A stretch of 64,000 nucleotides of DNA from an uncultured bacterium (lineage in GTDB: Bacteria; Bacillota; Clostridia; Lachnospirales; Lachnospiraceae). A model generated the notes under the pieces. The model saw only the letters and a list, made by a program, of their open reading frames with translations, ran no database searches and was not told where the DNA came from. The position numbers and the translations under genes are program-made. The DNA lies in contig CANDBT010000006.1 in the NCBI GenBank assembly GCA_947383005.1, positions 80,853-144,852 of the forward strand, in the 5' to 3' direction. Below, in pieces: positions 1 to 64,000 of this stretch (positions are counted from its first letter, which is position 1; every line of letters begins with the position of its first letter).

Positions 1-2981
1 TTGTCAGCAGCAATGGGACAAAATATGATCCTGCTTACGATCCCTATATTTGGGATGAAGATATACAAGATTATGATGAGGATAGCGAAGAATACGCGGA
101 TTTGATCAAAACCTTAGCGAGTCCATCCGATTTTGGCAGTTGGCTAGGGGGGAAACTGGCGAGTCCGGCCAATATGGCTTCGGCATCAAATGCGGATCAG
201 GGCGGCGAAACCGTAGTTTTTACGGAGGCCGGACCGTTCCTTGCGCCAGTATCCGCCGATTCGGCTCGCCGGCAGATGAAGGCGGGAATACCGGCAGGGG
301 AAGATTCTGCCGACGGAAGCGGATTGATCCTCAATAAAACGGCTGAGGCGGATCAAGACAATGAGGGGGAATACCGTATCCGCCTGGAGGCTTATACTAC
401 AGGAAAAGGGATTTCTTCGGCAGAACCCTGTCCGGCAGACATCGTGCTGGTGCTGGATCAATCCAGCTCGATGGCTTATGATTTTGAGGGGGAATTTACG
501 TTTTTGCAGGAAGACCGCAGGCAGTATGCGATGAAACAAGCGGTAAGCCAATTTATCGAGCTGGTTAGCGAAAAATTCAATTGGTCGGCTACCGATCATC
601 GGATGGCAGTTGTGACGTTTGGAGAAAAAGCTTCTGTTTTAAGCAATTGGAATTTCGTGGATGAAGACGGGAAAGAAGCCCTTTTGGATGCCGTCAGCAG
701 CCTGGATGATTTGCCTTCGGGCGCGTCGGATCTTGCTGCCGATATCGAAGAGGCGGGGAACCTGATGGACGGTGGTTATCGCTATATTGGCAGCCATACG
801 GCCAGGCAGAAAGCCGTGATTGTATTTACGGACAGCGTGCCGACGGCTGCGTCCGGTTTCGATACGGAGATGGCCGATGAGGCAATCCAAGGCGCAAAAA
901 AGCTGAAGGACGGCGGAGTGGCTGTTTATTCGGTAGGAATTTTCCACGGGGCAAACCCGGATGAATTATATGGAGACGCATGGAGACGCCAGGAACCGTT
1001 CCCGCATACCTTATGCACAGGGGAGGTGGGAAGCTGCTGGGGAGGTTCCTGGGTGTCAGTTCTGTTTGAGCGGAATGATTTCCCGGGAATCGATATAGCG
1101 GCAGGCAACCGTTTTTTAAACTATTTGTCGACGAATTCCCATGACGCGGAAGAAACCGGCGTCATCAGGGATCTGATGATGAAGGCGCCGGGATTTGGAA
1201 TTGCCGGCCCGGGATATACCATAACAAAGAATTATCCTTGTGAAAATAATGGTTATTATCTGACGGCTGACGGTCAGGATTCCCTGGAGGACATATTTAC
1301 GTCAATCAGCCAAAATATTTCTGTTGCGGATATTGTCCTGGGGACGGAGACGGCAGTAGAAGACAGGATTTCTCCTTATTTTGAGTTTGCCGATATTCAT
1401 GATATTTCGGTGACGACGGCAGACTATCAGGGAGACGGCAGGTTTGGAGAAGCATCAGACGCATTACCTGGAGAATTTCAAGTAGATATAAGGGCAGAGG
1501 AGGGGAGGCAGAGCCTGTCGGTAACGGGGTTTGATTTCGATAAATATTATGTCGCGGAAGAACCCCGGGAGGTTGGCGGGGAGCTTGTAAGAGGAAAGAA
1601 GCTGGTCATCGAATTCAATATAAAACCGAGGGAGGGCTTCCTGGGAGGGAACGGAGTTCCCACTAATGGAGGAGAATCCGGAGCATATGACAGAAAAGAT
1701 GGACGGGATATCCGGATTGGAGGATTTTCAATCCCGGAAGTGGATGTTCCTATTCCTGAGTTGATGATAGAAGCTTTGCCCAAAAATGTGTACCTGGAGG
1801 GAAGAATGAGCGAGGCTGATTATCGGGAAGGGGTATTGGTCAAATGCGGCGACACGGTAATTCTCGGAGAAGGGAAAGAAGAGCTGGAAGAGTGGCAGTC
1901 GGCTTACGTAAAGCTTCCGGATATTTCGGATATCGCTGTCAATTACCCGACGGGGAGCCTGTTGGACGATACGGGATATACCTTGTCTTATACGTTATTT
2001 CCCAAGAAGGCAGGTTCGGTTGCTTCATCGGAAACGGCTGTGAGCGAAACGGCGGATATTCTTGTCTATAAGCCGGTGATGCTTTTTGGGGATGGGGAGA
2101 TTTTCTATGGGGAAGAGCTGGCAGATGGTTATGGCTATGACGCTGACAAAGACCCTGTTGTATCCTGGGAGCATGAGGGGAAGGCTAAAACGGACAGCAC
2201 GGTCATGGCTTGCCGGGAACCACGGTTTTCTTTTACTTACCGTTATGACTCATCGAAGGTGGCCGGCGGGAAGGTAAATACCAAGGTTGTCCTTCCGGTG
2301 AAGGTGGAGGCAGTTGTGGCAGATTGGCAGCCCGGTGAAGGAAAGACAGCCGGGGCGGACCCGCACCCTGATGAGAGCGGGGAGAATCTGATAAGCCATG
2401 TGATTTTTGCCCACAGGGATTGTATGGGTACCGGATTCAAGGAAATGGATGCATATCCCGGATACCATTTCCTGCTCCATGTTAAGACCGGGTCGCTTAC
2501 GGTTAAAAAAGTGATAGAAGATGACATCGGGAAAGGAGAACCTTTTGTATTTACGGTTAAAAAGGATGGCATACCCTATACCCAATGTACGGTTTTAGGA
2601 AACGGCATGGTGACGATATCCGAATTGCCTTTGGGAAATTACGAGATTGAAGAGGAGACAAATAGAGGTACGCTGGCCTGGCGGTACGGCGCCCCGGAAT
2701 ATGGGGATTTCGCCGCTCAGGCAGATTTGACCAAAGATAATCCTGCTCTTATTTTCACCTGTACAAACAGAATAGAAAATCGTCGGTGGCTGAACGGCAG
2801 CGACAGGACAATTCATGAAAGGCAGCCGGAGAAAACGCCTTACAGCCCGTTGGCCAGCGGTTTTTTGCGGAGAGAGGGAATACCGGGAGGAAAAGAGGAG
2901 TGGCTGAAGAAATTTGATGATCCGGATATGAGGCTGTATGGTGAAGGAATGAGAAATAAAACCGTGGGAGGTGACCGGTGA
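1..2981 (+). CDS. von Willebrand factor A domain surface protein (5' end outside window)
   Basis: The reading frame is open from the first bases of the window (codons from base 3), so the gene starts upstream; a TTG at 102 is only an internal codon. The visible part is about 990 residues. A VWA domain begins with ADIVLVLDQSSSMAY, whose DQSSS is the metal-binding MIDAS motif, and continues through VVTFGEKA and KAVIVFTDS. Near the C terminus a SpaA/DUF5979-like beta-sandwich is suggested by GSLTVKKVIEDDIGKGEPF and by ELPLGNYEIEEETN. No LPXTG motif or C-terminal membrane anchor is visible; the protein ends in a charged tail. It overlaps the next gene by one base at its stop. I infer a secreted or wall-associated adhesin or pilus-tip-like protein acting with the next two genes. 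The VWA domain is clear; the ligand is unknown. Confidence 0.85.
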   Translation, partial: VSSNGTKYDPAYDPYIWDEDIQDYDEDSEEYADLIKTLASPSDFGSWLGGKLASPANMASASNADQGGETVVFTEAGPFLAPVSADSARRQMKAGIPAGEDSADGSGLILNKTAEADQDNEGEYRIRLEAYTTGKGISSAEPCPADIVLVLDQSSSMAYDFEGEFTFLQEDRRQYAMKQAVSQFIELVSEKFNWSATDHRMAVVTFGEKASVLSNWNFVDEDGKEALLDAVSSLDDLPSGASDLAADIEEAGNLMDGGYRYIGSHTARQKAVIVFTDSVPTAASGFDTEMADEAIQGAKKLKDGGVAVYSVGIFHGANPDELYGDAWRRQEPFPHTLCTGEVGSCWGGSWVSVLFERNDFPGIDIAAGNRFLNYLSTNSHDAEETGVIRDLMMKAPGFGIAGPGYTITKNYPCENNGYYLTADGQDSLEDIFTSISQNISVADIVLGTETAVEDRISPYFEFADIHDISVTTADYQGDGRFGEASDALPGEFQVDIRAEEGRQSLSVTGFDFDKYYVAEEPREVGGELVRGKKLVIEFNIKPREGFLGGNGVPTNGGESGAYDRKDGRDIRIGGFSIPEVDVPIPELMIEALPKNVYLEGRMSEADYREGVLVKCGDTVILGEGKEELEEWQSAYVKLPDISDIAVNYPTGSLLDDTGYTLSYTLFPKKAGSVASSETAVSETADILVYKPVMLFGDGEIFYGEELADGYGYDADKDPVVSWEHEGKAKTDSTVMACREPRFSFTYRYDSSKVAGGKVNTKVVLPVKVEAVVADWQPGEGKTAGADPHPDESGENLISHVIFAHRDCMGTGFKEMDAYPGYHFLLHVKTGSLTVKKVIEDDIGKGEPFVFTVKKDGIPYTQCTVLGNGMVTISELPLGNYEIEEETNRGTLAWRYGAPEYGDFAAQADLTKDNPALIFTCTNRIENRRWLNGSDRTIHERQPEKTPYSPLASGFLRREGIPGGKEEWLKKFDDPDMRLYGEGMRNKTVGGDR

Positions 2982-3577
2982 TGGATGGGAAAAAAAGGGG
3001 TTTTGTTTTGATCACCAGTTTGCTGGCCGTATTTCTGCGTACGGCCGGAACGACAACGGCTTTTCTCGTTACCAGGAGCGAGTCCATCGAAAATCGCTTT
3101 CAGGCCGCAATAGTGGCCTGTGAAGTGGAGGAAGAATTTGACGGAGAGGAAAAAACCAGCATTGTTGTAAAAAATACCGGTACGGCTACCGCTTACGTGA
3201 GGGTGAAACTGGTGAGTTACCGGATCAATGACAGGGGTGAGCATATCGGAGGTATGGCGGAAGTCCCGGCATTTTTGCCGGGGACAGGCTGGCGGGCTGA
3301 CGAGAGAGGTTATTATTATTACCGCTATCCGCTCGCTCCGTCAGAGAGTGAAGAAAACTCGGAAACAACCGGCAATTTGATAGCTCCGCCTGGTAAGATG
3401 GTTTTGAAATTATTTCCGGAGGAAGACGGGGGCGGCAGACAGGTGGTTGAAGTTATTGCCGAAGCAATTCAGAGCAGCCCTATGGACGCGGTAAAAGATG
3501 CGTGGCCGGAAGAAATTATTGATTGGCTGTCTGCGGATATGCAGCAGGAAAAAGCGTCTGATGCTGATGGCATGTAG
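2981..3577 (+). CDS. SipW-dependent-type / TasA-like exported protein
   Basis: A protein of 198 residues. I chose the ATG at 2981, which overlaps the upstream stop and sits about 6 bases after GGGAGGTG; a GTG one codon earlier is also possible. The N terminus has a hydrophobic stretch followed by GTTTAFLVTRSESIENRF, which resembles the GxTxAyfT...NxF signal of substrates of the special signal peptidase SipW (TasA, camelysin and related proteins). The body contains VVKNTGTATAYVRVKLVSY, a beta-strand pattern common in that group. No wall anchor is present. Its place between a VWA protein and an LPXTG protein suggests a subunit of a surface fibre or matrix complex. A SipW gene is expected upstream but is not visible in this window. 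Family placement rests on the signal region and is moderately sure. Confidence 0.65.
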   Translation: MDGKKRGFVLITSLLAVFLRTAGTTTAFLVTRSESIENRFQAAIVACEVEEEFDGEEKTSIVVKNTGTATAYVRVKLVSYRINDRGEHIGGMAEVPAFLPGTGWRADERGYYYYRYPLAPSESEENSETTGNLIAPPGKMVLKLFPEEDGGGRQVVEVIAEAIQSSPMDAVKDAWPEEIIDWLSADMQQEKASDADGM

Positions 3578-3588
3578 GAGGTGCGGGG

Positions 3589-4404
3589 ATGGAAAAAAAG
3601 AAAAAAGAGTTTGCGGCTTTTGTCCTCGCCTGGCTGTTTGCGGCGCTGGCAGTATTGCCGGTTCATGCGGCAAGCAGTACCGTGTCCTATGAAGGGGGCG
3701 CGGAGCAGTTTGTCCTTATTCCGTCAGACGGGAATCTGTTCCCTGATTTTGCGGGAGTGATGCCGGGGGACAGTTTGACTCAGGTCATTACGGTGCGCAA
3801 CGGAGCAAGAGCCGACGGCGGGGTGAAGCAGTATCTGCGAGGAGAGAGTACGGATGAGACAGTGGAAGGCTTTTTAGAGCAGATGACGCTGGTTGTCCGG
3901 CAAGGGAATACGGTTTTGTCTGAGGATACGGCAGAAAAGACAGCAGGTCTTACGGAAAACGTCCTTTTAGGGCATTTTACCAATAAGGGGGAAATTACCC
4001 TGGAGGTAACTTTGCATATCCCTATTGAGATGGATAACCGTTTTCAGGAAGCGGCGGGGAAGCTGACATGGGTATTTACCGCGGAGGAGCTGGATGCCGG
4101 AAGGAATCCTTCAGGAGGCGGAGGAAGCTCCGGCGGCGGGAACGGTTCCGGTTCCGGATCGCCCGGCAATGGAACCGTGGAGATAGGCGAGGGGACTACG
4201 CCGCTGACGGGCAATCTTCCTGATGTGATATCCCAGATAATCCCGGAGACGATCCGGGATGCGCTGGCGCCTTTGGCGGCGCTGCCGCGGACCGGCGATG
4301 GGTTGAATACAGGGTTGTGGGCTTTTTTGGCAATCGTTTCCGTCTGTGCTTTGGCCGGATTGGTGATCGTGAGAAAGCGGATGAGGAAAAACAGCAATAG
4401 ATAG
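3589..4404 (+). CDS. LPXTG-type cell-wall-anchored protein
   Basis: A protein of 271 residues with a strong GGAGG site before the ATG. Residues 1-28 form a classical signal peptide ending in VHAAS. The middle part (GVMPGDSLTQVITVRNGA) resembles the folded region of SipW-linked exported proteins. A Gly/Ser-rich spacer follows at about residues 175-200. The C terminus has the sortase motif LPRTGD, a hydrophobic helix (WAFLAIVSVCALAGLVIV) and the basic tail RKRMRKNSNR, so the protein should be covalently attached to peptidoglycan. It is the only one of the three surface genes seen here that carries an anchor, which suggests it tethers the other two. The exact function is unknown. A hairpin terminator follows at 4460-4496. 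Confidence 0.8.
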   Translation: MEKKKKEFAAFVLAWLFAALAVLPVHAASSTVSYEGGAEQFVLIPSDGNLFPDFAGVMPGDSLTQVITVRNGARADGGVKQYLRGESTDETVEGFLEQMTLVVRQGNTVLSEDTAEKTAGLTENVLLGHFTNKGEITLEVTLHIPIEMDNRFQEAAGKLTWVFTAEELDAGRNPSGGGGSSGGGNGSGSGSPGNGTVEIGEGTTPLTGNLPDVISQIIPETIRDALAPLAALPRTGDGLNTGLWAFLAIVSVCALAGLVIVRKRMRKNSNR

Positions 4405-4459
4405 AGAAAAAAGTTGTAAAGACAGTGGCGAGAGAGGATTTTGAAGAGGGAAAAGGCAT

Positions 4460-4496
4460 CAGGCAGGCAGTTCCGTTAAGGAGCGCCTGCCTGTTT
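4460..4496 (+). terminator. Probable rho-independent terminator of the surface locus
   Basis: CAGGCAGGC (4460-4468) pairs with GCCTGCCTG (4485-4493) across a 16-base loop, followed by TTT. The T tract is short, so termination efficiency is uncertain. Confidence 0.55.
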
Positions 4497-4554
4497 GGCA
4501 ATCGGAACGGACGAATGAACAATAACCCTCCCGTGGAAAAGAACGGAAGAAATA

Positions 4555-4583
4555 TTGAAATATGCTTTTGAAAATGATATAAT
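4555..4583 (+). promoter_or_regulatory. Sigma-A-type promoter for the luxS operon
   Basis: TTGAAA at 4555-4560, a 17-base spacer and TATAAT at 4578-4583 form a near-consensus promoter about 80 bases before the ATG at 4664. It would drive the co-directional, tightly spaced run from 4664 to 8260. Confidence 0.75.
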
Positions 4584-4663
4584 TTTTTACATCATGAAAA
4601 AAAAGATGGGCAATCGTTCATCGTTCGGATTGCTGTAAAATTTAGCAGATTTAAGGAGGAAAA

Positions 4664-5419
4664 ATGAATCGCTCAGGCAGACTAAAGATTTTTGTGGTTG
4701 TCATATCTATAGTTGCGGCTGTGATTTTGGCGGCTATCGTATTCGGTGCGTTTTTTTTATGGCGCAGCGGGAATGATATTGACGGACAACGGCTGTTAGA
4801 AGATTATTTTGAGGAAAATACGGGATATACTTTCCATGAGGAACAGTATCAGGAATGTTACCGCTACGCGATTAATGATATGGTCAGACAGCTTTCCGGA
4901 AAGATGGTTTATTTGCTGGAGTCGGCAGGGCTTAGCGCCGACGGGGTTGATACTGATGAGATTGCGGAATTGGCTGGTGATAAGATATCCGGTTATTTTT
5001 CTCGTTCGGATAATCAAATTACTCTGGTTGATGCGGTGCTTTCCCGTTCTTCCGCTAAAGTCGGGAAGATCAAAAGGAATGGCGATACGGCCACGGCAGA
5101 AGTGACGGTGACATCTGTGGATATCACGGATGTGAACCGCATGCTGATCGATGATAGCGTCAGTGTACAGAAATTTGCAGTTCTGGCGGCTCAGCTGGTT
5201 CTGGAAAGAACCCCCGGCGTTGGCGTCGAATGGATTAAAAATCTTATCAAAGGGGATCTCTCCTTTGTATTGGATGGTTTTGTGGAAAACGCAAAAAAGA
5301 CGAAGTGCGAGAAGAGCTATGTCGGCCAGGTGGAATTTCAGTATCATAAGGATACTGGAGAGTGGAGCATCTGTTCTATAGACGAGGGGTTATTGAAGGC
5401 ATATTACGGAATGGATTAA
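4664..5419 (+). CDS. Membrane-anchored protein of unknown function
   Basis: A protein of 251 residues with AAGGAGG just upstream of the ATG. An N-terminal basic patch (MNRSGRLK) and one hydrophobic helix at about residues 9-33 suggest a type II membrane anchor with an extracellular domain of about 215 residues. That domain is mostly helical, with no cysteine cluster or catalytic motif I recognise; the segment DGFVENAKKTKCEKSYVGQV is like small extracellular domains in hypothetical Lachnospiraceae proteins. It is the first gene after a strong promoter and lies 11 bases before luxS, so it is probably transcribed with luxS. I cannot assign a function. Confidence 0.75.
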   Translation: MNRSGRLKIFVVVISIVAAVILAAIVFGAFFLWRSGNDIDGQRLLEDYFEENTGYTFHEEQYQECYRYAINDMVRQLSGKMVYLLESAGLSADGVDTDEIAELAGDKISGYFSRSDNQITLVDAVLSRSSAKVGKIKRNGDTATAEVTVTSVDITDVNRMLIDDSVSVQKFAVLAAQLVLERTPGVGVEWIKNLIKGDLSFVLDGFVENAKKTKCEKSYVGQVEFQYHKDTGEWSICSIDEGLLKAYYGMD

Positions 5420-5430
5420 AGGAGAAGAAA

Positions 5431-5913
5431 ATGGAGAAGATAACCAGTTTTACGATCAATCATTTGAAATTGCTGCCGGGAGTTTATGTGTCGCGCAGGG
5501 ACAAGGCAGGAGATACGACAGTTACTACGTTTGATATTCGGATGACGAGACCTAATTTTGAACCTGTGATGAATACGGCAGAAATCCATGCGATTGAACA
5601 TTTGGGGGCGACATTTCTCAGAAATCACAAGGATTTTGCGGATAAAGTGTTGTATTTTGGCCCTATGGGCTGCCGGACCGGTTTTTATTTGCTGCTGACG
5701 GGAGATTTCCAGTCGAAAGATATTGTCCCCCTGATGAGGGAAATGTTTTCCTTTATCCGGGATTTCGAAGGCGATGTGCCGGGAGCGTCTGCCAGGGATT
5801 GCGGCAATTATCTGGATATCAATTTGCCTATGGCCAAATATATTGCCGGGCGCTATCTTGAGGAAACATTGTCGGTGATTGACGAAAAAAGGTTGAATTA
5901 TCCGGAAGATTGA
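5431..5913 (+). CDS. luxS: S-ribosylhomocysteine lyase (autoinducer-2 synthase)
   Basis: A protein of 160 residues, the normal length for LuxS. I chose the ATG at 5431 with GGAGAAG just before it; longer frames from 5362 would extend into the upstream gene. The metal-binding signature is intact: HAIEHLGAT supplies two histidines and ARDCGNYLD the metal-ligand cysteine. The catalytic Cys is in MGCRTGFY. LuxS splits S-ribosylhomocysteine to homocysteine and DPD, the AI-2 precursor, in the cytoplasm during recycling of S-adenosylhomocysteine. The usual partner pfs/mtnN is not adjacent. The gene lies inside an operon of unrelated small genes. Confidence 0.97.
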   Translation: MEKITSFTINHLKLLPGVYVSRRDKAGDTTVTTFDIRMTRPNFEPVMNTAEIHAIEHLGATFLRNHKDFADKVLYFGPMGCRTGFYLLLTGDFQSKDIVPLMREMFSFIRDFEGDVPGASARDCGNYLDINLPMAKYIAGRYLEETLSVIDEKRLNYPED

Positions 5914-5932
5914 AACTGACAGGGAGGCAAAT

Positions 5933-6454
5933 ATGCACGATGATGTATATCAGATGTATCTGGATGAAATCCGCCTGATTCCTGCCTGTACGCTTAGGGA
6001 GGAACAGATACTCCCTCTTCAGGCAAAAGAAGGGGACGAGGAAGCCAGAAAGCGTCTTTTGGAAGGTATGTTGCATTATGCGGTGGAGCTGGCCGGAAAA
6101 TATAAAAACAGAGGGCTTTTGGCAGGAGATCTGGTACAGGAGGCCAATATGGGGCTGATTATGGCCGTGGACCGGTATGAAAGCGGAGATTTTCGCCAAT
6201 ATGCCAAAACAGTGATGACGGAATGCCTGGAAGCCGCTGTGGCTGAGCAGAAAAGGGAAGCGCAGGTATCGGAAGAATTGGTTGCCAGGGTTAATGTGCT
6301 GAAAGATATTTCGGCAATGATGGCGGAAGATTTGGGACGGGAAGCAAGCGTAGAGGAACTGGCGCAGAAGATGAAAATGACGGCAGATGAAATTAAAGAT
6401 ATTATGAAGTTGACTCTGGATGCCATGAGCGTCAGCCCTGATGCGGAGATTTGA
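5933..6454 (+). CDS. Short sigma-70-like protein (regions 2 and 3 only)
   Basis: A protein of 173 residues with GGGAGG before the ATG. Residues 1-110 resemble sigma region 1.2/2: MYLDEIRLIPACTLREEQ and LLAGDLVQEANMGLIMAVDRY are close to the region 2.1-2.2 core-binding motifs. Residues 125-165 (DISAMMAEDLGREASVEEL...) match the helical region 3 domain, where primary sigma factors read LGREPTPEEIA. Region 4, which binds the -35 element, is absent, and the protein ends at SPDAEI. Without region 4 it may use extended -10 promoters, act as an anti-sigma-like decoy, or work with another DNA-binding protein; this is inference. It sits between luxS and a phosphatase gene in a compact operon. Confidence 0.75.
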   Translation: MHDDVYQMYLDEIRLIPACTLREEQILPLQAKEGDEEARKRLLEGMLHYAVELAGKYKNRGLLAGDLVQEANMGLIMAVDRYESGDFRQYAKTVMTECLEAAVAEQKREAQVSEELVARVNVLKDISAMMAEDLGREASVEELAQKMKMTADEIKDIMKLTLDAMSVSPDAEI

Positions 6455-6457
6455 TCT

Positions 6458-7216
6458 ATGGCAAGGACAATAATTGTAGGCGATATCCATGGTTGCTATA
6501 AGGAACTGAAAAAACTTCTAAAAAAAGTAAGTTTCCATGAAGATGAAGATTGGCTGATAAGCCTGGGTGATTTAATGGATCGTGGCCGGCAATCTTATGA
6601 AGTGTTTGATTTTTTCCGCAGGCGAAAAATAAATATGAAGGAACGGTGTGTCATCATCCGGGGAAATCACGAGCAAATTATGTTGAATTGCGCAGAGGAT
6701 AAACAGATGCTTCCCTTGTGGAATCAAAACGGAGGCAGCGAAACCATCCGCTCTTTTAAGCAACATCATGATCGGGTGAAAGCTCATGTGGGATGGTTTA
6801 AGGCTAATACCCAACTGTATTTTGAAGCCGGCCAATATCAATGTGTGCACGCCGGGATAGAGAAAGAAAAGGTGTCGGACAATGACGAGGAAACGCTTCT
6901 GTGGGACCGGACGGCGCTGACAATGAATCGGTATCAGGGAAAGCTGACGATAATCGGCCATACGCCTATTTACGATCCGGTATATATGGACGGGAATGGG
7001 AAAGACGCGCAGGTTTTGCAGGAAGGAGCCAGATGCCGGCTGCCTCAAAAGGGTCTGATTGCTATTGATACCGGCTGTGTGTTTAAAGGCAGGCTGACGG
7101 CTATGGTCATTGAAAAAGATCAGTTTTATTTATCTTCCGTCCTTTCGGAAGAGGTTTCTGCCGGCCTTTTGCAGAAGTTTAGAAAAACGTCGTCAGAAAG
7201 GAAAAAAGAAGGATGA
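6458..7216 (+). CDS. Metallophosphoesterase, serine/threonine phosphatase type
   Basis: A protein of 252 residues beginning 3 bases after the sigma-like gene. The calcineurin-type metal site is complete: GDIHGCYKEL near the N terminus, GDLMDRG, then GNHE, a central histidine in CVHAGIE and GHTPI. This arrangement is typical of the PrpE/ApaH-like and PPP-type phosphatases. Possible substrates are phosphoserine or phosphothreonine proteins or dinucleoside polyphosphates; the sequence alone does not decide. Its stop overlaps the start of the next gene by four bases (ATGA), which points to translational coupling. Confidence 0.85.
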   Translation: MARTIIVGDIHGCYKELKKLLKKVSFHEDEDWLISLGDLMDRGRQSYEVFDFFRRRKINMKERCVIIRGNHEQIMLNCAEDKQMLPLWNQNGGSETIRSFKQHHDRVKAHVGWFKANTQLYFEAGQYQCVHAGIEKEKVSDNDEETLLWDRTALTMNRYQGKLTIIGHTPIYDPVYMDGNGKDAQVLQEGARCRLPQKGLIAIDTGCVFKGRLTAMVIEKDQFYLSSVLSEEVSAGLLQKFRKTSSERKKEG

Positions 7217-7779
7217 TTTATTATTTGATTGATTATGAAAATACCGGTGAAAATGGGTTGGAAGGTATTGAAGATTTGGAAAGCGGCGGCCGGGTAATTA
7301 TTTTTTACAGCGAGAATGCGGATAAGATGAGTTTTGATTTGCACCAGAGGCTTCGGGAGTGCAGGGCAGGCATTGAGTTTAAAAAAATAACGACGGGCAA
7401 GAAAAACGCGTTGGATTTCCAATTGGCGACATATCTGGGGTATTTGATTGCCAAGGACGGGGACAGCCAGTTTTGTATTGTCAGTAAAGACTTGGGTTAT
7501 GAAGTGCTGCTGGAATTTTGGAAGGAACAAGGCATTCAATTGATTGACGGTATTTTTGCACGGGAAAAGGAAACGGTTAAAAAATCCGGTAGTCCGCAAA
7601 ATAAACTGCAATCGCTTATTCCCGACGAAGAAGAACGGAAGGTGGCGGCAGATTGCCTAACCCGGTGCAAAACAAAACAGGAAATCAATAATATCCTGGT
7701 GAGGAAATTTGGCAGCGAGAAAGCCGGTGAGCTGTATAAGAAGATTAAGCCATTGATAAAAAACAAAAAGGGGAAGTAA
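7213..7779 (+). CDS. PIN/NYN-like nuclease-fold protein
   Basis: A protein of 188 residues coupled to the upstream phosphatase by an ATGA overlap. It begins YYLIDYENTGENGLEGI; the Asp of IDYEN is the first acidic residue of PIN-like (NYN) nuclease folds. Further acidic positions lie in KNALDFQLATYLG and in VSKDLGYE, where the second and third metal ligands of that fold are expected. About 70 C-terminal residues (from roughly 118) are basic and helical and may bind nucleic acid. I infer a small RNA-processing or RNA-decay enzyme. Proteins of this type are usually annotated only as hypothetical or PIN-domain proteins. Confidence 0.7.
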   Translation: MIYYLIDYENTGENGLEGIEDLESGGRVIIFYSENADKMSFDLHQRLRECRAGIEFKKITTGKKNALDFQLATYLGYLIAKDGDSQFCIVSKDLGYEVLLEFWKEQGIQLIDGIFAREKETVKKSGSPQNKLQSLIPDEEERKVAADCLTRCKTKQEINNILVRKFGSEKAGELYKKIKPLIKNKKGK

Positions 7780-7780
7780 C

Positions 7781-8260
7781 ATGGCCAGATTAAGCACCTT
7801 ATGTTATTTGGAACAAGAGGGGAAGTATCTGATGCTCCATCGGACGGTAAAAAAGGATGACGTAAATAAAGATAAGTGGATTGGTGTGGGCGGTCATTTT
7901 GAGGCAGATGAGAGCCCGGAGGAATGCCTGCTGCGCGAGGTGAAGGAAGAGACGGGATATACGCTTACTTCTTACCGGTACCGTGGAATGGTAACTTTTG
8001 TTTCCGGAGACGGCGTGACGGAGTATATGTCTTTGTTTACCGCAGACGGATTTATCGGTGAACCTGTGGCTTGTGATGAGGGGGAACTGGCGTGGATAGA
8101 TAAAGGGGAGGTGGAGAATCTCAATATCTGGGAGGGGGATAAGATATTTTTTCGTTTGCTCAGGGAGAGGCAGGATTTCTTCTCCCTGAAACTGGTATAT
8201 GACGGCGAAGGAGGGCTGTCGTATGCTGCGTTGGACGGAAAGCCTGTTACTTTTGATTGA
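7781..8260 (+). CDS. NUDIX hydrolase (MutT / 8-oxo-dGTP diphosphatase-like)
   Basis: A protein of 159 residues starting one base after the previous stop. The Nudix box is complete: GGHFEADESPEECLLREV followed by KEETGYTL, fitting Gx5Ex7REUxEExGU. The short length and the N-terminal LCYLEQEGKYLMLHRT resemble MutT-type 8-oxo-dGTP diphosphatases, which clean oxidised nucleotides, though many Nudix specificities share this shape. It is the last gene of the operon. Its 3' end overlaps the convergent YihY-family gene by 14 bases. Confidence 0.9.
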   Translation: MARLSTLCYLEQEGKYLMLHRTVKKDDVNKDKWIGVGGHFEADESPEECLLREVKEETGYTLTSYRYRGMVTFVSGDGVTEYMSLFTADGFIGEPVACDEGELAWIDKGEVENLNIWEGDKIFFRLLRERQDFFSLKLVYDGEGGLSYAALDGKPVTFD

Positions 8261-9113
8261 GATGTACGTTGATTTCCGCACCGATAAATAAAATACAGAT
8301 ACAAAAATACAGCCACAGCATAAACAGCACTACGGCAGTCAGGCTTCCGTACATATAAGAATAGTTGCTGAAATTGGAAAAATACAGAGAAAAGCTATAG
8401 GAAAACAACAGCCAGCAAATGGCTGCGAAAATCGCCCCGGGCAGTTGCTGCCAGGGGTTTTGCTTTTTTGCAGGAACGAGTGTGTAGAGCATGACAAAAG
8501 CAAATAAAAATAGTATGGTAGACAGCAGGCTGCGGAAACTGATTATGCGTTGGATCAGGTGTCCGATAATGGGAAAAAAGAAAATAAACAGTTCCTGGAT
8601 GGAGTTGCCAAATACCAATAGAGCCAAAGATACGACACATACAAGCATAAACAGCAAGGTATAACCGGTGCAGATCAAACGTCGGAGAAAATAGTTCCGT
8701 CTTTTTGCGGCGCCATATATCCGGTTCAGCCCGCGTTCTATCCCCATGATTCCCCGCGAGGAAGACCAGAGAGCCGTCAAAGCAGTAACGGACAGCATTG
8801 TCCCCGGGGATTTCATATATAAATCGTTGATGATGGAAATTACCAGTGAATCCAGCATGTTCGGCATGATATTAACCAAAGTTTGCAGCAAATCGGATTT
8901 GCTGACGGAAGGGATGAACTGGATTAAGGTTAAAAGCAGCATAACAAAGGGAAAAGATGCCAGTACAAGAAAAAAGGATGCTTGCGCCGCGTATACGGTT
9001 ATCTCATCCTTGGTATATTTGTTTCCGATAATTCGGCATTTTTTGATAAAGTCAGATAGGGAAATTTCTTTTACCGAGGGATTTTTCATTATTTTTACCT
9101 GCATAGCGATCAT
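8247..9113 (-). CDS. YihY/BrkB-family integral membrane protein
   Basis: A protein of 288 residues with about six membrane helices. Family signatures include DEITVYAAQASFFLVLASFP near the N terminus and ALWSSSRGIMGIERGLNRIYG in the middle, followed by PGAIFAAICWLLFSYSFSLYF. The family was once called ribonuclease BN, but that activity belongs to another protein; its role is unknown and it is thought to be a transporter or membrane-organising protein. The start is uncertain: an ATG at 9113 lacks a clear ribosome site, and one at 9087-9089 (MKNPSVKE) is an alternative. It is convergent with the NUDIX gene and divergent from the ABC exporter. Confidence 0.85.
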   Translation of the reverse strand: MIAMQVKIMKNPSVKEISLSDFIKKCRIIGNKYTKDEITVYAAQASFFLVLASFPFVMLLLTLIQFIPSVSKSDLLQTLVNIMPNMLDSLVISIINDLYMKSPGTMLSVTALTALWSSSRGIMGIERGLNRIYGAAKRRNYFLRRLICTGYTLLFMLVCVVSLALLVFGNSIQELFIFFFPIIGHLIQRIISFRSLLSTILFLFAFVMLYTLVPAKKQNPWQQLPGAIFAAICWLLFSYSFSLYFSNFSNYSYMYGSLTAVVLFMLWLYFCICILFIGAEINVHLNQK

Positions 9114-9209
9114 TTTGCGGCATTGGATAAGAAGCGGAACGGTAACTTTTAGAATATAGTAGCATGAATGGGGAAAAATAGCAAGGAGGGAAAAGAGACG
9201 AAAAAAGTC

Positions 9210-9239
9210 TTGTTAGGATAGATTGGATTATGCTATAAT
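9210..9239 (+). promoter_or_regulatory. Extended -10 promoter for the ABC exporter operon
   Basis: TGC-TATAAT at 9231-9239 is an extended -10 element. A weak -35 (TTGTTA, 9210-9215) lies 18 bases upstream. It is 39 bases before the ATG at 9278. Confidence 0.65.
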
Positions 9240-9277
9240 TTTCCATAGATTTTGTTTTTTACGAGCAGGGAGGAAAC

Positions 9278-11131
9278 ATGAAGAAACTGATCAGGTACTT
9301 AAAAAATTATAAGCTGGAGAGCGTATTGGGGCCTCTGTTTAAAATGCTTGAGGCAAGCTTTGAATTATTTGTGCCCTTGGTTATGGCGCAAATTATTGAT
9401 GTGGGGATAAAAAACCACGATGTGCCCTACATTCTAAAAATGGGCGGCTTTTTGGTGCTGTTGGGAGTTATTGGCCTGGCCTGTTCCCTGACTGCCCAAT
9501 ATTTTGCCGCCAAAGCCGCCGTTGGCTTCAGTACGGCGTTGCGAGACGATTTGTTTACCCACATTACCGGTTTGTCCTACAGCGAACAAGATGGGATTGG
9601 CACGGCGACATTGATAACCCGGATGACCAGTGATGTAAATCAGGTGCAGTCGGGCCTTAATCTGGCTTTGCGTCTGCTTCTTCGCTCTCCTTTTATTGTA
9701 TTTGGAGCCATGATTATGGCTTTTACCGTCAATGCCAGGGCTGCCATGGTATTTGTGGTGGCGATTCCGGCGCTGAGTGTAGTGGTGTTTGGCATTATGG
9801 CGTGGAGTATGCCTTTGTATAAAAAGGTACAGCGCCAGTTGGATCAGGTCACTCTGGCAACCCGGGAAAACCTGGTTGGCGCCCGCGTTATCCGTGCATT
9901 TAACCGTCAGGAAGATGAGATTGAACGATTTGGCCAGTCCAATGGGCGGCTGGTGCGTTTTCAGGTTTTCGTAGGCAAGATTTCCGCTATGATGAATCCG
10001 GTTACGTATGTGATTGTCAACTTGGCGGTTATTGCGGTTATCTGGATTTCCGGGAAGCAGGTGAACGACGGGATTATTACTCAGGGGGAGACTGTGGCTC
10101 TGGTAAATTATATGTCACAGATTTTAGTGGAATTGATTAAGATGGCTAATTTGATCGTATCGATTTCCAAAGCGCTGGCATGTGCGAATCGTATCAGCTC
10201 CGTATTTGAGGAAAAAAGCAGTATTGTTGACCCGGCCGAGATGAGAAAAGAAGGGATGCAGAAGGAGGGAATGCGGAAGGAAGAAACGCAGAAAGAAAAA
10301 ACGCAGAAGGAGGGAACGCAGCAAGAAGAAGTACAGAAAGAAGAAACGCGGAAGGAAGGGACAAAAGGGAAAGAAACAAAAGCTTTGGATGCGAAGGTTT
10401 GTTTCCGCCAGGTAAATTTTGCCTACAAGGGGGCAAAGGAGGATTCGCTTTCCCATATTGATTTTACCGTGGAAAAGGGCCAGACTATCGGGATAATCGG
10501 AGGAACCGGTTCGGGAAAGTCTTCGCTGATGAATTTAATCCCCCGTTTTTATGATGTAAGGGAAGGAGAGGTGCTTGTTGACGGCCGGGATGTGCGGGAA
10601 TATCCGTTGGAACAGCTTCGCCAAAAGATTGGTATGGTCCCGCAGAGAGCGGTGCTGTTTAAAGGGACTTTGCGTGAAAACATGCAGTGGGGGGAAAAGG
10701 ATGCTACTGACGAGGAAATCTACCGGGCTCTGGATATGGCTCAAGCCAGGGAATTTGTAGACAGCAAGGAAAGGGGATTGGATTTGTTTATCGAGCAAAA
10801 CGGGAAAAATCTTTCCGGCGGCCAGCGTCAGCGTTTGACAATTGCCCGGGCTTTGGTAAAAAATCCGGAGATTTTGATTATGGATGACAGTGCGTCGGCT
10901 CTGGATTTTGCTACCGATGCAAAGCTGCGCAAGGCGATTGGGCAGGGGACTAAAGGAATGACGGTGTTTATCGTATCCCAGAGAGCGACTACCATTAAGA
11001 ATGCGGACAAAATTATCGTGCTGGAGGATGGGCATATAGCCGGGAGCGGGACGCATCAGGAGCTTTTGCAAGACTGCCAGGTGTATCGGGAGATCTGCCT
11101 GTCCCAATTGTCGGAAGAGGAGGTGCGGTAA
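9278..11131 (+). CDS. ABC exporter half-transporter with degenerate ATPase site
   Basis: A protein of 617 residues: six membrane helices (about residues 15-300) and a nucleotide-binding domain from about 370. Walker A is GGTGSGKSS and the signature is LSGGQRQR, but Walker B ends MDDSASALD, so the catalytic Glu is Asp. Heterodimeric exporters such as TM287/288 have this substitution in the half carrying the degenerate site. Between the two domains (about residues 322-368) lies a low-complexity linker of repeated units such as KEGMQ, KEETQ and KEGTQ, which normal family members lack. The next gene begins two bases downstream and supplies the partner. Substrate unknown; drug, lipid or peptide export are all possible. 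Confidence 0.93.
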   Translation: MKKLIRYLKNYKLESVLGPLFKMLEASFELFVPLVMAQIIDVGIKNHDVPYILKMGGFLVLLGVIGLACSLTAQYFAAKAAVGFSTALRDDLFTHITGLSYSEQDGIGTATLITRMTSDVNQVQSGLNLALRLLLRSPFIVFGAMIMAFTVNARAAMVFVVAIPALSVVVFGIMAWSMPLYKKVQRQLDQVTLATRENLVGARVIRAFNRQEDEIERFGQSNGRLVRFQVFVGKISAMMNPVTYVIVNLAVIAVIWISGKQVNDGIITQGETVALVNYMSQILVELIKMANLIVSISKALACANRISSVFEEKSSIVDPAEMRKEGMQKEGMRKEETQKEKTQKEGTQQEEVQKEETRKEGTKGKETKALDAKVCFRQVNFAYKGAKEDSLSHIDFTVEKGQTIGIIGGTGSGKSSLMNLIPRFYDVREGEVLVDGRDVREYPLEQLRQKIGMVPQRAVLFKGTLRENMQWGEKDATDEEIYRALDMAQAREFVDSKERGLDLFIEQNGKNLSGGQRQRLTIARALVKNPEILIMDDSASALDFATDAKLRKAIGQGTKGMTVFIVSQRATTIKNADKIIVLEDGHIAGSGTHQELLQDCQVYREICLSQLSEEEVR

Positions 11132-11132
11132 G

Positions 11133-12884
11133 ATGAAAATACCTTTGAATAAACATAAGTCTACTTTGGCCCGCATTTTGAACTATATTGGCGCTTACCG
11201 CTGGCTGGTATGGCTGTCTTTGGCTTTGGCGGCGATAACGGTGGCTGCCACATTGTATGTTCCTATATTGATCGGAAAAGGAATCGATTTGATTTTAGGG
11301 CCGGGGAACGTAGATTTTGCCGGACTTTTGGGGATTTTGAAGCAAATCGGCATAGTGATTTTTATTACGGCATTGGCGCAATGGCTGATGAACCACATCA
11401 ATAACCGCATAACCTATTATGTGGCAAAAGATATCCGCACAAAAGCATTCAATCATTTGGAAATTTTGCCTCTTAGTTATGTGGATTCCCACCCTTATGG
11501 GGATACTATTAGCCGGATTATCGCCGATATTGATCAGTTTTCGGAAGGGCTTTTGATGGGATTTACCCAGCTTTTTACTGGTGTGCTGACGATTTTGGGC
11601 ACTTTGGGATTTATGTTGGCGGTCAACCCGTTGATTACAGTGGTAGTGGTGGTGGTGACTCCTTTGTCGCTGTTTGTTGCCAGCTATATTGCCAGAAAAA
11701 CTTATTCAATGTTTCATCTTCAATCACAGACCAGAGGTGAGCTGACTTCCCTGGTTGACGAGATGATCGGCAGTCAGAAAGTCGTGCAGGCATTTGGGTA
11801 TGAGAAAGAAGCCAGATTGAGGTTTTCCGAGATTAACGAGCGGCTGCGGGCATGCAGCCTGCGGGCTATTTTTTTCTCCTCCATCACGAATCCGGCTACC
11901 CGCTTTGTAAACAGCATGGTTTATGCCAGTGTCGGCATTGCCGGGGCATATGCCGCTATCCGGGGGCTGTTGAGCGTGGGGCAGCTATCGATATTTTTAA
12001 GTTATGCGAATCAGTATACAAAGCCTTTTAACGAGATTTCCGGGGTGATTACCGAATTACAGAACGCATTGTCCTGTGCGGCCAGGGTATTTGAGCTGAT
12101 TGACGAACCGCCGATACCGGCGGAGGCGGCAGATGCCGCTGTTTTGGAGGACGTGGACGGAAGCGTGATCCTGGACAATGTTTCTTTTTCTTACAGCCGG
12201 GAAACGCAATTGATCGAGCATCTGAACCTGTCGGTGCGGCCAGGGCAGCGAGTGGCGATTGTCGGGCCTACCGGGTGCGGGAAGACGACGGTAATCAATC
12301 TGCTGATGCGTTTCTATGATGTGGATGCAGGAAGTATTCAGGTGTCCGGTCATGATATCCGCCGGATAACCAGAAAAAGCTTACGGAAAAATTACGGGAT
12401 GGTGCTGCAGGAAACGTGGCTGAAATCCGGCACTATAGCAGAAAATATTGCCTATGGAAAACCTGATGCGACGAGGGAGGAGATTGTGGAGGCGGCTAAA
12501 AAAGCTCATGCACATAGTTTTATCCGCAGGATGCCCCAGGGCTATGATACGATGATTTCGGAAGACGGCGGCAATCTGTCCCAGGGGCAGAAGCAGCTAT
12601 TGTGTATTGCCAGAGTAATGCTTTGCCTGCCGCCGATGCTGATTTTGGATGAAGCGACTTCCTCTATCGATACCCGTACGGAAATTCGGATCCAGAAAGC
12701 GTTTGCTGCTATGATGGAAGGCAGGACTAGTTTTATTGTGGCTCACCGCTTGTCTACGATACGGGAAGCTGATGTGATTCTGGTCATGAAGGATGGCCAT
12801 ATTATTGAGCAGGGTACTCATGGGACGCTGTTGGAAAAAGGCGGATTTTATGCGGATTTGTATAACAGCCAGTTTTCCTGTTGA
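11133..12884 (+). CDS. ABC exporter half-transporter with canonical ATPase site
   Basis: A protein of 583 residues, partner of the gene just upstream (one-base gap, GAGGTG ribosome site). The membrane domain spans about residues 20-315. The ATPase has Walker A GPTGCGKTT, signature LSQGQKQL, Walker B LILDEATSSID with the catalytic Glu, and the switch His in VAHRLST. Together with the degenerate half at 9278 this fits a heterodimeric exporter with one active ATP site. The last bases run into a block of palindromic repeats at 12970-13154; no simple terminator is visible directly after the stop. Confidence 0.93.
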   Translation: MKIPLNKHKSTLARILNYIGAYRWLVWLSLALAAITVAATLYVPILIGKGIDLILGPGNVDFAGLLGILKQIGIVIFITALAQWLMNHINNRITYYVAKDIRTKAFNHLEILPLSYVDSHPYGDTISRIIADIDQFSEGLLMGFTQLFTGVLTILGTLGFMLAVNPLITVVVVVVTPLSLFVASYIARKTYSMFHLQSQTRGELTSLVDEMIGSQKVVQAFGYEKEARLRFSEINERLRACSLRAIFFSSITNPATRFVNSMVYASVGIAGAYAAIRGLLSVGQLSIFLSYANQYTKPFNEISGVITELQNALSCAARVFELIDEPPIPAEAADAAVLEDVDGSVILDNVSFSYSRETQLIEHLNLSVRPGQRVAIVGPTGCGKTTVINLLMRFYDVDAGSIQVSGHDIRRITRKSLRKNYGMVLQETWLKSGTIAENIAYGKPDATREEIVEAAKKAHAHSFIRRMPQGYDTMISEDGGNLSQGQKQLLCIARVMLCLPPMLILDEATSSIDTRTEIRIQKAFAAMMEGRTSFIVAHRLSTIREADVILVMKDGHIIEQGTHGTLLEKGGFYADLYNSQFSC

Positions 12885-12969
12885 TTTTCGGCAACCGTCC
12901 GGACGGCGTTTCTTGCTCTGTATAGGAGGAATCGAGTAGGGAAGAGCCATCTTCCCCTACTCGCTGCGC

Positions 12970-13154
12970 GGCCCGCGTGCTGCGTCAGCAGCAAGCTTCC
13001 ATACGCGGGCCTGTACATAAAAAGGAATCCTGCTTCGCAGGATTCTCCGCCTGCGGCGGGTCGCTTTAGCGACATAATTCCTTTCCGCCGCAGTGCGATA
13101 CTCGCGGAGCGTTTGTATCATAGAACGCACTGTCTGAACTGTTCTTACGATTAA
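12970..13154. repeat. Array of short palindromes between exporter and nrdG
   Basis: GGCCCGCGT (12970-12978) pairs with ACGCGGGCC (13003-13011) around an inner GCTGC/GCAGC stem. Then CCTGC/GCAGG and GTCGCT/AGCGAC hairpins follow. Bases 13025-13081 are an inverted copy (53 of 57 identical) of 59415-59471. A relic of the ATCATAGGA palindrome lies at about 13110-13130 and a GTTCAG-type half at 13137-13154. No protein of this strand is convincing here. Confidence 0.75.
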
Positions 13155-13210
13155 AAAAGGCGCTGGTGAACAAGCAGTATGGGTTTGCATGAAAGAGGAG
13201 GGGGATAAAG

Positions 13211-13744
13211 ATGAACTATGCAGAAATAAAGCCGACAGATGTGGCGAATGGACCGGGAGTGCGCGTATCTTTATTTGTCAGCGGTTGCACTCATCACTGT
13301 AAGAATTGTTTTAATCGGGAGGCATGGGATTTTTCTTACGGAGAGGAATTTACCGAAGAGGTACAAAGAAAACTTCTTGAACTTTTGTCTCCAACGTATA
13401 TCGTGGGGCTGACTTTATTGGGAGGCGAACCGATGGAACCCGAAAACCAGGAAGGATTGCTTCCGTTTGTCCGTCAAATGCGGACAAGGTTTCCGGAAAA
13501 ATCAATTTGGTGTTTTACGGGATATGATTTTGAAACAGATATTTTAGAACGTATGTTTCGAGAGTCACCAATAACCAGGGAACTGGTATCTCTGATTGAT
13601 GTTATGGTTGATGGGGAATATATAGAGGAGAAAAAGAATCTGCGGTTAAAGTTCCGTGGATCGGAGAACCAGAGAATATTGGATGTCAAGCGGTCTTTGG
13701 AAGCGGGAAAAGCCGTGTGGATGGAGGAATATAACTTATCGTAA
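13211..13744 (+). CDS. nrdG: Anaerobic ribonucleotide reductase activating enzyme (radical SAM)
   Basis: A protein of 177 residues, typical for NrdG, with GAGGAGGGGG upstream. The radical SAM cluster motif CTHHCKNC near residue 26 matches CxxxCxxC, and the start NYAEIKPTDVANGPGVRVSL is diagnostic for this family. GGEP follows in the middle. NrdG installs the glycyl radical on the class III ribonucleotide reductase NrdD, which makes deoxynucleotides without oxygen. NrdD is normally the upstream neighbour, but here the 5' flank is the palindrome array and an ABC exporter, so NrdD must be encoded elsewhere. Identity is secure by motif. Confidence 0.93.
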   Translation: MNYAEIKPTDVANGPGVRVSLFVSGCTHHCKNCFNREAWDFSYGEEFTEEVQRKLLELLSPTYIVGLTLLGGEPMEPENQEGLLPFVRQMRTRFPEKSIWCFTGYDFETDILERMFRESPITRELVSLIDVMVDGEYIEEKKNLRLKFRGSENQRILDVKRSLEAGKAVWMEEYNLS

Positions 13745-13817
13745 GATTATTGTTATAATTGTCAGAAAACGTTTATCATTATCTAAGGAATCATTAAGGT
13801 CTTAAAGAGGGCTTACA

Positions 13818-13946
13818 TGCTATAATGTCGTTAGACATTATAGCAGCGCCAGTTCGCGTCCGACCAGAGGGAGGACAAGTTCCCAAGCGAACTGTGCGCA
13901 TCCCCCCGGAGGGAGCATGTGCGGAGCACATGCTATAATGTCACCA
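13818..13946. repeat. Structured intergenic element with TGCTATAATGTC ends
   Basis: TGCTATAATGTC (13818-13829) pairs perfectly with 13834-13845 across a 4-base loop. CAGTTCGC and GCGAACTG form a second stem, and GCATGTGC/GCACATGC a third. A second direct TGCTATAATGTC ends the block. Function unknown; the TGC-TATAAT core could also act as an extended -10 promoter for the gene at 14037. Confidence 0.55.
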
Positions 13947-14036
13947 TAGGACAGAAACGTAGCCGTTCAGAGAGGCTTTTTCTTATCCGCCGTCTGGACA
14001 ACTGCCGGAAATTGTCGGGAAAGGGGTGACAGGTTT

Positions 14037-14762
14037 ATGGCAATGCGCAGGATACGCAGAATAATTCGCTATTTTATGATGTTGGCAACAGGTGTTTTCC
14101 TGCTGTCCGGTTTTAGTGTAGCTGGCCAGGGATACCGTATGTACCGGGAAGCCATAGAAGCCACAAGCCTGGAAGAGATGGTTTCTTCTGTTCGCCAGAA
14201 AGAAAATTTCACTGAATTGGAGGATATACCGGTGGTTTACCAAAATGCGGTAGTATCCGTAGAAGACCATCGATTCTACCACCATATAGGAATTGATTTT
14301 ATTGCTATCGGCCGGGCGGCCCTTCATGATATCCAGGCCGGGAGTTTTGTGGAAGGTGGGAGTACGATTACTCAGCAGTTGGCAAAAAATCTTTACTTTA
14401 CCCAGGAAAAAGAGCTGACCCGAAAAGTTGCGGAAGTATTTGTGGCTTTTGATTTGGAGAAGAATTATACAAAGGACGAGATTTTGGAGCTGTATATGAA
14501 CAGTATTTATTACGGTGACGGATACTATACCGTAAGCGAGGCCAGCCAGGGATATTTTGGCAAGGAGCCTGAAGAAATGAGTGAATATGAGAGTACATTG
14601 CTGGCGGGCATTCCTAATGCGCCAAGCAAATATGCGCCGACGAAAAGCCAGGAGCTGGCAGAGAAACGGCAGCGGCAGGTACTCCGGCGTTTGGAAGCAT
14701 GTGGTTATTTTTCTCAGGAAGAGGTGGAGACGGTATCGGCTCAGATGATGGTTATGGAGTGA
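14037..14762 (+). CDS. Monofunctional peptidoglycan glycosyltransferase (GT51)
   Basis: A protein of 241 residues. An N-terminal basic patch (MRRIRRIIR) and a membrane helix (about residues 12-30) anchor it in the membrane. The GT51 motifs are all present: VSVEDHRFYHHIGID with the catalytic Glu, GGSTITQQLAKNLYF, and NSIYYGDGYYTVSEASQGYFG. The domain polymerises lipid II into glycan strands. The protein stops after the transglycosylase domain, so there is no penicillin-binding transpeptidase; it is the stand-alone (MtgA/SgtB-like) type. It stands alone between structured repeats and a bidirectional terminator. Confidence 0.92.
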   Translation: MAMRRIRRIIRYFMMLATGVFLLSGFSVAGQGYRMYREAIEATSLEEMVSSVRQKENFTELEDIPVVYQNAVVSVEDHRFYHHIGIDFIAIGRAALHDIQAGSFVEGGSTITQQLAKNLYFTQEKELTRKVAEVFVAFDLEKNYTKDEILELYMNSIYYGDGYYTVSEASQGYFGKEPEEMSEYESTLLAGIPNAPSKYAPTKSQELAEKRQRQVLRRLEACGYFSQEEVETVSAQMMVME

Positions 14763-14803
14763 ATCAGGTATAGCAACAGATTTTCTTATATGGGCCTGTG
14801 TAT

Positions 14804-14841
14804 AAAAATCCCTCTGTCCAAAGATGGACAGGGGGATTTTT
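14804..14841. terminator. Bidirectional rho-independent terminator
   Basis: AAAAATCCCTCTGTCCA (14804-14820) pairs with TGGACAGGGGGATTTTT (14825-14841) across AAGA. A-rich and T-rich flanks make it work for both the GT51 gene and the convergent heat-shock gene. Confidence 0.9.
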
Positions 14842-14868
14842 ATGTGATAATAGGTTAGATGTTGAGTG

Positions 14869-15309
14869 TTATCCTTCGATGGGGATATATCGGGGAGAAT
14901 CTTCGACTGTTTTTAGCGGCTCTTTAGGAAACTGTAGCTTTAGGACACCATTTTCAAATGCGGCTTTGATGTCTTCTTGTTTTAAGCTGTCGCCCACATA
15001 AAAACTTCTTCTGCATGAACCGCTGTAGCGTTCCTGGCGGATGAGTTTGCCCTGTTGGTCTTTCTCGTCTTTGTTTTCCTCATGGGAAGCGGAAATAGTC
15101 AGGTATCCGTTCTTCAGCTCAGCCTTGATGTCTTCTTTTTTGAAGCCAGGCAGTTCCATATCCAGTAAATAGCAGGAACCGTTGTCGCTCACGTCGGTAC
15201 GCATCAGGGTATTTTGTGACTGTCCTGCCGGAGCAGTGAAAAACGGGTCATTGAAAAAATCGTCAAACAAATCAAATCCTGTGTGTCTTCTTGATGGTGT
15301 AAATAACAT
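14869..15309 (-). CDS. Small heat-shock protein, Hsp20/alpha-crystallin family
   Basis: A protein of 146 residues with the normal layout: a short N-terminal arm (MLFTPSRRHTGFDLFDDFF), an alpha-crystallin domain from about residue 40 (YLLDMELPGFKKEDIKAEL, YLTISASHEE), and the conserved AFENGVLKL near the end. These proteins bind unfolding proteins as ATP-independent holdases. The gene is monocistronic. A near-consensus promoter overlapping a CIRCE-like operator lies upstream (15397-15439), so control by the HrcA heat-shock repressor is likely. It ends at the shared terminator 14804-14841. Confidence 0.93.
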   Translation of the reverse strand: MLFTPSRRHTGFDLFDDFFNDPFFTAPAGQSQNTLMRTDVSDNGSCYLLDMELPGFKKEDIKAELKNGYLTISASHEENKDEKDQQGKLIRQERYSGSCRRSFYVGDSLKQEDIKAAFENGVLKLQFPKEPLKTVEDSPRYIPIEG

Positions 15310-15396
15310 AAATCATTCCTCCTTCAAAATTAAATATGGGAACGAATGCGGTTAATCAACATCCGTTGTTTTATATGTGTTATTTGTTATATGTGT

Positions 15397-15425
15397 AATA
15401 TAACATAAATTATTAGCCAAGTCAA
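15397..15425 (-). promoter_or_regulatory. Promoter of the Hsp20 gene
   Basis: On the minus strand TTGACT (15425-15420), a 17-base spacer and TATATT (15402-15397) form a near-consensus sigma-A promoter, about 88 bases before the start codon at 15309. Confidence 0.8.
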
Positions 15426-15439
15426 TAGGTGAGTGCTAA
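15413..15439 (-). promoter_or_regulatory. CIRCE-like heat-shock operator (one perfect half)
   Basis: TTAGCCAAG (15413-15421), nine bases, then GAGTGCTAA (15431-15439). The CIRCE consensus is TTAGCACTC, nine bases, GAGTGCTAA: one half is perfect, the other matches 5 of 9, and the spacing is exact. It overlaps the -35 box, the right place for repression by HrcA. Confidence 0.6.
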
Positions 15440-15466
15440 TTTTTTGTGAACATTTTGTGAAATCTA

Positions 15467-15493
15467 AACCGTTCAGATAGGGTCTGAATGGTT
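15467..15493. repeat. GTTCAG-family palindrome
   Basis: AACCGTTCAGA (15467-15477) pairs with TCTGAATGGTT (15483-15493) across five bases. It belongs to the dispersed family also seen at 43909, 45380 and 62340. The rest of 15494-15733 holds no gene I can support. Confidence 0.6.
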
Positions 15494-15733
15494 AAAATGT
15501 GGCGCCGTAGGCTGTGTTTGATTGTGATTAGTGTGTACTTACAGCACGGTATGATATATATTGCCCATAGTTTTTGTTTGCATTCACTTATATTGTATGA
15601 TAATAATGTCTTAAGGTCAAAATCCGCTGTAATGGATGTTACAGTTTACGGGGCGGGGAAAAACAGATAAAAATGGGTAAGAAGGTGCTCCATCCCATGA
15701 ATGGTAACTAATGGATAAACAATAAACAATAAA

Positions 15734-15762
15734 TTAACTTGGGTTATAGATTTATCTATAAT
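15734..15762 (+). promoter_or_regulatory. Promoter of the PRTase-like gene
   Basis: TTAACT (15734-15739), 17 bases, then TATAAT (15757-15762), giving a leader of about 130 nt before the ATG at 15899. Confidence 0.6.
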
Positions 15763-15797
15763 TTTCCGGTATGATGGAAATACCATAATGTGTTTTA

Positions 15798-15829
15798 GGA
15801 TTGTGAGAGCACGAAGCGTGGAACAATCC
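15798..15829 (+). promoter_or_regulatory. Hairpin in the leader of the PRTase-like gene
   Basis: GGATTGT (15798-15804) pairs with ACAATCC (15823-15829), with GCACG/CGTG able to extend the pairing inside. It may be an attenuation or RNA-binding element. No known riboswitch consensus was recognised. Confidence 0.3.
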
Positions 15830-15898
15830 ATGGTATCATAGGGGGACAAAACACTTTTTGCCCCAACATCATTATTATACGAGGAGGTAGCAGTAAAT

Positions 15899-16621
15899 AT
15901 GGGCATGGAAAAACCAAAAAAGATCTACGCGAAAGATAATCCGGAAGTGGCGCTTAAGGTTACTAAAGGTCATTTTTCTTCTGACCGTTTTCATATTAAT
16001 TATTATATTGATATGACTTCCCTGAAGATGCGGCGCAAAGAAGCGCAGGAAGTAGCGAAGGCTATGGTTTCCCGCTATGTAAGCAGGGTAAATTTGCCAT
16101 CAGGAAATATTTCGCTGGCAGGCGGGGACATGGAGCAATTGATGGCTTCCTTGTCAACCAAGGCGACGATTGACACGGTTATCTGTATGGACGGGTGCGA
16201 GGTAATTGGCGCGTATGTGGCGGAAGAGCTTTCCAACGTCGGCGTGACTACGCTGAACAGCCATCATACCAGTTATATCATCACCCCGGAGTTTGACTCC
16301 ACCGGCCAGATGGTAGTCCGTGACAATATCCGTCCGATGTTAAAGGACAAGCATGTGCTGGTCGTGCTGGCTACTGCCATGTCCGGGAGGACAATCTCCA
16401 AGAGTATCCGCTGCATCCGTTCCTATGGCGGTATTATTGAAGGAATTTCCGTAATTTTCTCGGCTGTGGATGAGATTGAAGGCTATCCGGTAAATTCTGT
16501 GTTTGGCGTATCCGACTTGCCGGATTTCAAGCTTTCTGACCCGGATCAGTGTCCGGATTGCCAGAATGGCATCAAACTGGATGCCATTGTCAACAGCTAC
16601 GGTTATACTGTATTGGATTGA
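15899..16621 (+). CDS. Phosphoribosyltransferase-fold protein (orotate PRTase-like)
   Basis: A protein of 240 residues with GAGGAGG upstream. The type I PRTase shape is suggested by the strand-loop HVLVVLATAMSGRTISKSI at the PRPP-binding position, although the usual pair of acidic residues (VDDV) is replaced by LATAM, so catalysis may be altered. FDSTGQMVVRDNIRPMLK precedes it. A C-terminal CPDCQNG pair of cysteines may bind metal and is unusual for PRTases. The N-terminal third has no motif I recognise. The gene has its own promoter and structured leader and a terminator after it. Orotate or other base salvage is possible; a regulatory role is equally open. Confidence 0.7.
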   Translation: MGMEKPKKIYAKDNPEVALKVTKGHFSSDRFHINYYIDMTSLKMRRKEAQEVAKAMVSRYVSRVNLPSGNISLAGGDMEQLMASLSTKATIDTVICMDGCEVIGAYVAEELSNVGVTTLNSHHTSYIITPEFDSTGQMVVRDNIRPMLKDKHVLVVLATAMSGRTISKSIRCIRSYGGIIEGISVIFSAVDEIEGYPVNSVFGVSDLPDFKLSDPDQCPDCQNGIKLDAIVNSYGYTVLD

Positions 16622-16631
16622 GAGGACAGGG

Positions 16632-16664
16632 ATAGCCCCCGCCATTTTTGATGGCGGGGGCTAT
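16632..16664. terminator. Bidirectional hairpin terminator
   Basis: ATAGCCCCCGCCAT (16632-16645) pairs perfectly with ATGGCGGGGGCTAT (16651-16664) across TTTTG. The stem is very GC-rich and the T tract weak. It separates two convergent genes. Confidence 0.8.
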
Positions 16665-16681
16665 TTGGCTTTGCATGAGCT

Positions 16682-17422
16682 TTATTTGATATCTATGCCG
16701 TTTTCTATCATTTGCAAAAGTTTTGCTTCATCCTGGATTACCACAACGCCTTGTTCTTTGACGATGCAGCCGTACTTTTTGAGGACAGCTACGATTCGGG
16801 ATACAGTTACCGGATGGGTTCCCAGGTATTTGGACATTTCCAAAAAGCTCATGGTTTTGGGAAGGATTTTTTTGCCGTTTTCGATAATGTAGGAGTCCAG
16901 AAGCAGCCGGCATAAGCGGACGCTGGCATTATCCTCCAAAGCTTGCTGAAAATGGTTTAAGACCTCTTGGTAATTGACAGCGGTTGCCTGCAGTATCAGA
17001 CGGTTAAATTGTATATCTTTTTCCAAAAGCTGGCGAAAGGTAGCCCCTTGCATTTGATAAAGGACGCAGCGCGTTTTTGTCATCTGAAAAAAATGGCCGG
17101 GGGAGATGTTGCCAAGAATCTGTTTGCTGTTGATGACATCCAGCAGCAAAGTCATAAAAGAGATGATTCGTGGCGCTTTCAGATAGAGATAGACCCGTTC
17201 CTCCCCGTTTCGGGAGTAGCTCATCAGGGCTACCAGGCCGGACTCCAGATAATAGAGCGAATTAGCTTGAGATTGGTTATCCGGGGCATATATGATTCTA
17301 TTTTTGTCTACAACAATTCGTTCTCCATAAGTAAGAAAACAATCAAATATTCCGTTCTTTGTTTCCATAATTCTTTTAACCATCCTTGATATAACTGATT
17401 TTGTGTGCATTGTACATGCCAT
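16682..17422 (-). CDS. Crp/Fnr-family transcription regulator
   Basis: A protein of 246 residues. The N-terminal part is a cupin-like cyclic-nucleotide-binding fold (LYYLESGLVALMSYSRNGEE). The C-terminal winged helix has the recognition segment MSKYLGTHPVTVSRIVAVLKK. No N-terminal cluster of cysteines like that of Fnr is seen, so an iron-sulfur oxygen sensor is unlikely. The start may be a few codons further in (METKNGIF). It is divergent from the SLC13 permease gene across 278 bases that hold a perfect 12-bp palindrome at 17621-17632, a good candidate operator. I infer that it senses a metabolite linked to the sulfotransferase island. Confidence 0.88.
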   Translation of the reverse strand: MACTMHTKSVISRMVKRIMETKNGIFDCFLTYGERIVVDKNRIIYAPDNQSQANSLYYLESGLVALMSYSRNGEERVYLYLKAPRIISFMTLLLDVINSKQILGNISPGHFFQMTKTRCVLYQMQGATFRQLLEKDIQFNRLILQATAVNYQEVLNHFQQALEDNASVRLCRLLLDSYIIENGKKILPKTMSFLEMSKYLGTHPVTVSRIVAVLKKYGCIVKEQGVVVIQDEAKLLQMIENGIDIK

Positions 17423-17620
17423 TTGAATACATCACCATCCGGCGAGAGCCAGACAAATAAACTGGATGCCCCGAATTCATATGAAATTCCCTGCGGTCCG
17501 AATGGTCACGGTAAATAGGTTTAGGAAAATCCGCCAGGAGTGTATACAATAGGCATTGATTAAACCACTGTCAAGATTATACCATATTTTATGAAATATT
17601 GCTATATTTATTAAAATTCT

Positions 17621-17641
17621 TAACATATGTTATGCTATATT
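17621..17641 (+). promoter_or_regulatory. Palindromic operator next to an extended -10 box
   Basis: TAACATATGTTA (17621-17632) is a perfect palindrome directly before TGC-TATATT (17633-17641), an extended -10 element for the permease gene at 17701. Candidate site for the divergent Crp/Fnr-type regulator. The rest of the 17423-17700 gap is AT-rich with no gene. Confidence 0.5.
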
Positions 17642-17700
17642 ATCCAATTGAATGTTAAAATAATAACAGGACATACAAAAAAGAATGGAGGTATTTAGTT

Positions 17701-19176
17701 ATGGGAAATTCAATTGTTCCAGTCAGCAAGAGGGCGATTCATTCTTTGGTGGGTGTAGCGATCATGTTTCTGTTTCGTTTTCTGCCGTTGCCGCTTCCTG
17801 AAGTTACTCCTGTCGGTAAGGAGATTATCGGGATATTTATTGGAACCTTATATCTCTGGACAACCGTTGATCCGGTTTGGTCCAGCCTTTTGAGTATTTT
17901 TATGATTGGGATCTCCAGCTATGCGCCGATGAATCAGGTATTGTCAGCTGCCTTTGGAAACCCGGTAGTGATCCAGATGTTATTTTTAATGATTGTCATG
18001 AATGCTATGGTCTATAATAAGCTGACCGCCTATATTGGACGTTTTTTCCTGACCATGAAGATTAATAATGGGCGTCCATGGGTGTTTACGGCTATGCTGA
18101 TGGTGGGTGCGATGTTGATGGCGGCTTTTGTAGGGCCGTTTTCGCCTATCTTCCTATTTTGGCCGGTACTTTATGATATTTTTAAAGAGATTGGGATTAA
18201 AAAAGAGGAAAAATATCCCACGATTATGTTGATTTTGGTGGCTATTGCCACCTTGCTGGGCTTTCCGGTGCCGCCATACAGCGGGAATTCCCTGGCGCTG
18301 ATTGGCAATTATGCGGGGATTACGGAAAATATGGGCAACAGGGTGATGATCAATAGTGCCGCATATTTGGCTGTGGCTTTGGCATATGGTTTTATCTCTA
18401 TTGCGGCAATTGTACTGTTCTGTAAATATGTGTTGCGGCCGGATGTATCAAAGCTTAAGAATCTGGATGTAGATATGCTAAAGAAAAATCCGCTGCCTCC
18501 GCTGAATGGCAATCAGAAATTCATGGCAGTTTCTTTTGTGATTTATATTTTAACCATGCTGCTGCCAAGCATGTTTCCGAAGCTGGGCATTATGCAGTTC
18601 CTAAGCGCCAACAATTATGGCATTGCCCTGGGATATACGGCATTACTCTGCTGTATCAGCCTGGACAAAGAGAAACAGGAAATGGTACTGCCTTTTAATA
18701 AGGTGTTGAACGGGTTTGCCTGGGGGACTTTTTTCCTTTGTACGGCGGCCATACTTTTAGGAAGTGTCCTTACAAATGAATCCACGGGTATTTCCGCATT
18801 CCTGAATACTATTTTGCGTCCGATTTTCAGCAATATGTCATTAGTGGCGTTTTATATAACCTTGTTGGTAATTACATTGATTTTGACAAATATCTGCAAC
18901 AGCCTGGTAGTCGGGATGCTGATGCAGCCGGTAATTGCTTCGTTTTGCTTGTCAAGTGGAATTAATTCAGCTCCGATTACGTCGTTGATTATCATTTTTG
19001 TTTTGGCAAGCGCTTCGGTCACTCCTTCGGCATCGCCTTTTGCGGCAATGATTCATGGCAATAAGGAATGGCTGAATTCCGGGGATATTTATAAACATAC
19101 AATGATGTTTGCGGCTATTGAGCTGATTCTGGTGATTGTGGTGGGGATTCCGCTGGCAACAGCATTGATTCATTGA
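17701..19176 (+). CDS. SLC13/DASS-type anion permease, copy 1
   Basis: A protein of 491 residues with GGAGG before the ATG. It is almost wholly hydrophobic, with about 11-12 helices and internal repeats typical of the divalent anion/sodium symporter superfamily: NGRPWVFTAMLMVGAMLMAA in the first half and ASVTPSASPFAAMIHGN near the end, where family members have a substrate-binding SNT or Pro-Ser-rich hairpin. The paralogue at 24584-26059 has the same length. Known substrates of the superfamily are sulfate, dicarboxylates and citrate. The sulfotransferase gene starts 44 bases after the stop, so a sulfate, aryl sulfate or acidic phenol substrate is the obvious inference, but it is not shown by sequence. 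Confidence 0.85.
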   Translation: MGNSIVPVSKRAIHSLVGVAIMFLFRFLPLPLPEVTPVGKEIIGIFIGTLYLWTTVDPVWSSLLSIFMIGISSYAPMNQVLSAAFGNPVVIQMLFLMIVMNAMVYNKLTAYIGRFFLTMKINNGRPWVFTAMLMVGAMLMAAFVGPFSPIFLFWPVLYDIFKEIGIKKEEKYPTIMLILVAIATLLGFPVPPYSGNSLALIGNYAGITENMGNRVMINSAAYLAVALAYGFISIAAIVLFCKYVLRPDVSKLKNLDVDMLKKNPLPPLNGNQKFMAVSFVIYILTMLLPSMFPKLGIMQFLSANNYGIALGYTALLCCISLDKEKQEMVLPFNKVLNGFAWGTFFLCTAAILLGSVLTNESTGISAFLNTILRPIFSNMSLVAFYITLLVITLILTNICNSLVVGMLMQPVIASFCLSSGINSAPITSLIIIFVLASASVTPSASPFAAMIHGNKEWLNSGDIYKHTMMFAAIELILVIVVGIPLATALIH

Positions 19177-19220
19177 GTAGTTGTAGTATTTTCATATATT
19201 TTATCAAGGAGGGATTTGCC

Positions 19221-21089
19221 ATGGAAACTATTAAATATTCATTTTTACCGTCAATCCTGACCCGCCAGGCTGAGGCAGAGGAGGCGATGCTGGCAGAGTT
19301 TGAGGCTGGAAATTATACCATTGAAGAGCCGCTTGTCAAGTATAATCCTTATTTGATCAATCCGTTGGCGGCAGTTGTGCTGTTTAAGACCGAGAAGGAG
19401 ACGGCGGTGACGGTGACGGTGCTGGGCAAGGAACAGCCGCAGGGAAATATCAAACATACTTTTCCGCGGGGGACGACTCATATTCTGCCGGTGATGGGGC
19501 TGTATGCGGATTATGACAATACGGTGGAGATTGAGCTGTACCGTGGTTACAAAAAGGTCATTCATATCAAGACAGAGCCGTTGGGCAAAGATGTCCCGAA
19601 GCTGGTACATATGAACACCACAGCGGGATATCTGCGGGACCAGATTATTATTGTTACTCCGGCACTGACCCAGTTGGCAACAGGATTTGACTACCAGGGC
19701 GAGATTCGCTGGTATTTGAATATTCCGGTAGTATTTGATTTAAAGCGGCTGAAAAACGGCAATATCTGCGTGGGCACAGACCGTCTGCTGCAGATTCCCT
19801 ACTATATGTCAGGGATTTATGAGATGAGTATGGTGGGAAAGATTTATAAGGAATTTGCCATCCCGGGCGGCTATCACCATGATCAATTTGAGATGGAAGA
19901 TGGCAATTTGCTGGTTTTGACTGAAGATTTGAGAAGCGATACGGTAGAAGATATGTGTGTCCTGGTTGACCGCAATACCGGCGAAATATTAAAAACCTGG
20001 GATTATAAAAAATTCCTTGACCCGGGCTGCAGCAAATCGGGAAGCTGGACGGCTCATGACTGGTTCCACAATAACGCTGTGTGGTACGATAAAAATACGA
20101 ATTCCCTGACATTTTCCGGACGCCATGTTGACGCCATGGTGAATATTGATTTTGACAGCGGAGAGCTCAACTGGATTATTGGTGATCCGACCGGATGGCC
20201 GGAAAAATACCAGAAATATATGTTTACCCCGGTGGGAGAGGGAGATTTTGACTGGCAGTATGAACAGCATGCGAATCTGATTACTCCTGATGGCGATGTG
20301 ATGTGTTTTGACAACGGGCATTTCCGCTCCAAAATTAAAGAACATTATCGGGAAAATAAGGACAATTTTTCTCGTGGCGTCCGGTATAAGATCAACACCG
20401 ATGATATGACAATCCGGCAGGTATGGCAGTATGGAAAAGAGCGGGGGGCAGAGTTTTTCTCTAAATATATTTGTAATGTGGAATATTATAAAGAGGGACA
20501 TTATATGGTTCATTCCGGAGGTATTCAATATTACAAAGGTGTAGCGGCGGAGATCTTTGCGGCATTGATGCAGGATGATCCGGATGTATCTACCAGAAGC
20601 ATTACCGTTGAAGTGCTTGATGATCAGGTAATGCTGGAATTGGAGGTAGAAGGTAATTTCTACCGTGCAGAAAAATTGTATTTGTACCATGACAACGAAG
20701 AGCTGATATTAGGTAAGGGAAAATATTTAGGCGCTATGGGTGTGACCAAGGAATTCGATACGGATATTCCGATAGAGAGTACCGGAGAATTGCTTCCGGA
20801 GCGCTATGAGGCGCAAATTATTGAGGAGGATGACCGTTTTACTTACAAGGCTGTTTTTGAGAAAGGACAGTTGGTGATGCTGATGCTGGAGCGGGGAGAG
20901 GAGAAGCATCGCTATTATATTTCCACGGCGGCTAATAAGTTTGAGGCTCTTTGCTGCGGGACATTTATTACTAAAGATGCCCGTGCCGTCACTTTAAGTG
21001 TCAATAAGGCGGGGCTTAGCGGGGATTATGATGTGCGTGTAATTGTTGACGACGAAAAATTCGAGACGGGAATTAAGATACATTGTTAG
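19221..21089 (+). CDS. PAPS-independent arylsulfate sulfotransferase, copy 1
   Basis: A protein of 622 residues. I chose the ATG at 19221 because AAGGAGGG lies 7 bases before it; a frame from 19173 would overlap the permease. It matches the ASST beta-propeller family: YHHDQFEMEDGNLLVLTED, FHNNAVWYDKNTNSL, WQYEQHANLITPDGDVMCFD, SRGVRYKI and YMVHSGG. These hold the His, His, Arg and His that in E. coli AssT bind sulfate and form the sulfohistidine (His436 equivalent in MVHSGG). The enzyme moves sulfate from a phenyl sulfate donor to a phenol acceptor. No signal peptide is visible, unlike periplasmic AssT, so it should be cytoplasmic, which explains the adjacent permease. Eubacterium A-44 from human gut is a known ASST producer. 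Confidence 0.88.
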   Translation: METIKYSFLPSILTRQAEAEEAMLAEFEAGNYTIEEPLVKYNPYLINPLAAVVLFKTEKETAVTVTVLGKEQPQGNIKHTFPRGTTHILPVMGLYADYDNTVEIELYRGYKKVIHIKTEPLGKDVPKLVHMNTTAGYLRDQIIIVTPALTQLATGFDYQGEIRWYLNIPVVFDLKRLKNGNICVGTDRLLQIPYYMSGIYEMSMVGKIYKEFAIPGGYHHDQFEMEDGNLLVLTEDLRSDTVEDMCVLVDRNTGEILKTWDYKKFLDPGCSKSGSWTAHDWFHNNAVWYDKNTNSLTFSGRHVDAMVNIDFDSGELNWIIGDPTGWPEKYQKYMFTPVGEGDFDWQYEQHANLITPDGDVMCFDNGHFRSKIKEHYRENKDNFSRGVRYKINTDDMTIRQVWQYGKERGAEFFSKYICNVEYYKEGHYMVHSGGIQYYKGVAAEIFAALMQDDPDVSTRSITVEVLDDQVMLELEVEGNFYRAEKLYLYHDNEELILGKGKYLGAMGVTKEFDTDIPIESTGELLPERYEAQIIEEDDRFTYKAVFEKGQLVMLMLERGEEKHRYYISTAANKFEALCCGTFITKDARAVTLSVNKAGLSGDYDVRVIVDDEKFETGIKIHC

Positions 21090-21127
21090 TGAAAAAGTAA
21101 AAAACAGGCCGTTAGCCGGAAAAAAAT

Positions 21128-21162
21128 GGTGCTTGCCCAATCTTGAGCAAGCACCGTTTTTT
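21128..21162. terminator. Bidirectional terminator between the two ASST genes
   Basis: GGTGCTTGC (21128-21136) pairs with GCAAGCACC (21147-21155), flanked by A6 on the left and T6 on the right, so it serves both converging ASST transcripts. Confidence 0.9.
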
Positions 21163-21191
21163 GTATCATAGGAAAGTGTGTCCTATGATAC
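21163..21191. repeat. ATCATAGGA-family palindrome (best copy)
   Basis: GTATCATAGGA (21163-21173) pairs perfectly with TCCTATGATAC (21181-21191) across AAGTGTG. Related copies lie at 28967, 52625, 59247, 59480 and 61101. The tail AAAAACGCTCCGCG recurs at several of them. Confidence 0.8.
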
Positions 21192-21220
21192 AAAAACGCT
21201 CCGCGTGATTCTTTTTTTAA

Positions 21221-23098
21221 TTATTCGCAGGTGATCTTCACACCGGTTTCATATTTCTTATCGTCAACAATAACCCTCACATCGTAGACGCCTTTTAAGC
21301 CGGCTTTGTTGACACTGGTCTTGGTGTTGCGTTCGTCAGAATCCAGGAAGGTACCGCAACACATAGCCAGATAAGCGATGGCGGTGGTGGAGATAAAGTA
21401 TCTGTGCACTTCGTCGCCCTGCTCTAAGAGCATCATAACCATCTGGCCTTTTTCGAAGCGGGAGTAGAAGGTGAAACGGTCGATTTCTTCTACAATTCTG
21501 GCATTGCAGCTATCCGGAAGCATCTCGCCGCAGCTTTCCATAGGAATATCGGTATCGAATTCCTTGGTATGGCCCATCTTACCAAGGATTTGGCCTTTGC
21601 CCAATTCCAGGTTAATGCCGTCGCTGTACAATTTCAGCTTTTCAGCACGATAGTAGTTGCCGGGAACATCCATATCCAACATAACTTTACCATCACAAAC
21701 TTCAACCGTAATGCTGTGGAGATCGCCGCCTAAATCCTTAAGGAATGCGCCTAAAGCCTCGGCCGGAGTTCCATCCTGATTGTAGGCAATTCCGCCGGAA
21801 TGAACCATGTAATGTCCTTCATTGTAGTATTCTACATTACAGATATAGGGTGAGAAGAACTCTGCACCGCGGTCTTTACCATATTCCCATACTTGTTCAA
21901 TCGTCATTTCATCTGTGTTGATACGGTAACGGACACCTCTGGAATAGTTGTCTTTTGCAGCCAGAAGCTTGGTGTCCTGATCAACTTCTTTACAGCCGTA
22001 ATGATGGTTGTCAAAGCACATGACATCACCGTTTGGCGTAATCAGATTGGCATGTTGTTCATACTGCCAGCCAAAGTTGTTGCCGACCGGTTTGAAGAAA
22101 TATTTATCTACCATATCCTGGGGCCAGCCAGCCGGATCGCCGATAATCCAGTTCAGATCGCCGGTTTCAAAGTCGATATTGACCATGGAGTCAATATGAC
22201 GGCCGGAGAAAGTCAGGGAGTTGGTATTTTTGTCATACCATACGGCATTATTGTGGAACCAGTCTTCCTCAGACCAGCTCTTGGAGTGGCTGACGGTCTT
22301 CGGGTTAAGGAATTTCTTATAATCCCAGGTCTTTAAAATCTCACCAGTGTTGCGGTCAAGCAGGACGCACATATCTTCAACCGTCTCGCTTTCCAGATCT
22401 TCGGTCAGGCACAGGATATTGCCGTCTTCCATCTCAAATTCATCGTGATGGTAGCCGCCGGGTACCCGGAATTCTTTATAAATCTTACCGCAGGGACTGA
22501 TCTCATAGAGGCCGGACATATAATAAGGCATTTTGATCAGACGGCTGGAACCCATGATCAGATTGCCGTTCCTGAGGCGTTTGATATCGAAGATACAAGG
22601 AACATTCATATGCCAGCGGGCATCGCCTGCGTAGTCAAAAGCGGAAGAAAGAGTCTCGCCGGCCGGGGATACCATGATAACATTATCTTGCAGGTACTCC
22701 GGGGTAGTGTGCATATAATGAAGCGGATTGAAGCCATCATATACATCCGGAACATCGATAGTGATTACGTTGGACTCGCCGCGGTAAGCACGGATTTCCA
22801 CCTTATTGGAATAGTTGGAATACAGGCCCAGAACCGGGAGTACATGTCTTTTTGCTTTAGGGAATGTATGTCCCATATTGGCTTCTTTGGTCTTGCCGAG
22901 TACGGTAATGGTAACAGCGGTTTCTTTTTCCGTTTCGAAGCATACAACGGCAGTCAGAGGGCTGACTTCATACAGATTGTATTTTACCAGTGGATTCTGA
23001 ATCGTATAGCTGCCGGATTCAAGTTCTTTCAACATGGCTTCTTCGGCTTCTGCCTGGCGGTCGATCAGGTGTTTTTCAAAGATATAATTTACACTCAT
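21221..23098 (-). CDS. PAPS-independent arylsulfate sulfotransferase, copy 2
   Basis: A protein of 625 residues, GGAGGG upstream of its ATG, and clearly paralogous to the copy at 19221 over its whole length (both start with a segment reading RQAEAEEAML and end with KAGL..YDVRVIVDD). Catalytic blocks are intact: GGYHHDEFEMEDGN, FHNNAVWYDKN, WQYEQHANLITPNGDVMCF, NYSRGVRYRIN and YMVHSGGIAY. No signal peptide is visible. It is the last gene of a minus-strand operon: permease, trxB, trxA, ASST. It converges on copy 1 at a shared terminator. Two divergent copies suggest different acceptor or donor ranges. Confidence 0.88.
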   Translation of the reverse strand: MSVNYIFEKHLIDRQAEAEEAMLKELESGSYTIQNPLVKYNLYEVSPLTAVVCFETEKETAVTITVLGKTKEANMGHTFPKAKRHVLPVLGLYSNYSNKVEIRAYRGESNVITIDVPDVYDGFNPLHYMHTTPEYLQDNVIMVSPAGETLSSAFDYAGDARWHMNVPCIFDIKRLRNGNLIMGSSRLIKMPYYMSGLYEISPCGKIYKEFRVPGGYHHDEFEMEDGNILCLTEDLESETVEDMCVLLDRNTGEILKTWDYKKFLNPKTVSHSKSWSEEDWFHNNAVWYDKNTNSLTFSGRHIDSMVNIDFETGDLNWIIGDPAGWPQDMVDKYFFKPVGNNFGWQYEQHANLITPNGDVMCFDNHHYGCKEVDQDTKLLAAKDNYSRGVRYRINTDEMTIEQVWEYGKDRGAEFFSPYICNVEYYNEGHYMVHSGGIAYNQDGTPAEALGAFLKDLGGDLHSITVEVCDGKVMLDMDVPGNYYRAEKLKLYSDGINLELGKGQILGKMGHTKEFDTDIPMESCGEMLPDSCNARIVEEIDRFTFYSRFEKGQMVMMLLEQGDEVHRYFISTTAIAYLAMCCGTFLDSDERNTKTSVNKAGLKGVYDVRVIVDDKKYETGVKITCE

Positions 23099-23122
23099 GC
23101 TTTGTTTCCCTCCATATAATAT

Positions 23123-23434
23123 TTAAATATTTTCTTTAACCATATTGACAATAACCGGTTTCTGCTGCAGGCCCTGCAGGCGTTTTACTTCGGTACCATC
23201 TTTTAAAAGTACCAGAGTGGGATAACCGGCTACCCCGTATTCGGCAGTCAGTTCTTTATTTTGGTCAAAATCCACTTTTAAGATGGTGAGATCATCGCCG
23301 AATTCTTTTTCCACATCTTTTAAAACGAAACCCAGCATTTTGCAGGGACCGCAGGTGGTGGAAAAGAAATCGGCGAGCACGAGGCCCTTGTCGGCCAGCT
23401 CCTTAAATTCTGCACTGTTTACTTCTTTTAACAT
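23123..23434 (-). CDS. trxA: Thioredoxin
   Basis: A protein of 103 residues with AAAGGAGGT before the ATG. The active site is STTCGPCKML: the CGPC pair is standard but the usual preceding Trp is Thr. GVAGYPTLVLLKDG holds the cis-Pro loop. It reduces protein disulfides with electrons from thioredoxin reductase. It lies between trxB (66-base gap) and ASST copy 2 (24-base gap), in one transcript. In uropathogenic E. coli the ASST gene is paired with the disulfide-forming DsbL/DsbI; here a reducing pair occupies that place. Confidence 0.93.
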   Translation of the reverse strand: MLKEVNSAEFKELADKGLVLADFFSTTCGPCKMLGFVLKDVEKEFGDDLTILKVDFDQNKELTAEYGVAGYPTLVLLKDGTEVKRLQGLQQKPVIVNMVKENI

Positions 23435-23500
23435 ATTGTACCTCCTTTAAATGATGATCAATCGTAACAGTTCAAACGACAAATCAAAACCCTTTTCGTG

Positions 23501-24421
23501 TTACAGGTTCTTTACATAATGGGATGCTTCCTGGGCTGCGATGGCTCCGTCTGCACAGGCGGTAATAACCTGGCGCAGGTTTTTGGTTACGCAGTCGCCG
23601 GCGCCGAAAATGCCAGGGATCTTCGTTACCATTCGGTCGTTGACTTCTACATAACCCATTTGATTTAATACACCCAGATCTTTAAAGCATTCGGTAGTGG
23701 GAGTGAGTCCGATGTATTCGAAAACACCGTCACAGCTTACGGTTTTTTCTTCACCGGTCTTGGTGGAACGGAAACGGACTCCTTCCAGGCGGGTATCGCC
23801 GACAAATTCCAGAATGTCCTGGAACGGATAGATGGTTACTTTGTCCATGGCACGCAGTTTGTCACAGGCAATAGGATCGGCAGTAAGATCGAACATTGTG
23901 ACAATAGTCAGGGATTTGACGATGCCAGCCAGGAAAATTGATTCTTCTACGGCAGAGTTGCCGCCGCCGATTACGACTACATCCTTGTCACGGTATTGTG
24001 CTCCGTCACAGATGGCGCACCAGCTTATGCCATTGCCGCGAAATTTATCCTCACCGGTTACGTGCAGACATCGGGGACGAGTACCGGTAGCGAGAATCAC
24101 GGAATTGGCAGTAAATTCTTTGCCGTCTTCCTCGCAGCGGACAACCTTTTCCGTTCCATTGTCCACGACTTCTTTGACCGTGGCGTAGTCAAAGGTAATC
24201 GTATCGAACTGCTGTGTGTGTTCAAACATCTGATAAGCAAGTTCGGCGCCGTTGACGGTGCCTACTCCGGTGTAATTTTGGATTTCATTTGTGTTGATGA
24301 TCTGTCCGCCGGGAGCCAGCTTGTCAAGCATCAGGACGTTCATGTCTGCCCTGGCCCCATAAATGGCAGCAGTCATGCCGGCTGGCCCGGCGCCGATGAT
24401 GATCAGATCGTATTGTGCCAT
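23501..24421 (-). CDS. trxB: Thioredoxin reductase
   Basis: A protein of 306 residues, normal for the low-molecular-weight class. The FAD site GAGPAGMTAAIYGARA is at the N terminus, the redox pair is WCAICDGA, the NADPH loop is GGGNSAVEESIFLAG, and GIFGAGDCVTKNLRQV ends the FAD region. It passes electrons from NADPH to thioredoxin. AAGGAGG precedes the ATG, and a TATAAT at 24479-24474 (minus) could be a private promoter, so trxB-trxA-ASST may be expressed apart from the permease. Whether this is the cell's main trxB or one dedicated to the island cannot be told here. Confidence 0.95.
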   Translation of the reverse strand: MAQYDLIIIGAGPAGMTAAIYGARADMNVLMLDKLAPGGQIINTNEIQNYTGVGTVNGAELAYQMFEHTQQFDTITFDYATVKEVVDNGTEKVVRCEEDGKEFTANSVILATGTRPRCLHVTGEDKFRGNGISWCAICDGAQYRDKDVVVIGGGNSAVEESIFLAGIVKSLTIVTMFDLTADPIACDKLRAMDKVTIYPFQDILEFVGDTRLEGVRFRSTKTGEEKTVSCDGVFEYIGLTPTTECFKDLGVLNQMGYVEVNDRMVTKIPGIFGAGDCVTKNLRQVITACADGAIAAQEASHYVKNL

Positions 24422-24531
24422 GGTAATAACCTCCTTATATTGCTTGTGTACTTTTAATTATTTGTGTATCTTAATTATAGATGTCTTTGGTAAAAAACGC
24501 TATGGAAAAATGAATGGACTTGATAGTATTT

Positions 24532-24557
24532 GGGCCAATCAGCGAAGTGATTGGCCC
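24532..24557 (-). other. Hairpin between permease copy 2 and trxB
   Basis: GGGCCAATCA (24532-24541) pairs with TGATTGGCCC (24548-24557) across GCGAAG. It has no T tract, so it is more likely a processing or stability element than a full terminator. Confidence 0.5.
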
Positions 24558-24583
24558 GGAGACGGATTTTCTGCATTCAGTGA

Positions 24584-26059
24584 TTAAGCTCCGCAGAGTA
24601 TAGTGGCTACCGGGATTCCGATAATCAACATCAATACCAGCTCGATGAGAACCATCGGCAGGGTATAGGAATATACATATTTGGTGGGAACCCATTCCTT
24701 ATTGCTGTGCAGAAGCGCCGCAAAGGGTGAAGCCGCCGGAGTAACGCAGGCTGACAACAGTACAAACTGGATCATCAGGGTCACGATGGGCCGGGGATCG
24801 GCGCCCGCCTGGGTACAATAAGTAATGATAATGGGCTGCAGCAACATACCGATTACCAAGCTGTTGCAAAGGTTGGTAAGGATAGCGCCCAAAAGCAGCA
24901 GCAGGATAATAAATACGGTCGGGGACATGCCCTGGAAAATCGGGGTAAGGATCACACGCAGGAAAGCGGAGATACCGGTTGCCTGGTTTGTCAGCACGCC
25001 GCCTAAAAGGATAGCGGCAACGATAATAAAGTATGCACCCCAGCTATTGCCTTCCAGAACTTTGGCGATATCCAGTACTGGTTCACCCTTAATACGGATG
25101 GCAGCCAGGCAGGCAGCAATAAACATAGCCAAACCGTATACACAGCCTTTCAGGTATCCCATGAAAGGCAGGGTGGGAACCAATGAAGGGATCATCATGC
25201 CCAGGATTACCAGGACAAAACCCAGGATATACAGCTTCTGACTCAGGGAAAGGGGAGGAAGCGGGTTGCGGTTCAGGCTTTCCACATCATAATCCTTCAG
25301 CTTGGAAGCATCCGGACGCAGGACAAATTTGGCAAACAGAACTACGGCTGTAATCAGAACCATACCCAGGATAATGGCCGTGAGCAGATATCCGCCGCTG
25401 TTGACCACAACGGGCCCGCCAGGCATCTCGGCGCTGATTTTTTCGAAGTTGCTGAGGAGCGCCAAACCGTTTTGGGCAAACGGAGCCATCGGGAAACCAA
25501 TCAGGGAAGCAATCACAACTAAAGTGATGGCAACTCTTGGGAACGGATCGCCTTTTTTGTAACCAACTTCGTCAAAAACTCCATACAAAACGGGCCACAT
25601 GACAAAGATGGGTGTAAAAGCGTTGACAAAACCGGCGATAAAATAGCATCCCATACAGATGACACCCATCAGCAGCCAGGGCTTACCGTTGGTGAACTTC
25701 CTGGTCAGGAAGAAACGTCCCATGTAGCTGGTGATTTTGTAGTAGGCCAGGCCGCCTGACATGATCTGCATGAACAATACCTGGCAAACGACCGGGGAAC
25801 CGAAAGCTTCCCCAATAACTCCAGACATATTGCTGTAGGAGGAAAAGCCAACCATAGCAATGGACATAATGCTGCCCCATATCGGATCGACAAAAGTCCA
25901 CAGATACAAGGTCCCCAGGAATATACCCAGGATCTCCATACCGACCGGAGTGACCTCCGGGAGGCTGAGCGGCAGGAACCGGAAAAATAACATGATACCT
26001 ACACCGACAGCGGAGTGAATTAGAGTGGCTTGTTCTTTTTTGTTTGCTGTACTAGCCAT
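24584..26059 (-). CDS. SLC13/DASS-type anion permease, copy 2
   Basis: A protein of 491 residues, paralogous to the permease at 17701 along its length (shared PEVTPVG...GIFLGTLYLWT start, NGKPWLLMGV, SACVTPAASPFAALLHSN near the end). About 11-12 helices are expected. It is the first gene of the minus-strand operon that continues with trxB, trxA and ASST copy 2. Its upstream region has AACATAACATAGGCTATAT on the minus strand, partly shared with the promoter of copy 1, so both may answer to the same Crp/Fnr-type regulator. The substrate is unknown; an anion connected with sulfotransfer is the simplest inference. Confidence 0.85.
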   Translation of the reverse strand: MASTANKKEQATLIHSAVGVGIMLFFRFLPLSLPEVTPVGMEILGIFLGTLYLWTFVDPIWGSIMSIAMVGFSSYSNMSGVIGEAFGSPVVCQVLFMQIMSGGLAYYKITSYMGRFFLTRKFTNGKPWLLMGVICMGCYFIAGFVNAFTPIFVMWPVLYGVFDEVGYKKGDPFPRVAITLVVIASLIGFPMAPFAQNGLALLSNFEKISAEMPGGPVVVNSGGYLLTAIILGMVLITAVVLFAKFVLRPDASKLKDYDVESLNRNPLPPLSLSQKLYILGFVLVILGMMIPSLVPTLPFMGYLKGCVYGLAMFIAACLAAIRIKGEPVLDIAKVLEGNSWGAYFIIVAAILLGGVLTNQATGISAFLRVILTPIFQGMSPTVFIILLLLLGAILTNLCNSLVIGMLLQPIIITYCTQAGADPRPIVTLMIQFVLLSACVTPAASPFAALLHSNKEWVPTKYVYSYTLPMVLIELVLMLIIGIPVATILCGA

Positions 26060-26141
26060 TGTTAAAATACCCCTTTTCCTGAAAGATTGTTAAATTTGTA
26101 ACTTATGGTGAAATTGTACCATAAAAGCAGAAAAAGGGATA

Positions 26142-26163
26142 TAGCCTATGTTATGTTTTGCAA
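26142..26163 (-). promoter_or_regulatory. Candidate operator/promoter of permease copy 2
   Basis: Minus strand: TTGCAAAACATAACATA followed by GGCTATAT. It shares AACATA and GCTATAT, in similar order, with the region before permease copy 1. The -35 and -10 spacing is not standard, as expected for an activated promoter. Confidence 0.3.
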
Positions 26164-26207
26164 CTTTTTTGTCGAAATCACCGCAAAAATATAGTAAATA
26201 TTGGTAA

Positions 26208-26423
26208 TGGTTCAGAAGGATATTTTCTCCTTATGCAAAATTGTTTTCCCGCCTGCTCTCCAAGCCGGTGATCTGCCTGGATCAAGCCATGCTTAAGCAG
26301 GAGGCGGCAAAGGAAGGGAAAACAGCCATTTTGTGTACGTTTACCGGAAACGTGGAGACAACCAGGAACCTGTATTATTCTTGCTGCAGGGAATTAGGGC
26401 GGGAGGCTATTGGCGGCAAATAG
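26208..26423 (+). pseudogene. Remnant of an Asp/Glu-racemase-like gene
   Basis: An open stretch of about 70 codons without a proper start, reading KPVICLDQAMLKQEAAKEG then KTAILCTFTGNVETTRNLYY. Asp/Glu and hydantoin racemase-family proteins have a segment of the form KPVxxIDxxMxxxAxxxGxxIxVxxTxxxTxxxTxxL. Only that segment remains, with no catalytic Cys region. I infer a decayed fragment. The rest of 26060-26683 shows no gene. Confidence 0.4.
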
Positions 26424-26683
26424 GAACAACCAATATTGGGGGCATATTGGCAAATCATTTGGATCACGGGTATAAGGAGTACATAGGAAATTTTATATGG
26501 TTTACATATAAATCTATATATTTTACTTAAAGAAATGCAGCAATTAAAATTAGGAGAAGGATGCTCTTGGGTTAATGCTTGGAATATAATTTATTTCTGC
26601 CATCTGCAACAAATATCAGGCGTTACCGGGAGGGCTTTTGAATTTAAAAGGGGAAGGAGGATGGGGTTTAGGGAAAGGATGGT

Positions 26684-26735
26684 AACAGCCCGGGGTAACC
26701 GGACAGTTACCAAGGATGGCTGTTTTAGGGCCATC
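26684..26735 (+). promoter_or_regulatory. Mutually exclusive hairpins in the 2-HCT leader
   Basis: AACAGCC (26684-26690) pairs with GGCTGTT (26718-26724) enclosing GGTAAC/GTTACC. GATGGC (26715-26720) can instead pair with GCCATC (26730-26735). The two folds share bases, a pattern seen in attenuators. It lies about 100 bases before the transporter start. Confidence 0.35.
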
Positions 26736-26835
26736 TGTCTGTGACCAAAAAGGGGTAGTTGTCTGCAGAAACACCCTAATCATTTGGCGAATAAGTATGC
26801 TCGTGGGTATAAGATGGCAAAAGGAGGGTATGGAT

Positions 26836-28146
26836 ATGGAAACAAATGAAGTTGCAAAAAAGGAACTGAAGCTGGGAGGGCTTCCCTGGTGGCAGGCGAT
26901 TGTGGCGATTGTGCTCTGTGCGATTCCCATGTACTGGGGGATCCAGTCCAGCAGTATGGCGGGAACCCTGTGTTCGTGTTTCGCCCTGGCTGTAGTATTT
27001 AATGAGATTGGCGAGCGTTTGCCTATCTGGAACAATTACATCGGCGGCGGGCTTTTGATGGCCTTTTTCGGGGTGGCGGTCCTGAAATATTTCGGGCTGA
27101 TTCCGGAGGAGGCAATTACCAACATCAACAGCTTTGTGTCAGAGGATGCCAATTTTTTGGAGTTTTTTATTGTGATTCTGATTGTGGGTTCGGTGCTGGC
27201 CTTGGACCGCGATATTCTGCTGCGCTCCTTCGGCGGATATATTCCGGCGATTTTAGGCGGCCTGGTGGTGGCAAGTATCCTGGGTGTGGTCACGGGACTG
27301 ATTTTCGGGGTGTCCCCGGCAGACTCCATCATCAAGTACGTGCTTCCCATCATGGGCGGCGGCAATGGCGCGGGAGCGGTTCCCTTAAGTAATATTTATG
27401 AGACCGTGACCGGCGACGCGGCGGCCAATTACTATGGCTTTGCCATTATTATTCTGACCATTGCCAACATTTTTTCTATTATTGGCTCAGCGCTTTTAAA
27501 TACCATTGGCCAGAAGTACCCGGCTCTGACAGGAGACAAGAAAACCCTTCTGCGCAAGGGGGGAAGCATTACCCGGGATGATGCAAAGGTCAAAACTACC
27601 ATAGAAGATATGATGGGGGCGCTTCTGCTGGCGTTTGCCTGCTTCGCTGTGGGACGGATCATGAATAAGAAAATTTTGCCCACCATCGCGGGGGCGGCGA
27701 TCCATCAGTATGCATATCTGATTATTTTTGTGGTGATACTGGCAGCCACCGGCCTGATCCCGGCCAATGTACGGGCAGGGGCCAAGCGTCTGCAGAGCTT
27801 TATGTCAGGCGGCATGGGCATTATCATCATGGTCGGCATGGGCGCTGATTTTGATATTGCGGAGCTGTTCTCGGCCATGACTCCGGGAAATGTGCTCATG
27901 GCCCTGATGATTGTAGTCGGCGCTATCATCGGCGCAGGCGGAATCGGCTATCTGGTGGGCTTTTATCCGGTGGACTCGGCTCTCACAGCCGGACTTTGTA
28001 TGGCAAACCGCGGCGGAAACGGGGATCTGGCCTGCCTGGGCGCTGCAGACCGTATGGATCTGATTGCTTATGCACAGCTTTCCTCCCGTCTGGGTGGCGG
28101 AATCGTGCTGATTATCGCTTCCTTTATCTTCTCATTCTGGTTATAA
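26836..28146 (+). CDS. 2-hydroxycarboxylate transporter (CitS/CimH family)
   Basis: A protein of 436 residues from the ATG at 26836, which has AAGGAGGG 7 bases before it; longer starts to 26716 run through a structured leader. The 2-HCT hallmark Gly-rich re-entrant loops are present in both halves: PIMGGGNGAGAVPLSNIYE and CMANRGGNGDLACLGAADRM. The family imports citrate, malate or lactate-type 2-hydroxy acids with sodium or protons. The following genes (aldolase and four-carbon acid kinase) suggest uptake of a hydroxy acid such as tartrate, threonate or malate for catabolism. Its stop is 3 bases from the next gene. Confidence 0.93.
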   Translation: METNEVAKKELKLGGLPWWQAIVAIVLCAIPMYWGIQSSSMAGTLCSCFALAVVFNEIGERLPIWNNYIGGGLLMAFFGVAVLKYFGLIPEEAITNINSFVSEDANFLEFFIVILIVGSVLALDRDILLRSFGGYIPAILGGLVVASILGVVTGLIFGVSPADSIIKYVLPIMGGGNGAGAVPLSNIYETVTGDAAANYYGFAIIILTIANIFSIIGSALLNTIGQKYPALTGDKKTLLRKGGSITRDDAKVKTTIEDMMGALLLAFACFAVGRIMNKKILPTIAGAAIHQYAYLIIFVVILAATGLIPANVRAGAKRLQSFMSGGMGIIIMVGMGADFDIAELFSAMTPGNVLMALMIVVGAIIGAGGIGYLVGFYPVDSALTAGLCMANRGGNGDLACLGAADRMDLIAYAQLSSRLGGGIVLIIASFIFSFWL

Positions 28147-28149
28147 AAT

Positions 28150-28974
28150 ATGGTTGCTTATTTCCGGAAACAGAACAATTGTTTTATGGCTCTGGGAGCT
28201 TTGGTGGGATTTTTGGCTATATTTGAGGCAGGCCAGGCATGGCTGGTTTCCCAGGCTGGTTATATCCGGGGATTTCTGGCAATTCTTGCCGTATTTATGG
28301 GAGCGGTGGCAGGAAGGCTTGTGTCAGCATTTTTGGCAACAAGGCGGATTGCCCGGATCACGGCGCTCCTTTACCAGGAGGGGCAGCCAGAACTGTTTAT
28401 GGAGAAATTTGCAGGAATCCTGGCGAAAACGCCGAAGGGCACAGCAGAGTATGTGGACGGAAGCAATAAGATGGCCTATGCTTTGGAGGCTCTGGGAGAA
28501 TTTGACCGGGCCATGGAAATAGTGGACGGGCTGAGGCCGGAACAACTTCGGCTCCATTCCTTATCTTGCCAGGCCCTTACAGCCAATCAGCGGCTGCGGC
28601 TGTATCTTCTCAAGGGAGAGAGGTCCCTGGCCGGGGAGGAGCTGGTCCTCATGGCCGGGTTGTGGCAGCAGGCCAAGTGCAGGGCGCCGGTTCTGGCAGC
28701 TAATTTGAAGGAATGTGTATGGCTGGGAGAAAACTGGCTGAAAATTTTGATGGGGCAGAAAGCGGATGAGCAATATCTCCGCCAGGAGATAGCCTTGGCA
28801 AAAAACAGGATTCACAAGGGAGAAATGCTGGCCCTTCTGGGCCGGTACCTGCAGCAGCAGAGACGGGAAGATGAGGCAAGGGAACTTTTGGAGGAAGCCT
28901 GCGCCTGCGGGGAAGGGCTATATGCGGGACGGCTGGCCAGGGAAATGCTAGGCGGCAGCCATGTCCTATCATAG
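28150..28974 (+). CDS. Membrane protein with TPR-like cytoplasmic part
   Basis: A protein of 274 residues starting 3 bases after the transporter. Two N-terminal hydrophobic segments (about residues 12-31 and 40-65) are followed by a helical region in which pairs of helices recur (ALEALGEFDRAMEIVDGL, LLGRYLQQQRREDEARELL), like tetratricopeptide repeats. I do not recognise the family. The last codons, ...GSHVLS, come from a CTATCATAG repeat that also supplies the stop, so the original C terminus may have been longer. Its context in the 2-HCT operon gives no clear role. Confidence 0.65.
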   Translation: MVAYFRKQNNCFMALGALVGFLAIFEAGQAWLVSQAGYIRGFLAILAVFMGAVAGRLVSAFLATRRIARITALLYQEGQPELFMEKFAGILAKTPKGTAEYVDGSNKMAYALEALGEFDRAMEIVDGLRPEQLRLHSLSCQALTANQRLRLYLLKGERSLAGEELVLMAGLWQQAKCRAPVLAANLKECVWLGENWLKILMGQKADEQYLRQEIALAKNRIHKGEMLALLGRYLQQQRREDEARELLEEACACGEGLYAGRLAREMLGGSHVLS

Positions 28975-28987
28975 GAAAGTGCATCTT
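28967..28987. repeat. Half copy of the ATCATAGGA palindrome
   Basis: TATCATAGGAAAGTGCATCTT; the left arm matches the family and the right arm is decayed. The TAG inside is the stop codon of the gene at 28150. Confidence 0.55.
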
Positions 28988-29104
28988 AAAAAGTTATTTT
29001 CATGGAAAAATGAGGCAGGGGAGGTCAGGGACGGTTTCCCCTGCTTTTCGTATTGGATTTGTTTTTTCCGTTTCTGTATTGGACTGCAGGGAAAGGAGTA
29101 TAGG

Positions 29105-29752
29105 ATGGATAAGATAAAGCAGGAAATTATCAGGACAGGCAGATGGATTAAAGAACAGAAGCTGACCTGGGGGACATCGGGAAATATCAGCGCCCGGGAG
29201 GGCAGCATGGTGTATGTGACAGCCAGCGGGACGGTCATGGGGGATTTGAGGGAAGAGGATATTCTTGTCTGTGGCTTGGATGGAAGGGTTATAGATGGGG
29301 AAGGAAAGCCGTCAAAGGAGACGGGAATGCACCTGGAGGTATACCGCCGGCGGGAAGATGTGCAGGCGATCGTCCATAGCTCGCCTTTTTACAGCACTTT
29401 TTGTGCATGCAGTAATCTGGTATTGAAAACGAATCTTTTTATTGAATCGATGTATTATGACGAGGCGGTAAAGTATGTACCTTACTTTCACGCAGGAAGC
29501 AAAGAACTGGCGGAAGCAGTCCGGGATATCTGCGGCCAGTGCCATGTGATTTTGATGGAGCATCATGGGATTTTGGCGTATGATAAAAATTTGGCGGAGT
29601 GCAGGGCAGCCTTGGAAGTGACGGAAAACGTGTGCAAAATGAATGTCCTGGCCCAGATGGGTGGGATAGCTTTGCAGGAAGTCCCTGCGGAAACGGTGAA
29701 AGATTTTTTGGAAGGCGGATATTATAAAAAGAGGAGGATACAAAATGGATAA
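29105..29752 (+). CDS. Class II aldolase/adducin-family enzyme
   Basis: A protein of 215 residues, chosen start at 29105 with AAAGGAG upstream. It begins like fuculose-phosphate aldolases (EIIRTGRWIKEQKLTWGTSGN) with the phosphate-binding GNIS, and has EHHGILAY with the third zinc His. At the first zinc motif the usual HxH is VHSSPFYSTF: the second His is Ser. Relatives such as OtnC/YgbL decarboxylate 3-oxo-tetronate 4-phosphate in partnership with a DUF1537 kinase, which is the next gene here (8-base overlap). The altered zinc ligand could mean changed chemistry. The dehydrogenase expected in the pathway is not in the window. Confidence 0.85.
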   Translation: MDKIKQEIIRTGRWIKEQKLTWGTSGNISAREGSMVYVTASGTVMGDLREEDILVCGLDGRVIDGEGKPSKETGMHLEVYRRREDVQAIVHSSPFYSTFCACSNLVLKTNLFIESMYYDEAVKYVPYFHAGSKELAEAVRDICGQCHVILMEHHGILAYDKNLAECRAALEVTENVCKMNVLAQMGGIALQEVPAETVKDFLEGGYYKKRRIQNG

Positions 29753-31045
29753 TATATGGCTGGGAATCGTGGCAGATGATTTTACCGGGGCTTCCGATGC
29801 CGCCTCCTTTTTAGTGGAGGCGGGAGTCCCCACAATCTTGTTTAACGGGATTTCGGAGCAGATGCCGGAATTGGATGAAGGCTGCGCAGCGCTGGTGGTG
29901 GCGTTAAAGACAAGGACTATGCCGGCGGCGGATGCGGTAAAAGAAAGCATGGATGCGTTTCGGTGGCTGAAGGCTATGGGAGCGGAAAAACTGTATTTAA
30001 AATATTGTTCTACTTTTGATTCCACAAAAGAGGGGAATATAGGGCCGGTGGTGGACGCGGTGCTTAAAGAGTACCAAATTCCCTACACGGTTCTGTGCCC
30101 GTCCCTGCCAGTTAATGGAAGAACAGTCAAAAGCGGGAAATTATACGTGAATGGGATTTTGTTGGAAGAAAGCCATATGAAGGATCATCCCCTGACCCCT
30201 ATGAGGGAGTCGGACGTGGGGAAATTGATGGAAGCCCAGGGAAACTACCAAACCCTGAAACTGAAAATCGGCCAGGGGGAAGAGAGCTGGAAACAGCAGA
30301 TTCGGGACATGGAGGAAAAAGAAGGGCATTTTTATGTGATTCCCGACTATTTTGAAGACAGCCATGGAGATTGGATAGCCAGGGCATTTTGGGATCTGCC
30401 GTTTTTCACCGGCGGTTCCGGGTTGGCAGGAGCGCTGGGCAGAATCTGCGCAACGCAGATTGCCGGGAGCCGGAAAAAGGAAGGAAACGCGGGAAAAGAG
30501 GAACAGGGATTCCAGGCAGGCGGGCAGGAAATAGCCAGCCAGTCTCTTTTGCTGGCTGGCAGTTGTTCCGCCGTCACCCTGGCCCAGATTGAAGACTATC
30601 GGGAAAAAGGCTACCCGGCATTTTGCATCGAACCGGAAAAACTGTTGGACAATACCCTGACCGGGGATCAAATAGGGGACTGGATTTGGGAGACGGGAAG
30701 CAAGGGGCTGGTGTATAGTTCCGCAGCGCCGGAGAGTATCAAAAAGACCCAGGAGATGGGCAAGGAACGGGTTGCCGCACGGATAGAAGAAACTTTGTCA
30801 GAACTGGCGAGGCAGTCGGTGGCCCGGGGATATGGCATCGTGGTTGTTGCCGGCGGTGAAACTTCCGGGGCAGTGACCAGGGGGCTGGTTACCAGGCATT
30901 TAGAATCGGGCCCAGTGTGGCGCCGGGAGTTCCCGTCATGACACCGCTGGAAAATAAAGAGGTGAGGCTGGTGTTAAAGTCCGGGAATTTTGGCCAGAGG
31001 GATTTTTTTGAGAGGGCTTTGCGTGTGGCTGGCGGGACTTTCTGA
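29745..31045 (+). pseudogene. Four-carbon acid sugar kinase (DUF1537), frameshifted near the 3' end
   Basis: The frame starts GIVADDFTGASDAASFLVEA, the signature of the DUF1537/OtnK kinases that phosphorylate threonate- or erythronate-type acids, and holds FFTGGSGLAGALG and VVVAGGETSGAV. At about 30885-30900 the reading changes: frame 1 stops at 30941 (398 residues), while the frame one base back reads AFRIGPSVAPGVPVMTPLEN and KSGNFGQRDFFERAL to a stop at 31045. Together they give a normal-length protein, so one base (probably a G in ACCAGGGC) is missing. As read, the kinase lacks its C-terminal nucleotide-binding end. A low-complexity insert (GSRKKEGNAGKEEQG) lies in the middle. Confidence 0.85.
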
Positions 31046-31158
31046 GCTACTACAGCGCTGGTTGAACTCGTATAGCGTTGCATTAATTCTCGGGTAATCC
31101 GTACTTGCTGTTTACTTCAAGATGGAATTCCTTGTTCAAAAATCTTCACGCTGAAGGG

Positions 31159-31194
31159 GAGGCCGGAAAGTTTCAACAATTACTTTCTGGCCTC
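31159..31194. terminator. Hairpin after the kinase gene
   Basis: GAGGCCGGAAAG (31159-31170) pairs with CTTTCTGGCCTC (31183-31194) with one G-T pair. There is no clear T tract on the plus side; ATTTTTG lies past it on the minus side, so it may end the LysR transcript instead. Confidence 0.45.
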
Positions 31195-31231
31195 CTCTTC
31201 AGACACTAAAAGAAATTTTAGCCAGCATTGT

Positions 31232-32110
31232 TTACATCAAAGAAAAGTCCCACATACGGATTTCATGAAGAAAATTTTGGATCATTGGCTCTTGTTCCCG
31301 CTGGCGGTTGTAGATCAGGTAGCAGTTGCGGGAAACCGGGGAGCCGTCCATATAATAGATCGGCGTCGCACACAGGCCGTGATTTTCAAAAAAATGTTTT
31401 CCCCGATAAAACATCAGGCTGTAGCATAGGCTTTTTTTTATTATTTGCAGGGCAAGTTCCCCATTGTGAGCTTTAAAGCAAAAGGTTGGAGGATCGGCAT
31501 AATGTTCATCCCACCAGTTTTGCATGACCTGTTGGGAATGTTTGTTATGATTGCTGACAATACAGGGAATTTCCGGGAGGCTGGCCAGGTCTACAGGGGT
31601 TTTGGAAACCACATAGCAAGGTTCTGTGCGGAGCAGGTGTTTGGAAATCTGGCTGGAGTAAACTTGCGAGCAGATAAAACCAAAATCCAGCTTGTTTTGA
31701 ATAATCAGGTCAATGGTATACTCACTGATATGGTCGGCAATATCTGCATGCAGGTGTGGGAATTTCTTGGAAAACTCTGTAAAGAACCCGGGAATTACAT
31801 AATTGGCAATAGAAAGGCTGATACCGATACGGATAGTCGCCGGTTGCGGCTGAGGAGTGTCATTCAGGTGCGTTTTTAATTCCTGGGTCAATTGCAGAAT
31901 TTGATTGGCATATTTTACAGCAAGTTCTCCTTTGGGCGTAAAAGTAATTCCCTTTGTGTGCCGCAAGAGAAGCTGGGCACCCAGTTCTTCCTCCATTTTC
32001 TGTATTCGCTTGGTCAGGGTGGGCTGGGACAGAAAAAACAGGTTTGCCGTTTTGGTTATGTTTTTGTTTTGATACAAAGTGGAAAGGATTTTCCAATCGC
32101 TATCCCTCAT
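31232..32110 (-). CDS. LysR-family transcription regulator
   Basis: A protein of 292 residues. The N-terminal winged helix reads NITKTANLFFLSQPTLTKRI and QKMEEELGAQLLLRHTKG, followed by a two-lobe periplasmic-binding-like effector domain (TIRIGISLSIANYVIPGF...). It is divergent from the ABC binding-protein gene at 32307, with a 196-base gap that should hold its operator, and is the likely regulator of the importer operon. The effector is unknown. Confidence 0.92.
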   Translation of the reverse strand: MRDSDWKILSTLYQNKNITKTANLFFLSQPTLTKRIQKMEEELGAQLLLRHTKGITFTPKGELAVKYANQILQLTQELKTHLNDTPQPQPATIRIGISLSIANYVIPGFFTEFSKKFPHLHADIADHISEYTIDLIIQNKLDFGFICSQVYSSQISKHLLRTEPCYVVSKTPVDLASLPEIPCIVSNHNKHSQQVMQNWWDEHYADPPTFCFKAHNGELALQIIKKSLCYSLMFYRGKHFFENHGLCATPIYYMDGSPVSRNCYLIYNRQREQEPMIQNFLHEIRMWDFSLM

Positions 32111-32306
32111 TATTTATCCTCCATAAGAGAGAGCCATTCATTTTTTCTATGGCAAAATTCCCATTTTTTGAATTTTACACAAAAACAGAAATGTTATATG
32201 ATAGTTACATATCGAAAATGATGAAAGTATGGATTCGTTATATTCTTTATTTTAATCTCAGCAATTGCTTTTGTCAATGGATAAAAAACACAAGGAGGAT
32301 TTCGGT

Positions 32307-33955
32307 ATGAAAAGAAAAACAATGGCAGGGATAATGGCAATATTGATGGCGGTTTCTGGTTTGGCCGGATGCGGGGGTTCAGGCAGCCAGGGAAATTCGG
32401 GGGAAAGCAGTAAAACCGAAAGCAGCGCAGCGGGCGCCGGGGCAGCCATTGAAGCAGCAAAGGAAAAGGGCGCCGGGGATGAACTGGCAAAACCAAAAGG
32501 GAAAATACTGACGGCTGCCATTGCCGCTCAGGAGCATGAGGATCGCATCGGTATGGTGCAGCCGATTGCTAATAACGACGCCATGCGGGGAATCATGCCA
32601 GGGATTGAGGATTTATTCCACTACAATTCGGGAAAAGTAGAAGGATGGCTGATCGATGAGTGGACCGTATCTGAGGACGGGATGGAGTACAACTGGCATG
32701 TGCGGGAGGGAGTCAAATTCCATGATGGCTCCGAATTGACAGCAGAAGTGGTGCGGTGGAATTTGCAGTATGCCTTGGATAACGGGGTTACGGCGATACC
32801 GATTCAGTCGATGGAAGTGGTGGATAGCCATAATCTGAAGGTGGTTTTGTCAGAGAAAAATCCACTGTTTTTGGATACCCTGGCAACTGGCCTGTTTGGC
32901 TTTGTATATTCCCAAGAGGCTTATGAGAAGAATGGTGTTATAAAAATCCGGTCGGCACAGGTGCATACCGGTTTGGTTCGTGGGAGCAGGGAACACAATT
33001 AAGCTGGGTGGCAAATGAAGATTATTGGGGTGACGGCCCCTATCTGGACGGTATTACCTTTAAATGGTTTGAGAGTAAGGCGACGGCCATCGCTTCCTAC
33101 ATCAACGGAGATATCCAGGTATTGTTTGATTCAGATTTGGATATATACAAGGAGGTGCTTCCGTCCTTACATGAAGCAGATGCCGAGCAGGTGCTTTCCA
33201 AGACGCCAAATAATATTTTCTATATCTGGATGGACGGCAATGACGAAAATTCTCCTTTCCATGATGTACGGGTCCGCCAGGCATTCTGCCATGCTATTGA
33301 TACCGATGCGATTGTGAATGACTTGTTTGAAGGTTTCCGCAGAAAGACCACCAACCAGCCGTCCTATGAAGGGAGCATCTACTATAATGATGAGATTGTG
33401 GGCTATGGATATGATCCGGAGAAGGCAAAGCAGCTATTGGATGAGGCTGGTTATCCGGATGGTTTTTCCTACACGATCCAATGCCGCAATGGTACGCCCT
33501 ATGATGCTTATGTCCCGGCGGTACAGGCTTATGCGGCGGCAGTAGGCATTAACCTGGAGGTGAATTATCTGGAAGGGACGGCCTTTAACGCTGTGATGTA
33601 TGATAGCTTTGCAGGAACATTGTTCACCAACCCGGCATCCTTTGCCCCTAATGAATTCGGCCGCATGCGGGAGCGTTTTTCCAAGGGGAATATTGAGAGC
33701 TTTGGATATAAGGATATCTATTTCAGCGATAAATATTTTGACTATTTTGAACAGGCCAAGAATCAGGGTATGGCTGAAGAAGCGGCACGATATTATCAGT
33801 TGGCCATGAAAGAGGCTATTGACACCGATTGTTCCTTCATGGTGCTGTATGCTGACCATTCTTGCACGATGAAGTATCATTTTGTGGAGGACAGCGGTGT
33901 GGATGTGGCGCCCAATAACCAGTGGTTCCCCAATGCCGTAAAATTCGTGGAATAA
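32307..33955 (+). pseudogene. Peptide/nickel-type ABC binding lipoprotein, frameshifted
   Basis: From the ATG at 32307 (AAGGAGG upstream) the product has a lipoprotein signal ending VSGLAGC, then the solute-binding domain family 5 start: IEDLFHYNSGKVEGWLIDEW, HVREGVKFHDGSELTAEVV. At about 32942-32946 the frame is lost in a run of five A: frame 1 reads KIRSAQVHTG and stops at 33002, whereas the frame one base back reads NPVGTGAYRFGSWEQGTQL and WVANEDYWGDGPYLDGITF, the expected continuation, to 33955. One A is missing from the run. It may be a real frameshift, a homopolymer error or slippage. It is the first gene of the importer operon 32307-37831. Confidence 0.88.
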
Positions 33956-33994
33956 AGGTGGGAATACAGCAGAAAAGATGGGAGGGATAAGAAA

Positions 33995-34945
33995 TTGGCC
34001 AAGTATATAACCGCAAAGGTGGCGCAGGCAGCCGTAGTGTTGTTTATTATCGGGTTTGCAACATTTATGTTGTTGAGTTACATGCCTGGGGATATGGCAA
34101 CTGCCATGGCTGGTGATGCAACCCCGGAGCAGGTAGCGGCCATGCGTACGGAGATGGGGTTGGACCGTCCGATTATTGTGCAGTTTTCGAGTTGGCTGGG
34201 GAAAGCAATACAAGGAGATTTTGGATATTCCTATTATTATAACGACCAGGTGATCCATGTGGTTTTAAAGCCTTTGGAGCGTACAATGATCCTGGGGACG
34301 GTTTCTCTGGCGGTCAGCTTTGCCGTGGGAATTTTTCTGGGCATGGTTTCTGCCGTATATCGGGGGAAATGGCTGGATGATTTGATTTCTATTGTGGCCA
34401 ATATGGGAATTGCGGCGCCCCAGTTCTGGATCGGCATTATCCTAATCTATATGCTGGCTATGAATAATGGAATCTTTCCCATAGAAGGTTATATCGATCC
34501 TTATGTAAATTTGAAAGAGTTTCTGCGATGCAGCGCCTTGCCGGTGGCAACTCTGGCAATCCCGTCAGTGGCGGCGATTGCCAGGCAAGCCCGCTCGGCA
34601 GTATTGGAGACCATTGGCCAGGATTATGTCCGGACAGCCCGGGCCAAAGGGCTGGCGCAGACGGCAATTTAAAGCAAGCATGTCCTGAAAAATGCCCTGA
34701 TGCCGGTGATTACGCTATTAGGGCTACGAATACGCCTGATTTTTGGAGGTTCTGTCATCGTAGAGCAGATTTTTAACATCAATGGAATGGGGCGGGTCAT
34801 GTCCAAGGCAATTACCATGCAGGACACCAATGTGGCACAATGCTGTGTGCTGATTATTGGTATTGTAGTGATTTTGTCCACACTGTTGATTGATATTTTG
34901 TATGGCGTGATTGACCCGCGTATCCGTGACCGAAAGGGGGTATAG
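33995..34945 (+). pseudogene. ABC permease (DppB/OppB type) with in-frame stop
   Basis: A TTG start at 33995 with GGGAGGG upstream. The frame encodes KYITAKVAQAAVVLFIIGFA, PGDMATAMAGD and the permease signature RQARSAVLETIGQDYVRTAR then AKGLAQTAI, and is cut by TAA at 34670-34672. The same frame goes on directly with SKHVLKNALMPVITLLG and GSVIVEQIFNINGMGR to 34945, which is the normal second half of this family. The lesion is thus a nonsense change in a conserved stretch, not a shift. As read the permease would lack about 90 residues and the last membrane helices. Confidence 0.9.
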
Positions 34946-34950
34946 AGAGG

Positions 34951-35799
34951 ATGAAAAAGAGGGCAGGCGAGTTTCTTTCCCTGATGTATGCCAGAAAATT
35001 GGTATTTGCTTGTTTTGTGGTGATTCTTCTGATTGTGCTGATAGCAATATTTGCCCCGTTTTTGACCCGGCATGGGCCTTATGACATTGATCTGAAAAAC
35101 CGTCTGGCTGGATGTACGGCAGATCATCTGCTGGGAACGGACAACCAGGGGCGGGATTTGCTGACGAGGATGTTTTATGGTACCCGGTCGGCTCTGCTGA
35201 TTGCAGCGGCCTCTATTGTAGTTGGCGGGGCTATCGGGGTGTTTTTGGGTATGGTTGCCGGTTATTTTGGAAATTGGGCAGATTATCTGATCATGCGTTT
35301 TACGGAGACTCTTCTGGCTGTTCCGGGGATTGTGCTTTCTATGGCAGTGATGCTGGTTCTTGGCCAGAGTACCTGGAATTTGGTGTTTGCCATCGCCATC
35401 TCGACGATCCCTACCTATATCCGTGTTATGCGGAGCCAGGTTATGAGCGTGAAAACGGCAGACTATATTGCTTCCTGCCGGATTCAGGGAGGGACAGACT
35501 GGCATATTATGGCCCGGCATGTGCTGCCTAATGCGATCTCACCGATTATTGTTACCGCTACCATGAATATTGGCAATTCGATTTTAAGCGAAGCGACTTT
35601 AAGTTTTCTGGGATTGGGTATCCCTGTGCCCCAGGCCGCCTGGGGGTCGATGGTTAGTGAAGGATTTGCGATTTTGAGGTCAAATCCAAGGCTTTCCATC
35701 GTGCCGGGCTGTGCGATCTTGATCGTGGTGTTGGCCTTTAATATTTTTGGTGACGGTATCCGTGATATTTTAGATCCAAGGATTAAAAATAATATCTGA
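34951..35799 (+). CDS. ABC permease (DppC/OppC type)
   Basis: A protein of 282 residues, 5 bases after the disrupted first permease. It has the N-terminal helix of the DppC group (LVFACFVVILLIVLIAIFAP), then GTDNQGRDLLTRMFYGTRSA and the EAA-loop YIASCRIQGGTDWHIMARHV followed by LPNAISPIIV, which contacts the ATPase. It is intact. Together with the fused ATPase it would complete a di/oligopeptide or nickel importer if the upstream two genes are functional. Confidence 0.93.
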   Translation: MKKRAGEFLSLMYARKLVFACFVVILLIVLIAIFAPFLTRHGPYDIDLKNRLAGCTADHLLGTDNQGRDLLTRMFYGTRSALLIAAASIVVGGAIGVFLGMVAGYFGNWADYLIMRFTETLLAVPGIVLSMAVMLVLGQSTWNLVFAIAISTIPTYIRVMRSQVMSVKTADYIASCRIQGGTDWHIMARHVLPNAISPIIVTATMNIGNSILSEATLSFLGLGIPVPQAAWGSMVSEGFAILRSNPRLSIVPGCAILIVVLAFNIFGDGIRDILDPRIKNNI

Positions 35800-35812
35800 A
35801 AGGGGTGGGAGC

Positions 35813-37831
35813 ATGTCTGAGAATAAGCCGGTGTTGGAAGTGCGGGACTTATGTACAGAATTTAATTTGAGAAACAGGAATGTCTATGCCGTAAACGGTG
35901 TTTCCTTTCAGGTATCTGCCGGGGAGATAGTGGGAATTGTAGGGGAATCCGGCTGCGGGAAGTCGGTTACTTGTATGTCCGTGATGCGCCTGTTGGCATC
36001 CCCGCCAGGCAATATAAAGGGTGGGTGCGCTATGTTCCGGGATGTAGATACGTTAAAGGAAGAGGCGGACAGCCAGACTATGCGCAATTTGCGGGGCGGG
36101 AAAATTGCCATGATTTTCCAGGAACCCATGACTTCCCTGAATCCGGTCTTGACTGTAGGGGAACAGATTTCCGAGTCAATCCGCCTGCATCTGAAGATGA
36201 ATAAGCAGGAGGCGAAAAAGAGGGTTATTGAGCTGTTTAAGCAGGTGCGGATTCCGGACGCCGAGCAGCGCTACGATGCCTATCCCCATCAGTTCAGCGG
36301 GGGCATGTGCCAGCGGATCATGATTGCTATGGCATTGGCTTGCGATCCGGAGCTGATTATTGCTGACGAGGCTACAACAGCCCTGGATGTGACGATTCAG
36401 GCCCAGATTTTGGGTTTGCTCTATGAAATTGCCAAGGAGCGGAAAGTGGCTATTATTATCATCACCCACAATCTGGGGATTATTGCCCGCTATGCAGACC
36501 GCATCTATGTGCTTTATGCCGGACGGGTCTGTGAGGCTGGGACGGCAGGACAGATTTTTAAAAATCCTGGCCATGCCTATACGGTCGGCCTCTTAGGGGC
36601 AGTCCCTCGCCTGGATGATGACCGGGAACGGGCGCTGGTTCCCATTGAAGGGACGCCACCCAGCTTGGAAAGCGTGCCGGAAAAATGTCCTTTTTATCCC
36701 CGGTGCCGTCAGCGCGTGGCGGCATGTGAGGAGCCTGGGCTGCCACAACTGTATGAAATAGAACCCGGGCATCTGACTGCCTGCAAAAACAATAGCTTGA
36801 ACAGGGACGTAAACGAGGGAAAAAGCCTTGAGCGGGTCAGATCAAAGGCGGAAGTTCTTATGTCAGTGGAGGATGTGAGCATGCGTTTCCCTATCTGCCG
36901 GGGAATATTGCGCCGGAAGGTGGGGGAAGTGAAAGCGGTAGAGCATGTGAGCCTGGAATTAAGGAAGGGAATGACCTTGGGGCTGGTAGGCGAATCCGGC
37001 TGTGGAAAGACAACGCTGGCTAAGACGCTATTGCGCCTTTATAAACCAACAGGGGGAAGGATTGTATTCCAAGGAAAAGATATCACCAATTATACCAGCA
37101 GCCAGATGCGCAGCCTCCGCCAGGATATCCAGTTTATTTTCCAAGATCCCTTCGGTTCACTAGACCCAAGGCAAGCCATTGGCGATATTGTGGGAGAGTC
37201 TCTTCGGATTCATCATCTGGTAAAGACAGAAAAAGAATATGAGGAGCGCGTACACGAGTTGATGGACATTGTCAGTATTCCCTGGGCTTTTGCCAGGCGT
37301 TATCCTCATGAGCTTTCCGGAGGCCAGAGGCAGCGGGTCGGCATAGCCCGCGCCCTTGCCTGCAGCCCAAAGATAATTTTGTGCGATGAACCGGTTTCAG
37401 CCCTGGATGTGTCCGTCCAGGCCCAGGTGCTGAATTTGCTGGAACGGCTGCAGAGGGAATTGGGGCTGTCTTACATTTTTATTGCTCATGATCTTTCGGT
37501 AATACGCCATATCAGTGATGAGATTGCCGTCATGTATCTCGGGCACATCGTGGAGCAAGGAAGCTGTATAGAGGTTTATAATCATCCGGCGCATCCTTAT
37601 ACCCGCTCCCTTCTCTCGGCAATTCCGATTCCTGATCCGGAGACGGAACGCGCTCGTAAACGGCTTCTGCTCCACGGGGATATCCCCAGCGTGACAGAGC
37701 AGATCAGCGGCTGCTGTTTTCATACCCGGTGTCCCATGGCCCGTCCGGAGTGTGCAGAGAATACGCCAAAGCCGGTGTGGGTAAATGAGGAGCGCACCCA
37801 TCAGGTGTCCTGCCTGCTGGCCAGGCCGTGA
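35813..37831 (+). CDS. Fused OppD-OppF type ABC importer ATPase
   Basis: A protein of 672 residues carrying two complete ATPases in one chain, which are usually separate genes. Domain 1 (about residues 5-320): Walker [10 protein letters not shown], signature FSGGMCQRI, Walker [13 protein letters not shown], and the Opp C-terminal Cys motif [16 protein letters not shown]. Domain 2 (about 345-672): Walker [10 protein letters not shown], signature LSGGQRQRV, Walker [12 protein letters not shown], and [16 protein letters not shown]. The Cys motifs are shared with Opp/Dpp ATPases. It starts 13 bases after the permease. The fusion should fix a 1:1 ratio of the two halves. Confidence 0.94.
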
Positions 37832-37883
37832 AAAAGATGAACATATGTAACAGATAAATATCGCAGGAAAGGGTAATAAGATT

Positions 37884-39368
37884 ATGATTCAGAATAAGAA
37901 ACCAGAGGAAACGGGGATTTCCTCGGCAAGCCTGATTGATCTGCTGGATAAGATTGATCAGGATGAAAATATGGAGATACATAGCCTTCAGTTGCTGCGC
38001 CATGGCTTTTGCATTTTGGACTGCAGTTGGAAGCCTTATGACAGCATAACTCCCCATGCAATGTTTTCCCTGACCAAGACGCTGACTGCTCTGGCCATAG
38101 GTTTTGCAGCCGATGAGGGTCTGCTGGCACCAGAGGACAAGCTGGTAAGCTTTTTCCCGGATTATGTGACAAAGCAGACAGATGAAAAAATGAAACGGGT
38201 AACTATCCATGATTTGCTGACCATGCGCGCAGGCTATTTTGAAAATCTGTCGGGATGCGGGTATCTGAGCCAGATTGGCGGCAACCTGGCGCGCCGGTTT
38301 ATCAATCTTCCCTTGACCTATGAGCCGGGAGAGCGTTTCGTGTATAACAGTGGCAGCACCCATATGCTTTCCTGCATTCTCAGCCGCCTCACCGGAAAGC
38401 CGGAGCAAATGTACTTACAGGAGAAGCTGTTCACCCCTTTGGGAATCGGGCCGATGATGTGGGATACGGATGATGACGGGAACACCACCGGAGCCTGGGG
38501 GGCTTTCCTGAACGCCAACGAGATGGCGCTGATTGGCCAGTTTATGTTGCAGCGTGGAAGGTGGGGGGATAAGCAACTGCTTTCGGAGAGCTGGTTTGAT
38601 CAGATGGCCTGTCCCCATGTACAGGTGGAGGACGCAAAACCGGGATATTATTATGGCTATCAGGTATGGATACCTGGTGATAATTCTTACCAGGCAGATG
38701 GCGCCTTTGGCCAGGTTATCTATGTAATGCCGGATTATGACAGTGTTTTAATCATGACCAGAGGAATTCCCAATGCAAAGAGAGACCCGATGATCGGCAA
38801 TTCCCAGGAGCGGGGCTGGATCTACACCAGTGTATTGGATTATGCTGCGAAAGAGGCGCTTCCGGCGAATCCGGATATGGCTGCAAAGCTGCAGGAGAGG
38901 ATAGCAGGAGAGTCCATCTCGGAGAAGGAGTATGGGGAAGAACCCAAATTTTGCCATGGACAGCGGATATATTACCAGATGGACAGCAATTTTGACGACA
39001 TTCAGGGAATCGAGCTGGAATTTTGGGAAAAGCAGGTTGTTTTCTCCCTTTATGATAAAAAGGGCTATCACAGGCTTCCTTGCGGAAAGGGATGCTGGGT
39101 GAGAAGCAGCGCGGATATCCCGGGGAAGGAGCTTCATCATAACCGGTATTTTGAGGCAATGGAGCACGGGGCCAGAGCCTCCTGGACAGGGGAAGGAGTG
39201 TTGGAGATTTCCGTGGCTTTTTTAAATCTCCAGTCTGTGGATCGGATTATCTGCGAGCTTACGGAGGAAAAGATCATCTATAAGCGGTCCGTACGTTTTA
39301 ACGCAGACGGGCTCCCGATGGAAAAAAGGGCCATCTGTGGAACCAGGAGACGGCCAGGGGGTGGATGA
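37884..39368 (+). CDS. Serine hydrolase, class C beta-lactamase fold
   Basis: A protein of 494 residues. The catalytic SxxK is SLTK in HAMFSLTKTLTAL, the YxN is YNSGSTHML, and DGAFGQVIYVMP lies where the third motif is expected. After about residue 330 a beta-rich C-terminal domain follows (FCHGQRIYYQMDSNFDDIQG), seen in esterase/D-aminopeptidase relatives. There is no signal peptide, so it should be cytoplasmic. Coming 52 bases after the importer ATPase, it may cleave the imported peptide or amide. True beta-lactamase activity is unlikely given the lack of export. Confidence 0.85.
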   Translation: MIQNKKPEETGISSASLIDLLDKIDQDENMEIHSLQLLRHGFCILDCSWKPYDSITPHAMFSLTKTLTALAIGFAADEGLLAPEDKLVSFFPDYVTKQTDEKMKRVTIHDLLTMRAGYFENLSGCGYLSQIGGNLARRFINLPLTYEPGERFVYNSGSTHMLSCILSRLTGKPEQMYLQEKLFTPLGIGPMMWDTDDDGNTTGAWGAFLNANEMALIGQFMLQRGRWGDKQLLSESWFDQMACPHVQVEDAKPGYYYGYQVWIPGDNSYQADGAFGQVIYVMPDYDSVLIMTRGIPNAKRDPMIGNSQERGWIYTSVLDYAAKEALPANPDMAAKLQERIAGESISEKEYGEEPKFCHGQRIYYQMDSNFDDIQGIELEFWEKQVVFSLYDKKGYHRLPCGKGCWVRSSADIPGKELHHNRYFEAMEHGARASWTGEGVLEISVAFLNLQSVDRIICELTEEKIIYKRSVRFNADGLPMEKRAICGTRRRPGGG

Positions 39369-39465
39369 GGCGGAAAAGTATACGGTTTAATTAAAAAGTC
39401 CCTTGAAAAAGTATGTGTTTTTATCTATACTCTTGATAAAAGTACCATGTTTTTCACGCTATTAA

Positions 39466-39708
39466 GCTGGGAGATTACCATGTGGGAAGGGTAGGACAGA
39501 TATTGACGCTTCCGCTGTATATGGCTTTCTTGTTGGATCAATTTTAGGGCAGACAGCCGTTGAGTTTCAGAAAAGATTGCTCTTTCTTGGCGTTCCGATA
39601 TATGGAAAGCGTTTCCTTCATAGTAGCCATGGATTTGTGGTGCAGAGAAAAGATGAATATGAGGTGGCAGAGCAGATGATTTTGACGGCTTTGCAGAGAA
39701 TGATGTAA
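39466..39708 (+). pseudogene. Coding-like fragment without a start, perhaps SIS-domain (RpiR-like)
   Basis: An 80-codon open stretch reading GRTDIDASAVYGFLVGSILG, QTAVEFQKRLLFLGVPIYGK and DEYEVAEQMILTALQRMM before TAA. The segment SILGQTAVEFQKRLLFLGVP loosely resembles the GxSxxxAxxFxxKLxRLGxxV pattern of RpiR-family sugar isomerase domains. There is no start codon with a ribosome site. I take it as a decayed gene end; identification is weak. Confidence 0.3.
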
Positions 39709-39760
39709 AATCCGCTGATGCGCGGACATCGGTATAGGAAAAAATATATGATATGTATAT

Positions 39761-39829
39761 AAAACCATATATTTTCTTTATAAAAAAAACAGGAGTATAC
39801 TGTTTTACAGAAAGAAAATATATGGTTTT
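39761..39829. repeat. Perfect 19-bp inverted repeat upstream of the aldolase gene
   Basis: AAAACCATATATTTTCTTT (39761-39779) is the exact reverse complement of 39811-39829. The 31-base loop holds a second stem AAAACAG/CTGTTTT (39786-39792 and 39800-39806). It ends 47 bases before the start at 39877, so it may be an operator, a leader structure or a terminator of an upstream transcript. Confidence 0.7.
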
Positions 39830-39876
39830 GTTGCTTTGGGAAGAAGGACGCTTGAAAAAGAAATGGGGGAGCGGAA

Positions 39877-40491
39877 TTGACAGGGGAAATGAAGGAGTTA
39901 ATCGGACGTCTGCGGGATTTTACCACTCCGGAGCTGTGTGACGGGGCGGGTTTGTATCATTCCATGGATTTTACCATCAAGCCAAGGGCGGGGGAAACAA
40001 AAATAATCGGGCCATCCCTCACAGTGGACGTTCCCAGCGGGGAAGGGGCGATTGTGGCAGACGCCATTCTGCAGGCTGAGGAAGGCGATGTGATCGTTGT
40101 GGCAGGCAAGGGAAACTGCCATTGTTCTTACTGGGGAGATCACCGGAGCTTTTGTGCGCAGATGAAAAAGGCGGCGGGCGTGGTGATTGACGGGGCATTC
40201 CGGGATGTGGATGAGTGTGAGGAGATCGGATTTCCCGTCTATGCCAGGGGAATTACCTGCGGGACGGCAGGGAAAAGCGGTACAGGCGCAGTCAATGTGC
40301 CGGTAAGCTGCGGCGGAGTAACCGTATGTCCGGGTGATATTATCGTAGGCGACCGCAACGGTATCTGCGTCATCAGGCCGGAAGAAGCAAAAGAGGTTAT
40401 GGAACGGGCGCTGCGGAAACGGGAAAAACAGGCGGCGCTGGTGGAAGAGATGAAACGGACAGGTGTAGTAGTGACAAAGGTGAAGGGATAA
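39877..40491 (+). CDS. RraA-like aldolase (HMG/CHA aldolase family)
   Basis: A protein of 204 residues. I keep the TTG at 39877, preceded by GGGGGAG at 5 bases; an ATG at 39889 is possible. The family fold is shown by TTPELCDGAG, GAIVADAILQAEEGDVIVVA, the metal/substrate loop GVVIDGAFRDVDE, and the C-terminal swivel CPGDIIVGDRNGICVIRPEEA. True aldolases cleave 4-hydroxy-4-methyl-2-oxoglutarate or 4-carboxy-4-hydroxy-2-oxoadipate to pyruvate plus pyruvate or oxaloacetate and also decarboxylate oxaloacetate; RraA RNase regulators share the fold but lack the aldolase site. The catalytic region with its R-D (FRD) is present, favouring enzyme. It opens the carbon-acid cluster. Confidence 0.85.
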   Translation: MTGEMKELIGRLRDFTTPELCDGAGLYHSMDFTIKPRAGETKIIGPSLTVDVPSGEGAIVADAILQAEEGDVIVVAGKGNCHCSYWGDHRSFCAQMKKAAGVVIDGAFRDVDECEEIGFPVYARGITCGTAGKSGTGAVNVPVSCGGVTVCPGDIIVGDRNGICVIRPEEAKEVMERALRKREKQAALVEEMKRTGVVVTKVKG

Positions 40492-40515
40492 AAATAAGTG
40501 TGGAGGAAAAAGGAC

Positions 40516-42477
40516 ATGGCGCAAAATCTTACTAGGAAAATTCTGGCTTCTCATTTGGCGAAACCGTCAGAGATGAAGGCGGGGGAGGAAATTTATCTTA
40601 AAGTGGATCAGACACTGACTCATGATATCAATGCGGTGATGACTTATCTGGCATTTGAGGCCGTGGGTATTGACCGGGTGCGCACGGAATGCAGCGTCAG
40701 CCATCTGGATCACAATTTGCTGTATTTGGATCACAAGACGCCGGATGATCATATTTATCTGCAGTCGGTGGCAAAAAAATACGGAGTATATGTGTCCAGG
40801 CCGGGAAACGGCATCTGTCACGCCGTTCAGGTGGCCCGGTTCGGGGCACCGGGAAAGCTTTCCATGGGCGGGGACAGCCATACCCCTCATGGCGGAGCCA
40901 TCGGGATGCTCTGTATCGGAGTGGGAGGCATGGACGTGGCTACGGCCATGACCGGTGTTCCCATGCGGCTGAAAATGCCGGAGATTATCCGGGTGAATTT
41001 AACCGGGGAGCTGAAACCGGGGTGCAACGCCAAGGAAGTGATTCTGGAAATGCTGCGCCGGGTTACGGTTAAAGGCGGGCTGGGAAAGGTATTTGAGTAT
41101 GTGGGGCCGGGAGTGGAGACTTTGGAGGTTTCGGCCCGTGCTACTATCGCCAATATGGGAGCCGAGATGGGAGCCACTACCTCCATATTCCCGGCAGATG
41201 AACAGGTGCGAAAGTTTATGAAGGCTCAGGAGAGGGAGGATGAGTATGTTCAGATGCTTCCCGACGAGGGCTGCAGCTATGACGGAGAGATGGAGATTAA
41301 TTTAAGCGAGCTGGAACCGCTGATTGCCTGTCCTCATCAGCCGGACAATGTGACTACCATCCGGGAGGTGGAAAAGAAGAAGGTGCAGCAGGTGATGATC
41401 GGAAGTTGTACCAATGCCAGTTATCGGGATATTGCGAAAGCGGCCCTGGTATTGAAAGGACGTCATGTCCATGAGGATGTAAGCTGTACCTGTGCCATTT
41501 CCTCCAAGCAGATTTATAAGCAGTTAATGCGGGACGGTTATGTGGAAATGCTGATGGATGCCGGAGTGAGGCTTTTAGAGCTGGCTTGCGGGCCCTGCTG
41601 TGCTATCGGTCAGTCGCCGGCTACCAACGGAGTGGCTGTACGGACGACAAACCGGAATTTCAAAGGCCGTGCGGGCAATCCTACAGCCCAGGTGTATCTG
41701 GTGAGCCCGGAGAGCGCCGCGGCAACGGCTGTTACCGGAACCTTTACCACAGCCCAGGAATTGATGGGAGAAGAGGTAAAGATTCTTGCCCAGGTAAGGG
41801 AACCGGAGTCCTATCCGGTGGATGATTCCATGATTATTCCGCCGCTGCCGCCGGAGGAAGCGGCTAAGGTGGAGATCGTCCGGGGGCCGAATATCAAGCC
41901 GCTGCCCATACCCGATGCGCCGGAGCAGTATCTTAAGGCAAAGATCAGCCTGAAGACCGTGGACAATATTACTACGGACGACATTACACCGGCCAGCGCG
42001 GAATTTTCCAGTATGCGTTCCAATATCCCGTTGATGTCCCAGTATTGCTATCATCGCTATGACCCGGATTTTGCAGCCAGGGCAAAGGAATTGGGCAAGA
42101 GTATTATCATTGGCGGGGAGAATTACGGACAAGGATCTTCGAGAGAACATGCGGCTATCAATCCCATGTATTTGGGCGTGAAAGTGGTGATAGCAAAGAG
42201 CATTGCCCGGATTCATAAGGGAAATCTGGTCAATCACGGGATTATCCCGATGATTTTTGAAAATCCGGAGGATTATGACAAGCTGGAGTTGATGGATGAG
42301 CTGGAGATTGAACATCTTCGTGATCAGCTAAAGACGAGGAAGGTGACAATTCAGGATAAGACCAGGAATATTTCTTTCCAGGCAAAGGTGGAATTGTCAG
42401 ACAGTGAGCTGGAAGTGATTCTGTGCGGAGGGCAGCTTCGCTATCTGAAGGAGCAGCTGGCTAAAATGGAGGGATAA
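40516..42477 (+). CDS. Aconitase-family hydratase 1
   Basis: A protein of 653 residues from the ATG at 40516 with GGAGG upstream. It contains the [4Fe-4S] ligands: IGSCTNASYRD and CGPCCAIGQSP, plus GGDSHTPHGG and NYGQGSSREHAAINP with the catalytic Ser and the substrate-binding Arg of the swivel domain. Aconitases move water between citrate, cis-aconitate and isocitrate; this compact bacterial type is also used for 2-methylcitrate and homoaconitate analogues. Its neighbours (an isocitrate-type dehydrogenase and PrpF) support a tricarboxylate as substrate. A 60-codon in-frame readthrough region follows its TAA. Confidence 0.95.
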   Translation: MAQNLTRKILASHLAKPSEMKAGEEIYLKVDQTLTHDINAVMTYLAFEAVGIDRVRTECSVSHLDHNLLYLDHKTPDDHIYLQSVAKKYGVYVSRPGNGICHAVQVARFGAPGKLSMGGDSHTPHGGAIGMLCIGVGGMDVATAMTGVPMRLKMPEIIRVNLTGELKPGCNAKEVILEMLRRVTVKGGLGKVFEYVGPGVETLEVSARATIANMGAEMGATTSIFPADEQVRKFMKAQEREDEYVQMLPDEGCSYDGEMEINLSELEPLIACPHQPDNVTTIREVEKKKVQQVMIGSCTNASYRDIAKAALVLKGRHVHEDVSCTCAISSKQIYKQLMRDGYVEMLMDAGVRLLELACGPCCAIGQSPATNGVAVRTTNRNFKGRAGNPTAQVYLVSPESAAATAVTGTFTTAQELMGEEVKILAQVREPESYPVDDSMIIPPLPPEEAAKVEIVRGPNIKPLPIPDAPEQYLKAKISLKTVDNITTDDITPASAEFSSMRSNIPLMSQYCYHRYDPDFAARAKELGKSIIIGGENYGQGSSREHAAINPMYLGVKVVIAKSIARIHKGNLVNHGIIPMIFENPEDYDKLELMDELEIEHLRDQLKTRKVTIQDKTRNISFQAKVELSDSELEVILCGGQLRYLKEQLAKMEG

Positions 42478-42706
42478 GAGAGCAGAAGACCTAAAGGAGC
42501 AGAGGTCTTAAAAGCGCAGAACCCTCAAAGGAGCAGAATTTCAGGAAGGAAAGAAATCGAAAAGGAACAGAGTTCCGGGAGGGGCAAAACTTCAAAAAGA
42601 GAAGAAACCGGAAAAGCACAAAGAAAAAGAGACAGCGATCAGGAAAGAGGAACAGGATAACTCAGAATAACAGGAAAAGCTTAAATTGAAGTAAGGAGAA
42701 GAAAAA
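42478..42706 (+). other. Purine-rich intergenic spacer with degenerate repeats
   Basis: This spacer is strongly biased to A and G on the coding strand, with recurring AAAGGAGCAGA-like units. It is open in the aconitase frame for about 60 codons after the stop, which would encode a highly charged tail (RKEIEKEQ, KREETGK). No ribosome site or start supports a separate gene. A normal site (GGAGAAG) precedes the dehydrogenase ATG. Confidence 0.6.
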
Positions 42707-43873
42707 ATGAGTGAGATTCAGGCGGCACAGGAAAAATTCGGGGAATTGATTCAGTCGGAGTTTGAGCGGATTGAGCGGATGAAGAAGGACAACGAGATTA
42801 CGGATTATTCCCAAATCGACAAGATTGTAGTGGGGGTATTGCCAGGAGACGGAATCGGGCCGATTATTATGGAGCAGGCTTTGCGGGTGCTCCGCAATCT
42901 GATGGGGCCGGAGGTTGAAAGCGGAAAAGTGGAGATTCGGGTTATTGAGGGTATGACGATTGAGAACCGTGCCGCAAAACTGCAGAGCCTTCCCGATGAA
43001 GTTTTTGAAGAAGTGAAGAAGTGCAATGTGATCCTGAAGGGGCCGATGGTGACGCCCAGGGCTTCCGATCCGTGGCCGAACCTGGTCAGCGCCAACAGCC
43101 TGCTGCGCCGTGGGCTGGAATTGTTTGCGGCTGTCCGCCCCATCAAGATTCCGGATAAAAATATTGACTGGACATTTTTCCGGGAAAATATTGAGGGTGA
43201 GTATATTTGGGGAAATAAGGGCATTCAGGTCAATGAGGATTTGGCTGTGGATTTTAAGGTGCAGACAAAGCAGGGAAGCGAGCGGATTGCCCGGGCAGCT
43301 TTTGATTTTGCCAGGAAAAACGGAAAGAAAAATGTCACGATTGTCACCAAGGCCAATATCGTCAAGCTGGCGGACGGCAATTTTATCAAGGCCGTGAGAA
43401 AGGTAGGGGAGGAATATCCGGAAATCGAGATTCAGGAGCGGCTGGTGGATGCCATGTGTGCCAAGATGCTGGACCCGGAATTCAATAAGGGGATCGAAGT
43501 GATTGTCCTCCCAAATCTGTATGGCGATATTGTGACGGATGTGGCTGCGGAGCATCAGGGCGGCTTAGGCACGGCTTCTTCTTCCAATCTGGGCAATAAG
43601 TATGCCATGTTTGAGGCAATTCACGGGACAGCTCCGTTCCTGATCGAGCACAATCGGGGAGAATATGCAGATCCCTGCAGCCTGATTCGTGCAGTAGGTA
43701 TGATGATGGCTCATATTGGTTACGCGGATCGGAAGAAAATTTTGGATCAGGCGTTGGATATCTGCACGGTTACGGAGCGGAAAGTGGTACTTACGACCTT
43801 CCGGGAGGATGCGAGCGCCAAAGAATTTACGAACTATTTGCTGGAAACTATTGACGGGCTGAAAAAGAGATAA
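42707..43873 (+). CDS. Isocitrate/isopropylmalate-family dehydrogenase, isocitrate-type
   Basis: A protein of 388 residues with the beta-decarboxylating dehydrogenase signatures: VLPGDGIGPIIMEQAL, FFRENIEGEYIWGN, KANIVKLADGNF, and the metal-binding region NLYGDIVTDVAAEHQGGLG followed by EAIHGTAPF. The substrate loop reads SANSLLRRGLELFAAVRP; the Ser, Asn and Arg correspond to the isocitrate-binding S113, N115 and R119 of E. coli Icd rather than to the isopropylmalate pattern. It should oxidise and decarboxylate isocitrate or a close analogue to a 2-oxo acid, probably with NAD. It sits between aconitase and the PrpF gene in one transcript. Confidence 0.9.
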   Translation: MSEIQAAQEKFGELIQSEFERIERMKKDNEITDYSQIDKIVVGVLPGDGIGPIIMEQALRVLRNLMGPEVESGKVEIRVIEGMTIENRAAKLQSLPDEVFEEVKKCNVILKGPMVTPRASDPWPNLVSANSLLRRGLELFAAVRPIKIPDKNIDWTFFRENIEGEYIWGNKGIQVNEDLAVDFKVQTKQGSERIARAAFDFARKNGKKNVTIVTKANIVKLADGNFIKAVRKVGEEYPEIEIQERLVDAMCAKMLDPEFNKGIEVIVLPNLYGDIVTDVAAEHQGGLGTASSSNLGNKYAMFEAIHGTAPFLIEHNRGEYADPCSLIRAVGMMMAHIGYADRKKILDQALDICTVTERKVVLTTFREDASAKEFTNYLLETIDGLKKR

Positions 43874-43908
43874 AATGAAAAACATGTGGGTTACTGGAAA
43901 TTGGATGG

Positions 43909-43951
43909 CAACGGTTCAGACGGGCAAGGAAGATACCCGTCTGAGCTGTTG
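43909..43951 (+). repeat. GTTCAG-family palindrome between dehydrogenase and prpF
   Basis: CAACGGTTCAGACGGG (43909-43924) pairs with CCCGTCTGAGCTGTTG (43936-43951) across 11 bases. It forms a long stem in the transcript and may set the relative levels of the flanking genes. Confidence 0.65.
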
Positions 43952-43977
43952 TGCTGGATGGGGAAGGAGAGGAAAAA

Positions 43978-45114
43978 ATGAGAAAGTTTAAAACGGTATT
44001 TATGCGGGGCGGAACCAGCAAGGGATGTATGTTTCGCAGAGAGGATCTGCCGGAGGACCGGTCTTTGTGGGACAGCATTTTTTTGCAGGCTATGGGAGAT
44101 CCGGACCCGAAACAGATTGATGGTATGGGCGGAACCGTATCCTCCAACAATAAGATTGTTATTGTGTGGAAAAGTGAAGAGAAGGATGTAGATGTGGAGT
44201 ATCTGGTAGGGCAGGTAATCGTGGGTAAAAGCCAGGTGGATTATAAGTCCAATTGCGGAAACATGACGGCTGCCGTGGGGCCTTATGCGGTGGAGGAAGG
44301 CATGGTGGAGGAGGCCGAGCCTGCCGTTACCGTGCGCATGTTGAACCGGAATACAGACAAATATATCAATGTGGTGGTTCCCTGCGAGAATGGAAGTTTT
44401 GCCCAGGACGGAAACTGTCAGATTGCCGGGGTTGACGGGACGGCAGCAGAGCTGAAAGTGAATTTTTTAAACCCGGCCGGTGCCAAGACAGGGAAGCTTC
44501 TGCCCACAGGAAATGTGCTGGATGTGCTTGACATTCCCGGATTCGGCAAAATTGAGGCTACTATCCTGGATGTTTCCAATCCTATGGTTCTGGTTCGGGC
44601 GGAGGATATCGGCATGAAGGGTACGGAACTGCCGGAAGAGATCAACCAGAACGCCCGGGTGTGTGAGCTGTTGGAGAAAATCCGGGGTACGGCGGCATGT
44701 CTTATGGGTTTTGCCAAGGATCTGGAAGATGCTACAGCCAATTCTCCGGCGGTACCCAAGGTGGGATTTTTTACAAAACCGGTATCGTTTACGGACATTG
44801 CCGGACAGACGGTGGAGAAAGAGAGTATGGATCTGTGCGCCAGAGTGATTTCTGTCTTTAAATGCCATAAGGCATGTCCTCTTACGTCGGCAAGCTCTAT
44901 CTCCGTGGCGGCGTTTTTGGAGGGTTCCGTGATTGAGAAAACAATCGGAGCTCCGGCAGAGGGCCGGGAGACGGTGCGTATCGGGCATCCCAGCGGTGTG
45001 ATGACCATGTATCCCTATATAGAGAAAGAGAACGGAGAACTCCGGCTGCCCAGCGTGGCGGTGCAGAGGACGGCCAGAAGAATCATGGAGGGAACATTGT
45101 ATATCCGGAACTAG
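43978..45114 (+). CDS. prpF: PrpF-family aconitate cis-trans isomerase
   Basis: A protein of 378 residues from the ATG at 43978, which has GGAGAGG upstream. It has the family start FKTVFMRGGTSKGCMF, GMGGTVSSNNKIVIV, the catalytic-Cys loop NCGNMTAAVGPYAVEEG and the C-terminal HPSGVMTMYPY. PrpF-type enzymes isomerise 2-methylaconitate and trans-aconitate; GalD-type relatives act on 4-oxalomesaconate. Here the link to aconitase and an isocitrate-type dehydrogenase favours an aconitate-like substrate. Its stop codon (TAG, 45112-45114) is the first three bases of a MITE-like element, so the present C terminus was set by that insertion. Confidence 0.9.
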   Translation: MRKFKTVFMRGGTSKGCMFRREDLPEDRSLWDSIFLQAMGDPDPKQIDGMGGTVSSNNKIVIVWKSEEKDVDVEYLVGQVIVGKSQVDYKSNCGNMTAAVGPYAVEEGMVEEAEPAVTVRMLNRNTDKYINVVVPCENGSFAQDGNCQIAGVDGTAAELKVNFLNPAGAKTGKLLPTGNVLDVLDIPGFGKIEATILDVSNPMVLVRAEDIGMKGTELPEEINQNARVCELLEKIRGTAACLMGFAKDLEDATANSPAVPKVGFFTKPVSFTDIAGQTVEKESMDLCARVISVFKCHKACPLTSASSISVAAFLEGSVIEKTIGAPAEGRETVRIGHPSGVMTMYPYIEKENGELRLPSVAVQRTARRIMEGTLYIRN

Positions 45115-45326
45115 TACTGCCTTGCGGAAATTCCAGTGAATTCGGCACTCGCTATTTCCGCCCTCTGCACGCCTGCAAAGCTAGACGTAGGCACCGCTAC
45201 GTTGCTAAGCGCCAGTGGCGCTTGTCTGGCAAGGACCAGAACGGAGTGTAGAACGTCGCTTTGCAGACGCACAGATGACGAAAATATCAAGCGCTGTATT
45301 CCCATTATTTCCGCAATGCAGTACTA
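45112..45326. mobile_element. MITE-like palindromic element, 215 bp
   Basis: The ends are inverted: TAGTACTGCCTTGCGGAAAT on the left, and GCAATGCAGTACTA, the complement of TAGTACTGCATTGC, on the right. A partial second copy begins at 63949 and is almost identical to the complement of the right end. Inside is a stem AAGCGCC/GGCGCTT (45207-45213 and 45217-45223). No gene is present. Non-autonomous mobile repeat is inference; no target-site duplication is evident. Confidence 0.65.
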
Positions 45327-45379
45327 AATGACTTGTCTGAGGGGATGTTGACAAAAGGCAGGCATATAGCAAAAAGGAA

Positions 45380-45410
45380 GTAACCGTTCAAGGGTTATTT
45401 GAACGGTTAC
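45380..45410 (+). repeat. GTTCAG-family palindrome before the hydratase gene
   Basis: GTAACCGTTCAA (45380-45391) pairs perfectly with TTGAACGGTTAC (45399-45410) across seven bases. It lies 29 bases before the ATG at 45439. Confidence 0.65.
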
Positions 45411-45438
45411 AAAGGCTGAAAAACAGGGGAGAAGGAAT

Positions 45439-47799
45439 ATGATTCGACTGATTGATCACGGAGTTTTCCTGACAAAGCAGGGGGACATCATAGAAAACAG
45501 GGATATCCGGGAAAAGGACGAGGGCAGGAAAAAAACCATGGCCTATGGGATTTTGCAGGCTCACAACAAAAGCGGGGACAGGGAGAATTTAAAGCTGACC
45601 TTCGATGCCCTTGTGTCTCCGGACAACAATTACGTCAACATTTTACAGACGGCCCGGGCCAGCGGCATCCGGAAATTTCCGGTGCCCTACGTCCTTTCCA
45701 ACTGCCACCACACTTTGTGTGCCGTAGGGGGGACTATCAATGAGGATGACCACGTATTCGGCCTGGGTAATGCAAAAAAATACGGAGGGATTTTTGTACC
45801 CCCCTACCGGGCAGTTCTCCATCAGTATATGAGAGAGATGATGGCCGGGGGAGGAAGGATGATCTTGGGCTCGGACAGCCACACCCGGTACGGCGCCCTG
45901 GGAACCATGGGAATCGGAGAAGGAGGAGGGGAGGTAGCTAAGCAGCTTCTGGGCCGGACCTACGATGTAAAAACCCCGCCGGTTCTGGCAGTCAGGCTGA
46001 CAAAAACCCCCAGGCCGGGAGTCGGGCCTCAGGATGTGGCTTTGGCTCTGGTGGCAGCTACCTTTAAAAATAATTTCAATAAGAACAAAATCCTGGAATT
46101 TGTAGGGCCTGGCATTGGAAATCTTTCCATGGAATACCGCATGGGCATTGATGTGATGACCACGGAAAGCGCCGCTTTGTCAAGCGTCTGGTGTACAGAT
46201 GAAAAGACCAGGGAATATTTGCGGGAACACGGCAGAGAGGATGCCTACCTGCAGATGATGCCAGAAGACGGTGCTTACTATGATGGTATGATTGACATTG
46301 ATCTGTCCCAGGTGGAATGTATGATTGCCCTCCCCTTCCATCCCAGCAATGCTTTGCCTATCCGTGAGTTTAAGGAGAGGATGGAAGAGATGGTAAGGGA
46401 AGTGGAGGCAGAAGGACGGAAGATTAAGGGTTCCAAGGGAAAACCGTTTTCCCTTATGTCCCATGTAAGGGATGGCGAATTTTATGTGGATCAGGCGTTG
46501 ATAAGCGGATGCAGCGGAGGCCTTTTTGAAAATATTGTTGCTGTGGCAGATATCTTAAAGGGATACGGGATTCCCGGAAACGGCCTGAATCTGGGAATTA
46601 ATCCGGCCAGCTTGCCGGTGATGGCGGATTTGATGGAACAGGGAATCGCCGGAGAGCTGGCGGTATGCGGTGTGACGCTGCGCCCGGCAATCTGCGGCCC
46701 TTGCTTCGGAGTGACCGATGTGCCGGCTGACAACCAGGTAAGCATCCGCCATATGACCCGGAATTATCCCAATCGTGAAGGTTCCAAGCCGGGGCAGGGC
46801 CAGATGGCGGCAGCCTGCCTGATGGATGCCCGTTCCATCGCGGCTACGGTACGAAACGGAGGAAGGCTGACGGCGGCCACAGAGCTTTCTGTGGATTATC
46901 GGAACCTGGCTTATCATTTTAATCCGCAAATATACAAAAATCAGGTATTTGATAATTTCGGCAAGGGCAATGACAAGGAGAATCTGGTTATGGGACCGAA
47001 TATCGCCGATTGGCCCCCTATGGCTTCCTTAAGGAAACATTTGCTTTTGAAGGTGGCTGGCTCCTATGAGGGGTCTGTGACTACGGATGAATTGATTCCG
47101 TCAGGAGAGGCATCTTCTTTCCGTTCCAATCCGGAGAAGATTTCCGAGTACACGATGATCAGCCGGGATAAAGACTATGTGGGCCGGGCTAAGGCTGTCC
47201 GGGAATTGGAGAGGCAGCGGCAGGCATGGGCCGGAGCCGGTTGCTTTGGCGAAGCTGCAGGAGAGAAGGAAGGTCAGGCGGAAAGGCCGGAAGCGTCAGA
47301 AGGGACAGAAGTACCAGTGCAGAGAAAGGAATATGGGGCAAACGGCCTGAAGAATATACTGTCTGTTCTGTGCGGGCAGGAACAGTGCGGTATGGAAGAT
47401 ATTCTCATCGGGAGTGCAATGGTAAGCCAGCAGATTGGTGATGGTTCTTCCAGAGAGCAGGCCGCCAGTTGTCAGAAGGTGCTGGGGGGATTTGCCAATA
47501 TAGCCAACGAATATGCCACCAAGCGATATCGCTCCAACTTGATTAATTGGGGAATATTGCCCTTGCGGACAGAGGAAGAGCTGAACTTGCCTGTGGGTAC
47601 GTGGATTTTTGTGAAGAATATCCGTCAGGTGATTGAAGAGAAAAGAGAGATGGTGGAGCTTCAGGTGTTAGGCATGCCGGAAAATGGTGATGTGAAGACA
47701 TCCGGAATCCTGGAGTGTACACTGGACAATCTGACTGACGATGAACGAAAAATTCTGCTGGCCGGGAGTTTAATTAATTATTATAAAGGCAACAGTTAA
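45439..47799 (+). CDS. Divergent aconitase-family hydratase 2 (YbhJ-like)
   Basis: A protein of 786 residues with GGGAGAAGG before the ATG. The aconitase layout is visible: LGSDSHTRYGALGTMGIGEG, the cluster cysteines in SGCSGGLFENI (replacing GSCTN) and CGPCFGVTDVPADN, and in the swivel domain GDGSSREQAA with its SSRE. The active-site SR pair is therefore kept, but substrate loops differ strongly from aconitase 1. E. coli YbhJ, of unknown function, has this length and type. A low-complexity insert (GEAAGEKEGQAERPEASEG) lies at about residues 605-625. In this cluster it could hydrate an unsaturated 2-oxo acid before aldol cleavage, which is inference. Confidence 0.88.
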   Translation: MIRLIDHGVFLTKQGDIIENRDIREKDEGRKKTMAYGILQAHNKSGDRENLKLTFDALVSPDNNYVNILQTARASGIRKFPVPYVLSNCHHTLCAVGGTINEDDHVFGLGNAKKYGGIFVPPYRAVLHQYMREMMAGGGRMILGSDSHTRYGALGTMGIGEGGGEVAKQLLGRTYDVKTPPVLAVRLTKTPRPGVGPQDVALALVAATFKNNFNKNKILEFVGPGIGNLSMEYRMGIDVMTTESAALSSVWCTDEKTREYLREHGREDAYLQMMPEDGAYYDGMIDIDLSQVECMIALPFHPSNALPIREFKERMEEMVREVEAEGRKIKGSKGKPFSLMSHVRDGEFYVDQALISGCSGGLFENIVAVADILKGYGIPGNGLNLGINPASLPVMADLMEQGIAGELAVCGVTLRPAICGPCFGVTDVPADNQVSIRHMTRNYPNREGSKPGQGQMAAACLMDARSIAATVRNGGRLTAATELSVDYRNLAYHFNPQIYKNQVFDNFGKGNDKENLVMGPNIADWPPMASLRKHLLLKVAGSYEGSVTTDELIPSGEASSFRSNPEKISEYTMISRDKDYVGRAKAVRELERQRQAWAGAGCFGEAAGEKEGQAERPEASEGTEVPVQRKEYGANGLKNILSVLCGQEQCGMEDILIGSAMVSQQIGDGSSREQAASCQKVLGGFANIANEYATKRYRSNLINWGILPLRTEEELNLPVGTWIFVKNIRQVIEEKREMVELQVLGMPENGDVKTSGILECTLDNLTDDERKILLAGSLINYYKGNS

Positions 47800-47817
47800 T
47801 ACGGCGCAGGAAAAAAG

Positions 47818-47856
47818 TTGGGATATCCATCCGATGTGGAATTTGAGATGAATTTG
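47818..47856. repeat. Dispersed 37-bp repeat, copy 1
   Basis: GGGATATCCATCCGATGTGG and its continuation (to 47856) match 51241-51277 in 34 of 37 positions. The rest of 47857-48255 contains a GTTACCGTTCAC-type palindrome half (about 47930-47950) and a GTACGT inverted pair; no gene is supported. Confidence 0.7.
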
Positions 47857-48255
47857 GGCTTATAAGACTGATTTTATCCGTTTTTCCCCATCGGGCGAAC
47901 GCACGATGCTTCTTGTCCGTTGAAAACGGGCAAGAAGACGCTTCTTCCCGTGAACGGTAACGAATAAAGGAAAATATTTGAGTAAAAGCGAAAGGGGACT
48001 TGTCATACAGCCCCTTTTTTCCTATACTTACAACAGATGATGTTGAGGATAAAATAACCGTGGGTGTTCATATGTACTCTCGGAGTCTCCCTGTGCCTGA
48101 ATTTGTGAGATGGTTTTTTCAGATGAGCATAAATTGATGAGGCGTACGTGGAATGTACGTTGATTAAATTCAGGTGCATATGACGGAAAATCAGCCACAA
48201 AGGCAGATGCAGGAGAGATTCCGGGAGTACACTTACAGATAAGGGAGGAAGAAAG

Positions 48256-49176
48256 ATGGAACTGAAAGGGCTATTGAACCTTCAGGCAATGATGTTTTTA
48301 TTGATTGGGGCAGGGGTATTCCTGAAGAAAAAGAATATCATCACACCGGCGGGAAGGAATGTCCTTACTGACTTGATTGTAGATTTAATTCTTCCGTGCA
48401 ACATTATTGGGGCATTTTATACTTCCTTTGACAAGGAAATGCTGATTTCCGGCCTGCAGATATTGATTATCTCGATAATTCTGCAGTTGTTTTGTATGCT
48501 GGTCAGCGGATTGTGTTACCGGAAGGTGCCTAAAAGCCAGCGGATGATTTTGCAGTACGGCACGGTCTGCTCCAACGCAGGTTTTCTGGGAAATCCGGTG
48601 GCGGAAGGGCTCTACGGCTCTCTGGGACTTTTGTACGCCTCTATTTACCTGATTCCCCAGAGGATAGTCATGTGGTCGGCAGGGATTTCCTATTTCACCG
48701 AAAGCCCGAATAAAAAGGAAGTAATCAAAAAGGTTCTGAAACATCCCTGCATTATTGCTGTTGAGATTGGCGTTGTTTTGATGGTGACACAGCTTCCGCT
48801 GCCGGTTTTCCTGGAAAAGGCTATCCGCAGCCTGGGGGGATGCACGACTGCCATCACCATGCTGTTTATTGGAACGGTGCTGGCGGATGCGGGATTTCAC
48901 CATATGGTTACGAAAATTACGATGATTTATTCGTTTATCCGCCTGGTGGCAATCCCGGCGGCGGTGCTGGCCGGTTGTATTCTGTTTCGCGTGGATTCTA
49001 TGGCGATGGGAATTTCCGTTGTGCTGGCAGCTATGCCGGCCGGCAGCACTACAGCGATTTTGGCGGCGAAATATCATGGAGATGAAAAATTTGCCACACA
49101 ATGTATCGTTTTGACTACCTTGCTGTCCGTAGGGATGCTGCCATTGTGGTGTATGGCGCTGAACTGGTTTTCTTAA
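48256..49176 (+). CDS. AEC-family (auxin efflux carrier type) transporter
   Basis: A protein of 306 residues with GGGAGGAAG upstream of the ATG. It has ten hydrophobic segments and the family cues RNVLTDLIVDLILPCNII and CSNAGFLGNPVAEGLYG in the first half, and AAMPAGSTTAILAAKYHGDE near the end. Bacterial members carry malate, malonate or related organic acids. It follows the hydratase gene by about 460 bases with repeats between. I infer that it imports the cluster's carboxylic substrate or exports a product. Confidence 0.88.
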   Translation: MELKGLLNLQAMMFLLIGAGVFLKKKNIITPAGRNVLTDLIVDLILPCNIIGAFYTSFDKEMLISGLQILIISIILQLFCMLVSGLCYRKVPKSQRMILQYGTVCSNAGFLGNPVAEGLYGSLGLLYASIYLIPQRIVMWSAGISYFTESPNKKEVIKKVLKHPCIIAVEIGVVLMVTQLPLPVFLEKAIRSLGGCTTAITMLFIGTVLADAGFHHMVTKITMIYSFIRLVAIPAAVLAGCILFRVDSMAMGISVVLAAMPAGSTTAILAAKYHGDEKFATQCIVLTTLLSVGMLPLWCMALNWFS

Positions 49177-49188
49177 AGGAGGATATCC

Positions 49189-50124
49189 ATGGATTTTCGG
49201 GAATTGACCTATGTCACAATGGTGGCCGAATGCAAAAGCGTGACGGCCGCGGCGAAAAAATTGTATATATCCCAGCCGTCCTTAAGCCAGATTCTGTCCA
49301 AAGTGGAGCAGGATGTGGGGGTAAAGCTGTTTGACCGCAATGCCAGTCCCATTACCCTGACCTATGCCGGAGAGAAATATGTGGAAACGGCACGAAAAAT
49401 TTTAAGTCTCAACAAGAACCTGCGGCGTGAACTGATGGATATTTGCCAAGGGGTAAAGGGGAAAATCAGGCTGGGGATTCCCAAGGAACGGGCCGGTTAT
49501 ATGCTTCCTTCCGTGCTGAAGCGTTTTCGGGAGCAGTATCCTCTGGTGGAGGTAATTATTTTTGAAGCTCATACAGGTGAATTGATCGAGCTGATGGAAA
49601 AGGGAAAACTGGATTTGTTTATTTCTCCAAGAAAGGCAGAAGACCTTCCCCTGGGGATGAGAGCAGAGTTGATTTATCAGGAGCGTCTGTTCCTTTTGGC
49701 AGCTCCCGGCGCTATCACACGGGAGTATTGCCTGAGCGGGAATGAAGAGATTGTAGATTTGACAAAGTTAAGGAATATGCCGATTATCCTGCTGAAAAAA
49801 GGGCACGAAATTCGTAAAAGAGTTGATGCTGTCCTCAAAGAACATAAAATCGTGCCTTCTCATGTGATGGAGATATCCAGTTGTATTTCAGCAGTCCAAT
49901 TGGCGGACGGCGGGGTGGGATATACCTTTGTCCCTCAGAGGGCAGTAGATGTGCTGGGCGGGACAGATAAATTTTGCTGTTATCGTTTCTCACGAAAAGA
50001 GGAAAGCTGGGATGTGCAAGTGGTTTGCCGGGAGGATGCCTATTTGGACCGGTCGGAGCGGCATCTGATTGAGCTGATGAAAGAGACATTTGCGGCGGCA
50101 GGCGGCATAGGAACGGATGCCTGA
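49189..50124 (+). CDS. LysR-family transcription regulator
   Basis: A protein of 311 residues, 12 bases after the transporter and so in its transcript (AAAGGAGG upstream). The winged helix reads ECKSVTAAAKKLYISQPSL and SQILSKVEQDVGVKLFDRN. The effector domain follows (KGKIRLGIPKERAGYMLPSV). It is similar to CynR/BenM-type regulators of organic-acid catabolism. It probably regulates the carbon-acid cluster and itself; the effector is likely a pathway acid. Confidence 0.93.
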   Translation: MDFRELTYVTMVAECKSVTAAAKKLYISQPSLSQILSKVEQDVGVKLFDRNASPITLTYAGEKYVETARKILSLNKNLRRELMDICQGVKGKIRLGIPKERAGYMLPSVLKRFREQYPLVEVIIFEAHTGELIELMEKGKLDLFISPRKAEDLPLGMRAELIYQERLFLLAAPGAITREYCLSGNEEIVDLTKLRNMPIILLKKGHEIRKRVDAVLKEHKIVPSHVMEISSCISAVQLADGGVGYTFVPQRAVDVLGGTDKFCCYRFSRKEESWDVQVVCREDAYLDRSERHLIELMKETFAAAGGIGTDA

Positions 50125-50228
50125 AGGATAATGTATGTCTGAACCGGAAAAGAAATCGGAATTATTGAGCAGATGCGGCTATTGAATTTATGATAAAGCA
50201 GGGCATCAGGAATATAAGGAGGAATACG

Positions 50229-51116
50229 GTGGGATATTGGGAAAAGCATCCGATGATTATGATTGTTGTAGGAATCATGGGTATCTCTTTGTCTGCTATC
50301 TTTGTAAAATACTCGCATGCGCCGTCGGCGGTGACGGCGGCTTATCGCTTGTTGTGGACCGTGCTTCTCATGTCTCCGGTGGTATGGGGGTATGGTGAAA
50401 GGCGCAGAGAGCTTCTTGAGACGCCCAAAAAGACGGTGGCGCTGTGCGGGTGCAGCGGGATTTTTCTGGCTCTCCATTTTTTTACCTGGTTTGAATCCCT
50501 TAAACATACGACAGTAGCCAGTTCCACAACTATCGTGTGTACAGAGGTGATATGGGTGGCTCTTGGTTATTGCCTGTTTCTGAAAGGCAAGGTGACAGCC
50601 AAGGAAGCGGCAGCTATTGCGGTTACTCTGGGAGGAAGCCTGTTGGTTGCCTACTCGGATTCGGGAGCGGGGGAGGGGCATCTGTACGGGGATATCCTGG
50701 CGTTTTTGGCGGCGGTTTTCGTGGCTGGCTATACGCTTATCGGGCAGGTGGCCCGAACGACTCTTTCCACTACTACATACACTTATATTGTGTATCTGTT
50801 TTCGGCTGGCGTATTGGTAATGCTTACGGTTGCCCAGGGATATTCCCTCATCGGGTACGGATACAGCGCGGCGGTTGTGGGTCTGCTTTTGTCTGTGTTT
50901 TCCACGATTCTGGGGCACAGTATTTTCAGTTGGTGCCTGAAATTCTTTTCCCCGGCTTTTGTTTCAGCTTCGAAGCTGTGCGAGCCGGTGGTAGCGGCTG
51001 TTTTTGCCGCTATGCTTTTTGGGGAGATACCGGAAAAACTGCAGGTCATTGGGGGAGCGGTGATTATTGGCGGGGTGATTTATTATTCCCGTATGGAGGA
51101 GGGGGGAAGGGGGTAA
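50229..51116 (+). CDS. EamA/DMT-family transporter
   Basis: A protein of 295 residues from the GTG at 50229, which has AAGGAGG 6 bases upstream; an ATG at 50190 in frame lacks a ribosome site. It has ten hydrophobic segments in two EamA repeats: IMGISLSAIFVKYSHAPSAV in the first and FFSPAFVSASKLCEPVVAA in the second. DMT exporters move amino acids, nucleotides or small metabolites. It is co-directional with the LysR gene after a 104-base gap. A short hairpin with T6 follows (51292-51316). Confidence 0.9.
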   Translation: MGYWEKHPMIMIVVGIMGISLSAIFVKYSHAPSAVTAAYRLLWTVLLMSPVVWGYGERRRELLETPKKTVALCGCSGIFLALHFFTWFESLKHTTVASSTTIVCTEVIWVALGYCLFLKGKVTAKEAAAIAVTLGGSLLVAYSDSGAGEGHLYGDILAFLAAVFVAGYTLIGQVARTTLSTTTYTYIVYLFSAGVLVMLTVAQGYSLIGYGYSAAVVGLLLSVFSTILGHSIFSWCLKFFSPAFVSASKLCEPVVAAVFAAMLFGEIPEKLQVIGGAVIIGGVIYYSRMEEGGRG

Positions 51117-51240
51117 AAGCCGAAGTTGCCAATTGCCGTATGGCTAATGAGCAGAGCTGTCGGTCATGGTGTGGACATTAATGAATAAATGTAACAATTC
51201 AGACGGATATTTTCTTGCCCGTCTTCGCCGGACAAAAGCT

Positions 51241-51277
51241 GGGATGTCCATCCGATGTGGAATTTAACATGAATTTG
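51241..51277. repeat. Dispersed 37-bp repeat, copy 2
   Basis: GGGATGTCCATCCGATGTGG and its continuation match 47820-47856 in 34 of 37 positions. A GTAACAATTCAGACGG half of the GTTCAG family precedes it at about 51190-51205. Confidence 0.7.
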
Positions 51278-51291
51278 AGGAAAATGGAATA

Positions 51292-51326
51292 GGAATCTAC
51301 TACGGGTTCCTTTTTTGTGCTATAAT
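51292..51326 (+). promoter_or_regulatory. Hairpin terminator followed by extended -10 promoter
   Basis: GGAATC (51292-51297) pairs with GGGTTCC (51304-51310) followed by T6, ending the EamA transcript. TGC-TATAAT (51318-51326) is then an extended -10 element for the gene at 51358; no -35 box is evident. Confidence 0.5.
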
Positions 51327-51357
51327 TGGGAAAAACAATTGGAATAAGGAGCAGAAA

Positions 51358-52566
51358 ATGAGAAAGGGATGGAAATATCGCCTGTTTTGCGGATCGCTGG
51401 CGTTGGCGGTAGCCGCTGCCGAGCCGGCAGTAATTTATGCTGAAGAAGGATCAAAAACCGAAACACAGGAAACGTTGCCGGAAGGTGGAGCCGGGGAGAA
51501 TCCGGAAGGGAGCCAGCCGGAAGGAGACGCCGGGGAGAATCCGGAAGGGAACCAGCCGGAAGGTGGAGCCGGGGAGAATCCGGAAGGGAGCCAGCCGGAA
51601 GGAGGCGCCGGGGAGAATCCGGAAGGGAGCCAGCCGGAAGGAGGCGCCAGGGAGAACCCGGAAGGGAGTCAGCCGGTAGGAGACGCCGGGGGAAACGAGG
51701 GAAATTCCCGGGAGGATTCGCCAGAAGATGGTTTATCGGAGGATATAGATGGCCAGGAGCAACAGGAACCGACGATGGATGAGCAGATAGATGCTTATTT
51801 TGAAGGTTCAGCCTTTGTGGGGGATTCGGTAATGCAGGGATATGGCAGTTATGCCATGAGAAGAGGCGGCCCGTGCCTGGGAAGAATGCAGTTTTTGGCG
51901 GCGGTTAGTTTTTCTGTGTTTAATGCGCTGCGGCCGGTTACGGCCAAGAGCACGCATCCGATTTACCAGGGTCAAAAGCGGTATGTGTGGGAATCGCTGG
52001 GGATGATGCAGGCAAAAAAAGTATTTTTGTTTTTTGGGCTGAATGATATTGATATGGGGCCATTAGAGAGTACCTGCGCCCGCTATGCCCAGGTGATTGC
52101 CAATATTAAGGCCAACTGCCCCGAAGCGGAGATCCATATAATCAGTATGACGTATATCAGGCCAGGAAAGGCGAAAGGAAGGTTAAATAACCCGACAATC
52201 CGCCAATTTAACGGAATGCTTCAGCAGATGGCCTTGGAAAACGGGTGGGGGTATGTGGAAGTTGCGAACCATCTGGCGGATGCCAACGGGGATCTGGCAG
52301 CAGTATACTGCAGTGACAATTACTGCCACCTAAAGACATCCGCTTACGATGTGTGGACAGCCGTTTTGAGGGAGTATGCCCAGTCCCAGATTGAAGGTAC
52401 ATCTCCTTTCCCCGCCGGCGGGCCAAGAGTACCGGAGGAGGAAGAAACAGAGGCTTCCGATGATGAGGCGGCAGAGGAAGGGCAGGATACGGAGGAGCCG
52501 GAAACTTCAAGAGTCATAGGGCCTAAGGAGGAGGAAAGCCTGGCCGGTCCCGGGGTAGTAGAATAA
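51358..52566 (+). CDS. Secreted SGNH/GDSL-type hydrolase with repeat region
   Basis: A protein of 402 residues. Signal peptide at residues 1-29 (SLALAVAAAEPAVIYA). Residues 42-106 are five 13-residue repeats of the form EGGAGENPEGSQP. The SGNH domain starts at about residue 155: FVGDSVMQGYG with the Ser nucleophile, FFGLNDIDM with the block III Asn, and DNYCHL with the Asp/His pair. The domain resembles acyl esterases that trim cell-wall or glycan O-acetyl groups. The C-terminal 50 residues are acidic and low-complexity. It has its own promoter and terminator. The GDS(L) Leu is Val, which is common. Confidence 0.82.
   Translation: MRKGWKYRLFCGSLALAVAAAEPAVIYAEEGSKTETQETLPEGGAGENPEGSQPEGDAGENPEGNQPEGGAGENPEGSQPEGGAGENPEGSQPEGGARENPEGSQPVGDAGGNEGNSREDSPEDGLSEDIDGQEQQEPTMDEQIDAYFEGSAFVGDSVMQGYGSYAMRRGGPCLGRMQFLAAVSFSVFNALRPVTAKSTHPIYQGQKRYVWESLGMMQAKKVFLFFGLNDIDMGPLESTCARYAQVIANIKANCPEAEIHIISMTYIRPGKAKGRLNNPTIRQFNGMLQQMALENGWGYVEVANHLADANGDLAAVYCSDNYCHLKTSAYDVWTAVLREYAQSQIEGTSPFPAGGPRVPEEEETEASDDEAAEEGQDTEEPETSRVIGPKEEESLAGPGVVE
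51481..51675 (+). repeat. Five tandem 39-bp repeats inside the SGNH gene
   Basis: Five units of 39 bases, each encoding 13 residues (EGGAGENPEGSQP, with Gly/Asp, Ser/Asn and Gly/Arg changes). The unit is a multiple of three, so copy number can change without frameshift. Confidence 0.9.
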
Positions 52567-52578
52567 GATGTGGATATG

Positions 52579-52624
52579 GACCTTTATGCTATCGATGATT
52601 CCGGCATGAAGGTCTGTTTGTTTT
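52579..52624 (+). terminator. Terminator of the SGNH gene
   Basis: GACCTTTATGC (52579-52589) pairs with GCATGAAGGTC (52604-52614), followed by TGTTTGTTTTCC. A TTCCATAGGAAAGTGCATTCC half-palindrome follows directly. Confidence 0.75.
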
Positions 52625-52833
52625 CCATAGGAAAGTGCATTCCAAAATCTGTTTTAGAAACCAGCCCCATTTTCTTGGACAATCGGGATTCTTTTTTACA
52701 GAAACAGGAGATTTTTTAAGGAGTTTGGCAAAAAGGAAATGGAGATGCGAAAGAATAGTATAAACTAATAACAGTTAAAAATATCATAAAGCAGTATTAG
52801 CAATAAGCAATGCAAAAGGGGAGGAAGCAACAA

Positions 52834-54516
52834 ATGATTACGAATCCGATTTTGAGGGGATTTCAGCCGGATGCCAGTGTATGTGTGGTGGGAGAAGACT
52901 ATTATATCGCTACATCGACTTTTGAATGGTGGCCGGGAGTAATGATTTATCATTCTAAAGATTTGGTTAATTGGCGATTGGCGGCGCGTCCTTTGAAACG
53001 CAGAGATCAGTTAAGCCTGGTGGGTGACCGGAATTCGGGAGGGATTTGGGCGCCGCATCTCTCCTGGGCAGAGGGAAAGTTCTGGCTGATGATTACGGAT
53101 GTCAAGACTGACCAGTGTTTTAAGGATACGTTGAATTATGTCATGTCCTGCGAGAAAATTGATGGGGAATGGAGCGATCCGGTATTTGTCCATGGTTTGG
53201 GATTTGATCCTGCTCTGTTTTGGGATGATGACGGAAAAACCTACGTGATGAGTATGCTTTGGGATTATCGGCCTTATAAACCTAATTTTGGCGGGGTGGC
53301 AAGCCAGGAATATGATCCTTTAGAAAACCGGTTGTTGGGTGAGGCAGAAAGAATTTTTGAAGGTTCCGGCTGGGGGCTTACGGAAGGCCCTCAGATAATG
53401 AAAAAGGATGGATGGTATTACTTGCTGTGTGCGGAAGGAGGAACAGGTTTCAGCCATGCCAGCGTGGTATGCCGATCCCGTAATATTTGGGGCCCTTATG
53501 AGATTTCTCCTTATACGCCATTGATTTCCACCAGGTTTGCTCCCGATTCCCCTTTGCAGAAATGCGGCCATGCCAGTTTCTTGAAAACGGCTGCAGGCCA
53601 GTGGTACATTACCTATATTTGCGCCCGTCCGTTAAGCCTGCAAAGAGGCAATTGTGTGTTGGGGCGGGAAACCGGGCTGGCGGAAATCGAATGGATTGAA
53701 GGCTGGCCACGTTTGAAAGATGCCGGGAAAGCGCCTTATGCTGTGGCTGAGGGCGGAGAAATTGTCCTGCCGGACCGCAGCGTGACGCTGCCTGCGCCGC
53801 CGGTAAAGGATGGCTGGAATCTTTTTACCGTACCGCCTCTCCATGTTTTTACGCCGGAAGGAAAACAGCAAGTGGATTTCAGTACGGAAACCGATTTTGA
53901 CGAGTGTGAACTTCCGGAATATTTTCACACTTTGCGGGAGCCTTTGGGGGAACATATGTCGTTAAAGGAACGCCCGGGATTTTTGCGGCTGTATGGGCAG
54001 CAGTCCATTGCTTCCCTGCATAATCAGACAATGGTAGCCAGACGGTGGCAGAGCGTTTATTTTAACGCAGGGACAATTATGGAATTTTATCCGGCTAATT
54101 ATAATCAGATGGCTGGCCTGACCTGCTTTTATAATACAGAAAATTATATGTATGCTTATGTTTCTTATGATGAAGAGAGAAAGTGCAGGATTCTGGATAT
54201 TCTGGTATGCGACCAGGGGATAACTACGGTAAAGCTGGGAGAGGGGCGGGTTTCCCTGCCGGATAATGCCCGCCGGATTCGGCTGGAAGTACGGATAGAG
54301 AGGGAAAAGCTGCAGTTTTATTATGGTTGGGATGAGGAAGGCTGGCATCCTTTGGGAATGGAACTTCCGGCGGATCATTTGTCTGATGATTATATTCGGG
54401 ACAGCGCATTGGTATTTACCGGAGCAATGGTGGGAATCTGCGTGCAGGATTTATATGACCATAGTGCATATGGGGATTTTGATTGCTTTTATTACTCTGA
54501 ATATTACTCTGAATAG
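52834..54516 (+). CDS. Glycoside hydrolase family 43 beta-xylosidase
   Basis: A protein of 560 residues from the ATG at 52834 with GGGGAGG upstream. The five-blade propeller carries the GH43 residues: GFQPDASVC with the base Asp, GLGFDPALFWDDDGKTYV with the pKa-modulating Asp, and LTEGPQIMKKDGWYYL with the acid Glu. The C-terminal half (from about residue 330) is a jelly-roll like that of GH43 subfamily 11/12 xylosidases. It acts on short xylo-oligosaccharides or arabinoxylan sugars. There is no signal peptide, so it should be cytoplasmic, with an unidentified importer. The regulator genes start 17 bases downstream and probably control it. Confidence 0.92.
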   Translation: MITNPILRGFQPDASVCVVGEDYYIATSTFEWWPGVMIYHSKDLVNWRLAARPLKRRDQLSLVGDRNSGGIWAPHLSWAEGKFWLMITDVKTDQCFKDTLNYVMSCEKIDGEWSDPVFVHGLGFDPALFWDDDGKTYVMSMLWDYRPYKPNFGGVASQEYDPLENRLLGEAERIFEGSGWGLTEGPQIMKKDGWYYLLCAEGGTGFSHASVVCRSRNIWGPYEISPYTPLISTRFAPDSPLQKCGHASFLKTAAGQWYITYICARPLSLQRGNCVLGRETGLAEIEWIEGWPRLKDAGKAPYAVAEGGEIVLPDRSVTLPAPPVKDGWNLFTVPPLHVFTPEGKQQVDFSTETDFDECELPEYFHTLREPLGEHMSLKERPGFLRLYGQQSIASLHNQTMVARRWQSVYFNAGTIMEFYPANYNQMAGLTCFYNTENYMYAYVSYDEERKCRILDILVCDQGITTVKLGEGRVSLPDNARRIRLEVRIEREKLQFYYGWDEEGWHPLGMELPADHLSDDYIRDSALVFTGAMVGICVQDLYDHSAYGDFDCFYYSEYYSE

Positions 54517-54533
54517 CGATAAAGGATTGGAAA

Positions 54534-56132
54534 ATGGGAATGATACAGGCGGTTTTAGCCGACGATGAAGGGATAATTTTAAAAGGACTGAAGAAACTGA
54601 TTGACTGGGAGAGATTGGGCATAGAAATTGTGGGGGAAGCGGGAAACGGAGAAGAAGCATTAAAGCTGATTCGGGAGAAAAAACCGCAATTGATTGTATC
54701 GGATATTGCCATGCCGGGGATTTCCGGTCTGGAAATGCTGCGTGAAATTGGCAGTCAGGGGTTAAATACCAAGGTTATTTTTGTCAGCGGTTATCAGGAG
54801 TTTTCCTATGCTAAGGATGCGGTGCGCTACGGGGCTGTGGATTATCTGCTGAAGCCGGTGGAGAAAGAGGAATTGGAAACGGCAGTCTGCAAAGCAGTTT
54901 CCCTGATTGATGATCAGAGCAGGCTCAGCATTTTGAACTTTGCGGAAAATGAGGATAAGGTGCATCGGATTTTTCAAAAAATTGCCGGTAACGAGGGATA
55001 TGCCAGAGAAGATTTGTACGAACAGTTTTCCAGCCTGAATATTTCTATAGAAGGAAAATCCATGGTAGGGGCGGCCTTTCGCTTGTATACATTAAAGAAA
55101 GGGGAAGGTAATGCCCGCATGCAGGAATTGATAAAATTTTCTGCCGCTAATAAAATACAAAAGAAACTGGAAGATTCCGGGTGGGGATTTGTGGTAAAAA
55201 AAGAAGTTAACACATGTTATATCATTTTTTTGCTCGAAAAAGGCTATGACCGGAATATTTTGGAGAGCCGGGTGCAAATCCTTTCCGACGAAGTGAAAGA
55301 TCAGAAAAGCCTGGCAGTTAAGGCGGGTGTGGGAGAGCAGGTTGAGGATATAGCATCTTTGCAGTTGGCTTATAAGACTGCCAGGTTTGCTTTGGAGCTG
55401 TACTATTTTACGGAAGAGGACATCATTTGGTATGAGGATGTGCAAAAGGAGTTTCATGAATCCTTTGAAAGTTATCATGAATGTTTTCAAAAGCTGGAAC
55501 ATGCTTTTTTAAACCGTCAGAAATCCGTCGCGGAGGAAATCCGCCAGGTGCTGTCATTAATTAAAAATCTGCATTTTGGCAATCGGTTTGCTGCAATAAA
55601 CCGCTGTAATCTGATGTTGTCGGAGCTTACCCAGGAGCTTTGTGCCAATTACCTTTTGGATCGCAATTGGATCAGGGAAGGAGAAGCGTGTATGGAACAG
55701 ATGCGGCTGACACCGACGTATCGTCAGACTTGTCAGGTTGTCAGCGCGTTTTTGGAACGGGTGCACGAGGAGGTCCGCCAGGGGGGAAGCGGGGAATACA
55801 ACGAAGCCGTACGCATTCGGCGGTATATTGACGAGCATTTTCAGGAAAATCTGTCTTTAGAATCAATGGCTCAGATGGCAGGGATGAATCCCTATTATTT
55901 CAGCAGTTATTTTAAAAAGAATATGGGGATGAATTTCAAAACTTATCTCACGGAAGTGAGGATGCGCAAGGCGGCTCAGCTTTTGCTTTATACCGACTGC
56001 AAGGCATATGAGGTGGCGGAACAGGTGGGCTACCGGAATGTGCGGCAGTTTAATGAAAATTTTAGAGGAAAATACGGTAAAAGTACCAATGAGTACAGAA
56101 AAGAGCATAAAAGAGAAGAAAAAAAGAGCTGA
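54534..56132 (+). CDS. AraC-type response regulator (YesN-like)
   Basis: A protein of 532 residues. The N-terminal receiver has VLADDEGIIL with the acidic pocket, LIVSDIAMPGISG with the phospho-acceptor Asp, and VDYLLKPVE with the conserved Lys. The C-terminal AraC DNA-binding domain reads NLSLESMAQMAGMNPYYFSS then YTDCKAYEVAEQVGYRNV. A long helical linker lies between, as in YesN. It responds to the sensor kinase at 57376. The binding-protein gene starts inside its last 44 bases, so the two are translationally linked. Confidence 0.95.
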   Translation: MGMIQAVLADDEGIILKGLKKLIDWERLGIEIVGEAGNGEEALKLIREKKPQLIVSDIAMPGISGLEMLREIGSQGLNTKVIFVSGYQEFSYAKDAVRYGAVDYLLKPVEKEELETAVCKAVSLIDDQSRLSILNFAENEDKVHRIFQKIAGNEGYAREDLYEQFSSLNISIEGKSMVGAAFRLYTLKKGEGNARMQELIKFSAANKIQKKLEDSGWGFVVKKEVNTCYIIFLLEKGYDRNILESRVQILSDEVKDQKSLAVKAGVGEQVEDIASLQLAYKTARFALELYYFTEEDIIWYEDVQKEFHESFESYHECFQKLEHAFLNRQKSVAEEIRQVLSLIKNLHFGNRFAAINRCNLMLSELTQELCANYLLDRNWIREGEACMEQMRLTPTYRQTCQVVSAFLERVHEEVRQGGSGEYNEAVRIRRYIDEHFQENLSLESMAQMAGMNPYYFSSYFKKNMGMNFKTYLTEVRMRKAAQLLLYTDCKAYEVAEQVGYRNVRQFNENFRGKYGKSTNEYRKEHKREEKKS

Positions 56133-57354
56133 AAAGAAAAAGCAAAAGATAAGGATAAAAAGGCTATGGGCCGCGCTGGCGGCTGCAGCCTTGGTTTTGC
56201 TGCCAGGCTGCGGCCAGGCAGCAGAGGAAAGCCCGGAGGAAAAGATAAAGCTGCGGGTTGTCTATTCCTCAGGAGATATTCGTTGGACGGGAAGCGTAGA
56301 ATGGGTGGCTGAATGTTTTATGAAGGAGCACCCGGAGGTGGAAGTGGTCTTGGAGGCGCCGGAAGATGTGGAAAACCAGAGTTTTACGGATCGGCTGAAG
56401 GTGCTGATTGCTCAGGAAGAGTTTTATGACGTGTTGGAGCTGAGGGAGGAGAAGCAGTTTGCAGAGGCCGGATATCTGGCGCCGCTGCCGGAAGAACTGA
56501 CAGGGCTGATAGACAGGGGAAAAGAGGAAGGCCAGGTTTGTTATGCCGTTCCCCGTTATACAACGACCCAGGGGATGATTTACAATAGGGAGATGTTTAG
56601 GACTATGGGGCTGTCTGAGCCGGAGAGCTATGAAGAATTCCTGGATGTCTGCAAAGCAATAAAAAAGGCCGGAATTAACCCGATTGCCGTAGGAGGCGCC
56701 AATATCTGGCATATGGGTTTCTGGGGCAATTATCTGTATCAGAATTATCTTTTAGATGAAGAAGGGAGAAGCGACTGGAACCAGGAGCGGGTAGTGCCGA
56801 TGCTGGAGGATTTCCGTGCTTTGAGCAAAAACGGCTATATCGAAGAAAGCTTTAAAAATATTTCTGACAGTCAGACGATACAGGAATTGTCCTCCGGTGA
56901 GGCGGCTATGGTTTACAGCGGCCCGTGGATTATCGATCAGATTTTGGGGCTGAATCCATACATGGAATTGGGATTTTTTTATCTTCCGGGAAAAGACGGG
57001 AAATTCCGTGCACAAGTGGATGATTCTGTAACCTGGGGTATCAGTAAAGAGTGCCAGGCGGACAAGAAGAGATGGAAGGCGGCTGTAAACTTTTTAGAAT
57101 TTTTTTATGCGGAGGGGATTTATGAACATGTGCTTGTGCAGATGAATGCGGAGCCTGTTACCGTGCGCCGGACAATGGAAGAAGAGACGCCGGCTCAGCA
57201 GATGGTTCGGAAGGCCCGTGGGGAAAACGTGATGCTCTGCCGTCAGTTTGTAGGCGATGAAGATACGCCTGACGGTTTCCGGAGTTTTTATGATCAGAGT
57301 TTGCGGGAGGTTCTCTGGGGGGAACGTCCATTGGAAATATTGCCTGGGAACTGA
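56089..57354 (+). CDS. Sugar-binding lipoprotein of a sensing system
   Basis: A protein of 421 residues if started at the ATG at 56089 (starts at 56053 or earlier are possible; none has a perfect ribosome site). Signal plus lipobox ALVLLPGCGQ. The fold is a family 1 solute-binding protein (LRVVYSSGDIRWTGSVEW, YNREMFRTMGLSEPESYEEF, EAAMVYSGPWI). It lies between the response regulator and the histidine kinase with no permease genes nearby, so it more likely presents a ligand to the kinase than to an ABC importer. This organisation is known from the XylFII-LytS systems of clostridia; assignment here is by context. Confidence 0.85.
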   Translation: MSTEKSIKEKKKRAEKKKQKIRIKRLWAALAAAALVLLPGCGQAAEESPEEKIKLRVVYSSGDIRWTGSVEWVAECFMKEHPEVEVVLEAPEDVENQSFTDRLKVLIAQEEFYDVLELREEKQFAEAGYLAPLPEELTGLIDRGKEEGQVCYAVPRYTTTQGMIYNREMFRTMGLSEPESYEEFLDVCKAIKKAGINPIAVGGANIWHMGFWGNYLYQNYLLDEEGRSDWNQERVVPMLEDFRALSKNGYIEESFKNISDSQTIQELSSGEAAMVYSGPWIIDQILGLNPYMELGFFYLPGKDGKFRAQVDDSVTWGISKECQADKKRWKAAVNFLEFFYAEGIYEHVLVQMNAEPVTVRRTMEEETPAQQMVRKARGENVMLCRQFVGDEDTPDGFRSFYDQSLREVLWGERPLEILPGN

Positions 57355-57375
57355 AAAAACGATGGGAGGCCGGGA

Positions 57376-59148
57376 ATGATTAAACGGGGGAAAAGTATCT
57401 TCTTTCGTCTTTCCCTGGCTTTCCTCCTCTTAGGATTATTGCCGCTATGTATTGCCGGTACGGTTCTGTACGGCCAGTTCAGCCGTAATTTGGAGCGGGT
57501 TATGCTGAAGGATATGACCCACATGGTTGCCTATACATGCAGCAATGTGGCAGGGATAAAAGAAGAATGTGATAATTTGACAAAACTGATTTATGATATT
57601 CCTTTGGAAGATGGGCGATGGCTTTGGCAAATTCTGAAGGACGGGCGCGAGGAAGAAAGCCAGAAAAAAATGAAAGTCAATGGGCTGATGAAGGGGATTT
57701 TGGAGCGGGACAGCAAAATAGCCAGCGTTTATTTTATTGACCGGAGCGGGCATGTGTACTATGCTACGGCAAACACCCAGAAAGTATTGGATGAAGAAGC
57801 ATTGGCAAAATGGCTGTCGTCCGCAAATTTCCAGGGGAAGGGGCTTTTGGTCAGCCCGACACATGTGGATGCTTATTTTCCCCAGTCGGCAAATCCGGTG
57901 ATTACTTTTTCCCGGCCTTACCGGGATGTATCCGAGATGAAAAACCTGGGCGATGTTTTGGGGGCGTTATATGTGGATGTGCATTTGGCAAAGTTGTCAT
58001 CGGTGATGGAGGAACAGGAACAGCAGGGAGTTCTTCGGCTGATCACCGAGTCAGGAGACTGCATTTACAGCACAAAGACTTCCGAGACAGGAGAGCATTG
58101 GCAAGAGGGTGCCGCGTGGATGGCAGAAATAAATCCCGGTCAGGGAAGTATACGCAGCAGGGAGGATTATTGGGTATATCAGGAGATTCCCGGTTGCGGC
58201 TGGCGGGCTGTGATGCAGATGCCAAAGGCTGCCCTGATGCAGAATTTGGATCAGACGCGGAGAGTGGTGCTTTGCTTTGTGGGAGGAAGCTTTGTTGTGC
58301 TGTTTCTTCTCTATGAGTATTTTTTGCGCAGGTTCAGGCAGCCGGTGGAAGCTTTAAAGAACGGGATGAACGCCATACGCAAAGGAGATTTGAGCGTGCG
58401 TGTGGCTGCGGAACGGGAAGATGAACTGGGAATCCTGGCGGAAGGCTTAAATCATATGGCGGAGGAGCTGGAGGACTACATCCGCCGGGTATATGTGGCG
58501 GAAATCCGGCAGCGGGAAGCGGAGCTTGATGCACTGAAGTCGCAGATTAAACCGCATTATCTGTATAATACTTTGGATGTAATCCGCATGATGGTTTTAG
58601 AGCATGAGGATATGCAGACCGCGGCTATGGTTGAGAGCTTGTCGCGGCAACTGAAATATCTGATTGGATACAACAGCGATATGGTTTTGCTTCGCCAGGA
58701 GATTGACAACATTCGCGAGTATTTTGTGATTATGAAAGTGCGTTACGAGAATCGGATCCATCTGGAACTGGATATTGCCAAGGATGCGGCGGAATGCAGG
58801 ATTATTAAGCTGAGCCTGCAGCCGATTGTGGAAAATGCGGTTCGCCATGGCCTGCGCCAGAAAAAAGAAGGAGGTACGGTACGGATTGAGGCCGTAAAAA
58901 CCGATAGCAGGCTGGAAATTACGGTTATGGATGACGGAGTGGGGATGGATGAGGAAACCTTGGAAAATTTGAAAAAATCCCTTGAGGGGGAGTCTATGGG
59001 AGAACAAAAAGAAGACGGATGGCATCATGTGGGCCTGAAAAACGCTTATGACCGGATTCGGAAAAATTTTGGCGGGGAGTATGGCATGGAGATTGCCAGC
59101 AATCAGGGGGTCGGCACAGTAGTGACCTATTATCTGCCATTGGTGTAG
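57376..59148 (+). CDS. Sensor histidine kinase (YesM-like)
   Basis: A protein of 590 residues. Membrane helix at about residues 9-32, extracellular sensor at 33-290, second helix at about 292-315, then HAMP (FRQPVEALKNGMNAIRKGDL). The kinase core begins LKSQIKPHYLYNTLDVIRMM with the phospho-acceptor His, and ends with the ATPase lid VENAVRHGLRQKKEGG, MDDGVGM and GLKNAYDRI. It reports an extracellular signal, perhaps via the lipoprotein encoded just upstream, to the AraC-type regulator. A strong terminator follows. Confidence 0.95.
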   Translation: MIKRGKSIFFRLSLAFLLLGLLPLCIAGTVLYGQFSRNLERVMLKDMTHMVAYTCSNVAGIKEECDNLTKLIYDIPLEDGRWLWQILKDGREEESQKKMKVNGLMKGILERDSKIASVYFIDRSGHVYYATANTQKVLDEEALAKWLSSANFQGKGLLVSPTHVDAYFPQSANPVITFSRPYRDVSEMKNLGDVLGALYVDVHLAKLSSVMEEQEQQGVLRLITESGDCIYSTKTSETGEHWQEGAAWMAEINPGQGSIRSREDYWVYQEIPGCGWRAVMQMPKAALMQNLDQTRRVVLCFVGGSFVVLFLLYEYFLRRFRQPVEALKNGMNAIRKGDLSVRVAAEREDELGILAEGLNHMAEELEDYIRRVYVAEIRQREAELDALKSQIKPHYLYNTLDVIRMMVLEHEDMQTAAMVESLSRQLKYLIGYNSDMVLLRQEIDNIREYFVIMKVRYENRIHLELDIAKDAAECRIIKLSLQPIVENAVRHGLRQKKEGGTVRIEAVKTDSRLEITVMDDGVGMDEETLENLKKSLEGESMGEQKEDGWHHVGLKNAYDRIRKNFGGEYGMEIASNQGVGTVVTYYLPLV

Positions 59149-59162
59149 TTGGTGCGGTTGGG

Positions 59163-59200
59163 AAAAACCGGGGTGAATTGCAGCTTCCCCCGGTTTTTTT
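59163..59200 (+). terminator. Strong rho-independent terminator
   Basis: AAAAACCGGGG (59163-59173) pairs with CCCCCGGTTTTTTT (59187-59200). It ends the GH43-regulator-kinase transcript. Confidence 0.9.
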
Positions 59201-59246
59201 GTTGCGAAGTATCCAGAAAGACGCGCCAGTGCCGCGTTTTGTCGGA

Positions 59247-59602
59247 TTTCATAGGAAATTGCGTCTTATGAAACAAAAACGCTTTGCGTAGGTTGCTGAG
59301 TGCCAGTGGCACTCGTTTAGCAACGACCGGAGTGGAACGTAGACGGCAATACAGTGTGGGCTTGTTCACTAAGCTTATTGCATTAACTAAATGAGCCAAT
59401 GCCTGCGGCGAAGCGGAATTATGTCGCTGAAGCGATTCGCCGCAGGCGGAGAATCCTGCAAAGCAGGATTCTTTGTTTCTTCCATAGGAAATTGCGTCCT
59501 ATGGAACAAAAAGCCCTCCGGGCAGGATGCGCACTACGCGCATAAGGAAGATGGTTGCTGTCGCAACCGCGCTCCGGCGCGAGAGTCCGGCTTGCCGGAC
59601 TC
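59247..59602. repeat. Array of short palindromes, large intergenic block
   Basis: The block contains two ATCATAGGA-type palindromes (59247-59273 and 59480-59506), a two-level stem GTTGCT GAGTGCC AGT GGCACTC GTTT AGCAAC (59292-59324), a 57-base segment matching the inverse of 13025-13081, and the perfect stem GAGTCCGGC/GCCGGACTC (59583-59602). The 59603-59823 stretch has a weak open frame in phase with the next gene but no ribosome site for an earlier start. Confidence 0.75.
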
Positions 59603-59823
59603 TTTGTTCCAGCTCCATGCAGAGGAAGTATGCTGTAGAAGCGGCGCATGGGGCGCGCGACGAATAGGGGAATATGGCTGCATAGAGGTAAGCCATGGCG
59701 GCATTTTTAGAAAAAACGGCGGTCTTTTTAGGCATTGGCATCAGTTCCTTGTTTGGAGAAATCCGGTGTGTTAAGCTGGGAAGCGTAAAGAAACAAAGAG
59801 ACAAGGAGAAAGGCGAGGATATC

Positions 59824-60651
59824 ATGCAATATCGTCTGTTATGTGTGGATTTGGACGGTACGCTTCTGGATGACCATAAACAGCTTTTGCAAGAGAATGC
59901 GGAAGCTGTCTGCAAAGCCTGGCAGATGGGGATGGAGATCTGTATTGCTTCCGGAAGGGGAGCCGGTTCGGCAGCAGGATATTTGCGGCAAATGAAGGTT
60001 GACGGAAATGTGGTGGCTCTTAATGGCGGCCAGGTGCTGTGCCACGGCCAGGAGATTTACCGGGCGGTTATGGATCAGACAGCGGCGGTGCCAGTGCTTG
60101 AGATGGCAGAGGAAATGAATGTGCGTTGTTATTTCAACGACGGAGAAAAAACCATTGCCATTAACGAGACAGAAGAAGAAATATGGCAGCGGCTGGCAGG
60201 GGATAAACAGCTTTTGGCATCTTATGAGGCAGAAACGGCAGAAGGGCTGAAAAAGAGGTTGGAATCCGGTCAGGTACAGGTGGTGAAAATCAGCCTCCGT
60301 GAAGATGACCCGAAAAGACTGGAAGAAATCCGGGAAAAGATGATGGGGCGGGTTTATGCCCAGGTAGCCAAATCGGATGAAAATTATTTGGATGTATATC
60401 CATCCGGCCAATCAAAATGGACAGGGATAGAAAAACTTCTTGCCCATCTCCGCTTCCCGGCGGAGAGCTGTGTCTGTTTCGGCGACAATGAAAACGACCG
60501 GGAAATGCTCAAACAAGCCGGTTTAGGGATTGCCATGGGTAACGCGGCAAAGGAACTGAGAGACGAGGCGCGTTATGTTACCCGGGGAAATAACGATTGC
60601 GGCGTGGCTTATGGGCTTTATCACTGGGTTATTCAAGAAAAAAGTAAATAA
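59824..60651 (+). CDS. HAD-superfamily phosphatase, Cof type
   Basis: A protein of 275 residues. I chose the ATG at 59824 with GCGAGGA before it; a longer frame from 59695 would add residues with no family resemblance. The motifs are complete: CVDLDGTLLDD with the nucleophile Asp, IASGRGAG, KWTGIEKLL and FGDNENDREMLKQAG with the acidic metal site. The large cap places it with Cof-type sugar or nucleotide phosphatases. It directly precedes the PTS IIA and GH88 genes, so it may dephosphorylate a sugar phosphate from that route. Specificity is not readable from sequence. Confidence 0.92.
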   Translation: MQYRLLCVDLDGTLLDDHKQLLQENAEAVCKAWQMGMEICIASGRGAGSAAGYLRQMKVDGNVVALNGGQVLCHGQEIYRAVMDQTAAVPVLEMAEEMNVRCYFNDGEKTIAINETEEEIWQRLAGDKQLLASYEAETAEGLKKRLESGQVQVVKISLREDDPKRLEEIREKMMGRVYAQVAKSDENYLDVYPSGQSKWTGIEKLLAHLRFPAESCVCFGDNENDREMLKQAGLGIAMGNAAKELRDEARYVTRGNNDCGVAYGLYHWVIQEKSK

Positions 60652-60667
60652 AGGAGAAGGGAAAGCG

Positions 60668-61090
60668 ATGGACAAAAAGATTATTTTGGTATCCCACGGG
60701 AAGCTATCAGAGGGAATGCTCCACTCGGTAAGGATGATTGTGGGGGAAAATGCGGATATTTCCTGTATGGGAATGATGCCGGGGGAGCATTATCAGCCGA
60801 TGGTAGACGAGGTGGAACGGTTGCTGAACGAACATCCGGATACACAGTATCTGGTAGTGGCGGACTTGTTGGGCGGAAGTGTCTGTAACGGAATGACGGC
60901 TTTGACAAAATATCCCAACATGAAATTAATTCCTGGGATGAATATGGGGCTGGTTATTAATCTGCTTTTGTCTCCGGGAGCTTTGAGCGATGAGGAAATT
61001 GATGCCAAAATACAGGAAGCAAAAGAGTTGAATCATCGGGTGGTTTTGGAAAAGGGCGGCGAGGATGATGCGGACTTTTTTCTATCATAG
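60668..61090 (+). CDS. PTS IIA component, mannose family
   Basis: A protein of 140 residues with GGAGAAGGG upstream. The phospho-acceptor His is at position 10 of MDKKIILVSHGKLSEGM, the typical place for mannose-family IIA proteins; VVADLLGGSVCNGMTAL and GMNMGLVINLLL complete the fold. It accepts phosphate from HPr and passes it to a IIB protein. The IIB gene at 62518 is truncated and no IIC or IID is present, so the PTS as seen is incomplete. The stop TAG comes from a TATCATAG repeat end. Confidence 0.9.
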   Translation: MDKKIILVSHGKLSEGMLHSVRMIVGENADISCMGMMPGEHYQPMVDEVERLLNEHPDTQYLVVADLLGGSVCNGMTALTKYPNMKLIPGMNMGLVINLLLSPGALSDEEIDAKIQEAKELNHRVVLEKGGEDDADFFLS

Positions 61091-61100
61091 ACTTTGATCT

Positions 61101-61125
61101 ATCATAGGAAATTACATCCTATGAC
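61101..61125. repeat. ATCATAGGA-family palindrome
   Basis: ATCATAGGA (61101-61109) pairs with TCCTATGAC (61117-61125), with AATTACA between. A second TATCATAG lies at 61083-61090, where it ends the IIA gene. Confidence 0.65.
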
Positions 61126-61166
61126 AGAAAACGCTCCGCAGGATTCAAGTTTAGGAGGGGAATTAC

Positions 61167-62303
61167 ATGAGATATCCGTTAAAAGAAGCAGACAAAATAT
61201 GGGCAGAAGCCGTTTATCAGAAGATAGAAGCAAAGCTTTCTGCAGAGTGCGGCCGGGTAGGCAGCAAAATCCCTTATATTGCGAAAGACGGTGTCTATCA
61301 GGAGGACAAGGGGATAACCGATATCGTCTGGTGGACCAATGGATTTTGGCCGGGAATGCTCTGGCAGATGTATCATGCCACTGGTGAGGAACAATACCGC
61401 CAGACAGCGGAAGCGGTAGAGGAAAGGCTGGATAAGGCGTTGGATACCTATACCGGCCTGCACCATGACGTAGGATTTATGTGGCTCCATTCAGCGGTAG
61501 CCAATTATCGGATTACGGGGAATGAACGCTCCAAAGCCAGGGGGCTTCATGCGGCTCATTTGCTGGCTGGGCGGTATAATCCCAGAGGCAGATTTATCCG
61601 TTCCTGGAACAGGGATCGGGCTGGTTGGGTGATTGTTGACAGTATGATGAATATTCAACTGCTGTTTTGGGCCAGGGATGTCCTGCAGGATCCGCGCTTT
61701 GCCTTTGTGGCAGAGGATCATGCAGATACCTTGATGAAATATACCGTAAGAAGGGATGGCTCCTGTAATCATATTATTGTTCTTGATCCTCAGAGCGGTG
61801 AGCTTTTGGAGACGCCGGGAGGACAGGGTTACGGCAGCGGTTCTTCCTGGTCAAGGGGGCAGTCCTGGGCTATTTATGGCTACGCCCTGGCTTATCGCCA
61901 TACAGGCAGGGAAGAGTATCTGGATACAGCTAAAAGAGTGGCTCATTATTTTATGGCGCAGACCGACCGTACAGGTGGGATTCCCCTGGTTGATTTCAGG
62001 GCGCCTAAAGAGCCGGTATATTGGGATACAACCAGCGGCATGTGTGCAGCCTGCGGCCTTTTGGAAATTGCGGAGCATGTACCGGAGTCGGAAAAGGAGT
62101 TTTATTTGGACGGGGCGATAAAACTTTTGCGGGCGGTTGAGGAGAAGTATTGCTGCTGGGATCCGGAAAAAGATTCCATTGTGGCCATGGGTTCCGGTTC
62201 TTATGCTACGGAACATGACCGTCATGTGCCGATTATTTACGGGGATTACTACTTGGTGGAGGCGATACTGCGGCTGGTAGACAAAGATATTTTGTTATGG
62301 TAA
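61167..62303 (+). CDS. ugl: Unsaturated glucuronyl hydrolase (GH88)
   Basis: A protein of 378 residues with AGGAGGGG upstream. The alpha/alpha-barrel has the catalytic Asp pair of Bacillus GL1 UGL: HHDVGFMWLHSAVAN and WVIVDSMMNIQLLFWA. GQGYGSGSSWSRGQSWAIYG and YWDTTSGMCAACGLLE are also typical. It releases the 4,5-unsaturated uronic acid left by polysaccharide lyases on chondroitin, hyaluronan or similar disaccharides. In streptococci UGL is encoded with a mannose-family PTS that imports those disaccharides, matching the IIA and IIB genes here. No lyase gene is in the window. Confidence 0.94.
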   Translation: MRYPLKEADKIWAEAVYQKIEAKLSAECGRVGSKIPYIAKDGVYQEDKGITDIVWWTNGFWPGMLWQMYHATGEEQYRQTAEAVEERLDKALDTYTGLHHDVGFMWLHSAVANYRITGNERSKARGLHAAHLLAGRYNPRGRFIRSWNRDRAGWVIVDSMMNIQLLFWARDVLQDPRFAFVAEDHADTLMKYTVRRDGSCNHIIVLDPQSGELLETPGGQGYGSGSSWSRGQSWAIYGYALAYRHTGREEYLDTAKRVAHYFMAQTDRTGGIPLVDFRAPKEPVYWDTTSGMCAACGLLEIAEHVPESEKEFYLDGAIKLLRAVEEKYCCWDPEKDSIVAMGSGSYATEHDRHVPIIYGDYYLVEAILRLVDKDILLW

Positions 62304-62339
62304 GGCAGATATTTTCCACAAAAAAATAATATGAAGAAA

Positions 62340-62475
62340 TGTAACTATTCAGTAGGTCTGCGCATTTACTGCGCTGACCGTAAGATAAACTCGGCTAAAG
62401 GGCAAAAATCCCCATTGCCGCAGGCGATTTTCAATGGATTTTTACTCGTAACGGTGAAGGTACTGAACAGTTACG
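62340..62475. repeat. GTTCAG-family element, 136 bp with inverted ends
   Basis: TGTAACTATTCAGTA (62340-62354) and the complement of TACTGAACAGTTACG (62461-62475) form imperfect terminal inverted repeats (13 of 15). The inside has AAAATCC/GGATTTTT pairing. The ends match the short palindromes at 45380 and 43909. No gene is present. Confidence 0.65.
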
Positions 62476-62517
62476 AAGAAATTTTTAAATCACAAACAAA
62501 ATCAGGAGGTAGGGCAG

Positions 62518-62856
62518 ATGATAACGATGATGAGAGTGGATGACCGGCTGATTCACGGGCAGGTAGCGGTGATGTGGTCCAAGGAACTGAATATCCAGCG
62601 GATTATTGTGGCCAGTGATGCTATCGCGGCCAACGAGCTGCAGGTAAGCGCACTGAAAATGGCCGCGCCGGCAGGGGTGAAAGCAGCTATCCTGCCGATA
62701 GACAAGGCGGTAGGTATTATCAGTGATCCCCGGGCAAAAGATATGCGGATTTTGGTGATTTCCAATAATCCTGAAGACCTTTTGCGGGTGGCGGAAAAAA
62801 TTGAGGAAAAGCCTGTGTTGAATATTGCCAATTACGGAAGACCAATGTCAGCGTAA
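62518..62856 (+). pseudogene. PTS IIB component, mannose family, truncated
   Basis: The frame begins ITMMRVDDRLIHGQVAVMW with the phosphorylated His in LIHGQV, and AGGAGG precedes the ATG. Family members have about 155-165 residues; this one stops at 112 after VLNIANYGR. The bases from about 62841 in another frame read like the end of a mannose-6-phosphate isomerase, so the last third of IIB, probably with IIC and IID, appears to have been deleted. The product would lack the C-terminal half of the IIB fold and is probably non-functional. Confidence 0.8.
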
Positions 62857-62978
62857 TTGAAGGAGAAGGGCAGGTAAACGGGATACCGGTAAAAAAGGGA
62901 ATGAATTTTATTATCCCGTCCGGTTACGGGGCTTGCCTGTTTGAAGGAAATTTTGAAATGGTTTGTTCCTGGCCGGAG
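62841..62978 (+). pseudogene. C-terminal fragment of a mannose-6-phosphate isomerase-like gene
   Basis: Reads TNVSVIEGEGQVNGIPVKKG then MNFIIPSGYGACLFEGNFEM. The last cupin strands of class I ManA proteins read similarly (EGEGxxxGxxVxKGDxFxLPxGxGxxxLxG). It is in frame with the discoidin-like gene and begins exactly where the PTS IIB frame ends, with no start codon. I take it as the right-hand side of a deletion. Confidence 0.5.
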
Positions 62979-63818
62979 ACACAAGGAAATAAAAATTCCC
63001 GGCCGGAAGAGGTTTCTGCCGGGAATGGCGGCATCTGCCTGGAAGTCCTGGATTGGATGGGGCGGCGCAAAGCATGGGTTAAGGAAGAACATCAGGCGGT
63101 TTTGGCTTTTGAGGATATTTATGAGGAAGGGGATGCCATCCGGCTGACTGTGCCGGAAATAAACCGGTATTATGTGGTGCGGATCGATGGCGCTATGGAT
63201 GAGGCCCTGGTTTTTCTTTCCGATGAGGTCCTGGATTTTTCCGTTCCCTTTGGCGAGAAGAAAAAATCTTATCATCCCCTGTCGTTTTCCGGTATACGCC
63301 ATTATCTTACTTGCCGCCGGGCGGAAGAATATGAGTGGAAGCCGTACCGGAACCTGGCGAAAAACGTTATGGATCAGCATGGGAATACGGGCTGTTATCC
63401 TCATGCGTCGGCCAATGTGGAAACCCGGAACGAGTCGGTGTTTGCCGCCCGGAATGCCATCGACGGTATCGTGGCTAACCGCTCGCATGGTTCCTGGCCC
63501 TATGAATCCTGGGGGATTAACCGCCGCGATGATGCCGAGTTATTGTTGGAGTTTGGGTGTTTGGTCAATTTTGACCGGATTGTGCTCTGGACAAGAGCCG
63601 ATTTTCCTCATGATAATTGGTGGAATCAGGTGACATTTGAATTTTCTGACGGGACACAGGAAACGGTTGAACTGGAAAAACGCCGGGAAGCCCACCAATT
63701 AAGGATAGAGAAGTCAGGGATAAGCTGGATCAAATTGAAGAATATGAAGAAATCTGCTGACCCGTCGCCGTTTCCGGCGCTGACCCAGATTGAGGTTTAT
63801 GGGACGCCAGCCGTGTGA
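62901..63818 (+). CDS. Discoidin-like (F5/8 C) carbohydrate-binding protein
   Basis: The open frame runs from 62805, joining the ManA-like fragment to this gene; the original start is uncertain, perhaps near residue 40 (GGICLEVLDW). The core from about residue 175 has the discoidin pattern SVFAARNAIDGIVANRSHGS, NRRDDAELLLEFGCLVNFDR and WWNQVTFEFSDGTQETVEL. The N-terminal part (AVLAFEDIYEEGDAIRLTVP) is a beta sandwich. It is intracellular as read, with no signal. I infer a sugar-binding accessory protein of the glycan cluster. A hairpin follows. Confidence 0.65.
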   Translation: MNFIIPSGYGACLFEGNFEMVCSWPETQGNKNSRPEEVSAGNGGICLEVLDWMGRRKAWVKEEHQAVLAFEDIYEEGDAIRLTVPEINRYYVVRIDGAMDEALVFLSDEVLDFSVPFGEKKKSYHPLSFSGIRHYLTCRRAEEYEWKPYRNLAKNVMDQHGNTGCYPHASANVETRNESVFAARNAIDGIVANRSHGSWPYESWGINRRDDAELLLEFGCLVNFDRIVLWTRADFPHDNWWNQVTFEFSDGTQETVELEKRREAHQLRIEKSGISWIKLKNMKKSADPSPFPALTQIEVYGTPAV

Positions 63819-63856
63819 CGAATATCTTTGATATGAATGAAAGGCAAGGGTTCGGA

Positions 63857-63917
63857 GGGGGCGGCTGCAAAATTCGGTATATTTGAAATATCCGTCTGCA
63901 TTTTGCAACAGCCCCTT
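63857..63917 (+). terminator. Long imperfect hairpin after the discoidin-like gene
   Basis: GGGGGCGGCTGCAAAAT (63857-63873) pairs, with two G-T pairs, with ATTTTGCAACAGCCCCTT (63900-63917). Inner pairing GATATTTC-like is also visible. Followed by a CTTCTTCTG stretch; terminator activity is likely but not certain. Confidence 0.5.
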
Positions 63918-63948
63918 CTTCTGCTGTTTACTTTTGTTAGTGTGGGAC

Positions 63949-64000
63949 TAGTACTGCATTGCGGAAATAACAGTGAATACAGTGCTTGATATTTTCGTCA
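63949..64000. mobile_element. MITE-like element, copy 2 (cut by window end)
   Basis: TAGTACTGCATTGCGGAAAT and the following 30 bases nearly equal the complement of the right end of the element at 45112-45326 (about 45 of 50 identical by eye). It continues beyond the window. Confidence 0.65.

Follow-up and report, generated by a model that had tools for sequence, protein, structure and literature searches.

A permease, arylsulfotransferase and thioredoxin module in a Lachnospiraceae genome with a possible role in reductive aryl-sulfate cleavage

The window analysed here, the whole stretch of 64,000 nucleotides from an uncultured member of the Lachnospiraceae, encodes two signal-less arylsulfotransferases (ASSTs) and two DASS-type permeases that converge on a common terminator, with the order permease-trxB-trxA-ASST in the minus-strand operon. 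On balance, this gene content and its conservation suggest that the permease, the ASST and the thioredoxin pair TrxA/TrxB would together carry out a reductive cleavage of aryl sulfates that yields phenol and sulfite. A wider reading is put forward more tentatively: the ASST and its own thioredoxin pair could form an aryl-sulfate reductase serving an ATP-free "aryl-sulfate respiration", with transfer of the sulfuryl group from the sulfo-histidine to a thiol and release of sulfite, which would pass to AsrABC or be exported.

On the plus strand, permease 1 (PERMa, DASS/IT-type, 491 aa; 17701..19176) is followed by ASSTa (622 aa, without a signal-like N-terminus; 19221..21089). The minus strand carries permease 2 (PERMb, DASS/IT-type, 491 aa; 24584..26059), the dedicated thioredoxin reductase TrxB with its WCAICD site (23501..24421), the dedicated thioredoxin TrxA, which has a TTCGPC motif in place of WCGPC (23123..23434), and ASSTb (625 aa; 21221..23098). 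Every gene was found where an earlier note on this DNA had placed it, with paralogous pairs of ASSTs and 491-aa permeases, and gene positions and Pfam matches bear out its placement of trxB and trxA in one of the operons, flanked by permease and ASST. PERMa and PERMb are 52% identical. Single-sequence Pfam searches gave CitMHS for one permease and no match for the other, and a single-sequence search of PERMb against solved structures returned nothing useful; a profile of 18 relatives matches VcINDY/DASS structures at E 1e-14, and among these 18 family members PF00939 was found in 3 and PF03600 in 16. The "SLC13" label given previously therefore holds at the profile level and not by single-sequence Pfam, while the proposal of a permease partner for the ASST is supported.

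ASSTa and ASSTb share 63% identity; the two ASSTs match PF05935 with 352 and 332 bits and the N-terminal Ig-like domain PF17425 with 75 and 66 bits (cut-off 24.2 in both cases). By alignment, EcAST His252, His356, Asn358, Arg374 and His436 correspond to ASSTb His218, His282, Asn284, Arg300 and His349, and these five catalytic positions are conserved among the aligned relatives, which supports the PAPS-independent ASST class assigned before; the sixth EcAST residue, Thr501, is not retained, with Ile419 at the aligned position of ASSTb. Cys580, in the C-terminal domain of ASSTb, is near-invariant (105 of 106 aligned rows, in which some genes are represented twice, from two sources), and further cysteines are common. 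Cys420 adjoins an active-site position in sequence and is Cys in 75/76 trx-linked and 21/27 unlinked rows; its candidacy as the essential thiol was weakened by a Ser at this position in one locus (L060) despite the presence of trx and asr genes there. The C-terminal domain modelled alone reached a pLDDT of 76, and its Ig-like matches were weak, none at E <= 0.001. A signal-like N-terminus was flagged in 0/91 ASST rows, including both window ASSTs, by a crude hydropathy test with its own threshold and without a positive control. A signal peptide revealed by a corrected start was rejected on this test and on the ASSTb frame, which is open for just ~8 codons upstream, so that the cytoplasmic location claimed earlier is likely for both window ASSTs. 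A TTG start for ASSTa (638 aa) was also rejected, and the ATG at 19221 is preferred because a strong ribosome site (AAGGAGGG) stands ahead of it. E. coli AssT, in contrast, is a periplasmic enzyme with a disulfide and the oxidising DsbL/DsbI as partner, whereas the module described here has no signal-like N-terminus by the hydropathy test and is paired, by Pfam and NCBIfam matches, with the reducing TrxA/TrxB.

TrxA matches PF00085 with 83 bits, contains CGPC and scores under the NCBIfam equivalog cut-off (87.9 vs 96.8); TrxB combines a Pyr_redox_2 match with a CAIC site and lies under the TIGR01292 cut-off (319.9 bits vs 343.45). The WCAICD site of the window TrxB recurs in 43 of the 57 TrxB-like proteins of related loci. 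Conservation of the neighbourhood had been set beforehand as a test able to refute the earlier proposal, and it was observed: both trxA and trxB are present at 49/67 related loci, and some thioredoxin gene occurs at 7/18 loci of a wider phylum sample. Three architectures were found, namely permease-trxB-trxA-ASST, ASST-trxB-trxA, and ASST-TrxA(CHVC) with a TrxR::Trx fusion. Against the reductive model, a thioredoxin gene is absent beside the ASST at 15/67 related loci (some on short contigs) and 11/18 wider-sample loci, and one locus (L139) has TrxA without TrxB.

Downstream of the module, Hungatella and its relatives encode the anaerobic sulfite reductase AsrABC and siroheme genes; in H. hathewayi, AsrA, AsrB and AsrC exceed the NCBIfam cut-offs, with siroheme genes alongside. 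Within the examined stretches, asrA or asrC was found at 20 of the 49 trx-pair loci vs 0 of the remaining 18 of the 67, so that AsrABC is the downstream partner at 20/67 loci and also in the window's own genome, where a third ASST (ASST3) lies immediately 5' of asrABC in a second operon. ASST3 corresponds as an ortholog to the ASST that comes second in the Hungatella-type operons (86% to L053). Among 150 family genomes, the own genome counted, divergent asrC (under 400 bits) occurs in 5/5 genomes with a long-form ASST (over 330 bits) vs 2/145 of the remainder (p 3.5e-8, Fisher test), both class limits having been chosen post hoc from score gaps, without an asrC tree; the two genes are always on one contig, within 4 kb. 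Weighing against the reductive model, G148 and G149 have divergent asrC without a long-form ASST, and 6 of the 22 searched genomes of trx-linked loci are without asrC (16/22 have it), although four of these six encode another NIR_SIR protein. In both trx-linked genomes without a NIR_SIR match, a YeiH-family gene stands directly 3' of the ASST, and at another locus (L141) TauE/SafE stands directly 5' of it. Salmonella sulfite resistance requires YeiH (PMC12880088).

The modules also share a putative regulatory site. An exact TAAC-N4-GTTA palindrome, TAACATATGTTA (17621..17632, plus strand), lies 80 bp 5' of permease 1, and a site with one mismatch, in ATAACATAGGCTAT (26142..26153, minus strand), lies 94 bp 5' of permease 2; a further operator-like palindrome, TAACTTGGGTTA (15735..15746, plus strand), is located 164 bp 5' of an OPRT-like gene. 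An exact site also stands upstream of the ASST3-asrABC operon of the own genome, and the 26142..26153 site differs from it by one base. The palindrome TAACATATGTTA looks like a conserved operator, with the motif chosen and counted on an identical set of upstream regions; at 12 other asr loci, among which L122 is without upstream sequence and L128 is operon-internal, no exact operator was found upstream of asrA. The start coordinate used in the earlier note, 17621, is the first base of this perfect palindrome.

Genes for sulfate activation were also searched. ATP sulfurylase (PF01747) was found in 0/7 genomes, the own genome among the negatives, and CysD above the cut-off in 0/35, so the sulfite should derive from an organic source. 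The own genome has no CysD or AprA match, and its single PF01507 match is a 318-aa protein, non-canonical as judged by eye; no PAPS/APS reductase system made up of a CysH-type protein and sulfate activation genes was found in it. The PF01507 matches in G046 (nine) and G033 (three) count against the reductive model.

In the proposed mechanism, the DASS permease would import an aryl (or similar) sulfate ester, and the cytoplasmic ASST would transfer the sulfuryl group to its catalytic histidine with release of the phenol. The sulfuryl group would then move to a thiol, either the first Cys of the dedicated TrxA or an ASST Cys, for instance Cys580; expulsion of sulfite by a second thiol would leave a disulfide to be re-reduced by TrxB and NAD(P)H. 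AsrABC would reduce the sulfite to sulfide, in the own genome from the second operon behind ASST3, with the same kind of operator, and bacteria without a sulfite reductase would probably export it. With the ester in the role that PAPS/APS has in sulfate reduction, no ATP would be needed for activation and up to eight electrons could be disposed of. The chemistry would be like that of PAPS/APS reductase (CysH), which converts an activated sulfate ester and reduced thioredoxin to sulfite and oxidised thioredoxin. However, CysH and ASST are unrelated proteins, and here the ester would be pre-formed, ATP sulfurylase is missing where searched and a histidine would be the first sulfuryl carrier. The idea of thioredoxin as a stoichiometric, PAPS-reductase-like reductant preceded the discovery of the asr neighbours. 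Reaction energetics are a concern for the model, since the reaction may be unfavourable with poorly activated phenol sulfates.

The earlier note took the thioredoxin pair merely to keep a cytoplasmic ASST reduced, in a module that shuffles sulfuryl groups between phenols. This reading agrees with the near-invariant Cys580 and the other common cysteines, and with the sulfotransfer reported in vitro for the ASTs of H. effluvii and Desulfosporosinus sp. HMP52 (PMC13426309), but maintenance would need no dedicated pair, because the own genome encodes two further thioredoxins, both with a normal WCGPC motif. It also leaves unexplained the asrABC, siroheme, YeiH and TauE neighbours, the operator in common with ASST3-asrABC and the occurrence of two kinds of thioredoxin system beside the ASST. 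These features, with the lack of ATP sulfurylase and over-cut-off CysD, are better accommodated by thioredoxin as the electron donor for sulfite release; the maintenance role is probably wrong, and the reading as a whole is considered unlikely.

It is quite improbable that the ASST hydrolyses or transfers to give sulfate or sulfated acceptors, with asrABC and the thioredoxin genes clustered merely through one regulator of sulfur or redox stress. Loosely related genes can cluster through a shared operator alone, and AsrABC is discussed as the final step of a taurine pathway in PMC9016944. However, sulfate would be a dead end where activation genes are missing, as in the searches above, and asrC is linked specifically with the long-form ASST (5/5 genomes, within 4 kb), with divergent asrC in 1/23 genomes with other ASSTs and, in the five of these with any over-cut-off asrC, both genes on one contig in 0/5. 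A true substrate other than an aryl sulfate (a sugar sulfate, sulfamate, thiosulfate or S-sulfocysteine), which would leave the reductive logic unchanged, is also quite improbable: HefAST sulfates N-acetylglucosamine well, DhAST accepts many acceptors and a few N-linked donors (PMC13426309), and the permeases are distant from the solved anion transporters, but the donors listed for the family are mostly aryl sulfates (PMC13426309 Table 1) and the active-site His, Arg and Asn of EcAST are retained.

Reductive cleavage differs from what is described for the closest known enzymes, the Cluster II PAPS-independent ASTs of the same family PF05935 (DhAST, DsAST of Desulfosporosinus sp. HMP52 and HefAST of Hungatella effluvii), which are presented as catalysts of sulfotransfer to OH/NH groups (PMC13426309), whereas sulfite release is proposed here. 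Loci of H. effluvii (79% at L050), an organism with several ASSTs, and of Desulfosporosinus sp. HMP52 (52% at L086) rank among the direct relatives, and pNPS activity is reported for ASTs of both organisms; the use of OH acceptors by this class in vitro is evidence against the reductive model (PMC13426309). PAPS-free sulfotransfer by gut anaerobes, as suggested previously, was already known from the Eubacterium A-44 and H. effluvii ASTs (PMC13426309). The words "thioredoxin" and "sulfite" are absent from the main text of that review, and two papers on gut sulfur (PMC9016944, PMC13232883) have none of "arylsulf", "aryl sulf" and "sulfate ester" in their main text; their discussion of AsrABC takes the sulfite from sulfate or taurine, in place of the aryl sulfate proposed here. 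In open-licence PMC, no paper was found that joins arylsulfotransferase, thioredoxin and sulfite reductase in this sense; "arylsulfotransferase" and "sulfite reductase" co-occur among the listed matches in PMC10866078 alone.

The host liver attaches sulfate to phenols, steroids and drugs so that they can be excreted. Import, cleavage and thioredoxin-driven reduction would probably form a route from such detoxified phenol sulfates to H2S that is described in none of the papers searched. If so, detoxification would be undone, with a phenol or drug freed and an added source of H2S in the gut; host-made phenol sulfates would act as electron acceptors for gut Lachnospiraceae and Erysipelotrichia, which would yield free phenols and H2S together. 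It would also account for the sulfite used by AsrABC in bacteria in which no sulfate activation was found, and give a reason why many Firmicutes retain cytoplasmic PAPS-independent "sulfotransferases".

The two operons are separated by a convergent terminator hairpin (21128..21155), followed by a second stem-loop (21161..21193) with arms GTATCATAGGA; on folding, this intergenic region gave two strong hairpins (z = -7.4), and one terminator-like match in it has 12 pairs, such matches being overall no more frequent than in shuffled sequence. A CRP/FNR-family regulator (PF13545, PF00027; 16682..17422, minus strand) is divergent from permease 1 and has relatives at 32 clustered loci; a single-sequence search against solved structures returned nothing useful for it, and it may be a CprK-like phenol sensor. 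Next to it lies the gene for the OPRT-like (orotate-phosphoribosyltransferase-like) protein (15899..16621, plus strand), relatives of which recur beside the module at 17 loci, the window locus included.

Contigs were scanned with ASSTb, the arylsulfotransferase (ASST, PF05935) of the window's trxB-trxA operon, yielding 67 loci in which near relatives were favoured by the scan itself. Neighbouring genes were identified by phmmer searches with the window's proteins and counted if they lay on the same strand within 2.6 kb. By these calls, trxA-like and trxB-like genes both lie beside the ASST in 49 loci, a single trx gene does so in three (L084, L092 and L093), and neither is found in 15, some of which are on short contigs. 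Because of the bias towards near relatives, a wider sample of 398 genomes of the phylum was drawn; 14 of these genomes matched at E <= 1e-80, including that of the window (GCA_947383005.1, hereafter the own genome), and 18 loci were taken from 11 of the 13 others, leaving out the partial matches of G328 and G491. A Trx gene is adjacent to the ASST, or one gene off, in seven of these 18, as both genes (L136, L137, L146, L147, L148 and L149) or TrxA alone (L139). The co-occurrence of Trx with ASST, proposed in the earlier note as a check, is present in both samples. Two distinct Trx systems accompany the enzyme: a TrxA with an xTCGPC site (NCGPC in L094) together with TrxB, and a CH[VI]C thioredoxin together with a thioredoxin reductase fused to a Trx domain. 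The own genome encodes two additional thioredoxins, both with ordinary DWCGPC sites. Seven changes are needed to account for the three neighbourhood states on a quick tree built from 91 ASSTs. In Hungatella hathewayi (L103, genome G046), another ASST is immediately preceded by a trxB-like gene, and no trxA was found alongside.

Since a dedicated Trx pair is present, Trx was proposed to act as a stoichiometric reductant, in the manner of PAPS reductase, with sulfite as the product, and co-occurrence with sulfite reductase was named as a test of this idea before any asr genes were found. Neighbour clustering then showed three families following the ASST, whose members in L049 are AsrA, AsrB and AsrC of anaerobic sulfite reductase, each above its NCBIfam cut-off; behind them lie cysG-N and hemC, plus hemA in L041. 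Within the fetched stretches, asrA or asrC occurs in 20 of the 49 trx-linked loci, compared with none of the remaining 18. In H. hathewayi DSM 13479 (L049), a divergent regulator is followed by permease-trxB-trxA-ASST-ASST-asrA-asrB-asrC-cysG-N-hemC in a single row. The own genome has a split arrangement, in which its third ASST (ASST3, contig C38) immediately precedes asrA, asrB and asrC (A and C above NCBIfam cut-offs, B from phmmer), with a hemC-cobA-hemD-type protein slightly beyond. In the L053 operon, it is the second ASST that matches ASST3 at 86% identity. Upstream of ASST3 lie genes of a housekeeping kind, for trigger factor, an M18 peptidase and D-Tyr-tRNA deacylase. In the L064 genome, asrABC (L127) is located about 6 kb from the permease, beyond the regulator.

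Among 150 genomes of the family, the own included, PF05935 was detected in 28, long-form ASST (>330 bits) in five and asrC above cut-off in 30. A divergent asrC group could be distinguished by score (361-376 bits in this set and 355-387 in the search of genomes with further loci, versus 470-574 for other asrC). It occurs in seven genomes, comprising all five with long-form ASST plus G148 and G149, that is 5/5 against 2/145 of the rest (p 3.5e-8) or against 1/23 of the other ASST genomes (p 6e-5), p values that ignore genome relatedness. By coordinates, asrC lies <=4 kb from an ASST in all five long-form genomes, and none of the five other ASST genomes with asrC above cut-off (G028, G067, G133, G136 and G148) has both on one contig. 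The divergent asrABC of G149 (L125) and G148 (L126) showed no ASST match in their 19-kb stretches, and another sulfite source is possible there. Whole-genome searches for asrC covered 26 further loci, leaving out the trx-linked, asr-free stretches L037, L045, L066, L081-L083, L091 and L096. They detected asrC in 16 of 22 trx-linked genomes (L057 also has asrC inside its locus), the exceptions being L076-L079, L086 and L094, and in one of four unlinked ones (L058).

NIR_SIR searches gave no match in the genomes of L076 and Hutsoniella sourekii (L077), nor in that of the unlinked L055, and in L076 and L077 a PF03601/YeiH gene immediately follows the ASST. YeiH is described as the main sulfite-resistance factor in Salmonella (PMC12880088), a paper that establishes resistance and not transport. 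Within 8 kb, L078 carries a small gene resembling siroheme sulfite reductase, one resembling a disulfide reductase and a YeiH relative on the opposite strand, and L141 of the wider sample has asrA/asrB-like genes, then TauE/SafE (PF01925) directly before the ASST.

Genes for sulfate activation were also searched. Several of the genomes concerned are draft or metagenome assemblies. ATP sulfurylase (PF01747) was not found in the seven genomes searched, five of them long-form; AprA was likewise not found above cut-off in seven genomes, two having weak matches. No CysD (TIGR02039) scored above cut-off in 35 genomes, with weak matches in six (best 25.5 bits vs 396.6). PF01507 matches a single protein in the own genome, 318 aa long and by eye unlike CysH or CysD; no match was recorded for G015 or G059, three were found in G033 and nine in G046.

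An operator-like palindrome is shared by several of the parts. Exact TAAC-N4-GTTA lies <=220 bp upstream of 28/55 permeases versus 9/535 other genes, the motif having been chosen from palindromes of the same regions and the related loci not being independent. In the window, an exact site precedes permease 1 (17621) and a one-mismatch site precedes permease 2 (26142-26153); another exact match, at 55208, is internal to an ORF. In the own genome, the ASST3-asrABC operon took no part in choosing the motif, yet carries ATAACATAGGTTAT at -129, one base off the permease 2 site. As the 14-base form is no more frequent in the genome than its control (10 vs 13), the evidence lies in the position of these sites and not in their number. 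No exact site was found in 12 asrA start regions of further asr loci, among which L122 is without upstream sequence and L128 lies within an operon, or in six trx-free loci of permease-regulator-ASST type. An exact site (15735) also precedes an orotate-phosphoribosyltransferase-like (OPRT-like) gene at 15899-16621 (+) (NCBIfam PRK02277, 25 bits vs cut-off 115). Genes of this kind adjoin the module in 17 loci, the window's included, and in six of the 17 an exact site stands before the gene.

For the E. coli enzyme EcAST, ping-pong chemistry through sulfo-His is established (PMC13426309). In the proposed module, the second half-reaction would transfer the sulfuryl group from sulfo-His onto a thiol, and dithiol exchange would then free sulfite. 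Candidates for the accepting thiol are Cys580 and TrxA itself. Cys580 is present in 105 of 106 aligned ASST rows, duplicates counted, within the C-terminal-domain motif A(M/L)CxGTF..D.R, in the least confident region of the structure model. PAPS-free sulfotransfer by gut bacteria has been known since Eubacterium A-44 (PMC13426309), and these enzymes, clearly ASST family members, are themselves already known. The new part would be the reductive chemistry of the module: no description of a reductive ASST-Trx module was found in the literature searched, and neither "thioredoxin" nor "sulfite" appears in the main text of that review.

Several other features were observed. Adjoining the module is a 2HCT-family transporter near the citrate symporter CitS (26758-28146, +; 522.5 bits, cut-off 600). 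The own genome has a fourth ASST (L006, 65-1939 on contig C45, which starts 64 bp before the gene) on a long branch of the ASST tree; a PEP-hydrolase-like gene (PF09370) follows it, and the 9 kb examined contain neither Trx nor asr genes. Very long open frames with two ASST matches each occur in G015 (L111, contig C64, 1168 aa) and G136 (L113, contig C300, 1506 aa). In several Firmicutes, the long ASST is adjoined by a second, shorter ASST-type protein (PF05935/PF14269, ~480-520 aa), identified by Pfam in L137 and L101 and by neighbour-protein cluster F19 in L087, L089, L090, L093 and L094. The July 2026 review (PMC13426309) calls EcAST the sole solved AST, although structures of the Streptomyces sulfotransferase Cpz4 (PDB 9kf4 and 9kf6) were released in November 2025.
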